Source: a virus
Strand: one strand, 5' to 3'
Length of the DNA: 39,735 nt
Virus record (IMG/VR): IMGVR_UViG_3300045141_000180
Span: 1 to 39,735 of that record
Position numbers and translations under genes: made by a program. The notes under the pieces are model-generated. The model did not search any database and had not been told where the DNA came from. It saw only the letters and a list, made by a program, of their open reading frames with translations. Shown here piece after piece: positions 1 through 39,735 of the stretch. Numbering within the stretch: position 1 is the first letter of the stretch; the number at the start of each line of letters is the position of its first letter.

Positions 1-127
1 CGGTAGTTCTGCTTTCGCGGCCTCAAGTTCGTCAGTTGCAATGAATGGATTGACGCTGGTCGGCATCTGCCACGATGCCCAATCGGACTGGAGTGGGTCC
101 TGTCCGTACTGGTACAGGACGTGGAAA
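1..127. repeat. Left copy of 127-bp terminal direct repeat (circular contig overlap)
   Basis: Bases 1-127 are identical to 39609-39735. The repeat lies inside the large terminase gene and joins its two halves in frame, so it marks a circular molecule or a circularly permuted phage genome opened at an arbitrary point. A length of 127 is also a common maximum assembler k-mer, which points to an assembly overlap rather than a biological terminal repeat (inference). Confidence 0.95.
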
Positions 128-597
128 TCGTTTAGGCCACGCGGAGTGGAAAGAAACCACGCATCGCCGCGGAGGTCCGAAAGTGTTGGCCTTAGCGCGA
201 GCTGCCAGACATCCATCAGGTCTCGGATCAGCGCGGCCTCGTCGATGACGACGCGAGCGTACTTGCGCCCACGAGCCGGGTTGGCATCATCCGCACTCCA
301 GCATTCGATAACCCCGTGGGTGCGCAGTTCCAACCGGTGGTCCTGCTCGGACTTGGTACGAGTAATGGACTCGCATGTGGTCCTCAATTCGCGCCAGAAG
401 TCCGCCAGCAGTTTGTACGACGGAGCGATGTACGCGGCCGGCTTTCCCTGGAGTGCGCAGTGGACCAACTCTGACAGACCGAGCGTGGATTTCCCTGAGC
501 GGCGGCCGCAAGCCAGCACCCGGAACCTGGCTACCGAAGTGGTGACCTCTCGTTGCCAGGCTAACGGCCGCGGCAATGTGATTGTCAGTTCAGGCAC
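1..597 (-). CDS. terL: Terminase large subunit, N-terminal part (ATPase domain)
   Basis: This is the ATP-driven DNA-packaging motor. The gene starts at GTG 597, overlapping the last codons of the small-subunit candidate (stop 590-592), and runs off the left edge. It continues in frame at 39608-38934, giving 423 residues, a normal TerL length. Residues 1-199 are here. The Walker A motif GRRSGKST is at residues 31-38, with Lys36. The Walker B motif RVVIDEAA is at 115-122, with Asp119 and catalytic Glu120. A coupling-type STPRG motif follows near residue 150. No internal stop is present. Only the contig break point makes the gene look partial. Confidence 0.95.
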   Translation of the reverse strand, partial: MPELTITLPRPLAWQREVTTSVARFRVLACGRRSGKSTLGLSELVHCALQGKPAAYIAPSYKLLADFWRELRTTCESITRTKSEQDHRLELRTHGVIECWSADDANPARGRKYARVVIDEAALIRDLMDVWQLALRPTLSDLRGDAWFLSTPRGLNDFHVLYQYGQDPLQSDWASWQMPTSVNPFIATDELEAAKAELP

Positions 598-958
598 GGC
601 CGTTGGTATGTTCGAGGTCTAACTTGGAAATGACGTCCGCATACTCCACCCGAATGGTGGTCTCGCCAGTCGTCTCCAGTTTCTCCTTGGGTTTGTAGCC
701 AGTCCTGTCGAGCAGGTCCCTGATGGCATTCAGCCGCACCGAATCCGAGTCTGCCGTCTCGATCAACTGCGCCAGCCCGGTTATGGCTGGATGTACCAAT
801 GCATGCAACCGGTCCTCGGCCTTCGCGAGTGCTTGTGGGCTCGATCCACCGTGCATGCGGCATACGCTTTGACCCCGCATCGGACTATTCCTACACGGTC
901 GCCCGCCAGCGCCCCTTGCCCGAGCGTGGCAATGCTGCGTGGGGTCAGCGTCTTGCAT
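590..958 (-). CDS. Terminase small-subunit candidate
   Basis: A 122-residue protein directly upstream of and overlapping terL, the usual place for the DNA-recognition subunit of the packaging motor. The N-terminal part carries a Cys/His cluster (GRPCRN, then CRMHGG at about residues 19-38) of the kind seen in many phage proteins encoded just before terL. The C-terminal half is charged and helical. The start is ATG 958, five bases after the preceding stop. Family membership rests on this motif and on position. No structure or DNA-binding motif could be confirmed by eye. Confidence 0.65.
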   Translation of the reverse strand: MQDADPTQHCHARARGAGGRPCRNSPMRGQSVCRMHGGSSPQALAKAEDRLHALVHPAITGLAQLIETADSDSVRLNAIRDLLDRTGYKPKEKLETTGETTIRVEYADVISKLDLEHTNGRA

Positions 959-962
959 GGGG

Positions 963-1172
963 TCAGGCAGCGTCCGTTGGGCGTCTGCGCCGGCGCTGCA
1001 CCGCGACCGGCTCAGCGAGTAGCAACAGGTCCAGTGTGGCTTGCGAGATGACGCTCAGGTCGATGACCTGGCGTACGCCGCTGGTCATGCTGATGGCTCG
1101 AAAGACCGACTCCCGAGTGGTCTGATGCTCGGCGAGATCGGGCTCGAGCTCGACCAGCAGGAACCTACTCAT
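963..1172 (-). CDS. Small conserved-type phage protein, unknown function
   Basis: A 69-residue protein. ATG 1172 overlaps the TGA of the preceding zinc-ribbon gene by ATGA, so the start is chosen by translational coupling. The N-terminus is acidic and hydrophobic, a helical stretch rich in Leu (ISQATLDLLLL) follows at about 46-56, and the tail is Arg-rich (RRRRRP). The basic tail could bind nucleic acid, but this is a guess. It sits between replication and packaging genes. A longer reading frame begins at 1403, but it would overlap the zinc-ribbon gene almost entirely. Confidence 0.6.
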   Translation of the reverse strand: MSRFLLVELEPDLAEHQTTRESVFRAISMTSGVRQVIDLSVISQATLDLLLLAEPVAVQRRRRRPTDAA

Positions 1173-1711
1173 GACGAACGCCGCCAGTGGTTGGTGAGCT
1201 CGCCGACGTGGTCCCGTGGTCCTTCGGTCGCGACGAAGCCGTTGGCGTTGGGGATGTGCCAGGTCGGGTGTGGGCAGCGTTCGCCGGCTGGTTGGTCCTG
1301 GTCGATGCCGCACTTCCAGCACCAGTATCCCGTTCGTTTCGGCGCCTCGAGTTCGTTGGTTGAGACGACTTCCGACCGTCGTCCGCCGCCACAATCCGGG
1401 CAAGCAAGCGCCTTGCCGAAGCGCGGATCGCTGATCGGGACGTCGACCCGAACGTAGCGATTGCCGCCGCAGTGTGAGCAGTCGCTGACGTCGAAGCGGC
1501 TGGGTCCGATGGCGTAGTTCTCGGGGTCAGCAGCCATCGCCGCGAGGTCCTGGTCCCGAACCAGCGCTCGCTGCATCCAGGCATCGCCGCGGGTGTCGTC
1601 GGGAGCGTAGCTGCCCGAAACGTATTTGTCGGCTTCGCGGCGAGCGAGGTCGGTGTCATTGAACCGCGGGAGCCATCGTTCGAGGAACGCTTCGCGACCG
1701 GACCACGACAC
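1169..1711 (-). CDS. Zinc-ribbon protein next to replication genes
   Basis: A 180-residue protein starting at GTG 1711 behind an AGGAG site. Two Cys pairs, CSHC at about residues 78-81 and CPDC at about 103-106, form one probable zinc ribbon. A second pair (CWKC, then C and H in ERCPHPTWH) lies near residues 130-150. The N-terminal 70 residues are helical and charged. It follows the replisome-organiser-like gene by seven bases, so a role in replication or loading is possible from context only. The almost co-extensive reading frame at 1165-1722 is an out-of-frame shadow. Confidence 0.7.
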   Translation of the reverse strand: MSWSGREAFLERWLPRFNDTDLARREADKYVSGSYAPDDTRGDAWMQRALVRDQDLAAMAADPENYAIGPSRFDVSDCSHCGGNRYVRVDVPISDPRFGKALACPDCGGGRRSEVVSTNELEAPKRTGYWCWKCGIDQDQPAGERCPHPTWHIPNANGFVATEGPRDHVGELTNHWRRSS

Positions 1712-1718
1712 TCTGGGG

Positions 1719-2279
1719 TCACTCCTGGTCGTCTCTTCGAGAAGAATTTGAGGTCGTCGTCGTCGTCAGTCTGCGTTCTCGTTCGAGCATCAGGTGGTGC
1801 TCGGCGAGAAGGGCTGGGTCCATCTCGCGCGCGTGCTCGCGAGAAGCCGGAGACGGACTGACAGACGAAGACGACGTAGTAACGGAGTTATTACCGGGAC
1901 CGGGTACGGGGCTACGTTTCTGCTTGGCTGCTGCTAAGCCTCCTGCTCGCCCCGCTGCTACCTTGTTGTTATGCGTCTGCTGCCGTTCTGCTAGGACTTC
2001 TGCTCGGGCTGGTTGGTACTCCAGGTAGTCGTGAATGCACCATCCGCCCGTCTCCAGCACCCATCGGCAGACGGCGACCAGCTCCCCCGCGGCAGGCTCC
2101 CAGCGACGCAGATGGATCAGCGCCGCCATCGCCTGCACGTCAGCCTTGCTCAGGTGTCCGTCACGCAGCTCGCGCGCGGAGTAGATGATGCCAGCCATGT
2201 CCAGCGCAATCGCCGACGTCGACAGCGACGCCAGTTTCTGATTTCCCAGGTAGTCGTCCGCGAACCTTGCCCACGGCAT
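1719..2279 (-). CDS. Replication initiator / replisome organiser-like winged-helix protein
   Basis: A 186-residue protein. The N-terminal 95 residues look like the winged-helix domain of phage replication-organiser proteins, which open with a W-ARF-D-YLGN-K type segment, have an ARELRDGHL segment near residue 35, and end with GGWCIHDYLEYQPARAE at about 77-93. The second half is low-complexity (Lys/Ala, then Ser/Thr tracts), a typical flexible linker. Such proteins usually bind an origin or recruit the host helicase loader. The assignment is by resemblance and by its place beside nuclease and annealing genes. No helicase is encoded nearby. Confidence 0.55.
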   Translation of the reverse strand: MPWARFADDYLGNQKLASLSTSAIALDMAGIIYSARELRDGHLSKADVQAMAALIHLRRWEPAAGELVAVCRWVLETGGWCIHDYLEYQPARAEVLAERQQTHNNKVAAGRAGGLAAAKQKRSPVPGPGNNSVTTSSSSVSPSPASREHAREMDPALLAEHHLMLERERRLTTTTTSNSSRRDDQE

Positions 2280-2282
2280 AAC

Positions 2283-2675
2283 TCAGTGACCCGGCCCTAG
2301 CAGCACCGCTCGGATCTCGTCTTCGTCCTGCGGGTTCCAGCAGGCGTACACCACACCGTTTGCGGCGTCGATCATGCGTCCCCAGCGGCGCTGATCCTCA
2401 AGCCGCGGGTCATCCTCCGGTTTCTTGGCAGTCGCACCTTTAAGCTCAATCCGCAGCAACGGGAGCCCTGGCTGCTCGTTCACGAACTCCCAATCGGGTA
2501 CGCCGAACGCACAGGAGTGACCGTCCTGCCGAAGTGAATGCACGCCCTCCACCACGCCCTGGCTGTAGCGGACATGCGCGCCGCACCACCCGCCGCGGCG
2601 CGCGAGACTCTTGACGTGGCGCGCCAACTCCTCTTCCCCGACACCACTGAGCAGCAGGTCGCGAGCGGAGGTCAT
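2283..2675 (-). CDS. VRR-NUC-type nuclease
   Basis: A 130-residue protein with the PD-(D/E)xK nuclease core as found in VRR-NUC proteins: Asp61 in GVPDWEF, then Glu77 and Lys79 in RIELKG, followed by a QRRW segment and a C-terminal segment ending DEIRAVL. In phages such proteins process branched or broken DNA during replication and recombination. It lies beside a RecT-like gene, which supports a recombination role. The start is ATG 2675. A GTG at 2720 in the same frame directly follows a tiny 16-codon frame that has an AAGGAG site, so the true start is uncertain. Confidence 0.7.
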   Translation of the reverse strand: MTSARDLLLSGVGEEELARHVKSLARRGGWCGAHVRYSQGVVEGVHSLRQDGHSCAFGVPDWEFVNEQPGLPLLRIELKGATAKKPEDDPRLEDQRRWGRMIDAANGVVYACWNPQDEDEIRAVLLGPGH

Positions 2676-2832
2676 GGCGCGGGAGCCTGAAGTCGGAGTA
2701 GTTGTGTGTGCGTTGACCACCTACCAAGCACAAACCGACTCATTCCGGTTTCCACACGTGGCCACGCGCATTGGGTTGATAGGTCTCCTTTCGTCAGATT
2801 CTCCGGCCCCAGGCTCCCACTCCAGACACGCA
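2676..2832 (-). other. Gap between RecT-like and nuclease genes, with a possible 16-codon leader
   Basis: On the minus strand an AAGGAG site precedes an ATG (about 2769) that opens a 16-codon frame ending in TAG immediately before GTG 2720. Ribosomes finishing this frame could restart on the nuclease gene. The spacing from the Shine-Dalgarno site is long (about 13 bases), so this is tentative. No strong hairpin was seen. Confidence 0.25.
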
Positions 2833-3681
2833 TCAACCGATTTCTTCCATCACCTGCTGTTCGCCCTCAGCAAGCGCGGCGGCGACCAGACGTTCCTCTT
2901 CGGTGTGGATGCGGTCCTCGAGCTCTTTCAGCCAGCGCTCGGCTTCCTCTTCGCTGCTGTCCCGACCTGGCGGCGACGGGACCTCGACCCCCAGCTCGCG
3001 CGCCTTCGGAGCCAACTGCTCATACCGCGCCCGCATCTGCGAGCGCGTGCGCCGTGGCGTGGCCGCCGGCTGTGGAGGCAGCGCCGCCACCTCCACCGTT
3101 TCCGATGGGAAGATGCGATCGTATTCCGCGGCGTTGGTCGCGATGCGCTCCGGGTTGTTCCGCTCCTCGATCACGATCCCCGCGTCGTCTTCGTCCGGCA
3201 CGTCCTGGCCGAACGCCATCCGCGACGCCCGAGCGATGGCGCGTTTTTCAGCCATCTCCTGGGGATGAGCTTTCGCCACCGGCTGACGGGAGAACTCCTC
3301 TGGCATCACCTTGCCGCGAGCGGTGATCTCTCCCCAGTCGCGCGTCTGGATGGTGCACTCGACGACGACCTCCTCGGCCCGATACCCCCAGAGCATCTTC
3401 TCGTCTGGGGGCAGTGGCCGGGTCCGGTAGCCGCGGTACTGCGGGTGGCGCCGCATCAATCTGACCCGGCCGTCGATGGTGAACCACGGCCGGCCCTGGT
3501 ACAGGGTGATATCGACCGCGGGATCGACGTCGTAGTGCTGCGCGAGCAGAAACACCATATTGATCTGCTCGACGGTTGCCGACTCGAGCCCGTAGCCCTT
3601 GGTCTTCTGGGCTGCGTCCAGCCGGGTGCGAATTTGCGTATCAGAGAACTCGCGCCGTGCCAGCACTTGCGTTTCAGCCAT
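2833..3681 (-). CDS. RecT-like single-strand annealing protein candidate
   Basis: A 282-residue protein. A central core resembles RecT-type annealing proteins: ITLYQGRPWFTIDGRVRL at about residues 60-75, a WGYRAEEVVVECTI strand region, and a helix PQEMAEKRAIARASRMAF near 145-160. After about residue 175 it becomes acidic and coiled-coil-like, ending with long charged helices. Annealing proteins pair complementary single strands during phage recombination and replication. The neighbouring VRR-NUC nuclease is the expected partner. ATG 3681 is preferred because GGAAGG lies nine bases upstream. A TTG at 3687 is possible. The assignment is by pattern, not by search. Confidence 0.5.
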   Translation of the reverse strand: MAETQVLARREFSDTQIRTRLDAAQKTKGYGLESATVEQINMVFLLAQHYDVDPAVDITLYQGRPWFTIDGRVRLMRRHPQYRGYRTRPLPPDEKMLWGYRAEEVVVECTIQTRDWGEITARGKVMPEEFSRQPVAKAHPQEMAEKRAIARASRMAFGQDVPDEDDAGIVIEERNNPERIATNAAEYDRIFPSETVEVAALPPQPAATPRRTRSQMRARYEQLAPKARELGVEVPSPPGRDSSEEEAERWLKELEDRIHTEEERLVAAALAEGEQQVMEEIG

Positions 3682-3687
3682 GAGCAA

Positions 3688-3942
3688 CTACCTTCCGATC
3701 AAAGACTCGGCGGCTCGCATCCCCATCCAGAACACGAACCCGCCGGCGAATAAGACGACGCTGACGCTGACGCCGAGCCCGAGCATCAGCACCGCGACCA
3801 GCGCGCGGTCGGTCCAGGTCTGCTTGCGATAGCGCGACTGCTGGAGCTGCCAGGTGCTGACCACATGACCAGTCCGAATGGCTTGCACGCTGATGCGACC
3901 GTTCCGATGCACCGGGATCTCTTCCACTTCCTCGGCGCTCAT
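3688..3942 (-). CDS. Small single-span membrane protein
   Basis: An 84-residue protein. A soluble basic N-terminal part is followed by a long hydrophobic stretch at about residues 47-72 (LVAVLMLGLGVSVSVVLFAGGFVFW). ATG 3942 overlaps the stop of the methyltransferase gene by ATGA. The function is not recognised. An early-operon membrane protein might act in superinfection exclusion, but nothing in the sequence shows this. Confidence 0.6.
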   Translation of the reverse strand: MSAEEVEEIPVHRNGRISVQAIRTGHVVSTWQLQQSRYRKQTWTDRALVAVLMLGLGVSVSVVLFAGGFVFWMGMRAAESLIGR

Positions 3943-5486
3943 GCCTGGTCCACTGCCATCAGCCGATGCCCTATGAACTCCGCCACGGGCGCCACCACCC
4001 CGTTCCCGATCATTCTGTACTGGTGCGAATCTGGTATCTGCTTGCCGTCAGCAGTGAAACGAACCCAGTCATCAGGCCAGCCCTGGAGCCGCTCGCACTC
4101 CAGCGGCGTAAGGCGACGCACGCCCATGCCCGCCTGGCAGACGGCATGTGCTCGCACGCTGATCAAGGATGGGACGCCATCCTCGACGATCTTGAGGCTC
4201 GACTTGGCTGCATCGCCCGAGGCGTCCTTGTCAAAGCCGAACGGCAGCAGATTGTCTCCGCCGTCGCCCCGCGCTCCACTCCATCCGTGGTGTCCATCGC
4301 CTGCACGCAGCGAGTTGGCGACCACGAACGTTTCCGACTCCATGTCCATGCGATAGCCGCTCGCCCGCGCGACAAGCGGGCGAGCGGCTCCCTCGTCGAT
4401 CGTCGACCCCACGATCAGGTTCTCGTCGTCCTCGTGGTGCCGCCCAGGCATGTTGCTGTCCGGGTGACCGCCGGCGCTCAGCGTGGCGGCGACGAAGTCG
4501 GACCGCTGTAGTCCTGCGCCACGCAACGTGTGATACGTATCCGTATCGGCCTGCTGGTTACGATCGTCCCAGGCGACGTAGTTGTGGGCGTCACCCTGGA
4601 GCGCGAAGCTGGTGCCGTCCTCGGACACGTTCGGCTCACCCTGGCCATTGCTCACGGCGATCATCGGGAGCTCGACGCTAGCCCTTCGAGCGCCGTCATC
4701 AAGCGTGGGGGCAACGTCTTCCCCCGCTTCGCCGCCCGTCGCAGAATGCCCGCCGCAGCTTTCGCAGACAGCCAGTACTTGCGCGGCACGGCGCGCGTCT
4801 CCAAGACAGCCGACAATGAAGACACGGCGACGACGCTGGGGGACTCCGAACCATCGCGCGTCCAGAATTCGGTAGGCCCACCCATACCCGAGCTTTTCCA
4901 CGCTGTCGACGATGTGCGCGAAGTCACGGCCCGTATGCGAGCTCCGTAACTCGGCCCCCGCCAGGCACTCAGCGCAGTTGCAAGGTCCTCCTCGCCGTAG
5001 TCGCTTCCGTGCCGCGACATGCTCCGCTGCCCACTCGCGGGTGAGGTTGCAGGCAGCGCAAGAGCAGATGCTAAGCAGTCCGGGAACATTCTCAATGCAC
5101 CACCACCGTGGCCGCACGATGGACAGGATCCGGTGGAACTCAAACCACAGACCGCTGCGCTCCGCGGATAGACCACCCCGTTTTCCGGCCACGCTGACGT
5201 CCTGGCACGGGAACCCTCCGTAGACGAGGTCAATATCGCCGGGTAGCCCTGACCCGGCTTCCCACCGCCGCCCGTCGAGCTGTAGGTGTAGTCCGTCAGC
5301 CGCACCTCCGCTCGCTGGTTCTCCGACACGGCGAACGTCTGTGATTCGCTCACAGTCGGGCCAGTGCCGCTCGAGCACGCTCAGGCACCACGGGTCCTGC
5401 TCCACCTGCAGCACCGTCTCGATGCCGGCTCGCTGGAAGCCGAGCTCGAACCCGCCGACACCAGAGAACAACGAGACGGCTTTCAT
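3939..5486 (-). CDS. C5-cytosine DNA methyltransferase
   Basis: A 515-residue enzyme that transfers a methyl group from S-adenosylmethionine to C5 of cytosine. Motif I FSGVGGFELGF is at residues 7-17, motif IV GFPCQDVS has catalytic Cys94, motif VI is ENV at 132-134, motif VIII is QRRRRVFIVG at 217-226, and motif X (YRMIGNGVVAP) lies near the C-terminus. A Cys-rich insertion (CSCAAC, later CNCAEC, about 141-174) between motifs VI and VIII could bind zinc. The target-recognition region is long, about 230-440. The start is ATG 5486, overlapping the upstream stop by ATGA. No restriction enzyme is adjacent, so it is probably a protective orphan methylase. Confidence 0.92.
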   Translation of the reverse strand: MKAVSLFSGVGGFELGFQRAGIETVLQVEQDPWCLSVLERHWPDCERITDVRRVGEPASGGAADGLHLQLDGRRWEAGSGLPGDIDLVYGGFPCQDVSVAGKRGGLSAERSGLWFEFHRILSIVRPRWWCIENVPGLLSICSCAACNLTREWAAEHVAARKRLRRGGPCNCAECLAGAELRSSHTGRDFAHIVDSVEKLGYGWAYRILDARWFGVPQRRRRVFIVGCLGDARRAAQVLAVCESCGGHSATGGEAGEDVAPTLDDGARRASVELPMIAVSNGQGEPNVSEDGTSFALQGDAHNYVAWDDRNQQADTDTYHTLRGAGLQRSDFVAATLSAGGHPDSNMPGRHHEDDENLIVGSTIDEGAARPLVARASGYRMDMESETFVVANSLRAGDGHHGWSGARGDGGDNLLPFGFDKDASGDAAKSSLKIVEDGVPSLISVRAHAVCQAGMGVRRLTPLECERLQGWPDDWVRFTADGKQIPDSHQYRMIGNGVVAPVAEFIGHRLMAVDQA

Positions 5487-5878
5487 GCACACATCCACCA
5501 GGTCGACCACTCCCGGCCGCGGCCCTGACCGATCATCCAGCGAGTGGCTTCCCTGCTCGCGACGGGATCAAACCGCGAGTAGCCGGCTCGACCCTGCGGC
5601 GTGGTCATCCAGGTCGACAGCAAGAACTGAAAGAGCCCGCTGGCTCCTGAGCGCGGATTGACCGCGGTGGACACGTTCCTCGACTCGGCCCACGACAGAC
5701 AGTCCATCACCCGGTCCACCCAGTCGCGCGGTGCTGGCTCAGGAGCGACTTCTGCCTCAGGCACGGCGTCTGGTGCGTCCTCGACGGCTGGCATGGCTAC
5801 CGCGGCGGCTGGAGCGACCCCTGCACCATCCACGCTCGCCACCGTCACCAGCATCGCCAGAGCAGTCAGCGTGGCCAT
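5483..5878 (-). CDS. Secreted lysozyme / transglycosylase-like (Rpf-like) protein
   Basis: A 131-residue protein with a hydrophobic N-terminus (about 1-30), an Ala/Pro/Glu-rich linker and a C-terminal domain at about 50-131. That domain has the hallmark of Rpf and SLT lysozyme-fold enzymes: CLSWAESRN with Glu65 as the likely catalytic acid, then NPRSGASGLFQF at 74-85 and STW. These enzymes cleave the glycan strand of peptidoglycan. Its start overlaps the preceding stop (TAATG). It lies in the early operon, far from the lysis genes, so a wall-remodelling or lysogen-expressed role is possible. Confidence 0.7.
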   Translation of the reverse strand: MATLTALAMLVTVASVDGAGVAPAAAVAMPAVEDAPDAVPEAEVAPEPAPRDWVDRVMDCLSWAESRNVSTAVNPRSGASGLFQFLLSTWMTTPQGRAGYSRFDPVASREATRWMIGQGRGREWSTWWMCA

Positions 5879-6147
5879 TAGAAAGGCAGATCCTCAAGTC
5901 CGTCAGGCGCCGTCCGCATCGGTGCGCCTCCCGCTAGCGGCGGCGGAGGCTCGAGCGCACGGCGGACCGATGGCGACGGCGACCGGTTCAGTTCGGCGTG
6001 GACCAGGGCCCGCGCACGCTGCAGTAGCGCGTCCGCGACGCCGTCCATCTGGTCACACTCCAGCGTGTACTCAGCCGCCTCGGTCCCGTAGTTCCCATCC
6101 GAGACTTGCTTGCGGAAAGTGACACGGACGCGCGGCGGCTCAGCCAT
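5878..6147 (-). CDS. Small protein with an SSB-like C-terminal tip
   Basis: An 89-residue protein. ATG 6147 overlaps the upstream stop. The N-terminal half reads as alternating beta strands (VRVTFRKQ, AAEYTLECD) followed by a helix (ALLQRARALVHAEL). A Pro/Gly-rich linker then leads to the terminal residues GLEDLPF. This ending closely resembles the acidic DDDIPF-type tip by which SSB recruits replication and repair enzymes. The body is not an evident full OB fold. Function is unproven, and the tail suggests contact with SSB-interacting proteins. Confidence 0.6.
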   Translation of the reverse strand: MAEPPRVRVTFRKQVSDGNYGTEAAEYTLECDQMDGVADALLQRARALVHAELNRSPSPSVRRALEPPPPLAGGAPMRTAPDGLEDLPF

Positions 6148-6448
6148 CGTGGACCCCGAGCTCGTCGGCGACGTCCTCAGGCGTCGAGGACCAGTAGGCC
6201 GAGCCGTTCTCCGACTCGCGCAGCAGGTCAACGAACTGGCTCATCGTCGGGATGGCATTGCCGATCGATGCCGAGCGTCTGAGCGCCGACGCGCCGCCAG
6301 CAGCCCACATCACCGCGGCGATCTCCAGCCGTTCGGGTGTGTCTTCCAGCCCGTGGGTGAACAGGTAGCGGTAATAGACCGGCTGCAGCAGGCTCATCTC
6401 GGCCTGGCTGATGGATGGCAAGCTAGCGCCACGTGTTGATGGCGTCAT
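6140..6448 (-). CDS. Hypothetical early protein
   Basis: A 102-residue protein in the tightly packed early operon, overlapping the next gene by eight bases. It is predicted mostly helical, with a Trp/Ala-rich central helix (IAAVMWAAGGASALRR) and an acidic C-terminus. No recognisable domain or motif was found. The start is ATG 6448, three bases after the stop of the ribbon-helix-helix-like gene. Confidence 0.55.
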   Translation of the reverse strand: MTPSTRGASLPSISQAEMSLLQPVYYRYLFTHGLEDTPERLEIAAVMWAAGGASALRRSASIGNAIPTMSQFVDLLRESENGSAYWSSTPEDVADELGVHDG

Positions 6449-6451
6449 GAG

Positions 6452-6640
6452 CTAGGCCGCCGCTACGGCTGGGTCAGATTCCGCTTCCTGGATCGGTAAC
6501 GCCAGGCGGGCGCTTTCTTCCTGGATCTTCAGGTGCAACAGAAAGCTGGCCTGCTCGCGTACAGAGCGATGCTCGTTGAACGCGAGCGTGCGCAGCGGAT
6601 CTTCGTCCTCGCGTCGAACCTCTACCTGCACTCGCAACAC
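6452..6640 (-). CDS. Ribbon-helix-helix-like small protein
   Basis: A 62-residue protein. A short beta-strand (VQVEVRRED) followed by two helices (LRTLAFNEHRSVREQASFLLH) matches the pattern of CopG/Arc ribbon-helix-helix DNA-binding proteins. Such proteins are often dimeric repressors. The start is GTG 6640; a GTG at 6631 is also possible. Just upstream lies a strong hairpin (6680-6714) that separates it from the first gene of the operon. Confidence 0.5.
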   Translation of the reverse strand: MLRVQVEVRREDEDPLRTLAFNEHRSVREQASFLLHLKIQEESARLALPIQEAESDPAVAAA

Positions 6641-6679
6641 GTTCCTGAGCGTGCATCACGACCAGACCCCAGGTCTGCG

Positions 6680-6714
6680 CAGATCCGACCAGATTGCTTT
6701 TTTGGTCGGATCTG
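6680..6714. terminator. Strong hairpin between first two early genes (attenuator/processing candidate)
   Basis: A perfect 12-bp inverted repeat (6680-6691 with 6703-6714, arm CAGATCCGACCA) has an 11-base loop containing six consecutive T on the plus strand. It starts eight bases after the stop of the 179-aa gene. Neither side has a clean U-tract, so partial termination, RNA processing or protein binding are all possible. Confidence 0.5.
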
Positions 6715-6721
6715 TCCGTTT

Positions 6722-7261
6722 TCAGGTCTTCGGCGGCAGATCTTCGGGCCAGGTCGACGGCGGCCACATGTCGGATGGCAAGCCGTAGGTCAAGTCCATG
6801 ATACGCTCGGCGGTGCGCTTCGTCGGCCCACCCCACTCGTACATCATGTCCAGCGTCACCTTGTCGTGCGGCTCCAGTTGCTTCCTCTCACGGACGATCA
6901 ACTCGATCTCCACCATGTGCGCTCTGAACCGGTTCCAATCTCGGAATTCCTTGTTCTGCGGCTGGTAGGGGCGTGGTCGCAAGGGCCGCGGCGCAGCCTT
7001 CCGCGAGGTCTTCGGGCGATGCCGCTTGAGCAGCTTGCGGTTCGCTGCTGCGGTCTCCAGCACCGCCTGGGCCTGGATGCGCAGAACGTCGAGCAGTTCT
7101 CTGGTCAGCTCCTCTGAACCAAACATAGGTAGCTGCCCACCATGGTCAGCCACCGGCACAGGTTCTCGCAGCACAAACGCGCGCACATTTGAAATTGGTC
7201 CAAAGTGCCCATGCGCCGGCACTGGCAAGACTCGCCACCCACGTAGAACCCCCTCGGCCAT
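6722..7261 (-). CDS. First gene of the leftward early operon, unknown
   Basis: A 179-residue protein starting at ATG 7261, only 11 bases from a palindromic operator (7273-7288). A putative TAATAT -10 element overlaps that region, so the message may be nearly leaderless. A basic middle (KRHRPKTSRKAAPRPLRPRP) and a C-terminal helix pair (GPTKRTAERIMDL) suggest nucleic-acid binding. No family was recognised. Its position as first early gene under operator control suggests a regulatory or takeover function (inference). Confidence 0.6.
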   Translation of the reverse strand: MAEGVLRGWRVLPVPAHGHFGPISNVRAFVLREPVPVADHGGQLPMFGSEELTRELLDVLRIQAQAVLETAAANRKLLKRHRPKTSRKAAPRPLRPRPYQPQNKEFRDWNRFRAHMVEIELIVRERKQLEPHDKVTLDMMYEWGGPTKRTAERIMDLTYGLPSDMWPPSTWPEDLPPKT

Positions 7262-7272
7262 CCTGAAGATAT

Positions 7273-7288
7273 TAGAACACTAGTTCTA
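7273..7288. promoter_or_regulatory. Operator palindrome of the GAAC-N4-GTTC (LexA box) type
   Basis: TAGAAC-ACTA-GTTCTA is a perfect inverted repeat. Its core GAAC-N4-GTTC matches the consensus for LexA in Bacillus and mycobacteria. It overlaps the likely promoter of the leftward early operon. It could make the early operon SOS-inducible through host LexA, or bind a phage repressor. Confidence 0.6.
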
Positions 7289-7496
7289 TCCCATGGCTCG
7301 CGTTGGTCCGGCGGGGGAGTCTTGAGAGAACCTCGTCGGGCTAGCGCAACTGCCGATCTGCGCCCGGCCCCGTTACGGCTTCGTAATGTTTAGTGAACAA
7401 CTACCTTAGCGATACCTAAGCGGCACCTGTCAAGGTCTATGCCGGCACTTGACGTTTTGAGAACGGCGCGCTACCACTAAGTACCCTGGGCAGCAC
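7289..7496. promoter_or_regulatory. Divergent control region of the lysogeny switch
   Basis: About 200 non-coding bases separate the leftward early operon from the rightward repressor gene. TTGACG (7449-7454) and TACCAC (7472-7477), 17 bases apart, form a moderate rightward promoter. The -35 box sits in an inverted repeat GTCAAG (7429-7434) / CTTGAC (7448-7453), a possible operator. A second small inverted repeat CTTAG-N6-CTAAG lies at about 7405-7420. These elements suit autoregulation by the adjacent XRE protein (inference). Confidence 0.5.
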
Positions 7497-7739
7497 GTGG
7501 CCGTCACTATGCAGCACCTCACGCGCATACGAACATACTCGGTCGTGCTCCCAGTGCCGCGACTGCACTTCTGGCGAACAAAACGAGCGCTCTCCCAGCG
7601 CGAGCTCGGCAAGCTCTCAGGCTTGTCGCGCACCACCATCGTGAAGCTCGAGGGTGGTCGTGACGCCTGGCCGCAGACCGTCAGAAAGCTCGCCAAGGCG
7701 CTGCGCGTAGACCCCGAAGACCTGCAGGAACCGACCTAG
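7497..7739 (+). CDS. XRE-family transcriptional regulator (repressor candidate)
   Basis: Up to 80 residues, with a classic helix-turn-helix of the Cro/C1 type: LSQRELGKLSGLSRTTIVKLEGG, then an LAKALRVDPEDL helix. There is no oligomerisation domain. The start is unclear: GTG 7497, ATG 7509 or GTG 7554 all fit. The last gives MPRLHFWR, which aligns best with the second XRE gene (MPALPKLRQY). It is the first rightward gene and faces the leftward early operon, the normal place for a lysogeny repressor. Confidence 0.85.
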   Translation: MAVTMQHLTRIRTYSVVLPVPRLHFWRTKRALSQRELGKLSGLSRTTIVKLEGGRDAWPQTVRKLAKALRVDPEDLQEPT

Positions 7740-7740
7740 C

Positions 7741-7761
7741 GGACAAATTTCAGGTTTGTCC
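7741..7761. terminator. Hairpin directly after the XRE gene
   Basis: GGACAAA and TTTGTCC form a perfect 7-bp inverted repeat with a 7-base loop, beginning two bases after the XRE stop codon. No T-run follows. It may act as a weak terminator, stabilise the 3' end, or be an operator. Confidence 0.4.
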
Positions 7762-7807
7762 AGATCTGCGCGGACGGAGCACATGGCGCCGGCGCAGACT
7801 GGTCTAC

Positions 7808-7975
7808 GTGGAACAGCCAGCGCCCAGACAGACCGAGGTCGTCGTCACCGAGAGCACGCCGGACATCACGTCGCCGCGGTGGGAGGCTGAGCGGGACGAG
7901 GTCGCTCAGGTGCTGGTGCGGGTGCTGCTGCGAGCCCGCGAACGACTCATCCGCGAAGGCTCGATCAATCCTTGA
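7808..7975 (+). CDS. Small acidic/charged helical protein
   Basis: A 55-residue protein starting at GTG 7808. The second half is a long amphipathic helix rich in Arg, Glu, Leu and Val (VAQVLVRVLLRARERL). No clear Shine-Dalgarno site is present and no family is recognised. It is kept because it fills the space between the XRE gene and the next small gene in the same orientation. Confidence 0.4.
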   Translation: MEQPAPRQTEVVVTESTPDITSPRWEAERDEVAQVLVRVLLRARERLIREGSINP

Positions 7976-7994
7976 GCGTCAAGCTCCCCACTCA

Positions 7995-8153
7995 ATGAAG
8001 CAGCGTCAGATCACGTCCTGCCGGCGCTGCAAGCGGGTGCTTTTCGTCAATTACCTTGGTTACTGCACGTCCTGTGACAAGCGTGTCCGAATCTACGGAG
8101 CAGTGTGGGCGCCGATGCGACCATGGCAGCGTTCCATCGCGGGTGTGCGGTGA
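7995..8153 (+). CDS. Small zinc-ribbon protein
   Basis: A 52-residue protein with two CxxC knuckles, CRRC at residues 9-12 and CTSC at 24-27, followed by a basic tail. This is a four-cysteine zinc ribbon. It overlaps the next gene by 31 bases in another frame. It could bind DNA or RNA, but the partner is unknown. No good Shine-Dalgarno site lies upstream of ATG 7995. Confidence 0.5.
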   Translation: MKQRQITSCRRCKRVLFVNYLGYCTSCDKRVRIYGAVWAPMRPWQRSIAGVR

Positions 8154-8338
8154 CGATCGTGCTCGCGCTCGCGCTGCTCTTCGCTCAGACAGCAACGCTC
8201 TACCCTGCCTCGGCCTGGGACGGCACATGGACATGGCACACCTACGAAGAACGCCAGGCCTGGACGCAACAATGGATGGCTGAAGTCCAGGTGATCTCCC
8301 AGGAGCACTGCGGCCAGCAGTACTACGCTGCCTGCTGA
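8123..8338 (+). CDS. Small exported or membrane-anchored protein
   Basis: A 71-residue protein. Residues 9-30 are a hydrophobic signal-like segment (CAVTIVLALALLFAQTATLYPASA) with a possible ASA cleavage site. The mature part is rich in Trp, Gln and Tyr and has two Cys, which could form a disulfide outside the cell. Function is unknown. A GTG at 8105 is an alternative start. The DpdA-like gene begins two bases after its stop. Confidence 0.5.
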   Translation: MAAFHRGCAVTIVLALALLFAQTATLYPASAWDGTWTWHTYEERQAWTQQWMAEVQVISQEHCGQQYYAAC

Positions 8339-8340
8339 AC

Positions 8341-8973
8341 GTGAAGTACTTGAGTGGCGTCATCACCCAGACGCTGCTCGCCAACCCGCGGCCGGAGCTC
8401 GGGCTGATGTATCAGCCAGGGATGGGTCAGAGTTCTCCGTCGTTCCAGTTCTGGCAGTTCGCCTGCGACAACGGGCGCTTCGCCAAGCCCGACGAATGGA
8501 ATGCTGGCGACTGGCTCGAGTGGCTAGCTGGGCTGCGACGCTATCGCCATAACTGTCTATTCGCCGTGGCGCCCGACGTGGTCGGCGATGCCGCCGCCAC
8601 GCTCGAGTTGTCGGTGCCGTACCTGCCCACGATCCGCCAACTGGGCTACCGCGCGGCCTACGTTGCCCAGGACGGATTCTTCGATACGGCGTTGCCCGAC
8701 CTCGCGAGCTTCGATGTTCTCTTTGTGGGTGGGCGTGATGACTGGAAGTTCTCGGAGGCTGGCGGCTACGCAGCTGCGCGCTGGGCGCGGGCCGCGAGCA
8801 AGCCAACGCATATGGGTCGGGTGAACAGCGAACGCAGGACGGTCACGATGATGGTCTCATTGTTCGACTCCGTCGACGGTACGTACCTGAAATACGGGCC
8901 GGACGTGAACTGGTCGAAGTTGAACGGTTGGCTAGACAAGGTAAGAGACCAGCGGTTCATGGATGCCGCCTGA
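8341..8973 (+). CDS. TGT/DpdA-like DNA-modification protein candidate
   Basis: A 210-residue protein from GTG 8341. It resembles small phage members of the tRNA-guanine transglycosylase superfamily. A CDNGRF motif (Asp43) stands where TGTs have DSGGF, APDVVGDA is at 77-84, VAQDG at 108-112, FVGG at 128-131, GRVNSERR at 159-166, and DSVDGT (Asp176, Asp179) near the C-terminus. Phage DpdA enzymes of this superfamily insert 7-deazaguanine bases into DNA and block restriction. No preQ0 synthesis genes are present, so the base would come from the host. It lies next to a DNA methyltransferase. Homology is by recall of motifs and is not proven. Confidence 0.5.
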   Translation: MKYLSGVITQTLLANPRPELGLMYQPGMGQSSPSFQFWQFACDNGRFAKPDEWNAGDWLEWLAGLRRYRHNCLFAVAPDVVGDAAATLELSVPYLPTIRQLGYRAAYVAQDGFFDTALPDLASFDVLFVGGRDDWKFSEAGGYAAARWARAASKPTHMGRVNSERRTVTMMVSLFDSVDGTYLKYGPDVNWSKLNGWLDKVRDQRFMDAA

Positions 8974-8981
8974 CTCACGCC

Positions 8982-9500
8982 GTGATCGTTGCATATGCCG
9001 ATCCGCCCTATCCTGGTCACGCCGACCTGTACAAACGTCATCCGGATTACGCCGGCGAGGTCGACCACGCGGAGCTCATCGCTCGTCTGTGTGCTGAGTA
9101 CCCCGATGGTTGGGCACTGAGCACTGCCAGCACCACACTGCAGCAGGTTCTCGCGCTCTGCCCGGCCGACGTGCGGATCGGCGCCTGGGTCAAACCCTTC
9201 GGCGTGTTCAAGCCAGCGGTGAATCCCGCCTATGTGTGGGAGCCGGTCATCTTCCGCGGCGGACGACGGCGCACTGATCGCTCGGAGGAAACCGTGCGCG
9301 ACTGGTGCTCGGTCCCGATCACGCTCCAGCGCGGGCTGGTCGGAGCGAAGCCCGAAGGCGTCTGCTTCTGGGTGTTCTCCATGCTCGGACTTCAACCCGG
9401 TGACGAACTGGTCGATCTGTTCCCTGGAACCGGCGCGGTCAGCCGAGCTTGGGAACGCTGGCAGCACCAGCTGCTACCAGCTTATGCCGTGAGTTTGTAA
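8982..9500 (+). CDS. DPPY-type DNA methyltransferase (N6-adenine or N4-cytosine)
   Basis: A 172-residue protein from GTG 8982. The catalytic motif IV DPPY is at residues 7-10 (YADPPYPG), and the AdoMet-binding motif I FPGTG is near the C-terminus (ELVDLFPGTGAV). This order, IV before I, is the circularly permuted arrangement of N4/N6 amino-methyltransferases. A WALSTAS segment and GAKPEG precede motif I. The upstream in-frame GTG/ATG region would overlap the DpdA-like gene, so 8982 is preferred. Its 3' end overlaps the convergent serine recombinase by 19 bases. Likely role: protective methylation. Confidence 0.8.
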   Translation: MIVAYADPPYPGHADLYKRHPDYAGEVDHAELIARLCAEYPDGWALSTASTTLQQVLALCPADVRIGAWVKPFGVFKPAVNPAYVWEPVIFRGGRRRTDRSEETVRDWCSVPITLQRGLVGAKPEGVCFWVFSMLGLQPGDELVDLFPGTGAVSRAWERWQHQLLPAYAVSL

Positions 9501-11266
9501 ACCGCCGTAGCCGAGCAAAAGGACACGGCAATTACCAAATCCCGAGTGGTCAGTTTGAGCTCCACGCTCGGCAGGTTGTTCTCGTCCACCACTACTCGGC
9601 GCACCAGACCGCGCACGATCTCCGACCACTCGTCATCGCTCAGCGACTCGAGCGGCACACTCCGCAGCTTCTCGGCGAGCTCGGTCGCGCCTTCGACGTC
9701 GAAGTTGCGCGCCTCGCGCTCGGCCTCGTCGATCGCCTTCTCCAATTCGCTGATGCGGGTCCTGGTCTGCTCCTGCTCCTGCACGATGCGCTGGCTCGCG
9801 ATCTCGTGCCCCTGAGCAGACATCTTCCCGCGCATCCTGAACAGGTCGGCCTCGTCGACCGCCAACTCGTCGGCGCGTTCCTGCAGGTGCCGCAGTTCCG
9901 CGAGCATGACCGATGGCGTCTCCGCCGTATCGGCCGCCTGTCTGGCGTAGCGCTCCGCGGCGGCCTCGATGTCCTCTGCCAGGTTCTGCCGCTTGAGCAG
10001 CGCCAGCACGCCCTCGTAGACGTCCCTGGTGCGTAGCAGTGCTGGCGTCCGGCACTTGTGTTTTCCGATGTCCTGGGCTCGCTCAGCCTGCAAGCCCATG
10101 CCGTTCGAGCGCAGGCAGCGCAGGTACAGGTGCGGCACCGGATACGGGCGTTTTTCGCCTGAGCGAGCGATGTACATCGAGTGCGCCTGCATGGCCATCA
10201 TGCCCTTGCAGACGCCGCAGTAGACCTTGTTTCGCAGCGGGTGAGCGTGGATAGCTGGCCGGCCCGAGCCGCCTGTCCCGCCGGTACGGCGCGAGTCAAT
10301 GGCCGCGCGGACCGCGGCGAAGGATGGGCGCTCGTCCATCTCGCAGCCTTCGCACTCGGCGCGCTCGGTGTCGGTCTTGTGCAGCACCGGCGGGACCTGA
10401 ATGATCAGGGTGTCCTCTTCGTCCTTCCATGTTCGATGCCGAATCACGATCGTCGTCTCGGGGTCGCGCTGTTTGACGTAGTGGGCGCGCGAGTAGGGCA
10501 ACTCACCGACCAGAGCGCGGTGCCCGAGGTTATTAGTGATCCGCTCAGCACTCCAGGCGTCTTCGTGCTTCTTATGGGTGTTGGCCGGCGGCGCCACGGC
10601 GCGCATCCATCGCGCCAGGTCGCGCGTCGGCTCACCGGCGGCGTAGCGTCGCGCCAGCTCGGCGATGATGGCTACCCGCTCGGGGATCAGGATGCCGTGG
10701 TTGTCGGGGTCGCGGCCGAGCCAGTACGGCAGCGTCCCTGCCATGAGCTCGTTTCGTTTGGCCCTGGTCAGCCGTCCGTTGGTGGTGCGGACGGTGATGC
10801 CTTCGTACTCGTGCCGGTTGGTGAATGCGCTGATGGCCAGGAATGACGGGTCGAAATGGTCGGTGGCCGAGGCGATCTGGATCTTCCGCATATCCATCAG
10901 CATCTGCTCGAGCGGTCCGCCCGCTGACATGCTTCTCATGGGCCGGTCGGAGCGGAAGACCACCAGCACGTCGTACTTGCCTTCGTAGCCCCACTTGAGG
11001 ATCTGGCGATAGCTGGGGCGGTGTGGCGTCATGCCGTCGATGCCGAGGTCCCAGGCGTCGCCGACGTGGACCCAGCCGCGGCCGTTGATCAGTTTGACGT
11101 TCTCGGTGTCTTGTGTTTCCAGCGAGGCGTCACCTTCGCCCTCGTCGCCGCTCTTGCTGCGGCGTCGGTAGGTCATGGCTCGCAGCGTGCCGGCTGGCAC
11201 GGTCACGTCGAACAACTGGTAGCCGTGCTGGTTGACGGCTCCCGAGCCCTTGACGCCTCTAGGCAT
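9482..11266 (-). CDS. int: Large serine recombinase (integrase)
   Basis: A 594-residue site-specific recombinase. The resolvase-like N-terminal domain starts near residue 30. YRRRS carries the likely catalytic Ser37, with ASLETQ shortly after and a DRPMR segment matching the conserved DR-x-x-R region. A recombinase domain follows (about 190-330), then a zinc-ribbon region (YCGVCKG and downstream Cys/His, about 350-410), and a long coiled coil (about 440-530) typical of large serine integrases. ATG 11266 is embedded in the end of a tiny leader frame. Such enzymes integrate phages by attP x attB without host factors. The gene lies downstream of the second XRE gene on the same strand. Confidence 0.9.
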   Translation of the reverse strand: MPRGVKGSGAVNQHGYQLFDVTVPAGTLRAMTYRRRSKSGDEGEGDASLETQDTENVKLINGRGWVHVGDAWDLGIDGMTPHRPSYRQILKWGYEGKYDVLVVFRSDRPMRSMSAGGPLEQMLMDMRKIQIASATDHFDPSFLAISAFTNRHEYEGITVRTTNGRLTRAKRNELMAGTLPYWLGRDPDNHGILIPERVAIIAELARRYAAGEPTRDLARWMRAVAPPANTHKKHEDAWSAERITNNLGHRALVGELPYSRAHYVKQRDPETTIVIRHRTWKDEEDTLIIQVPPVLHKTDTERAECEGCEMDERPSFAAVRAAIDSRRTGGTGGSGRPAIHAHPLRNKVYCGVCKGMMAMQAHSMYIARSGEKRPYPVPHLYLRCLRSNGMGLQAERAQDIGKHKCRTPALLRTRDVYEGVLALLKRQNLAEDIEAAAERYARQAADTAETPSVMLAELRHLQERADELAVDEADLFRMRGKMSAQGHEIASQRIVQEQEQTRTRISELEKAIDEAEREARNFDVEGATELAEKLRSVPLESLSDDEWSEIVRGLVRRVVVDENNLPSVELKLTTRDLVIAVSFCSATAVYKLTA

Positions 11267-11297
11267 TGATTACACTGACCATGCAGGTCATCTCCTT
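11259..11297 (-). promoter_or_regulatory. Mini-ORF leader with strong Shine-Dalgarno coupled to the recombinase start
   Basis: AAGGAG (11292-11297) stands nine bases before an ATG at 11282 that encodes only MVSVINA and stops at TAG (11259-11261). The recombinase ATG (11264-11266) lies inside the last codons of this frame. The recombinase itself has no nearer Shine-Dalgarno site, so its translation probably depends on ribosomes ending the leader. Confidence 0.5.
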
Positions 11298-11346
11298 TAC
11301 CGGTTGACTTGCCACGGGCGCCGGTCGGTGGCTTCCGACGCGGCGC

Positions 11347-11553
11347 TCATCTCTTTCCCATAGGTCCCATCAGGTCCTGCGGCTCGACGTTCAAGGCCGC
11401 GGCCAGCTTGCGGATCGTCGCCGGGTACGGCGAATCGGCGCCGTTCTCCAGTCGCATGATGGTCGACCTAGTGGTACCCGCCTTTTTCGCCAGCTCGTCC
11501 TGAGTGAGCGCCGCGCGCTCGCGGTACTGGCGAAGCTTCGGTAGCGCAGGCAT
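11347..11553 (-). CDS. Second XRE-family regulator
   Basis: A 68-residue minimal helix-turn-helix protein: LTQDELAKKAGTTRSTIMRLENG followed by IRKLAAALNVEPQDLMG. It is clearly similar in layout to the XRE gene at 7.5 kb. The start is set at ATG 11553 (MPALPKLRQY) because the upstream part of the frame has no family character. It lies 80 bases before the recombinase and may control integration. It faces the rightward small-gene operon across a 116-bp promoter region. Confidence 0.82.
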   Translation of the reverse strand: MPALPKLRQYRERAALTQDELAKKAGTTRSTIMRLENGADSPYPATIRKLAAALNVEPQDLMGPMGKR

Positions 11554-11669
11554 TACGCGAAGCGTACCCCTAGTTGCAGCATTGGTGCGCGTCACAGTTC
11601 TGTACATCCCGTCTCAGTAGTCATATCTATGTTGTATCTGTGATTGAAGTATGGCATACTTTCAGCACG
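11554..11669. promoter_or_regulatory. Divergent promoter region between second XRE gene and rightward operon
   Basis: This is one of the few AT-rich stretches. Rightward, TTGTAT and CATACT are separated by 17 bases and end nine bases before ATG 11670, giving a nearly leaderless message. The -10 box lies in the imperfect palindrome AGTATGGCATACT (11648-11660), a possible operator for the neighbouring XRE protein. Coordinates of the leftward promoter could not be fixed. An attP site may also lie here. Confidence 0.45.
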
Positions 11670-11954
11670 ATGAACAACCAAGCAGTGCTCGCCACCAGCC
11701 CACGGGCAATCATCAACTGCAAAGCATGCAAAGCAGTCACTGGCAAACTCGAACTGAGCGGTGATGCCGCTCGCGCCGCCTACGTTCTCGGTGGCGTCTG
11801 GACTCGCTGCCCCGCCTGCAACCTCAGCGTTCTCGCCGACGCCGTCCGCGGCACCTACAACGCCGCCAAACCCTGCAAAACATCTTGCGTCAACGCAAAA
11901 CGCGGCGACTGTGAGTGCTCTTGCGGCGGACGCGACCACGGGATCTACGCCTGA
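11670..11954 (+). CDS. Multi-cysteine zinc-binding protein
   Basis: A 94-residue protein with CKAC at residues 16-19, CPAC near 49-52, and a C-terminal cluster CKTSC, CECSCGG, DHG. The cysteine clusters suggest two or more zinc sites. The C-terminal cluster is of a kind met in small actinophage proteins. It is the first gene of the rightward operon. Its TGA overlaps the next ATG (TGATG), so the two are translationally coupled. Function unknown. Confidence 0.6.
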   Translation: MNNQAVLATSPRAIINCKACKAVTGKLELSGDAARAAYVLGGVWTRCPACNLSVLADAVRGTYNAAKPCKTSCVNAKRGDCECSCGGRDHGIYA

Positions 11955-12265
11955 TGGCCAGCGTCCTCCGCACCCAGCCCGTTGACAAGCGCAGCGCTCG
12001 CGCCCTGGACCTCACCGAGACCGCCGGCCAGTGGCGCCACCTCATCACCCGCGACGGCGAGCCCGTCGTCGCGATGCCCAGCCAGACCGTCAAGGGTCTC
12101 TACTACCTGGTCACCGAGACAAGCTGCACCTGCCAGGATTTTCAGCAGTACGGGCTGCGCCACACCCGCATCGGCGACGTCGGGCTGCACATGCTCTGCA
12201 AGCACATCCGGGCCGTCCATTTTCTCCGAATCCAGAGCGAAGAGCAGCAGGAGTACGCGTTCTAG
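11954..12265 (+). CDS. SWIM-type zinc-finger protein
   Basis: A 103-residue protein. The segment YYLVTETSCTCQDFQQ, then MLCKHIRAV, gives the CxC...CxH pattern of SWIM zinc fingers (about residues 55-88). SWIM domains bind DNA or proteins, and small phage versions are common. The preceding strands (VVAMPSQTVKGLYYL) fit the usual beta-hairpin before the first CxC. The start ATG 11954 overlaps the upstream stop. Confidence 0.7.
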   Translation: MASVLRTQPVDKRSARALDLTETAGQWRHLITRDGEPVVAMPSQTVKGLYYLVTETSCTCQDFQQYGLRHTRIGDVGLHMLCKHIRAVHFLRIQSEEQQEYAF

Positions 12266-12267
12266 CC

Positions 12268-12609
12268 ATGACTGTCGAAGGGACCGTCGAGAGCGCCAAC
12301 CCGAAGGGCATCAAGCTCGGCGGCGAGTGGCGCAACGTCAGCAAATTCCGACCAGTCGACTTGCCGCCAGTCGGCAGCACCGTCCGAGCCGACATCGACG
12401 CCAAAGGCTTTCTCACCTCAATCGAACTGCTGGACGAGCACACCAGCGTGACAGCTAGCGTGTCGCAGCGCGACCGTCAGATCGCACGCCTGGCGGTCCT
12501 CAAAGCCGCCGCGGCGTTCTGCGCCGGCAAGGCCATGTCGACCGAAGTCAGCTCGCGAGATGTCTTAGCGATCGCAGACTCCTGGCTCGCCTGGGTCACC
12601 GCTGAGTGA
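12268..12609 (+). CDS. OB-like small protein with C-terminal helices
   Basis: A 113-residue protein. The N-terminal 55 residues are short beta strands around VEGTVESANPKGIKLGGEWRNVSKF and a KGFLTSIELL strand, a pattern like small OB-fold domains. The C-terminal 55 residues form helices (LAVLKAAAAFC, SRDVLAIADSWLAWV). A single-stranded-nucleic-acid role is possible but unproven. The start ATG 12268 lies two bases after the upstream stop, and the end overlaps the next GTG (GTGA). Confidence 0.55.
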   Translation: MTVEGTVESANPKGIKLGGEWRNVSKFRPVDLPPVGSTVRADIDAKGFLTSIELLDEHTSVTASVSQRDRQIARLAVLKAAAAFCAGKAMSTEVSSRDVLAIADSWLAWVTAE

Positions 12610-12797
12610 ACGGCATCTGCGGCAACTGTGGACGCAGCGGCCAGAGCTGCGTCATCGTCCACACCCTGGCGCGCGACCAGCACACGCTCGTCTGCGGCCG
12701 CTGCGAGGTCCTACTCACGCTCGAGGGATTCTGGACCACCTGCGACTGCCACCTGGATGAGCGACGAGCTCGCTACCACTCGTCGACCCATGACTGA
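12606..12797 (+). CDS. Small Cys/His-rich protein
   Basis: A 63-residue protein from GTG 12606, coupled to the upstream stop. Cysteines at CGNC (5-8), CGRC (30-33) and CDCH (46-49) suggest two zinc sites. No family was recognised. It is part of a run of cysteine-rich genes that may share a role. Confidence 0.5.
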   Translation: MNGICGNCGRSGQSCVIVHTLARDQHTLVCGRCEVLLTLEGFWTTCDCHLDERRARYHSSTHD

Positions 12798-12873
12798 GCC
12801 GGCGGTCTGGCTCGCCGGCGCGCTGCTGGCGGTAACGTTGGCGATGATGCTCTGGGACCGTCTGGATGGCTAA
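12790..12873 (+). CDS. 27-residue single-span membrane peptide
   Basis: ATG 12790 overlaps the end of the previous gene, and TAA 12873 overlaps the start of the next gene. The peptide is almost wholly one hydrophobic helix (VWLAGALLAVTLAMMLW) with an acidic and basic end. Position and double overlap support translation. Function unknown. Confidence 0.4.
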   Translation: MTEPAVWLAGALLAVTLAMMLWDRLDG

Positions 12874-13252
12874 CCCTGAAGCGCTCTACCACTTCACCTG
12901 CCGCCACTCGAAGTCGGACATCGGCACCTCCAACTGCTTGCTGCGACCGATGATTCGACACCCGCTGATGGGCTGCAAGGTGTTGTGGCTGACCACCGAA
13001 GCCACCCCTGACCGCGAGTCCACCGGGCTGACAATGAACCTCCAGCGCTGTGACCGCATGGAGTTTCGGTACGTGGTGACCGATGACGTGGAGCGCTGCC
13101 ATCCTTGGTTAGATTCGCAAGCGCGGGCCATCGCCAACCCACAGGTCGTATCGGACATGGAGGAATTCGGGGACCCCGAACACTGGTGGATTACTACCTG
13201 GCCGGTCCGGGCGAGGTTCGACCGCGCGTGGCACCCAGTGTTGGCGTCTTGA
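12866..13252 (+). CDS. Conserved-type phage protein, unknown
   Basis: A 128-residue protein from ATG 12866. It opens with ALYHFTCRHS, has a VLWLTTEATPDRESTGLT segment at about 48-66, and CDRMEFRYVV at about 72-81. This arrangement (YHFTC, WLT, CDR...RY) recurs in small proteins of actinophages, from memory. A first-strand LYHFTC is reminiscent of ADP-ribosyltransferase-like folds, but a catalytic triad cannot be named. It is followed by a Shine-Dalgarno site for the next gene. Confidence 0.5.
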   Translation: MANPEALYHFTCRHSKSDIGTSNCLLRPMIRHPLMGCKVLWLTTEATPDRESTGLTMNLQRCDRMEFRYVVTDDVERCHPWLDSQARAIANPQVVSDMEEFGDPEHWWITTWPVRARFDRAWHPVLAS

Positions 13253-13269
13253 TAGAGGTAATTGTTGTT

Positions 13270-13749
13270 ATGGATACCAAGATGAACAAACTAGCAGCGT
13301 GGGCATGTCTCGTGTGCGGCAAGCTTCACCCCGCCTCCGACCCGCATGTCGCCATGAAGTGCCTGTGCGATGCCGAAGGCTGGGGCCACCCGGACGACCA
13401 TGAGATGTGCCAGATATGCCGGCTCGACATGCTCGCAGATATGGGCGTCTGCCGCGAGTGCGACCGTCCTTGCAATTCTGTCGCTGGTTCTGTCGAAGAA
13501 TGGAATTGCTGCTGCACCGATGAGTGTCAGGCCCATCACCGCAACTGCGGGCAGGGCGGCTACATCTGCCAATGGTGCCGCGATGGCAACCCTGAGTGCC
13601 CGCATGCCAGCGAGAGCGGAACGGGTGACGGGGCTTTCTGGAAGTGTGATGGTTGCGGCCGCCTGCGGCCGCGCTCGGACCGCCGTACGTTGGCGGAAGT
13701 GATCACCACATACGAGGCCGAAACCGGCAAGCTGCTGGGCTTTTGGTAA
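13270..13749 (+). CDS. Protein with multiple zinc-finger-like knuckles
   Basis: A 159-residue protein with GAGGT upstream of ATG 13270. Cysteine pairs occur throughout: CLVC, CLC, CQIC, CREC, CCC with C-H, CQWC, C-H and CDGC. This suggests four or more zinc sites in a RING- or DnaJ-like series. The last 25 residues form a helix. The function is not recognised. Dense zinc knuckles usually mean RNA, DNA or protein binding. Confidence 0.55.
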   Translation: MDTKMNKLAAWACLVCGKLHPASDPHVAMKCLCDAEGWGHPDDHEMCQICRLDMLADMGVCRECDRPCNSVAGSVEEWNCCCTDECQAHHRNCGQGGYICQWCRDGNPECPHASESGTGDGAFWKCDGCGRLRPRSDRRTLAEVITTYEAETGKLLGFW

Positions 13750-13757
13750 CGCTAAAG

Positions 13758-14036
13758 ATGGATAAAGCTACCAAAGAGTGGCATCTAGGCCACGTGCCAG
13801 GAACGGTCATCGTGGACAAGGATGAACTGGACGCCCTACGCGCCGAGGTCACGCGGTGGAACATCGCGACTACTTCTGAGCGCGAACGTGGCGATAGGGC
13901 AGTTGCACGAGCCGTCAAAGCTGAGGCCGAGGTCGAGCGGCTACAGGCGAAAGTGGCGGAGCTTACCCAGATCCTCGATTCACACCGCGCGTTTCCGTCC
14001 GATGGCGGCTTGCCCCGTTGGTCTTGCCAGACATAA
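13758..14036 (+). CDS. Coiled-coil protein
   Basis: A 92-residue protein from ATG 13758. Residues 20-75 form a charged heptad-like helix (DELDALRAEVTRW, VKAEAEVERLQAKVAELTQIL). The ends are short and flexible. It could be a dimeric scaffold or adaptor. No domain was recognised. Confidence 0.45.
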   Translation: MDKATKEWHLGHVPGTVIVDKDELDALRAEVTRWNIATTSERERGDRAVARAVKAEAEVERLQAKVAELTQILDSHRAFPSDGGLPRWSCQT

Positions 14037-14044
14037 GTGCCGAT

Positions 14045-14215
14045 ATGACTACCAAGCCGAACGATGAAGACGAGTCGGAAGACCTTGGACCCTGCGTCTG
14101 CCCGCACGGTGACGACTTCCCTCCGGGATCGTGGAAGGAGGATTGCGAAGGGCATCACTGCGCGAAGTGTGAGCGAGCATACCAAGACTTCCTCAGCGGT
14201 CCCGGCGACTGGTGA
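14045..14215 (+). CDS. Small acidic Cys/His protein
   Basis: A 56-residue protein with an acidic start (DEDESEDLGP) and CVCPHG, C-x-GHHCAKC in the second half, which could hold one zinc. ATG 14045 is chosen because the reading frame upstream overlaps the coiled-coil gene. It is the last gene of the rightward operon. The convergent lysis genes lie beyond a hairpin region. Confidence 0.4.
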   Translation: MTTKPNDEDESEDLGPCVCPHGDDFPPGSWKEDCEGHHCAKCERAYQDFLSGPGDW

Positions 14216-14385
14216 CAGGGTTTGGTAGATCTAACTGCCCGTAGATCTGGTAAGTGGCTCGACTGAGTGTTCAGAGCTTGCAATACCCTGAACACTCAGC
14301 CTTCGCTTTGCGACCCCGCTGAGTCGCTCTGGGCACGAATTCCAGAAGGGGGTTATTGGAGGTGTTCCAGAACCCGTGCCCATGT
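14216..14385. terminator. Bidirectional terminator region between convergent operons
   Basis: CTGAGTGTTCAG (14263-14274) and CTGAACACTCAG (14288-14299) form a perfect 12-bp stem with a 13-base loop. A direct repeat GTAGATCT at 14225-14232 and 14241-14248 precedes it. A second inverted repeat GGGCACG/CGTGCCC spans about 14331-14380. No long T-run follows the main stem. Its place between the ends of two converging operons supports a terminator role. Confidence 0.65.
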
Positions 14386-14622
14386 CTAGCGGGTAAGCAG
14401 TTCCTGGATGTTGGCGCCCTGATTCACGTTGATCAACAACAGCCCAAGGATGGCCAGCCAGATCAGAACGATCTGAACCCGTAGTCCCTGAGGCACCTCG
14501 CTCTTGCCCCGCGTCGCCAGGACCACAACCGCCTGCGAGAGCACCCCGCCGATGAAGCCGGCCAGCAGGGGCGTCGAGGCCCCGACCATCCAGTTGATGA
14601 GCGAGATGAAGAAGTGGTCCAC
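14386..14622 (-). CDS. Holin-like membrane protein with two spans
   Basis: A 78-residue protein from GTG 14622. Two hydrophobic segments, about 11-36 (WMVGASTPLLAGFIGGVLSQAVVVLA) and 49-66 (QIVLIWLAILGLLLINV), are joined by a short charged loop with Arg, Lys and Glu. Size and topology fit a small holin, which permeabilises the membrane at lysis. It is the last gene of the late operon, behind a second membrane peptide and a peptidase. The frame is directly continuous after the upstream gene's stop codon. Confidence 0.6.
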   Translation of the reverse strand: MDHFFISLINWMVGASTPLLAGFIGGVLSQAVVVLATRGKSEVPQGLRVQIVLIWLAILGLLLINVNQGANIQELLTR

Positions 14623-14631
14623 ATCAGCAAT

Positions 14632-14778
14632 CTATAGGAGCCGTGCCAGAGCCACGCCTCCGATGAGCAGCGCCTCCAGCACGTCGAGTCGTCCTATGAC
14701 CGCCAGGACCACGCAGAGCAAAAGCACGATTACAGCGATGATCCAGCCGATGGTTATGACTGGTGCAGCGATTTGCAT
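14632..14778 (-). CDS. 48-residue membrane peptide of the lysis cassette
   Basis: Starts at ATG 14778 behind a strong AGGGGG site. Residues 5-28 are very hydrophobic (APVITIGWIIAVIVLLLCVVLAVI), followed by an amphipathic helix (LDVLEALLIGGVALARLL). This suits a holin partner or antiholin, or a second pore protein. No family signature was seen. It lies between the peptidase and the two-span holin-like gene. Confidence 0.6.
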   Translation of the reverse strand: MQIAAPVITIGWIIAVIVLLLCVVLAVIGRLDVLEALLIGGVALARLL

Positions 14779-14793
14779 GTCAGATTCCCCCTT

Positions 14794-15465
14794 CTAGCTC
14801 AAGCTCCAGAGACAGCTCCACGCGCCCAGGTTGTCCCAGTCCGATCGCGTGATCTCGTTCCAGATCCCGCGGTAGCCCGGCGCGCTGTTCGCGATGTACA
14901 GCCTGCCGTTCGCGGCGCCGCGGAACGCCACCCAGTGGTAGTAGCTTTGCCCGGAGCCGAGCCCGACCACGTGACTGTAGATCCCGTACGCCTGGTCGAA
15001 GCTGAGCCACCCCTGCTGCATCTCGAGTCCCGCGTGCTCCGCGAGCACCCGTTGGAGTTGAGCACCACTGCCGTCATGCAGTCCCAGTGCCGGGCTGATG
15101 TTCGACGGGTAGCCGATGGCATATACCACCTGCTCGCGGTTGCTATAGACGTCGCTGCCACGGCCGGCGCCCACGCTCCGCTCGGTCCACTCGGTCGCTG
15201 CCGCTGAGCACGTCCAGTCGTAGAGCTGAGCCGGCTGTTCCGCCCACGGGTCCCAGGCCACCCCATCAGCCGGGACCTCTCCCTCAAAAGGGACGCGGTT
15301 CGTTCGATTATCCGCCTCTATCCAGAAGTAGGTGGCATCCCGGCCGAAGGTCTGGCTGATCTTGTTGCCCTCCCGCAAGACGATGAAGACCTCATCTGAC
15401 CTCGGCTCATCACCCGCATCGGCCATCGCCTGCTGCACGCCAGGACCTACTGAGAAGTCAGCCAC
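14794..15465 (-). CDS. C39-like cysteine peptidase, endolysin candidate
   Basis: A 223-residue protein. GTG 15465 (or 15468) is chosen because GGAGG lies directly upstream; the frame open to 15591 overlaps another gene. The C-terminal 145 residues look like a papain/C39-like fold: Cys86 in YDWTCSAAATEW, His177 in YYHWVAF, and Asn193 in IANSAP as the third residue. The N-terminal 75 residues may be a binding domain. It sits right before two small membrane proteins, so it probably cuts peptidoglycan cross-bridges at lysis, although C39-like enzymes can also process proteins. Confidence 0.55.
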   Translation of the reverse strand: MADFSVGPGVQQAMADAGDEPRSDEVFIVLREGNKISQTFGRDATYFWIEADNRTNRVPFEGEVPADGVAWDPWAEQPAQLYDWTCSAAATEWTERSVGAGRGSDVYSNREQVVYAIGYPSNISPALGLHDGSGAQLQRVLAEHAGLEMQQGWLSFDQAYGIYSHVVGLGSGQSYYHWVAFRGAANGRLYIANSAPGYRGIWNEITRSDWDNLGAWSCLWSLS

Positions 15466-15523
15466 CACCGTACCTCCGCTCTGAAGAACGCGATCTCGAC
15501 CGTGAACCAGTCGTAGGCGCCAG

Positions 15524-15925
15524 TCACTTGTGTGCCGCGGCTTCCAGTACTGACAGCGCCGCGTCGTCCAAGATCCAGCGCTCTTCGCCATCCGTCGCCA
15601 CCACTCGCGCCTTGACCTGGGCCGCGGCTTCCTGAGCGGTCAGCGGCGTGCTCCGTCCTAGCCCTGGCTCCATTGCTTTCAGGACGTGCATGCTCTGGCC
15701 CATTAGCGCGTCGGCACCACCACCGGGAGGCCAGTAGGACACCGAGCCGCAGCCAGGCTCAGGACAGGGGACAAGCAGGACGTCCTGATTGGGGGTGCCG
15801 TCCATGTTGGTGCCGTAGCTGACGGTGGCGGGATCGAGGGTGCCACCGTGACCGCCACCGGGGGCATCATCGTGAATAAAAGACCAGGCCGCGGAATCGT
15901 CGAACGAAATAGGTCGGACGCTCAT
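15524..15925 (-). CDS. Hypothetical virion-associated protein
   Basis: A 133-residue protein. ATG 15925 overlaps the stop of the fibre-like gene by ATGA, so it is translated with it. One CPEPGC pair and a WPPGGG segment lie in the middle, and the C-terminal 45 residues form helices. It could be a fibre chaperone or accessory protein, judged from context only. Confidence 0.5.
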   Translation of the reverse strand: MSVRPISFDDSAAWSFIHDDAPGGGHGGTLDPATVSYGTNMDGTPNQDVLLVPCPEPGCGSVSYWPPGGGADALMGQSMHVLKAMEPGLGRSTPLTAQEAAAQVKARVVATDGEERWILDDAALSVLEAAAHK

Positions 15926-17070
15926 TACGCATTGGCCTCGCTGGTCAGATAGATAGTCGTACCGCTGGAATTGAATTGCACATGGCCAATAGCGGTGGAT
16001 AACGCATAGAACTGCATGCCATCCTGCGACGGTGAGCCGATGCTAGGTTGAGCGCAATTCACGATTGGCCAGGTCCCGACCTTCGTCACAGTCGGAACGA
16101 CCGCCTTTGACACTTGCCAACGATTCGGAGCACCAATCGCTTCACCCGCCGCTCCGGCCCATCCAGCGTGAAGGTAACTGCTGCCGACACCTACAACTTC
16201 GTAGTACCTGAGGCATCGCGCGAGGTCGTCGGCCGGGTGCATCGGCGCGTAGTCCGCGTACTGAGAACCCACTACCAGCATGGCGTTGTCGAGATACGCG
16301 GTGCAACTGGCTGCGAAGTAGACCGCGACAATGACGTTTGTCGCATCGGATGGCACTGTGCCGCTGGCGGTCAGGGTTTCATAGGCACCGCCACCGCTAT
16401 GGAAACTGGAGTACACGCTCAACGGAGCCGCGCCGTCAGTGACCAGACGGACTCGTACCGCGCTCGCCGTACTGGTCCGGACCCGCATGCTGTGACTGAT
16501 CGTGCGGCCAACCAGGCCATTCCCATCAGCCGCCTTGAGCATCTGCTGCAGTGAGCTGAGACCACCACCACCGCTCAGCGCAAAGGTACAGGCAGCCGAC
16601 GCCGTGCTTCCTACATCGCAATGGGTGGTGTCCTTGCTGATCGACAGGGTGTCTGCACCACCCAGGTTTGAAATCCACCGATCCACGCTGTACACGGCGT
16701 TCGCGGTAAACGGTCCAGTGCCTCGCTGCCAGACCTCGAACCCGCCGTTGGTCAGCAGGTTCGAGCGATCCGTGTCACTCGCGAGCTTGGCATTGGTGAC
16801 CGCGGCATTGGCCAGGTCCACCGTCGCGATCGTGCCGTCGGCGATCTTGACGGACGTAACCGCGCCGTCAGCCAGAGCCGTTCCAGGAATGGAACCAGGC
16901 GGCACACCAGTGAACGCGACCGCGAGGCCCTTGCCAGACCCGTCATGGGTATGGGTGCTGAACGCCGCGGCGACGTTCTGGACGTCTTCCTTCTTGAAGA
17001 TGTCCGTGGGCGCCGTCGCTCGCGAGAATGTCGGCGAGTTGTAGTTTGGATCAGTCTCGATACGTGCCAT
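15925..17070 (-). CDS. Tail fibre/receptor-binding protein candidate
   Basis: A 381-residue protein with AGGGAG before ATG 17070. An N-terminal attachment-like region carries HTHDGSG. It is followed by a repetitive strand region (DGAVTSVKIADGTIATVDLANAAV) typical of fibre shafts. At about residue 104 the motif LLTNGGFEVWQRG opens a carbohydrate-binding-like beta-sandwich domain common in phage fibres. It ends near YAPMHPADDLARCLRYYE, another recurrent fibre motif, followed by a C-terminal tip. Probable role: host-surface recognition. Confidence 0.75.
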   Translation of the reverse strand: MARIETDPNYNSPTFSRATAPTDIFKKEDVQNVAAAFSTHTHDGSGKGLAVAFTGVPPGSIPGTALADGAVTSVKIADGTIATVDLANAAVTNAKLASDTDRSNLLTNGGFEVWQRGTGPFTANAVYSVDRWISNLGGADTLSISKDTTHCDVGSTASAACTFALSGGGGLSSLQQMLKAADGNGLVGRTISHSMRVRTSTASAVRVRLVTDGAAPLSVYSSFHSGGGAYETLTASGTVPSDATNVIVAVYFAASCTAYLDNAMLVVGSQYADYAPMHPADDLARCLRYYEVVGVGSSYLHAGWAGAAGEAIGAPNRWQVSKAVVPTVTKVGTWPIVNCAQPSIGSPSQDGMQFYALSTAIGHVQFNSSGTTIYLTSEANA

Positions 17071-17081
17071 CAGCTACTCCC

Positions 17082-19037
17082 TTATATCCATTGCACGGCT
17101 TTGACTCTGAGAGAACCCCGCCACTGGCGACCAATCTCGTCGAAGCTCTGGGATACCGAATAGTCCGTAAACGAGAGCTCCTGGTCGGACTCGTCAGGCA
17201 ACGTCACCTCGACCGCTCCCGGCGTGTCGACCGCTTTCTCGATCAGTTTCTGGATCTGCTTGCGCCCCATCCTGACCGGCACTCCGTCACGCCGCACCAG
17301 CCCATCGGCACAGAGGATGTCGCACTGGAACTCCATCACCCGCACCGGTCGAAGCGCGTGCCCCAGGCTGACGCCCGAGACCAGCGGGGTCGACATATGG
17401 TCGGTGTTGTGCAAGTGCACACGGAGCGCGACCAGCGTCGCCGCCGCGCTGATCGGGAACATTGCCCGCTCGTACACCGACGAGTCGAAGACATTCCCGA
17501 ACGCGGTCCACGCCATCCCTGGAGTCGGGTCCAGTCGATAATCCAGGGTGACGTAGTTGCTCGGGTCAAGTTTGGACCCGGTGACGCTGAAGTGCCGAAG
17601 GCTCTTCTGGCTGGCGTGATAGCCACCGTGCCACAACGGCAGGTCTACCCACCCGTCGCCGACGAAGTACTTGTAGTCGACGCACCCCGCGGGGTTCGGC
17701 GTGCAGGGGTTCAGCATCCAGCCAATGCTGCCATCAGAGAACCCGATGTATGTCCTGGTGTGGCCGGCCACTGCGGAACCAACCTGCGAGACGAACAGGT
17801 GCTGAATCGCTCGCCCGACGAAGGGAATGCTGACGCTGCCGTGCCAGGCGTCGATGTGTACCGGCTCGCCTGTCCCCTGCGAGCCGAGCGCGGTCACCAG
17901 TGTCGACTGCCGCGGTCCACGGACGCCCATCCCCACCCACGCGCCGAACTTGCACAGGTAGCCGGTGTTGGTGTTCCGATCGAGCAGCGCGGAATACGCG
18001 AACATGGTCTCCACGCCCGCGAACGCCGTCACCTGACCTGAGATACCCGCGACGTTGCTGGACAGGTCGTCAGGCCCGACCGAGGTCCAAGACAGGTCCG
18101 AGTCGATCCTCCCCAGACTGTTGCCATAGGCCACGTACAACCCGTTCTCGAATGTGCCCCACGTTCTCCCATTGGTCCCCACATCGGCGTAGCGCAAAAA
18201 TGGGAACACCTCGCGATCGTCGCCGGCGGCGTTCAGGGTGTACATTCCGTCAGTTTTTGCGACCACCAGCGTGCCGCCCGCGGTCACCAGTAGCGAGTTG
18301 ATCTGCGATGACTTGTCGCCCGCGCGAAAAATCAGGCTGGTGTAGTTCGCCTCGTTGGTCGGGTCGGCGTTGGTGTCCAGTTTTCTCAGGCGGTTGGTGT
18401 CGTCCGCCCACCAGAACTCTTTGCCGATCACGGTGAAGGCAAGCGACGTGAACGTTGCCATTGCGGTGTACGCGCTGCCGTTCGACGTCCACTGAGCCAC
18501 CGCTCCCGCCCCGAGCGCAAAGAACGCGCGCTGCACCCCGTCGAAGTTGGATGAGAAAACGCAGACGTCCAGGATCGGCGCGGAGAACGTCTTCACAATC
18601 GACCAGGTGTCGGCGCCGGTCGCCTTCTTCAGGACGTTGGCACCGTTCGCCGCGTACAGATCCGTCCCAAGCTCAAAGAAGCGGTTGATGCCGTGGACTG
18701 CGTCGACGCTCGCCGGCGTGGTGGTTCCGATCTCCGGACCCAGCAACCACGGCCAGACCGACAGGTCGACCGCGTTCGCGCTCATGTAGCGCTGGTCGTC
18801 CCATTTCTCCTGGATAGCCAGCCCGAGCCCGAGCGTGAGTTGCTGGAAGGGTTCCTCGCGATCGTTGGTCGGGTTGGCGCCGGCGTACGAGTAGTCGGGT
18901 GGTGCGACCGCTCCGATGTCCTGCGACTTGGTCGACACCAGCGCCGGCTGGCCAGCCTGCGGCGAGCCTATGAGAAAACCGACGCCACCGATCCGGACGT
19001 GAAACGGATAGGGACTTCGCTTGGCGTACAGGCTCAT
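17082..19037 (-). CDS. Large beta-rich tail protein (nozzle/propeller-like)
   Basis: A 651-residue protein. Blades of about 45-60 residues with recurring W/F-D-L-Y-A-N patterns (for example GINRFFELGTDLYAANG, KTDGMYTLNAAG, TFENGLYVAYGNSLGRID) suggest a beta-propeller. The nozzle proteins of short-tailed phages are built like this. The last 150 residues (LRPVRVMEFQCDILCADG onward) look like a separate sandwich domain. ATG 19037 overlaps the preceding stop by ATGA. The assignment is by pattern and position. Confidence 0.5.
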   Translation of the reverse strand: MSLYAKRSPYPFHVRIGGVGFLIGSPQAGQPALVSTKSQDIGAVAPPDYSYAGANPTNDREEPFQQLTLGLGLAIQEKWDDQRYMSANAVDLSVWPWLLGPEIGTTTPASVDAVHGINRFFELGTDLYAANGANVLKKATGADTWSIVKTFSAPILDVCVFSSNFDGVQRAFFALGAGAVAQWTSNGSAYTAMATFTSLAFTVIGKEFWWADDTNRLRKLDTNADPTNEANYTSLIFRAGDKSSQINSLLVTAGGTLVVAKTDGMYTLNAAGDDREVFPFLRYADVGTNGRTWGTFENGLYVAYGNSLGRIDSDLSWTSVGPDDLSSNVAGISGQVTAFAGVETMFAYSALLDRNTNTGYLCKFGAWVGMGVRGPRQSTLVTALGSQGTGEPVHIDAWHGSVSIPFVGRAIQHLFVSQVGSAVAGHTRTYIGFSDGSIGWMLNPCTPNPAGCVDYKYFVGDGWVDLPLWHGGYHASQKSLRHFSVTGSKLDPSNYVTLDYRLDPTPGMAWTAFGNVFDSSVYERAMFPISAAATLVALRVHLHNTDHMSTPLVSGVSLGHALRPVRVMEFQCDILCADGLVRRDGVPVRMGRKQIQKLIEKAVDTPGAVEVTLPDESDQELSFTDYSVSQSFDEIGRQWRGSLRVKAVQWI

Positions 19038-20059
19038 CCGGCCATCCTGACCGCTGGCCCGAACGTTCGCTGGCGGTACAGCTTCTTTTGCGGGATGTCC
19101 GCTACCAGGTGCTCGCGAACCAGGTCGTTGAACCAGGCCACCGCGGTCGCTTGATCCCTGACCAGTCGCTGATTGGCCGCCGGCTCGAGCAGGTGTCCGA
19201 ACTGCCGCCAGCCGGCGACCAGCGCCGCGGCCGCTACCCAGTCGCGCGGCACCGGCGCCTCGTCGGTTTCCAGAGCGAGGCCGGATTGGTCCCCGAACGC
19301 GCCGCCGGCGCCGCGACAGTGATCGTACGCCCGCTTCAGACAGCGCAGGTAGATCAGGTCGCCATCGTTGAAGGTGCGACTGCCGGTGTTCAGGTAGAAG
19401 GACCCGCCGTCACGTTCGACCTGGCCCATGATCCGACGCTCGAAGGGGTCATCGAGGTTGCGATTGTCTGCCGCGGCGAGCATCCCGACCTGGAGGATGT
19501 CGCCCGAATCGATGAGCCACGGTGCTGCAATCGTCAGGTCGTGCCGCGAGGTCGAGATGGTCGGAATACAGGCCACCTCAACCACCAGCCAGCAATGTCG
19601 CAGCCCTTCATTGATGAGGCGGTGACTGGTCGGAACGTCGAACGGTCCAAGGATCTCGAAGCGCTCGCCAACCCCAGTGATGCCCGAGCCCTCGAGATCG
19701 GTGTACTCGAACTGCTCCATGTCGTGGTAGGTGAGCGCTTCGAGAAAACCGTAGGTGGTGCCGGTGGCGTCCGAGTAGGGAGCGACCGTCCAGGGGATGT
19801 CAGGGGTGATGGTGCCCGTCGACGGGTCGTACGCCATCACGTAGCGGTTCTGGTCAGTCTGATGGGTGGCGTTCGGACGGTAGAGCGGTCGGTCGATGAG
19901 CTGGTCCTGCTGCGGAATCCCGGACTGGATGGGATAGATGGTGCAGACCAGTTGTGTGAGGCTCGAGCCGCCCATCGCGCGCACCTCGTAGGCGTCCGGG
20001 CCGATGTACGGTCCAGCCTCCGTGGAGAACGACGATCTGTACTGCTGCAGCGTGGGCAT
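19034..20059 (-). CDS. Head-tail adaptor/connector candidate
   Basis: A 341-residue protein with AAGGAG before ATG 20059. The N-terminal 230 residues are beta-rich, and the last 110 are helical (YDHCRGAG, VAAAALVAGWRQFGHLL, AVAWFNDLVREHL), ending in a basic tail. It is co-translated with the 651-aa tail protein, so the pair may correspond to an adaptor and nozzle. No family signature was recognised. Confidence 0.4.
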   Translation of the reverse strand: MPTLQQYRSSFSTEAGPYIGPDAYEVRAMGGSSLTQLVCTIYPIQSGIPQQDQLIDRPLYRPNATHQTDQNRYVMAYDPSTGTITPDIPWTVAPYSDATGTTYGFLEALTYHDMEQFEYTDLEGSGITGVGERFEILGPFDVPTSHRLINEGLRHCWLVVEVACIPTISTSRHDLTIAAPWLIDSGDILQVGMLAAADNRNLDDPFERRIMGQVERDGGSFYLNTGSRTFNDGDLIYLRCLKRAYDHCRGAGGAFGDQSGLALETDEAPVPRDWVAAAALVAGWRQFGHLLEPAANQRLVRDQATAVAWFNDLVREHLVADIPQKKLYRQRTFGPAVRMAG

Positions 20060-20074
20060 GGCTCAAGACACTCC

Positions 20075-21448
20075 TTACGGTACTGGCACCAGTGAGGGTG
20101 CTCCAGAGTCGAATATCGTGACCAGTGTCGGCGCTCCAGTTGCGCCGGCGAGTACCAATTCAGGAGCCCCGAGCGCAGCGGAGTGCTCCAGAGGTGGCGC
20201 GAGCGCGCGCGGTACCACCACCACCACCGGCGCGTACACCTGAGCCGCGGTCGGGATGGTGCCAGGCTGGAGGTCGGGGAAGGTAAACCCGACGAACACC
20301 GGGGCGTAGACCTGCTCCGCGGTGGTGATGGTCCCTGGCTGGATGGTTTGCGGACTGACCAGTGCAACGGTCGGCGAGTAGACGAGCTCCGCGGTGGTGA
20401 TCGCACCTGGCAGGACGCTCTGTGTGACCGTGGGTCCGTAGACCACTTCGGCACTTGCGATGGCTCCAGGAGTGACGGACTGGCCGGCGCCAACATTGAC
20501 CGTAGGCGCGTACACCACCACCGCGGTCGCGATCGTTCCTGGCACCACACTGGTCGCGATGGTGGGCTGATACACCGATTCTGCAGTCGCAATCGTTCCT
20601 GGCAGGACCTGCAGCGTGACCGTGGGTGCGTACAGCACCAGGCCGGTCGCGATAGCGTTCGGCGTCAGCAATTGCGTTTGCAGGATGGACGGCTGGTATA
20701 CCGACTCCGCGGTGCTGATGGCGCCGGCGGTGATGGTCTGTGGCGACGCTCCACCACCCGCAACCTTGAAGACAGCGACCGCGAGCGCCCAGGTGGTCCC
20801 GCCACCTGGTACGCCCGACGCCATCGAGCCGTTGACCGTACTGCCGGATGCGCCCGAATCCTTGTAGGCGCTCAGGTACGAGCCGGTCTGCCCGCCAGAA
20901 AGCCCGTCCAGCCAGGTCCAGCCCGACCCCTGCTGACCGCTGGACATCGAGACGCCCCAGCCATCATCGCCATAGATGAACAGTGCAAACTCGCTGGCGG
21001 AGCCCGTCGCACCTGTGGCACCTGATGCAGCGGTCCCGCCGGAGCCGCTGCCGGTCGATGCCTGCACGTCCACCGCACCGGCCCCGTTGACTGAGCCGAG
21101 CCCGGAGACTTCGACCGCCGCGACAATGCCGCCGTGCGCGGTGGAAGCGGAGAAGGTTGCGGTCGGATTGGTGCTCGCGCTCGAGGTGACCACCACCGAG
21201 TGGATCGCGACCTCACCGAGAAAACCGCCGTCGTCGATGCTTGCGCTCAGGTGTTTGGTGTAGCTGCCGTTGACCGAGTCAGAGACGGTCGCGAGTGGAC
21301 GACCAGCCGACTGCTCCCATTGCTCGGTGACCACGATGATGCGATTGCCGACGACCGGGTTGGTACTGAACGCGCCGAGCGCGGAGCCGGTGTAGGGAGA
21401 CGAGCCGCTGAAGCCAGTCCGCTTGCTCTGGACGACCGCCCATGCCAT
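20075..21448 (-). CDS. Tail/adhesion protein with tandem beta repeats
   Basis: A 457-residue protein. Residues 1-230 form a beta-sandwich-like domain (VGNRIIVVTEQW, TVSDSVNGSYTKHL, VAAVEVSGL). Residues 241-410 carry eight tandem copies of a PG-x-I-x-TAE-x-VY-x-P-x-V unit, spaced 20-24 residues. The end holds three GAP-x-LV units spaced 11 residues. Such repeat ladders are typical of fibrous or adhesive phage tail proteins and may vary in copy number. It starts directly after the preceding TAG with no gap. Confidence 0.65.
   Translation of the reverse strand: MAWAVVQSKRTGFSGSSPYTGSALGAFSTNPVVGNRIIVVTEQWEQSAGRPLATVSDSVNGSYTKHLSASIDDGGFLGEVAIHSVVVTSSASTNPTATFSASTAHGGIVAAVEVSGLGSVNGAGAVDVQASTGSGSGGTAASGATGATGSASEFALFIYGDDGWGVSMSSGQQGSGWTWLDGLSGGQTGSYLSAYKDSGASGSTVNGSMASGVPGGGTTWALAVAVFKVAGGGASPQTITAGAISTAESVYQPSILQTQLLTPNAIATGLVLYAPTVTLQVLPGTIATAESVYQPTIATSVVPGTIATAVVVYAPTVNVGAGQSVTPGAIASAEVVYGPTVTQSVLPGAITTAELVYSPTVALVSPQTIQPGTITTAEQVYAPVFVGFTFPDLQPGTIPTAAQVYAPVVVVVPRALAPPLEHSAALGAPELVLAGATGAPTLVTIFDSGAPSLVPVP
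20219..20728 (-). repeat. Eight tandem coding repeats in the tail protein
   Basis: These bases encode the eight PG-x-I-x-TAE-x-VY-x-P units. Spacing is 22, 20, 20, 24, 20, 24 and 24 residues. The DNA copies have diverged, so the array is old or under selection for variety. Confidence 0.7.
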
Positions 21449-21766
21449 CTACTGAGCCGGTCCCCACTTGATTTGAAAGGTGTAGGGAAAGACGACCGAT
21501 GCGTGACCGAGCTTGTCGACGCTCGCGGCCATGTGGATGCCGTACTGACTCGCGGGGAAGGTCGAGTACCCGGACTTGTCGGCCCTGGTCGCGGTGTACA
21601 GCACCGTCCCCGTAGAGTCGACCACGTTGGCGATCACCTGGCGAGCGCTCTGCGCGTTCTGGGTGATCAGGACCTGGGTGATGAGCAGCGAGACATCGTC
21701 ATAGGAGTAGGCCACGCTGCTGCCCTGGCCATCGGTGCCGACCTCCCTGCTGACCAGCGCCATCAA
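21449..21766 (-). CDS. Small virion protein candidate, unknown
   Basis: A 105-residue protein, mainly beta (SVAYSYDDVSLLITQVLITQN, ARQVIANVVDSTGTVLY, HASVVFPYTFQIKW). It lies one base from the previous gene and directly abuts the repeat tail protein. Context suggests a structural or fibre-associated role. No family was recognised. ATG 21766 or 21763 may be used. Confidence 0.5.
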   Translation of the reverse strand: MMALVSREVGTDGQGSSVAYSYDDVSLLITQVLITQNAQSARQVIANVVDSTGTVLYTATRADKSGYSTFPASQYGIHMAASVDKLGHASVVFPYTFQIKWGPAQ

Positions 21767-21767
21767 C

Positions 21768-22190
21768 TCACAATGTGAACAAACCGGAAACGTTGAATAC
21801 GACGGTGATGTCCGCGCCGTTCGGCGTCACCGGCAGCCCGGTCCCCGTGTCCACCCATGCGATCAGCCGCTGCGCGGACGCCGCAACGTCGCCTCCACCA
21901 GTGACCGCGCTGCTCTGGAAATAGAGCAAGCTATGACCGCTGGCGTTCGCAGCCGGCGCGGTATAGGTGATGTCAGCAGCGTCCGCGGTGCCGCTGGTCC
22001 CCGTCTTGGACGCGAGCGCGGCGGACGTGGCGTGCAGCACGCCGCTCGCGCCGGTCACATCCGAGACGAACTTGTGCGCGGCGTTGAAGGTGTAGGCCCG
22101 TACCAACGCCACCTTCATTACCGCGGTATCCCAATCGATCTCTCCGAGCAGGAAGCCTTCACGGCCCGGATTGAAAAGTGCGTTTGCCAT
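21768..22190 (-). CDS. Conserved phage structural-region protein
   Basis: A 140-residue protein with AAGGAG before ATG 22190. It starts MANALFNPGREGFLLGEIDWDT and has LIAWVDTGTGLPVTPNGADITV near the end. Both patterns recur in a family of phage structural-module proteins, from memory. The fold is likely beta-rich. The exact role in the virion is not known to me. Confidence 0.6.
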   Translation of the reverse strand: MANALFNPGREGFLLGEIDWDTAVMKVALVRAYTFNAAHKFVSDVTGASGVLHATSAALASKTGTSGTADAADITYTAPAANASGHSLLYFQSSAVTGGGDVAASAQRLIAWVDTGTGLPVTPNGADITVVFNVSGLFTL

Positions 22191-22202
22191 GAAGCCTTCT
22201 CC

Positions 22203-22421
22203 TTAGCCTGCGTACTTCAGGTCTTCAATAGAGTTCGGCACGTTGGCCGCCGTCGCCTCGAGCGCCGCTACGCGCGCGAGCAGGGTCTGCCAGTCGTCCG
22301 GCAGCGTGACCGTCACCACCGCGCCCGTGCTGAGCCGATAACTCACCCGTAGACGGCCGGTGTGTATCCAGAACCCATCGGTGATGTGGTCGCTGGGAAC
22401 AACCGGCGCCTGGGTTGTCAT
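22203..22421 (-). CDS. Small hypothetical virion-region protein
   Basis: A 72-residue protein. ATG 22421 overlaps the previous stop by ATGA. A beta-hairpin (LRVSYRLSTGAVVTVTLP) is followed by a helix (WQTLLARVAALEATAAN). No domain was recognised. The longer open frame to 22607 is not used because it would lie inside the upstream gene. Confidence 0.5.
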   Translation of the reverse strand: MTTQAPVVPSDHITDGFWIHTGRLRVSYRLSTGAVVTVTLPDDWQTLLARVAALEATAANVPNSIEDLKYAG

Positions 22422-22864
22422 CAGGCATTGACCACCCGAGCGCCAGGCCGCTTGATGACGATGCTCGCGTGGACTCCGCCCTGGGACTCGCGGTTGTCGC
22501 GGCGGTACACGGCGGCCTCGATCTGCTCGTAGACCCGGCGGTAGTCCTCCTCCCTGGTAAGACCCAGCTCGGTCATCGCCGCCACGCGCTCGAGTCCGAG
22601 CCACCATTCAGCGTCGACCACGTCGGGCGTATTGGCGTCACCGGTCAACGGCGTGCCGTCCAGGCACAGACCGTCACGCTCGACCTTGAGTTCCTTCACC
22701 ATCCCGCCGACCAACGAGTGCAGCGCCGCGACCTCGTTCTGGTTCTGGAGAAAGCGGGTGTGACCTCCGAACGTGACCCGGAAGAATCCTGGGCCGAACG
22801 TACAGTCGGACCGATGCGCTGCGGCGACGCTCAGGTACTCGGTCCGGCCGTGCTCGTCGATCAC
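22421..22864 (-). CDS. Hypothetical virion-region protein
   Basis: A 147-residue protein, mixed alpha/beta. The N-terminal part is beta (TFGPGFFRVTFGGHTRFL), the middle helical (AALHSLVGGMVKEL), and a C-terminal helix pair surrounds EEDYRRVYEQIEAAVYR. It overlaps the upstream gene by four bases. No family was recognised. It may be a minor head or tail protein. Confidence 0.5.
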   Translation of the reverse strand: MIDEHGRTEYLSVAAAHRSDCTFGPGFFRVTFGGHTRFLQNQNEVAALHSLVGGMVKELKVERDGLCLDGTPLTGDANTPDVVDAEWWLGLERVAAMTELGLTREEDYRRVYEQIEAAVYRRDNRESQGGVHASIVIKRPGARVVNA

Positions 22865-23316
22865 GACGTGGTGAAGGTCCCGTCGGCTGAGTAGGTTGTG
22901 ATGCCGTTCGCGACCGCGGCGATGCGGTAGTGGTAGAGCGTCCCTGTCGTCAATCCACTCAGCGCCTTGGTCTGTGCCCCGACGCCCGAGCCCTGCGTAT
23001 TCTGCGACCCGTACGCCAGCGTGGTGCCGTAGTCGACCCAGTTCAGCGAACTGGGCGCGAGCGTGAAGTTCACCGTCGCGGTGGTCGCGGTGATGCCTGT
23101 CACCGAAATCGCCGTGATGGTCGGCGCCTGGGCAGTTGCCCCGGTTGGCGAGCCGTTGGGAAACACCGCGGTCGCCGCGGACGCATTCGCGGGCCAGCCT
23201 GCCGGCCCTGGTGGCGCCTGGCCCGTTTCGTTGCCGCGCCAGTCGACGGGCGTGTGGGTCCAGAGACCCATCGCGGCGCCGACCTGCGAGCCGATCCTGC
23301 CTCCGTCAAGTGGCAT
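22861..23316 (-). CDS. Virion protein with fibronectin-III-like domain
   Basis: A 151-residue protein with AAGGTG before ATG 23316. The C-terminal 85 residues (APTITAISVTGITATTATVNFTL to YHYRIAAVANGITTYSADGTFTTS) show the strand spacing of a fibronectin type III domain. Such surface domains on phage heads and tails bind sugars weakly. The N-terminal 65 residues are Gly/Pro-rich. It could be a decoration or display protein. Confidence 0.6.
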   Translation of the reverse strand: MPLDGGRIGSQVGAAMGLWTHTPVDWRGNETGQAPPGPAGWPANASAATAVFPNGSPTGATAQAPTITAISVTGITATTATVNFTLAPSSLNWVDYGTTLAYGSQNTQGSGVGAQTKALSGLTTGTLYHYRIAAVANGITTYSADGTFTTS

Positions 23317-23319
23317 GGC

Positions 23320-23634
23320 TTACACCTTTTGCCTTGTGGGCGGCGGAGGAGCGGGGTTGGACTTCGCAGCCGGTGGCGACGTTTCGGCCTTGGCCTTCGG
23401 TGCCGCGCGAGTCGCGTTCTGCTCGTTCCACTCGACGAAGTTCTCGATGGTCTCCTCGCCGGTGATGGTGTACCCAATCCGCAGGTACATCTCCGCGTTG
23501 GTTGCCGGCGCGATGATGGTCTCGCCGTCGGTCTTGAGAAAGTGGAAGTAGAGCGTGCTCGGCGGAGTGACCGCCGGGCCGTTCTCGTGAATCAGGTTCG
23601 CCTGCGCGACAAAATCAACGGGTGTTTCGCTCAT
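23320..23634 (-). CDS. Small virion-region protein with Pro/Ala tail
   Basis: A 104-residue protein. The first 75 residues are mixed alpha/beta (TLYFHFLKTDGETIIAP, MYLRIGYTITGEETIENFVEW), and the last 30 are an Ala/Pro/Lys tail. It overlaps the upstream gene by four bases. No family was recognised. Confidence 0.5.
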   Translation of the reverse strand: MSETPVDFVAQANLIHENGPAVTPPSTLYFHFLKTDGETIIAPATNAEMYLRIGYTITGEETIENFVEWNEQNATRAAPKAKAETSPPAAKSNPAPPPPTRQKV

Positions 23635-24236
23635 GTTCGACTCCTCCGTCTGGACTCGTCGATCGGATCTTTGCCAGTGCCCTCGATGGTGGTCGCCTTC
23701 GCACCTTCAGCACCGAGCTTTCTCTGCAAGTTTTCCAGAGACTCGTCCGTCTCTATACCGCGAAGTAGTGACGGCTCCGGTTCGTCGCGGTACTTCACGT
23801 CGACCACTCGGACCACGCCGCCATGCGAGCGGATGTCCTTGATGGTCGCCTCGAGTTGCTCGGTCGTTTGCGTGTCGATGGTCTCGGTATCGATCAACGT
23901 GCCCAGGGTCGGGTCCTTGGTATCCGCCTTGCGAATCGCGTTGATCAGCTTGGCTCGCTTGCGCTGCTCGGCGATGACCTCAGGTCGGACCAGCTTCTCC
24001 CACTCTTCCACTTCCGACATCGTTTCGCCGCGAGCCGCCACGTCAGTCAGCAGGTGAAAACCGAGGTCGGAGTAGAGGGCTCGGTTCTGCGGGTCCGACT
24101 GGAGCTGGACGATGTCCCCGTTTGGGGTTGCGAACCATCTCAAAGGATAGTTGTAATTCTGGCCACGCTTGAGCGGGATGTCAGTCCGCCCAAGCGTCTT
24201 TTCGACCATGCGGTCGATGAACGTTTCAGTTGCCAT
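23631..24236 (-). CDS. Hypothetical head-region protein
   Basis: A 201-residue protein following the capsid gene by 19 bases. The N-terminus contains LKRGQNYNYPLRWFATPNGDIVQLQSD, the middle is a charged helix (EVEEWEKLVRPEVIAEQRKRAKLINAIRKA), and the C-terminus is basic. Position suggests a head-completion or decoration protein. No Shine-Dalgarno site is evident, so it may depend on read-through from the capsid gene. Confidence 0.45.
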   Translation of the reverse strand: MATETFIDRMVEKTLGRTDIPLKRGQNYNYPLRWFATPNGDIVQLQSDPQNRALYSDLGFHLLTDVAARGETMSEVEEWEKLVRPEVIAEQRKRAKLINAIRKADTKDPTLGTLIDTETIDTQTTEQLEATIKDIRSHGGVVRVVDVKYRDEPEPSLLRGIETDESLENLQRKLGAEGAKATTIEGTGKDPIDESRRRSRT

Positions 24237-24255
24237 ATTCGAGTGTAGACGCGGC

Positions 24256-25110
24256 TTACGCCGCGCCTTTGGCCCAGACGCCGAACGTCGGACGCATCAT
24301 CTGGTGGCCGTAGATTTCTTCCACTGCCAACTTCCAGGTGAAGACGTCGATGTCGTAGAAGATGTGCGACTTGGGGCTCCGCTGGAGAATGAGCGCCAGC
24401 GCTTCCCGATGGAAGATGAAGCAGTTCGCCTGACCGCCGGCTGGCTTGACCAGGTTGGTGGTGATCCCCAGGTTCAGCCCGTACATGTCGCCGAGCATGC
24501 CACTCTTGGCTGGCATGGAGGTGTTGCCGATGTACAAGGCGTTCGACCAACGGTCGAGTGCCAGTTTGGCGACCTTCTCAGCCGGGCTCATGATGAAGAA
24601 CCGTTCGGTCTGCGGCGCGTCGGCGTTGTCGAGGAGCTGCACCGCGGACAGCACGTTGGCGTCTGAGAGCGGAGTGCCGAGCGTGCCTACGGTCTGGGTG
24701 AAGCCAGCGACGTCGACCGCGAGCGCCGAGTCGATGTCTTTCGCCAGCGCGTAGCCGAGCTTCTGCTGGTACTCGTTCTGGACGTCGACGATCGCCTGCA
24801 CCTTGACGATGTCCTCGATGCCGAGTGCGGCGTATGACCAGATGTTGAGCGTGATCGTGGTCGCGGTCTCGGCGACGGTTTCGTAGACGATCGCGGTGTT
24901 CTCGGCCTTGGCTCGAGCAGCAAGGTTGCCGATGCTGGCCACCTTGACCGTCTTGCCTACGCTGGCGTCGTTCTCGAACCCGCGGTTGACGCTCTTGGCG
25001 AGCAGCAGATTGGACTCCGTCGCGCGAAGGACCTGCTTACTCCAGATGTCAGGGGAGAAAATACCATCGGAAATTGTCTTATCAACAAATTCGAGTGCGC
25101 CCGTGGCCAC
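24256..25110 (-). CDS. Major capsid protein
   Basis: A 284-residue protein with an AGGGGG site before GTG 25110. Layout and position fit an HK97-fold coat protein of the P22-like group: an N-terminal arm (FVDKTISDGIFSPDIWSKQVLRATE), a spine region with VKVASIGNLAARAK, a long central helix region (VDVQNEYQQKLGYALAKDIDSAL), a PQTERFFIMSPAEKVAKL segment, and a C-terminal P-domain strand set (SHIFYDIDVFTWKLAVEEIYGH). It directly follows the scaffold gene. It forms the icosahedral shell. Confidence 0.82.
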   Translation of the reverse strand: MATGALEFVDKTISDGIFSPDIWSKQVLRATESNLLLAKSVNRGFENDASVGKTVKVASIGNLAARAKAENTAIVYETVAETATTITLNIWSYAALGIEDIVKVQAIVDVQNEYQQKLGYALAKDIDSALAVDVAGFTQTVGTLGTPLSDANVLSAVQLLDNADAPQTERFFIMSPAEKVAKLALDRWSNALYIGNTSMPAKSGMLGDMYGLNLGITTNLVKPAGGQANCFIFHREALALILQRSPKSHIFYDIDVFTWKLAVEEIYGHQMMRPTFGVWAKGAA

Positions 25111-25132
25111 TTCGGATACCCCCTACTATTGT

Positions 25133-25153
25133 CACTAGCGCTAGTTGCTAGTG
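25133..25153. other. Hairpin between scaffold and capsid genes
   Basis: CACTAGC (25133-25139) and GCTAGTG (25147-25153) form a 7-bp stem with a 7-base loop around the scaffold stop codon. Placed just before the capsid Shine-Dalgarno site, it may be an RNA-processing or expression-balancing element. Confidence 0.4.
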
Positions 25154-26038
25154 CTGTCGAACGGGTATCCCTCGGGTGGACCGATGGCGTACCCCTGGCT
25201 TTGGCCTACCGTTCTCGTCGAACAGCGCCTCGTACTCTTTGAGCGACATAGCGGCGATCTGTTCGTCTGTCACTTCGCGGACGCGACCGGGGGTACCTGA
25301 GTCGCGCTCGGGGACAGGCTCGTCACCGTTGATCTCGTTCATCATCGACTTCCTCAGTGCGGACTCGCGCTTCTTGAGTTCGAGCTCGACCGTGGTATCG
25401 ACGACTGACGAAAGGTATTCTGCCACTCCTTCGGCGTGGCTCTTGCCGGCGCCGAATGTTTTGCCCGAGACCTCCCGCTGAACGGCTGGGTCTCGGCTTT
25501 GCTGGAACAGCGTCACGCCGTCCATAAAGGGAACTGCGGCCTGGGCTGCTTGCTGCGACGCGAGTTGCTGTTGCAGCTCACGCTGAGTCATCTCGCCCAG
25601 GGTGTAGAGATCGTTGTTGGCGGCCGCATCCAGCTTGGCCTTTTCCTGAGCATCGCGCTCCTGCTTGGCCTGCAACGCCTTGACACGGCGCTCGGCGACA
25701 TTGCCGACCAGCCCGGAGAAGACATCGTCCTTCTCGAGTTCGTCATACGGAACGTTCTTCAGGATTGACCGCAGCGCTTCGGTTGGGTCCTTGGCATCGC
25801 GGACCTGAGAGAACCAATCGGGTGTTGCAGGTGCTTCGGGAGACGAGGGCTCGGCGGCGTCAGAGTCCGCAATAGCCTCTGACGTCACCTCGCCTACGGC
25901 CTGGTCCGTTGGAGGGACGGAGGTTGCCGTATCTGTACCGCGGCTACGTGGTGGACGCGACCGCGGCGCTTCTGGCTGCTCAGCCGGCTCGTCGTCGACG
26001 AGATCAGGATGGACGGACTTCTCCCAGTCGCCAGGCAT
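25148..26038 (-). CDS. Scaffolding protein
   Basis: A 296-residue protein directly upstream of the capsid gene. It is acidic and disordered at the N-terminus (Pro/Glu/Ser-rich, 1-75), has a long coiled-coil in the middle (AERRVKALQAKQERDAQEKAKLDAA, then Gln/Ala-rich helices), and a basic C-terminus (GVRHRSTRGIPVRQH). This is the usual design of phage scaffolds, which bind the capsid through a basic C-terminal helix and are removed on maturation. ATG 26038 follows the upstream stop without a gap. Confidence 0.7.
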   Translation of the reverse strand: MPGDWEKSVHPDLVDDEPAEQPEAPRSRPPRSRGTDTATSVPPTDQAVGEVTSEAIADSDAAEPSSPEAPATPDWFSQVRDAKDPTEALRSILKNVPYDELEKDDVFSGLVGNVAERRVKALQAKQERDAQEKAKLDAAANNDLYTLGEMTQRELQQQLASQQAAQAAVPFMDGVTLFQQSRDPAVQREVSGKTFGAGKSHAEGVAEYLSSVVDTTVELELKKRESALRKSMMNEINGDEPVPERDSGTPGRVREVTDEQIAAMSLKEYEALFDENGRPKPGVRHRSTRGIPVRQH

Positions 26039-26173
26039 CTACTTCTTTCCCTTCGCGCGACGCTGGACCGAGAGCGCGATCGCGACTGCTTGACGCTGGG
26101 GCCGGCCAGCCTTCATCTCGGTCCGTATGTTCTGGCTCACAGCCGCCTTGGACCCGGACTTCTTGAGCGGCAT
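26039..26173 (-). CDS. 44-residue basic protein before scaffold
   Basis: ATG 26173 overlaps the upstream stop by ATGA, and its TAG directly abuts the scaffold ATG. The sequence is strongly basic, with two elements seen in a widespread family of tiny phage proteins: an SGSKAAVSQNIRTEMKAG segment and PQRQAVAIALS. Function unknown; it may bind nucleic acid or other virion proteins. Confidence 0.65.
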   Translation of the reverse strand: MPLKKSGSKAAVSQNIRTEMKAGRPQRQAVAIALSVQRRAKGKK

Positions 26174-27354
26174 CAGCCCCTCCGGACCACCCCGACCGTC
26201 TGGGGTGCGGTGAATTGAGGGAGCGTGTTCTTGATTTGCTGCATCGCGTCGGTGGGGTCCACGCCGTACTTCTCCTGCATCGCCTGCAGGATGATGTTCT
26301 GAGTGCTCGGATTGGACCGTAGGAACGACTGCGAGTCGATCTTGTTCGGCGTCGGCGTCTGCGCCAGGAACGTGTCCGCGCTGGTCTGATTGGACTGAGG
26401 CGACCTGATGTCGTCGATCATCTGGGACAAATATCCGAGCCCGCCCTGACTGTTGCCGCCGGCGGTGCCGACACCCGCGACCGTCCCCGGAGCCTGGAAT
26501 CCTGGGACCGGATTGCCAGCAAACATCTGCGCTGCCTGGCCGTAGAGTTGCTGCTGTCGGAACGGGTTGGCCTGCGCGGTTTGTGCAGCGTTGATCACGC
26601 CCATCTGCTGGCTGTACGCCTGCTGCTGCGCTGCGAGCGTGGGCGCGCCGTTGTACGTGCCTGTCAGCCCGGCCGCGGTCACGCCCTGACCAAACTGCTG
26701 TGCCTGCGCGGCTTGCGTCTGCTGGCCGTTGTAGACGCCCGTCAAGCCTGCCGCGGTCATCGCGTTCTGCAGTTGCTGCGATGCGATGTCGGCTTGCTGT
26801 TTCAGTGACGCCAGGGTCGCTTGACCTTGATAGGTGCCCGTCAGCGAGGCATCGTTCTGCGCGCCCAGCAACTTCTGCGCGGCGATGTCCGCTTGCTGCT
26901 TGAGTGCAGCCAGCGTCGGCGCGCCTTGGTAGGTCCCGGTAACACCCGCCTGGCTGATCAGGTAGCCCTGATTGAACTGACGGACCGCTTCGGTGAATTT
27001 CGCCTGGTCGAGCCCGTAGGTCTGGTTGAACTCGCGGACCGTCTCGTCGAATGCCTGCTTGTTGCCCGACGCGATGGCAGCGAGCAGCTTGTCGATCTGC
27101 CCGCCGAGATCACCGCCAGCATTGGCTGCCGGTGCTGGCGTTGGAGTGGGAGTTCCGCCGCTGCTGCTGCTCGTGCTGCTGCTCGTGCTGCTGCTGGTGC
27201 TCTTTGGTGTGACGCTCTGGCCGGTCGCTACTGCGTAGTCGTGAACCACCGCGGCCGGGTCAGTATTGCCAGTCCACCCAGGCGTGTTCTGCAACTGCTG
27301 CGTCATCGACGCTACGGTCTGCTGACCGTTCTTGGTGTCGTAGGTGTCAGCCAT
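26173..27354 (-). CDS. Repeat-containing internal virion protein candidate
   Basis: A 393-residue protein, coupled on both sides by ATGA. A Ser/Thr linker (52-66, from near-perfect codon repeats) is followed by helical segments, then about four copies of an LTGTY-x-G-x-x-T-LAA unit at roughly 138-170, 171-203, 204-229 and 230-255. Each is followed by a Gln/Ala-rich helix. Gln- and Ala-rich helical proteins in this place resemble ejection proteins of short-tailed phages, which are injected with DNA. Function is inferred. Confidence 0.5.
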   Translation of the reverse strand: MADTYDTKNGQQTVASMTQQLQNTPGWTGNTDPAAVVHDYAVATGQSVTPKSTSSSTSSSTSSSSGGTPTPTPAPAANAGGDLGGQIDKLLAAIASGNKQAFDETVREFNQTYGLDQAKFTEAVRQFNQGYLISQAGVTGTYQGAPTLAALKQQADIAAQKLLGAQNDASLTGTYQGQATLASLKQQADIASQQLQNAMTAAGLTGVYNGQQTQAAQAQQFGQGVTAAGLTGTYNGAPTLAAQQQAYSQQMGVINAAQTAQANPFRQQQLYGQAAQMFAGNPVPGFQAPGTVAGVGTAGGNSQGGLGYLSQMIDDIRSPQSNQTSADTFLAQTPTPNKIDSQSFLRSNPSTQNIILQAMQEKYGVDPTDAMQQIKNTLPQFTAPQTVGVVRRG

Positions 27355-29090
27355 CAGGTGTGGATCACAATCGTCGGTCCAGTCTGCGGTGCGGCGAACC
27401 CTGCACCGACCGCGCCCACTCCGCTCGAGGCGTACGGGTTGGAGCCTACGGTCACTGGAGCAGGGAACCCGTTCGGAGCGTTACCCCAGGGATTGCCGGC
27501 TCCACTCCCGTACCCGGCGGTCACCGCGCCGGCACCGGTCGAGGCATACGCGAGGTTCGGTGCCGCTGTCTGCGGTGCTGTAACGCCGTTGTTCTGCTGG
27601 CTCTGATTCGCTGCTGCCGTTGCCGCGACTGCGGGATGCGGTTGACCGGTGACCTGGTGGTACTTATCCAGCATGGTCGTCAGCGCGCCCACGGCGGTCT
27701 GCATCGCCGGGTCTGCCATGTTCGACTTCGGGTCGGCCATCTGCACCAGCCGCGCGGCAGAGTCGAGCGTGTCCTGTCCGCCCATCAGTTGCGACGTCCA
27801 GCCGCTGATACCGTTCACGATTCCGGCACCGAGCCCCGCCGGCGCGGACATCAGCCCGCCGCCGAAGTTGCCTGAACGCTGGCCCTGACCCGCGATCCCA
27901 AGAATCTGGCCGAGCATGCCTTGCGCTGTGCTCGCGCGCTGCTGGAGCATCCCCGCTCCGGTCTGCGCGTTGCCGCGAACGTTCGAGAGGATGTCGCCAG
28001 CAGCGGAGATTTGATTCTGCTGCTGCGCGGTGTCCGCGTTCTGCTGCGCCGCCTCGGCGCTTATGCGCTGGGTCTGCGCGTTCATGGTGTTGATCGCGCC
28101 GGTGATCAGGTCCTGGGCGTCCTTCTCGGACATCGACCCCTGTGCGACCTTGAGACCCAACTGCTGGGCGAGCTGCGACGTCGCTTCGCTTGCCGTGATC
28201 CGGTTCCCGTTTGGCTGTGACTCCAGCTTCCCCGTCGCTGGATTCATGGTCATGATGAGCGGCGCGACGGTGTCCGCGGTGAGCACCGTCGGCTCGGCAG
28301 CCTTCGCCGCGGTCGCCAGGTTCGCCGCGGTCTGAGCCTGGTTCAGACCGATCTCAGAAGGGGTCGTGGCCTCAACTTTGGTGGCGGTCGCTTCCTGGAC
28401 CCTGCGCTGCGCATCCGTGAGCGCGATCTCGCCCGGTGCTTTCCGTTCGTTGATCGCGGCGTCGGCCGCTACCTTGACGGCGTTCGCGTCCTGAGCCGCG
28501 GCCTGAGCACTAGCCAGCGCTGTGTTGGCCTCGGTTTGCTGCTGCAGCAGTCCCTTGTTGGTCGGATCTTTAGCAAGTTCGTTCTCGATCCGAGTCTTCT
28601 CGGCGTTAGCTTTAGCGAGTTCAGCCGCTGCCCGCGACTGTTCAGCGTCCGCCTTGCTCTTGTCGTTGATGAGATCCTGCGACGCCTGGGGAGAGCCCTT
28701 CTGAACATCGGTGATCGGCCCGCCGGACGACCAAGACAGATCTTTCAGATTGCCGCTGAACAGATTCGGGTTTGGCTTCCTTCCCGTAGCACTCTTGGGG
28801 TCTGGGTCGGGGACGGTGTCGTTGACGCCGGTCTGTGGCACGACCAGCCCACCCTTGATCGGGTCGGCTTTCAGCGGCAAGGCGCGCTGGTGCTCGCCGT
28901 CAGTGACAACGATGTAGTACCGACCGGTGCCGCGGTTGACCGTGGTCGCCGGGGTCCCGGTCGCCGAGTCCGCGGGGACGCTGACTGGAGCGGTTTCCTC
29001 AATAGGGACGGGATTCCCAAAGGGCTTCCAGGTCGTCCCGTCTGTCTGGCCCGCGTTCAGTTGGTCGATGAGCTGCTGAACAGTTGCCAT
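27354..29090 (-). CDS. Ala/Gln-rich coiled-coil virion protein candidate
   Basis: A 578-residue protein with ATGA overlaps on both sides. Residues 1-120 form a small globular part (GTGRYYIVVTDGEHQRALPL). About 140-400 is a long helical region very rich in Ala, Gln, Asn and Lys (AEQSRAAAELAKANAEKTR and similar). The C-terminal 170 residues are Gly/Ala/Asn-rich and disordered. Sited between the SLT-containing protein and the repeat protein, it fits an ejectosome component. No enzyme motif was seen. Confidence 0.5.
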   Translation of the reverse strand: MATVQQLIDQLNAGQTDGTTWKPFGNPVPIEETAPVSVPADSATGTPATTVNRGTGRYYIVVTDGEHQRALPLKADPIKGGLVVPQTGVNDTVPDPDPKSATGRKPNPNLFSGNLKDLSWSSGGPITDVQKGSPQASQDLINDKSKADAEQSRAAAELAKANAEKTRIENELAKDPTNKGLLQQQTEANTALASAQAAAQDANAVKVAADAAINERKAPGEIALTDAQRRVQEATATKVEATTPSEIGLNQAQTAANLATAAKAAEPTVLTADTVAPLIMTMNPATGKLESQPNGNRITASEATSQLAQQLGLKVAQGSMSEKDAQDLITGAINTMNAQTQRISAEAAQQNADTAQQQNQISAAGDILSNVRGNAQTGAGMLQQRASTAQGMLGQILGIAGQGQRSGNFGGGLMSAPAGLGAGIVNGISGWTSQLMGGQDTLDSAARLVQMADPKSNMADPAMQTAVGALTTMLDKYHQVTGQPHPAVAATAAANQSQQNNGVTAPQTAAPNLAYASTGAGAVTAGYGSGAGNPWGNAPNGFPAPVTVGSNPYASSGVGAVGAGFAAPQTGPTIVIHT

Positions 29091-32000
29091 CAGCGAGACC
29101 CTGCCAATGCGCGTTGGGTGTTTACCAGGTCGCCGCTGGTCGGATTGAAGAACGAGAACTCATCGGGCGCCGCGGCCTGCTGATTCAACTGGCCGGCGGT
29201 CCGTTGGCCACCAATCACGCGCGAGCGCAGCTCAGCCGTGCCGAGCACCTTCGTCACCGCGGCCACGCGGCCCGCGTCGACACTGTTGATCATCGCCTTC
29301 AGCATGAGCGCCTTTCTGGGGTCCGGCGCGTTCTGGTATTCGGGCGCGTTCATTCGCTGAGCGATCTTGTCCAGCGCCGCGCCGGTGATCTCCGTCACCG
29401 CTCGCTGTTCGTCTGGGCTCAACGTAACTTTTGCTCCCCCGATCGTGACATCCTGAGGATACGCCTTGGGTGCAACTACATCCGTGAAGCCTGCTTTGTG
29501 GAGCCGGTCCGCTTCGATGGTGAGCGGCGACGCCACGTCCTGCTGCCCACCGACCAGCGTGCCGATACCCGAACGCGCTTTGTTCAGCACCTCGCCCGTG
29601 GTGGGATCGATTTTTGCTGGAAGTTGCTGCGCGAGTCCTGGCCAGTTTGCCATCGTCCCTTCCCACAAGGACGAGACTCCCTTGCGGTTGATGTCGCGCG
29701 CGACCGGGTCGGTCGCGTTCTCCACAAAGCGCGCGGCACCGGGAACGGTGATGCGATTGATCGCGTCCTGAGCCAGGCCGAGTCCGCCCGCGGTTGCTCC
29801 GCCCTGGCTGATGTTGGATACCAGCCTGATCAGGTTCTCGCCTGGAATGCCCTGCTGGAACGGCTTCAGCGAGGCGTTGAACGCAGCAGCGAACCGGGGC
29901 CCGTAGTAGTTGGTCAGCTTTTCGGCGTCCGATGTGCCTGGAGTGCTCGCCGGTACGTCATGCCCGCCCTTCTCGTAGCCATCGGCCCATGACGCCATTA
30001 TCTGCATCGGCAGCGCGTACGCACCCCACTCGTTCATGCTCACCCAGTTGCCATTGAGCCGCACCGAGTTCGGATGCTCGGGGTCATCTGGACCGGTGAT
30101 GTTGCCATCGGCGACGTTCTTCGCAATCGCGAGCTGCACCATGCTCTCCAACCCGGTTTCGCCGACCGCTCGCTGGGCCTCGCCCATATTGCCTGCACGA
30201 AGCGCCCGTATTGCGCGGACCGCACCGGTCGCCTGAGCGGCGACGGGCAACCGATTGAGTCCGATCTGGAGCATCTGCACCGGTACGCCGCTGAACGGGA
30301 TAGCGAAATCCATCAGCGCGCCCCCGGCCTGGTCGCGGAGCCGCGGACTGGCGAGCAACCCTTCTTTGGCGTTGGAGTAGGTTCGGAAGATGTTGTCGAG
30401 CACGCCCGTCCCCTGCTCCGTGCTGGCAACACGGCCGAAGACGCTCTGCGCACCGGCGCGAGTCCCTTCGCGGTACAAGTCGGTCGCATGCCTTGCTAGA
30501 TAGGTCTCGGCCTGGGGGTCGCTCGCCGACATGCCAGCTTCGCGCAACAGCCTGCTCGCCTCCGCGGCCATGCCCTGGTACTCGCCCAGCGTGCGGGTGA
30601 ATGCGTCCGAAGCGGACAGCGCGCGGAACACCGACGACTTCACCGCACCACCAACGCCGGGACCGCCGATGGTGCCTCCTGGACGTTCCAGCGTGGCGAG
30701 TTGTCTGCCGCGCAGCGCTGAGACCGCGGCGCCGACAGCCTCTGGAAGCGCGCGACCCACTGAACTGACACCAGCCACCGCGTCGGCCCCACGACCGCCC
30801 AGCGTGAGCGCCACGGGCTGACGAGCGAGCTCGATGGTGTTGCCGATGACGTTGGCGATGTGCGTCGCCGGGTTGGACAGCATGGACTGCTTGGTGAGGT
30901 CGACCGCCTGAGCGATTGGCCCTCGAGTTGCGGGTAGCGACGGCCTGGTTGGAGCAAAGCGCGTCTCGCGCAGGCTCTGAAGATTCTCGAACACCTGCCG
31001 CTCGAGCGGACCAGCGCCGGCGAATCCTGCCGCGGTATTGGTTGCGAGCAGACCAGCCCCCGCGCCTGCTGCGGTGCGCGCAATCCGTTCCTGTGGGCTG
31101 GCGTCTTCAGGAGTGGTCGCGTAGCCGGCTGCACCACCCGCGACCGTGCCACCGAGCCGTGCCGCGAGCAGCGGGTCCACCGCGCCACCCTGACGACCGC
31201 TGATGGCGTTGCGGATCTTGTCCAGCGACTCGGGGAACACCACCGTCGCCTGATGCTGGATCGGACTCCCCTCGGCATCAGTCATCGGAATGCGGTTGCC
31301 ACCCTCGTAGGTGATCCCGTCGAACCCAGCCTGCTGCAACACTCGATTCATGGCGCGCTTGTCATCATGGAGAAACGCAGAACCTAACCAGTCGTACAGG
31401 TCGGCTCCCGTTTCAAATCCTGCCCCGGCGTGCGGTCCTGCCGTGGAAGCCATTTCCACGAACTGCTGTCCATTGGAACCACCCAGAGCAGACCCGATTC
31501 TTTGGATCTGCTCGTCAGTTACCGGACCTTCCATATCGAGCAACTTCAGGTTCTGCGGCAGGTCCACCGCGCGGACGTTGGCGCCGGCTGTAGCGGGATA
31601 CGTCTGGAGTCGGGCTATGTCAGCCTCGACGACGGGTAACTCCTTCTGCGCATACGCAACCTGAGCCGTGTCTCCCGACATCGCATGTGTCCCATCGAGC
31701 ACCGAGCGGAGTTCGTCAGCCGTCTCCTGCAATTCCGTAAGCCGCATCAGTTGTGGGCTCCGTGATTGCGCGTAGCCGGGCTCGCCAATTCTTCCGGTAT
31801 CCGCGGCTACGGTCCCACCAGCCACACGCGCATCGCTGGTGACGTAGTAGCCCGGTCCGAATAACCCGTTCGGATCGAAGTTGCTCGGTCGGTCGAACGA
31901 CGCGCCGGTGCCGTGGTACATCCGCGTACTCGCAGGCTCCGCTGGAGCAGCAGTCGGCGGAGTGACTGCGCCAGGCTCAGCCGGCAACGGCTCGCGACCG

Positions 32001-33811
32001 ATCCCGCGGCCCGTCATCGCCACGGCCTGACCTTCCAGCATGGTCCGAGCAGCGCCGGCCACGTCCTGGTCGGTGACTGGAGGAACCGTGACCCCCTTCG
32101 CGACGCTCGCCTGACGAAACTGCTCGAGCAATTGCCGTGCGGTATCGGCCATCGGCTGCTGAAGAATCTCCTCGTCGCTCAGCAACTCAGGTCCGCGCAG
32201 CATCCCCAGCGCGCCGCCGACGACCGGTGCGTTCGCGATCTGGTTGCGAACTCCCATCAGCGGCGGGTTGGCCTGGTTCTGCTCGATGGCTCGCCCGACG
32301 TTGGACACGGCCGCATTCGGGTCGGCGACCGCGGACGAGATGGCGCCGCCGACATTCTGAGCGGCATTCTTGACCGCGCTGTCGACTTGCTGGAGACCAC
32401 CCGCGAGCACACTCGCACCCTGCTCAACGATGTTGGTGGGAGCCGGCGCTGGCCGCGTCCCCTGCGACAACGGCGAGGTGCCTGGGATGTTCGGGTTGTC
32501 GGCCGCGAGACCACCCTGCAGCGGTCCCATCCGCTGCTCCATCTCCGCCGGCGTCATCCATTCCTTGCCGCCACGGAGGTCAGTCCCGCTCGAGCCGACG
32601 TGGAATGCACCAGACGATGGGTCGTACGCGTCCGCGGTGAAGTAATGACCAGGGGTCGACAGCGTGACCGGGTTGCCCGACTGCGCTTCTTTTGCGAACG
32701 CGGTCCAGTCCGCACCGAGCACGCGATGCGGGATGTTCATCTCGTCGAACAGCTTGCTTTCTGACTGCAAGCCGGCCATGCCCGTGTCCGCGGTCCAGCC
32801 GACGTTCTTCGCCAGGTCGACCGCTTCCCTGAGCGTCGGGTTCCGTCCGAACATCTGTGCAAAACGCACTGCCGCGGCGGGTCCGCACGCGGAATAGGCT
32901 TCGGCGCTGTTGAGCTCGCGGTCGCCGAACTGGCTGAGCGTTGGCAGCACGGCATTGGCGACGGTGCCACGAGCAGTATCGACTGCGGTCCCGACCGCGC
33001 TCGCCGCGCCGCCCAGGATGTTCCGAACGTAGCGCTGCGTCTCCTCGAACGGCGGCACACCCCCGTACTGGTCGACATTGCCGGGGCCCGCGTTGTACGC
33101 CGCCAGCGCTTTTGCGTAGTCGCCGCCATACTTCTTGAGGTTCTGCGCGTCGAGCTGCGCCGCGGCGTCCAGCGCGGCATAGGGGTCGGTCGGGTCGATG
33201 CCCATGCCCTGCGCGGTCGCGGGCATGAACTGCGCGATCCCGATGGCGCCGGCGCCGGACTTCGCCACAGGATTGAACCCCGACTCCTGGTCGATCTGCT
33301 TGAGAAAGATGTCCGGGTCGATGCCAGCCTTGCGCGCGGCCTGGCGCGCGTAGTCACGCAGGTCCCCACCAGGCGCTACGGAGGGTCCGACCTGCGACTG
33401 AGCGTTCGCACTCGGTCCCGTGGTCTGTGGTGTCTGTACGGTGGCCTGTGCGCTGGTGGGGACCTGCTGCTGCGGCGGCTCCGGCGCGAGGGTCTGGCCC
33501 ATGCTCGCGAGCGTGTCCTGTGCGTGCTGCTGGAGCCGGCTGACGATCTCGTTCGGGTCGATCTGGACGTTCTGCAGCGGTGGCTGATTGGCTTGTTGCG
33601 CCGCGTCGAACACGCCCTGCGCGTGCTGCTGCAGTCTCTGGATGATCTCGTTCGGGTCGATCTGCGGAGCAGGGACCTCAACCGGGAGCTGCGTGTTCTG
33701 GAGCGGCGGCTGGTTGGCTTGCTGGATCGACTGCAGCGCGTCCTGCGCGTGCTGCTTCAGACGATCGGTGACCAGTTGCTGCGCGTCCTCGAGCGGGATG
33801 ACGCCCGGCAT
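29090..33811 (-). CDS. Giant virion protein: SLT lysozyme, C39-like peptidase and ADP-ribosyltransferase-like domains
   Basis: A 1573-residue polyvalent-type protein. Residues 10-110 hold three repeats of a RLQQHAQ...NQPPLQN unit. An SLT lytic transglycosylase spans about 150-265, with Glu176 in QESGFNP, then GAIGIAQFMP and AYNAGPGNV. A C39-like peptidase follows at about 300-430 (Cys309 in SACGPAAA, His389 in PGHYF). An ADP-ribosyltransferase-like domain is at about 630-870 (His633 in MYHGTG, Tyr656 in GPGYY, candidate Glu836 in ITYEGG). The rest is helical, with an LSNPATHIANVIGNT motif near 979-993. ATG 33811 has GAGG upstream; TTG 33814 is possible. It is probably injected, opens the wall and may modify host targets. 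Confidence 0.8.
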   Translation of the reverse strand: MPGVIPLEDAQQLVTDRLKQHAQDALQSIQQANQPPLQNTQLPVEVPAPQIDPNEIIQRLQQHAQGVFDAAQQANQPPLQNVQIDPNEIVSRLQQHAQDTLASMGQTLAPEPPQQQVPTSAQATVQTPQTTGPSANAQSQVGPSVAPGGDLRDYARQAARKAGIDPDIFLKQIDQESGFNPVAKSGAGAIGIAQFMPATAQGMGIDPTDPYAALDAAAQLDAQNLKKYGGDYAKALAAYNAGPGNVDQYGGVPPFEETQRYVRNILGGAASAVGTAVDTARGTVANAVLPTLSQFGDRELNSAEAYSACGPAAAVRFAQMFGRNPTLREAVDLAKNVGWTADTGMAGLQSESKLFDEMNIPHRVLGADWTAFAKEAQSGNPVTLSTPGHYFTADAYDPSSGAFHVGSSGTDLRGGKEWMTPAEMEQRMGPLQGGLAADNPNIPGTSPLSQGTRPAPAPTNIVEQGASVLAGGLQQVDSAVKNAAQNVGGAISSAVADPNAAVSNVGRAIEQNQANPPLMGVRNQIANAPVVGGALGMLRGPELLSDEEILQQPMADTARQLLEQFRQASVAKGVTVPPVTDQDVAGAARTMLEGQAVAMTGRGIGREPLPAEPGAVTPPTAAPAEPASTRMYHGTGASFDRPSNFDPNGLFGPGYYVTSDARVAGGTVAADTGRIGEPGYAQSRSPQLMRLTELQETADELRSVLDGTHAMSGDTAQVAYAQKELPVVEADIARLQTYPATAGANVRAVDLPQNLKLLDMEGPVTDEQIQRIGSALGGSNGQQFVEMASTAGPHAGAGFETGADLYDWLGSAFLHDDKRAMNRVLQQAGFDGITYEGGNRIPMTDAEGSPIQHQATVVFPESLDKIRNAISGRQGGAVDPLLAARLGGTVAGGAAGYATTPEDASPQERIARTAAGAGAGLLATNTAAGFAGAGPLERQVFENLQSLRETRFAPTRPSLPATRGPIAQAVDLTKQSMLSNPATHIANVIGNTIELARQPVALTLGGRGADAVAGVSSVGRALPEAVGAAVSALRGRQLATLERPGGTIGGPGVGGAVKSSVFRALSASDAFTRTLGEYQGMAAEASRLLREAGMSASDPQAETYLARHATDLYREGTRAGAQSVFGRVASTEQGTGVLDNIFRTYSNAKEGLLASPRLRDQAGGALMDFAIPFSGVPVQMLQIGLNRLPVAAQATGAVRAIRALRAGNMGEAQRAVGETGLESMVQLAIAKNVADGNITGPDDPEHPNSVRLNGNWVSMNEWGAYALPMQIMASWADGYEKGGHDVPASTPGTSDAEKLTNYYGPRFAAAFNASLKPFQQGIPGENLIRLVSNISQGGATAGGLGLAQDAINRITVPGAARFVENATDPVARDINRKGVSSLWEGTMANWPGLAQQLPAKIDPTTGEVLNKARSGIGTLVGGQQDVASPLTIEADRLHKAGFTDVVAPKAYPQDVTIGGAKVTLSPDEQRAVTEITGAALDKIAQRMNAPEYQNAPDPRKALMLKAMINSVDAGRVAAVTKVLGTAELRSRVIGGQRTAGQLNQQAAAPDEFSFFNPTSGDLVNTQRALAGSR

Positions 33812-33843
33812 CAACCAGACCTCAACCAGTGGTCGCTATAAGC

Positions 33844-33879
33844 ATGATGCTCCAGGTAGTGTGGTCCCTGGAGCATCAT
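33844..33879. promoter_or_regulatory. Perfect 13-bp hairpin upstream of the giant virion gene
   Basis: ATGATGCTCCAGG (33844-33856) pairs perfectly with 33867-33879 across a 10-base loop. It lies 32 bases upstream of the leftward giant gene and 24 bases upstream of a rightward small gene. Neither side has a U-tract, so it may be an mRNA-stability, processing or operator element rather than a terminator. Confidence 0.6.
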
Positions 33880-33903
33880 CACCCCGATCGTTGGAGGATC
33901 GAG

Positions 33904-34035
33904 ATGCCCGAGGATCTTAGCGCCCTCCAGGCGCAAGTGAAGAAGCTCGAGTCGCGGCTCGCCATCTGCTACGTAGCCCTGATGTTCTGCGGCGCCGCCC
34001 TGCTGGGCTTCGTCATTCACGACTTACATCCCTGA
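33904..34035 (+). CDS. Rightward 43-residue coiled-coil membrane peptide in the late operon
   Basis: The only plausible rightward gene in the leftward structural block. ATG 33904 has a perfect GGAGG six bases upstream. Residues 3-18 form a short heptad helix (DLSALQAQVKKLESRL), and residues 19-38 a membrane span (AICYVALMFCGAALLGFVIH). It ends 12 bases inside the convergent 169-aa gene. It could be a moron expressed from the prophage. Coding status rests on the Shine-Dalgarno site and protein character only. Confidence 0.5.
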   Translation: MPEDLSALQAQVKKLESRLAICYVALMFCGAALLGFVIHDLHP

Positions 34036-34533
34036 CGGCGGCAGCGGCTGACCGTTAGGCCCCAGAATGACGGGCGGAGCCGGCGCAGGTACAGGTGGGG
34101 GAGCAAGAGGAAGGGCCGGCGCCGCGGATAACGCCGGCGGAATGGGCATTGCTGCTACTGGTGGTGGCGGCGCCGCTGGTAATCCTTGCGGTGGTGCTCC
34201 TGACGCGCTCGCCATAGCCGCGTTCGCGAATGCGTTCGGGTCGGACGGCGGCGGAGAGCCTGGTGGCGGAGTGGTCACACCCAGACGGTCGGTGACCTTC
34301 TCGAACTGAACCGGGTCGCGCCTCGCCTCGGCCTGCAGCCAGGCGCGGTCCCCGCTCTGGTACTTCGAGCGAACCAGGTCGTCGAGCTGCTGGTTGGACA
34401 CCTGGGACATGTCCGGGTGGTTGGCGTTGTCGCCGAAGACGCCCTGCGCGATGTTGGGCGCGTCGCGTGAAATCTCCGAAGCGATCTCGTTCTTGAGCTG
34501 CAGGATCTCGTTCTGCTTCGGAGACGTGGCCAT
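34024..34533 (-). CDS. Small protein after portal with Pro-rich tail
   Basis: A 169-residue protein. ATG 34533 overlaps the portal stop by ATGA. The first 85 residues are helical and charged (QNEILQLKNEIASEI, NQQLDDLVRSKYQSGDRAWLQAEARRDP), and the remainder is Pro/Ala-rich disordered sequence. Position suggests a virion-assembly accessory protein. No family was recognised. The longer open frame to 34866 lies inside the portal gene and is rejected. Confidence 0.55.
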   Translation of the reverse strand: MATSPKQNEILQLKNEIASEISRDAPNIAQGVFGDNANHPDMSQVSNQQLDDLVRSKYQSGDRAWLQAEARRDPVQFEKVTDRLGVTTPPPGSPPPSDPNAFANAAMASASGAPPQGLPAAPPPPVAAMPIPPALSAAPALPLAPPPVPAPAPPVILGPNGQPLPPSGM

Positions 34534-36557
34534 CACTGACCACCTGGTGCGGCTGCGCCCTGCGGACCGTAGGCTACGCCGCCCGGCGGCATGGTGCCGC
34601 CTGGTTGCTGCGCTCCACCAATGACCTGCGGATAGCCGGGCGGGCCGACGCCAGCCCCATTGGGGGCAGCAGCCAACGCCGCTAAGTCTGGAACCCCGCC
34701 CGCACCGGGCCCGCCACCCTCGAACACGCCAGGTTGTGGCGTGCCCGACGGTAACGCGGGATTGTTCGCAGGCAGGTTGCCAGCGAGCGCGCGCTGTTCC
34801 ATCTCCTGCGCTTTTTGGAGCATGTCGCCGCGGCCGGCTTCCATGAACACTTCCGCGTCCAGCCATTTCTGGTACTCGGGTGATGCGCGGATGCGGTCCC
34901 TGGCGATGCTGCGTCGGATCTCGTCGGGGTTGTCGCCCAGATAGGTGACCGCCTCATCCTTCCCATAGGTGCCGGCTGCCAACCGCTCGTGGGCGTAGCG
35001 AGCCATGATCATCTCGTCGGTCGGGAGCTGGGCCTGGACTTCCCACTTGATGCGCATGGGCCGCTCGAGGTCCGACGGGCCGAAGCCGATGAACTCGGCG
35101 ACCGCGGTCCCTGAGCCGACGTCGACGCCACCTGAGAAAACCCAGACCTTCTCTTTGGCGCGGTCGCGGATCAGGGTCCATAGCTTTTCGGTCTGGCCTT
35201 TGAGCAGACTCTCGATGCCGTGCCTGATGGGACCGACGCGCGTGCGGGAGTAGGACAGCACCTGGCTGATGGCGAAGCCGGCGCCTTCCATGCCACTCAG
35301 CGTGGTGACGCGCGGCGACTCAAGGTCGCGAATGGCGCCGTCGATCAGCGCCATGTGTTTTTCCAGCGTGGCCGCGTCGGGATACTGGATGCGCTGCAGT
35401 TGCCGACCTGGCGGCAGGTTCAGGATCTCGCCAGGGTGAACCGTGGGGTCGGTCTCTTTGGGTTTGCCGTCGTCACCGATGATGGCCGAGGCCGGCGTAT
35501 CGCCATAGGTGACCAGGGGGGAGAGAAGGTCCCTGGCCACATATTGCGCGTGCATTGCACGCAGGTATTGACGGTACTGGACGAGCCAGAGCTTGGTGCG
35601 ACCGATGCCCCAGCCTACTTTGCGGTTGCGCCACCAGTTCATGGTCAAGCCTGGCGCGTAGTCGTAGGGGACGCCGAACGGGTATTTGTGTTTGAACTGC
35701 TTGACGATGTACCCGGTGGGGTCGCCCTTCATGTTCTGGCCGCAGATCGCGTATGACACGAAGGTCTCATCCCAGTGCTCGAGGAAGGTGACGGTAGCGA
35801 GCATGTTGCGGCTGGCTTCGATGACGTTTTGCGACTGGCCCAGTTCCTCAGGGACGATGTTGCCCTGCGAGTCGTAGCCGAGGCGGTAGCGCCGGAACGC
35901 TGAGCGCATCGGCATCTGGGACACTTCCAGGACCTCGGTGAGCTTGCCGCCCGAGCGCTGCGGGTACACAGACCTCGGGTCGACGTAGCTCCAGACGAAC
36001 GGCGGACCCGCGCGCTTCTTGGCTTCTTCGGTCTGCTTGTCGTAGGCGGTGTAGTCCGCGGTGCTCGACGACGGGTCCTTGCTCGGGTCCTTGAGACCGT
36101 AGCGTTCGGACCACAGGTCGCTGGCCCACATAATCTTGGCCCAGCCGCCGCCATCGTTCAGCGTGGCATCGGTGACCTGGGTCATGGTGTCCGAGCCCGG
36201 CTCGCGCGTGCCGCATTCCCAGAGCGTTTCCTCAGTGAAGTGCTCGAGTTTGGACGCTACGGTCTGTGCGGTGTCGCCCTCGCCACCGACGATGGACAAC
36301 TTGGGACGCTCGAGCGTCAGGATGGCGGTCTGCTGGAACGCCTCTTCGGTAATGTCCGGGTCCCGCGGGTCAACGTGGACCAGGATGTAGTCCTTGTCGG
36401 CTTCCGACAGCGCTGGCTTTCTCATCTCGCGCTGCTCGCGGACCAGGTCGATGTCAGAATCTTGCTGCAGGTACAGGTCGCCGAGTTCGGTCTGCAGCGA
36501 GGTCAGGTACTCAGAATCGGGTGCCTTGAGTTCCTTCTTGGAGCGATCAATCGGCAT
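34533..36557 (-). CDS. Portal protein
   Basis: A 674-residue protein. Size and place after packaging genes fit the portal, the dodecameric ring through which DNA enters the head. Visible features are an acidic N-terminal helix region, an RPKLSIVGGEGD strand, a core with DATLNDGGGWAKIMW and WSYVDPRSVYPQRSGG, a long helical region around residues 310-350 (YRQYLRAMHAQYVARDLLSP), and a Gly/Pro/Gln-rich C-terminal tail from about 590. ATG 36557 overlaps the small zinc-finger gene. The evidence is architecture and context; no single diagnostic motif exists. Confidence 0.8.
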   Translation of the reverse strand: MPIDRSKKELKAPDSEYLTSLQTELGDLYLQQDSDIDLVREQREMRKPALSEADKDYILVHVDPRDPDITEEAFQQTAILTLERPKLSIVGGEGDTAQTVASKLEHFTEETLWECGTREPGSDTMTQVTDATLNDGGGWAKIMWASDLWSERYGLKDPSKDPSSSTADYTAYDKQTEEAKKRAGPPFVWSYVDPRSVYPQRSGGKLTEVLEVSQMPMRSAFRRYRLGYDSQGNIVPEELGQSQNVIEASRNMLATVTFLEHWDETFVSYAICGQNMKGDPTGYIVKQFKHKYPFGVPYDYAPGLTMNWWRNRKVGWGIGRTKLWLVQYRQYLRAMHAQYVARDLLSPLVTYGDTPASAIIGDDGKPKETDPTVHPGEILNLPPGRQLQRIQYPDAATLEKHMALIDGAIRDLESPRVTTLSGMEGAGFAISQVLSYSRTRVGPIRHGIESLLKGQTEKLWTLIRDRAKEKVWVFSGGVDVGSGTAVAEFIGFGPSDLERPMRIKWEVQAQLPTDEMIMARYAHERLAAGTYGKDEAVTYLGDNPDEIRRSIARDRIRASPEYQKWLDAEVFMEAGRGDMLQKAQEMEQRALAGNLPANNPALPSGTPQPGVFEGGGPGAGGVPDLAALAAAPNGAGVGPPGYPQVIGGAQQPGGTMPPGGVAYGPQGAAAPGGQ

Positions 36558-36738
36558 CGGCAGGACCGCTCAGACAGTCGTGGCCGCGGTACGCCACCAG
36601 CTCGTCATGGGTGCGGCAGAGCAGTCGTTGGCACAGTGGGCAGTACGTCTCTGCCTCGGCCGTGCAGTCTTGCTGCTCGCACACGCTGCCCGCGAGTGTA
36701 ACGCTATCCGTGAAACATGACGTTTCACGAGCCGGCAT
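36547..36738 (-). CDS. Small zinc-finger protein
   Basis: A 63-residue protein starting one base after the prim-pol stop. C-x4-C, CPLC and C-x-TH (about residues 20-44) form a compact cross-brace-like zinc site similar to B-box or RING fingers. The ends are acidic. It may regulate or tether its neighbour. Coupled to both neighbours by tight spacing. Confidence 0.6.
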   Translation of the reverse strand: MPARETSCFTDSVTLAGSVCEQQDCTAEAETYCPLCQRLLCRTHDELVAYRGHDCLSGPADAD

Positions 36739-36739
36739 C

Positions 36740-37372
36740 TCAACTACCCTGCTGCACGTATCGCTGCCAGACGGTGTACAGAGAACGAGATGGTCTCAGC
36801 ACGGTTGGGGTTCGGTCGAGATGGTGGCCCGTCACCGTGAGAAAGCGTCGCTGGGTGTACATCTCGACCCAGTCCCTTCTCCGTCTCCCCTCCGGCAGCG
36901 TGCCTCTGAGAAAAATGCGATAGCCGTCGCCACCTGGAGACAGTTCGGTGTAGCTGTCGAGCTGGTCGATGATCCACGCCGCGTCGCGTTTGTGCTCGGC
37001 GACGTGGTCCAGATCGACCCCGACGATGCCCCAGCGGATATCGAGCGCGAAGCTCACGCCATCGTAGGGACGGCCGCCACCCGTCGGACGGTGCTGCGAG
37101 CGGTACGCCTCCAGGCAGTCAGAGTAGGGAAGCCAGGTGTTGCTGTCGCTGGGCTCGGATCGCTCGCCTGTAACGGGGTTGTACGGTGGCTTGCTCCAGC
37201 GATCGTGGTCGTTCTGGTAGCGCCAGCAGGCCCAGGCGTCATGGTGGCGCAACTCGAGCGGGATCTGCTGCGACTGGACCTTGAGCGCACCATCGGCCGG
37301 TGGTGCCTTTTGCGGCGCGCGTGTCGAGTCGACCTGAGCCTGCAGCCACCGCGGGAGTGCAGGCTTAGTCAT
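36740..37372 (-). CDS. Stand-alone primase-polymerase (NrS-1-like) domain
   Basis: A 210-residue protein matching the N-terminal catalytic domain of phage NrS-1-type primase-polymerases. It has PLELRHHDAWACWRY with KPPYNP at about 38-66, the catalytic VDLDH at 119-123 (Asp120, Asp122), TELSPGGDGYRIFLRG at 142-157, and RRFLTVTGH at 175-183. The usual helicase part is missing, so the enzyme is a single domain. It could prime or fill single-stranded DNA. It starts exactly at the border of a pentanucleotide array and lies in the late region rather than with the other replication genes. Confidence 0.75.
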   Translation of the reverse strand: MTKPALPRWLQAQVDSTRAPQKAPPADGALKVQSQQIPLELRHHDAWACWRYQNDHDRWSKPPYNPVTGERSEPSDSNTWLPYSDCLEAYRSQHRPTGGGRPYDGVSFALDIRWGIVGVDLDHVAEHKRDAAWIIDQLDSYTELSPGGDGYRIFLRGTLPEGRRRRDWVEMYTQRRFLTVTGHHLDRTPTVLRPSRSLYTVWQRYVQQGS

Positions 37373-37605
37373 GCCGTGCCTCGCCTAGCCAGACCCCGCC
37401 CCGCCAGACCATGCCCGGCCCTACCGCGCATCGCCCCGCCGTACCGTGACCAACCTAGCCTTGTCATGCCCGTCCAGACCTGACCTGACCTAGCCTAGCC
37501 GCGCCGAGCCCTGCTCGACCTTGCCATGCCGCGCCCCACCGCGCATCGCCGAGCATCACCGCACCCCGCCCTGCCAGACCAAACCTCGCCCTGCCACATC
37601 AAGTC
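37371..37605. repeat. Degenerate pentanucleotide array 1 (NNRCC x 47)
   Basis: The whole gap between prim-pol and the winged-helix-like gene is 47 consecutive 5-base units with no insertion or deletion. Positions 4-5 are CC in 39 of 47 units. Position 3 is G in 31, A in 15 and T in 1. Positions 1-2 vary. On the transcribed (minus) strand this reads GGYNN, that is GG every five bases, which could form two-layer quadruplexes. The first unit touches the prim-pol start codon, so the array also supplies its ribosome-binding region. Not coding, because the period is not a multiple of three. Confidence 0.9.
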
Positions 37606-38085
37606 TTAGAGTTTCCCGTCAGCGCGAAGCACGGACTCGATGCGCTGAATCCGTTGCTCGTGCGCCATCGTGATGCTGGCCAACGCCATGTTGATCCGGT
37701 TCTGACGATCGAAGAACTCGAGTTCCGCTGGCTGCAGGTTGGCCAGATCGGTCGATCTGGCCACTTCAAGCATCCGTGTCATCTGTCGGCGTGCTCGGTG
37801 CTTGTGGTCGTCCGCCACGTGAATATGCTCGTTGGCGTCGATCACCCGATAGCCTATCTTCGGAACCGCGACCAGCCAACGGAGGCGTAGGTTTCCCAAC
37901 TCACGCCTGGCCCGGTAGATCGGACTGCGGTGTAACTCGAACCGCCGACCCAGCACCGTCGTCAACTCTTCGTACGTGACGACCCTTCCATAGTCCGCAT
38001 CATCGAGCAGTTCGTCATAAATCTTGCGCCACTCCGGCTTATCGTCGAGCGGCTGGAACGCTTTGGCCACGTCCATTGCTCCCAT
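37606..38085 (-). CDS. Winged-helix-like DNA-binding protein candidate
   Basis: A 159-residue protein from ATG 38085 (or 38076, just after GGGAG). Residues 15-75 (WRKIYDELLDDADYGRVVTYEELTTVLGR, then RSPIYRARREL, then a VAVPKIGYRVI strand) read as a winged helix with two wing strands. After it come HIHVADDHKHRARRQM and long C-terminal helices. It could bind the adjacent repeat arrays, but this is only an inference from closeness. It overlaps the 3' end of the preceding gene by 47 bases. Confidence 0.6.
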   Translation of the reverse strand: MGAMDVAKAFQPLDDKPEWRKIYDELLDDADYGRVVTYEELTTVLGRRFELHRSPIYRARRELGNLRLRWLVAVPKIGYRVIDANEHIHVADDHKHRARRQMTRMLEVARSTDLANLQPAELEFFDRQNRINMALASITMAHEQRIQRIESVLRADGKL

Positions 38086-38677
38086 GCAAGACTTCTGCAC
38101 GTGTCGCGTTGGCAACGACCACCGCGGCGAAGCGTCCATACCCAATCGCGCGCGCGTCACCCAATCCGATACGCCCCGCGCGCTCCGCCACATTGGTCAA
38201 CTCGTCGAGGTTCCAGATTGCTTCGTCCATCTCAGCATCGAACTCGAGTCGCCAGCGCCGGAAGATCGGGCGCATTCGCATGACGCGCTGTCGCATCACC
38301 ACCACCGGCAGGCGCGAGCGGAACTCAGGTCGCGCATACAACTCGTCGAGCGCCCGCGGACCGTCGTACTCCAGTGGAATGCGGTCAGTGCCGATGGCGA
38401 TGCCCTGGCGTACCGCCTTGCCCTTCTTGATGGCCGTGCCGGCGTCCACGAGGCATCGGATGACGCTCGCGGCAGGCATGTAGATACCGATGTCCTGGGC
38501 GTGGTAGAGACCACCGAACCACTCGAGCCGGTCGCGTTCCGCCTCGTCGGCCTCCGTTTTCTTCCGTTTCGCGTTGATGACCGCGATCTCGCGGGAAATG
38601 TCGTCCGTTTTATCGATGAGTCGTGGATTGTGCTGCAGTAAGCCGGTTGTGCCGTCAAAGGCAAAAGCTAATTGCAC
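38039..38677 (-). CDS. Conserved-type phage protein with RAMP-like glycine-rich tail
   Basis: A 212-residue protein from GTG 38677 with AAGGAG upstream. Hallmarks are GLLQHNPRLID at about 12-22, KRKKTEAD, EWFGGLYHAQD at about 52-62, MRMRPIFRRWRLEF at about 132-145, and a C-terminal GRIGLGDARAIGYGRF at about 168-183. The last motif resembles the glycine-rich loop of RAMP-type (Cas5/6/7-like) ferredoxin folds. Similar proteins occur in many actinophages without known function, from memory. It is the first gene after pentanucleotide array 2. Nucleic-acid binding is a guess. Confidence 0.55.
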   Translation of the reverse strand: MQLAFAFDGTTGLLQHNPRLIDKTDDISREIAVINAKRKKTEADEAERDRLEWFGGLYHAQDIGIYMPAASVIRCLVDAGTAIKKGKAVRQGIAIGTDRIPLEYDGPRALDELYARPEFRSRLPVVVMRQRVMRMRPIFRRWRLEFDAEMDEAIWNLDELTNVAERAGRIGLGDARAIGYGRFAAVVVANATRAEVLHGSNGRGQSVPAARR

Positions 38678-38714
38678 AGTTCTGACTCTCCTTTCCCAAA
38701 GTGTTGTGATCTCC

Positions 38715-38924
38715 TCGCCTTGCCGGACCGTGCCAGGCCAGACCGTGCCAAGACCCGCCAGAACTCACCTCGCCTAGCCATGCCAGACCCCGCCGAGCCG
38801 GACCGAGCAATGCCGTGCCAGGCCCTGACCAGCCGGGCTAGACCCCGCCCAACCGCGCCATGCCACGCCGTTCCTCAGCTCGCCTGACCTGGCCCCGCCA
38901 AACCGTGCAACGACCCGCCTTGTC
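38715..38924. repeat. Degenerate pentanucleotide array 2 (NNRCC x 42)
   Basis: Directly after the large terminase stop (38934) come 42 consecutive 5-base units in perfect register. CC stands at positions 4-5 in 33 of 42, and position 3 is G in 30, A in 11 and T in 1. Units such as agacc, ccgcc, tcgcc, tagcc and atgcc are shared with array 1 but in a different order. A 37-base spacer with AAGGAG then leads to GTG 38677. The minus-strand transcript again has GG every five bases. Confidence 0.9.
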
Positions 38925-38933
38925 CACTTCACG

Positions 38934-39735
38934 TCATCGCCGGCTTCCTGCCGCGGCGAACCCGTACCGCGACCGCGCCGGCACCGGGGCCTGCTCGCGT
39001 TCAGCCCCCAGATAGGCCAATCCAAGGGCGATTACACAATCGTCATGCTGTCCGAACGGAGCCGAATATCTGATCATCCCGCTTGGCAGGACGCTTGCTT
39101 CATAGCCCAGCAGCTCCGCTTGCTGGACGGCGTGGTCCAGCAGCGTGAGCGCACCCTGCTCGATCGCCAGCCCGAGCGCCTGCACCAGCGCGGCCTTGCT
39201 GGCATTCGTCGCTTCCCATGCCCACACGGGCAGCGCCGCGCGTGCTCGGCCGAGAAGCCTGGCATAGCCCGTCTGGAGACGTTCGGTGAGCGGACCGCCC
39301 ATGCTGTTGTGCTCCGCAACCACCAGGACGGGGTGGTACAGGTCGCACCATTTGTGCAACCGTTCGGTCTGGAGCTCGTAGTCGATCTCTGAGAACCTGT
39401 CCAGCGCGACCTGCTCCATCAGCGTCGCGTCGATTACGCAGATAGCCGTGAAGTCGTTGGTCCTGCCCCAGTCCACACCGATGACGTACTGGTGACCACG
39501 CTGAGGACCGCGCTGCTCGAGCCGAGACACCGCGTCGACGCCCCTGAACACCCCGCCTCCCTCTAGTTGGAGGAACATCGCGTTATATTCCTGCGACCAG
39601 GCTCGCTCCGGTAGTTCTGCTTTCGCGGCCTCAAGTTCGTCAGTTGCAATGAATGGATTGACGCTGGTCGGCATCTGCCACGATGCCCAATCGGACTGGA
39701 GTGGGTCCTGTCCGTACTGGTACAGGACGTGGAAA
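38934..39735 (-). CDS. terL: Terminase large subunit, C-terminal part (nuclease domain)
   Basis: This completes the gene begun at 597-1; the last 127 bases repeat the left end. The RNase-H-like nuclease that cuts the concatemer begins at VIGVDWG (Asp245 of the full 423-residue protein). A mid-domain acidic residue lies in VLVVAEHNSMGG, and the terminal aspartate pair is in QHDDCVIALGLA (Asp388, Asp389). The C-terminus is basic (ARSRYGFAAAGSRR), often the portal-contact end. The stop is followed within ten bases by pentanucleotide array 2, not by the portal gene as in most phages. Confidence 0.95.
   Translation of the reverse strand, partial: FHVLYQYGQDPLQSDWASWQMPTSVNPFIATDELEAAKAELPERAWSQEYNAMFLQLEGGGVFRGVDAVSRLEQRGPQRGHQYVIGVDWGRTNDFTAICVIDATLMEQVALDRFSEIDYELQTERLHKWCDLYHPVLVVAEHNSMGGPLTERLQTGYARLLGRARAALPVWAWEATNASKAALVQALGLAIEQGALTLLDHAVQQAELLGYEASVLPSGMIRYSAPFGQHDDCVIALGLAYLGAEREQAPVPARSRYGFAAAGSRR
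39609..39735. repeat. Right copy of 127-bp terminal direct repeat
   Basis: Identical to bases 1-127. Removing one copy gives a 39,608-bp circle with an intact terminase gene. Confidence 0.95.

What the first reader, a model, noticed from the sequence alone, without database searches (positions are those of the whole stretch)
38715..38924. Array 2: a second, independently ordered pentanucleotide array right after the terminase gene
The next real intergenic gap upstream holds 42 units with the same consensus and many of the same pentamers in a different order. Two arrays with a shared rule but shuffled units suggest slippage or unit exchange under a common constraint, not one simple duplication. 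Position at the 3' end of terL also makes it a pac-site candidate.
Basis: seen in the sequence. Interest (0 to 1): 0.8.

Follow-up and report, generated by a model that had tools for sequence, protein, structure and literature searches.

The report
Phage VIPR guide-RNA array near terminase
The odd five-letter repeat array is a guide-RNA array of the recently described VIPR system, which lets a phage recognise other phages' DNA by reading two letters out of every three, and its guides appear to be aimed at the DNA-packaging and head-region genes of sibling soil phages.

Summary
The array is real and far beyond chance: 32 of 42 in-phase RCC units; maximum 13 in 2,000 shuffles. It is neither a slippage product nor a pac site. 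The - strand reads (GGYNN)n. The adjacent gene (38042-38677, -) is a homologue of Vipr (PDB 36pp, profile E=3e-40; predicted Cas7/Csm3 RAMP fold). The next gene belongs to the Vap family of phage SUSP1. The locus is therefore a VIPR (Viral Interference Programmable Repeat) system, described in a 2026 preprint (PMC13142463); arrays 1 and 2 are its vrRNA arrays. Additions here: (1) a scan for the repeat alone found arrays in about 120 phage loci; 87 of 122 loci carry a vipr homologue nearby, always on the GGY strand. (2) The cassette sits between terL and a primase-like gene; close siblings lack it or carry a different Vipr and array there. (3) A 91%-identical sibling has identical Vipr and Vap proteins but a wholly different array 2. 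(4) Decoded with the published 1-nt-skip rule, array 2 guides match terL and a head-region gene of siblings, with skips on wobble positions, beating 250 of 250 shuffles; 0- or 2-nt skips give background. vrRNA expression and function are untested.

The parts
38717..38919 (-). array 2: vrRNA array, 41 GGYNN units in register, upstream of vipr
37373..37595 (-). array 1: vrRNA array, 45 GGYNN units, ends at the start codon of the primase-like gene
38042..38677 (-). vipr gene (212 aa, phrog_4652), RAMP / Cas7-like fold
   Evidence: PDB 36pp E=3e-40, 2.9e-16 alone; model pLDDT 94; Csm3/Cmr4 hits
37609..38085 (-). vap candidate (159 aa, phrog_5926), family of SUSP1 AVU07_agp038
37375..38933 (-). whole VIPR cassette, present or absent between terL and the primase-like gene
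   Evidence: alignment with L162 breaks at these points
38840..38904 (-). guide 1 (units 3-15 of array 2), decodes to the TerL motif FGQHDDTVIA; matches sibling terL at 12 of 13 units
38775..38834 (-). guide 2 (units 17-28), matches sibling orf201 antisense at 10 of 12 units (L234)
38730..38779 (-). guide 3 (units 28-37), weaker match to orf201 sense strand, 8 of 10 units in the window's own copy
39028..39056 (-). window's own terL site resembling the guide 1 target, mismatched at one codon (Cys instead of Thr)
24046..24125 (.). window's own orf201 sites resembling guide 3 and guide 2 targets (24046-24074 on -, 24100-24125 on +), with mismatches

Best explanation
Array 2 (with array 1) is the guide-RNA array of a VIPR system. 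Inferred mechanism, from the published system: the - strand is transcribed; Vipr, a small Cas7-like RAMP protein, binds along the (GGYNN)n RNA; the GGY bases are not read, and the NN dinucleotides pair with DNA in which one base is skipped between dinucleotides (target NNxNNx...). The complex silences the target gene, probably helped by Vap. Here the 41-unit array appears to hold about three tandem guides of 10-13 units without separating tails. They are aimed at terL and at a head-region gene (orf201) of sibling phages, with mismatches to the phage's own alleles. Shown by computation: protein identity, array-vipr linkage, cassette presence/absence, array turnover and the statistics of target matches. 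Inferred: transcription, RNA binding, silencing and benefit in competition.
For: Vipr homology to PDB 36pp 'SUSP1 Vipr protein' and RAMP fold; 87 of 122 array loci have a vipr homologue nearby, 87 of 87 with the array GGY on the sense strand; phages found by Vipr alone have arrays, 6 of 6, and SUSP1's own vrRNAs are recovered by the same detector; Vap family shared with SUSP1 directly and through mycobacteriophages; cassette presence/absence; array 2 replaced between strains while Vipr and Vap proteins are identical; 1-nt-skip target matches in siblings 23 and 20 against shuffle maxima of 17 and 16 in 250, other skips and unrelated phages at background; skip on the wobble position.
Against: No RNA data. 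No 3' tail like that of type II vrRNAs is seen, and both arrays are longer than the 9-16 units published for type II. About a fifth of the units break GGY. Guide matches of the window's own array are imperfect (12/13, 10/12, 8/10). No target found for array 1. L142 was picked with a seed from guide 1, and the TerL motif is conserved, so many siblings match partly.
Confidence: 0.95

Rival explanations
1. pac/cos packaging site or small-terminase binding array at the terL 3' end.
For: Position directly after terL.
Against: Absent in siblings with 89-99% identical TerL; array 2 content replaced wholesale in L125; elsewhere the array follows vipr, not terL.
Confidence: 0.02
2. Functionless microsatellite made by replication slippage or unit exchange.
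For: Tandem pentamers in an intergenic space.
Against: NN positions are near random while GG positions are held; no shared unit runs between or within arrays beyond shuffles; NN runs match sibling genes under one skip rule; linkage to vipr across phages.
Confidence: 0.01
3. A VIPR locus whose arrays are no longer active (decayed guides).
For: About a fifth of units break GGY; imperfect target matches; no tail.
Against: Vipr and Vap carry only synonymous changes between strains (35 and 25 nucleotide differences, 0 aa); array 2 differs wholly between strains, as expected of guides in use.
Confidence: 0.08
4. Part of a + strand coding sequence of low-complexity protein.
For: Mechanical ORFs cross the array; the Donkeykong array was annotated inside gp48.
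Against: Period 5 does not respect codons; L125 has a different number of units; the neighbouring genes lie on the other strand.
Confidence: 0.01

Closest known systems
VIPR (Viral Interference Programmable Repeat), type II of Escherichia phage SUSP1 (PMC13142463; NC_028808)
   Same: Vipr homologue, GGY/NN arrays upstream and downstream of the vipr-vap pair on the same strand, related Vap, 1-nt-skip matches in competing phages with the skip on the wobble position.
   Different: Arrays of 41 and 45 uninterrupted units with no obvious tail, instead of separate 9-16-unit vrRNAs with a structured tail; predicted targets are terL and a head-region gene of sibling phages, not satellites or prophage regulators.
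Class 1 CRISPR-Cas (Csm3 / Cmr4 / Cas7 RAMP backbone)
   Same: Predicted RAMP fold with glycine-rich loop; guide RNA bound along a protein backbone, in the published VIPR model.
   Different: No CRISPR repeats, no spacers, no other cas genes at the locus; guide information is spread over NN pairs.
TIGR-Tas (PMC12045711, abstract only)
   Same: Phage-encoded tandem guide arrays next to an RNA-guided DNA-binding protein.
   Different: Tas proteins were found through a guide-interaction domain of Cas9; here the array is a plain pentamer scaffold next to a RAMP protein. Paper not read in full here.

Membership tests
VIPR | Vipr protein (ancestral RAMP) | tested here: met
   36pp E=3e-40 and 2.9e-16; RAMP fold; invariant glycines G168, G171, G181
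VIPR | Alternating GGY/NN repeats next to vipr on its sense strand | tested here: met
VIPR | Accessory vap gene beside vipr | tested here: met
VIPR | Target recognition by the 1-nt-skip rule | tested here: met
   computational only: scores 23 and 20 against shuffle maxima 17 and 16; skips 0 and 2 at background
VIPR | vrRNA transcribed and bound by Vipr | not testable with these tools
   needs RNA sequencing and pull-down
VIPR type II (SUSP1-like) | Vap related to SUSP1's | tested here: met
   direct tblastn E=5e-4; W_vap to LittleE gp33 2e-11 and LittleE gp33 to SUSP1 7e-7
VIPR type II (SUSP1-like) | Separate vrRNAs of 9-16 units with a structured 3' tail | tested here: not met
   41 and 45 uninterrupted units; array 1 runs into a start codon. 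Membership of type II is therefore not claimed.
CRISPR-Cas | Long direct repeats separated by spacers, with cas genes | tested here: not met
   no such repeats; only pentamers; flanking genes are terL and primase-like
pac site | Conserved with the packaging genes in close relatives | tested here: not met

The most novel reading that the evidence does not exclude
In a clade of about 39-kb soil phages, VIPR is an exchangeable weapon cassette at one site (between terL and a primase-like gene), with at least two different Vipr/Vap sets and tail-less multi-guide arrays that are replaced wholesale between near-identical phages. The guides silence packaging and head-region genes of sibling phages, sparing self through codon differences.
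Probability: 0.5. Interest if true: 0.8.

Novelty: new member of a known kind. Interest (0 to 1): 0.62.

Why it matters
VIPR was described only in 2026 as a possible ancestor of CRISPR. This locus supports its unusual non-contiguous reading rule from independent sequences, extends the predicted targets to terL and a head-region gene of sibling phages, and offers a natural experiment (window versus L125) on how guides change with no known acquisition protein. The repeat pattern alone finds these systems in bulk.

Tried and rejected
pac site, slippage, coding and CRISPR readings (see rivals and membership). Rfam gave nothing on the locus or on 19 related loci. Decoded guide peptides gave no PHROG hits. 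Eight-unit target seeds: a seed straddling guides 1 and 2 gave 7 hits and an array 1 seed 9 hits, none extending; a guide 3 seed gave 6 hits, extending by at most one unit; these serve as negative controls. Array 1 and the 77-unit array of L165 gave no target above background among siblings. Host search by TerL in genome contigs gave one 48%-identical hit in a metagenome-assembled bin; host unknown. No sigma-70-type promoter found near the arrays.

Full report
What the sequence shows. The window is an uncultivated virus record of 39,735 bases with an exact 127-base terminal overlap, so it is probably a circular assembly of about 39.6 kb; 127 looks like an assembler word length rather than a biological repeat (inference). 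Two arrays of NNRCC units on the + strand lie at 37373-37595 (45 units) and 38717-38919 (41 units), with no other in the window. In-phase RCC in array 2 is 32 of 42 against a maximum of 13 in 2,000 dinucleotide-preserving shuffles. The genes around them are on the - strand, where the units read GGYNN. Unit order is unrelated between the two arrays and sharing of NN pairs is at expectation.

From one array to a system. A first hint came from Mycobacterium phage Donkeykong, whose gp48 region is a GCCNN array. All-against-all comparison of ORFs around them gave one dominant family, the homologues of window gene 38042-38677 (phrog_4652, unknown function). After iterative profile search, 87 of 122 loci have it near the array, and in 87 of 87 the array is GGY on the gene's sense strand. 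Some of the other loci end close to the array; how many was not counted.

Identity. A profile of 72 homologues matches one PDB entry, 36pp, 'SUSP1 Vipr protein' (E=3e-40; the window protein alone 2.9e-16). The predicted structure (pLDDT 94) matches Csm3, Cmr4 and Cas7-11 chains (Z about 10-11). The preprint PMC13142463 describes VIPR: a RAMP protein with vrRNAs of GGY/NN repeats that read DNA with a 1-nt skip, mostly in phages, with accessory vap genes. The gene after vipr (37609-38085) is related to the corresponding genes of LittleE, prophiBWHA-1, MakoManhole and Trine and, weakly but consistently, to SUSP1's. Six phages chosen by Vipr homology rather than by repeats all have arrays (the prophiBWHA-1 one is weak), and the detector recovers SUSP1's own vrRNAs with their tails.

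Cassette and turnover. Fifty-one sibling terL loci were fetched. In the window the cassette fills the space between the terL stop and the start of a primase-like gene. L162 (TerL 99% identical) and L163 (96%) have 221 bases there with no Vipr and no array, and L166/L142 has 30 bases. L152/L165 has a strongly diverged Vipr, a ParB-like accessory gene and a 77-unit array at the same place. Among the sibling loci, arrays occur only in those with Vipr. L125, 91% identical in DNA, has no amino-acid change in Vipr (35 nucleotide differences) or Vap (25), against 11 of 246 in the TerL part. Its array 2 shares no unit order with the window's: GG positions are 0.86 and 0.79 identical, NN positions 0.28 and 0.28. 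Array 1 is partly conserved (25 of 40 NN pairs).

Targets. Under the 1-nt-skip rule array 2 matches the window's own terL at 9 of 10 units (39028-39056) and its orf201 at 8 of 10 and 7 of 9 units on opposite strands, all with the skip on the codon wobble position (the terL codon position printed uses a shifted gene end, and the frame was read from the translated peptide instead). A seed search then found sibling terL L142 matching 12 of 13 units; the extra agreement is at the codon where the window has Cys and the siblings Thr. Guide 2 matches sibling orf201 (L234) at 10 of 12. L125's unrelated array 2 has a guide 57 bases upstream in the same gene, matching L184 terL at 10 of 10 and L142 and L152 at 10 of 11, although these loci were not selected with it; its own terL matches only 8 of 11. 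Against all sibling loci the best scores are 23 and 20; none of 250 shuffles of unit order reaches either (maxima 17 and 16). Skips of 0 and 2 score 11-15, and unrelated phage loci score 12-14. Caveats: TerL motifs are conserved, so many siblings match partly; L142 was picked by a seed from guide 1; the window's own guides have no perfect target in hand; array 1 has none.

Verdict. The array is a VIPR guide array (confidence 0.95). That guide 1 is aimed at sibling terL is likely (about 0.8). Expression, complex formation, silencing and fitness effect are inferred from the published system and were not tested. Long arrays without tails depart from the type II pattern, so the type is left open; the preprint also mentions staggered arrays with overlapping vrRNAs, which may be what this is.

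Noticed in passing
L003 1416-1759 (Mycobacterium phage Donkeykong NC_051648): A GCCNN array of about 70 units lies inside the annotated gene 48 ('hypothetical protein'); gp48 is probably a mis-annotated vrRNA array beside a vipr homologue (gp49).
   Followed up: partly
L129 2169-2440 and 3660-3900; L126 2894-3120; L127 3134-3260: In actinophage VIPR loci the sequence after each short array contains a tRNA T-arm-like hairpin (GGTTCGANTCC type, e.g. GGCGG-TTCGAGT-CCGCC in LittleE), a possible vrRNA tail or processing signal; ARAGORN calls only one odd tRNA in L127.
   Followed up: partly
L131 2250-2307 and 3643-3700 (phage wV8): The record already annotates a direct repeat 'DR_4' on both sides of vipr-vap; it lies next to the two vrRNA arrays and may be the shared tail.
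   Followed up: no
L004-L123 arrays, pooled: The pyrimidine of GGY depends on the next base: GGT is used in 31-39% of units before C or T but 16-18% before A or G; cause unknown.
   Followed up: no
L152 1236-3156: A sibling phage carries a different Vipr, a ParB-like accessory protein (phrog_1033) and a 77-unit array with several frame shifts at the same genomic site.
   Followed up: partly
window 9485-11266 (-): Integrase-family protein of 594 aa (phrog_95), so the phage may be temperate; a C-5 cytosine DNA methyltransferase (3942-5510) and a RecT-like protein (2836-3687) are also present.
   Followed up: no
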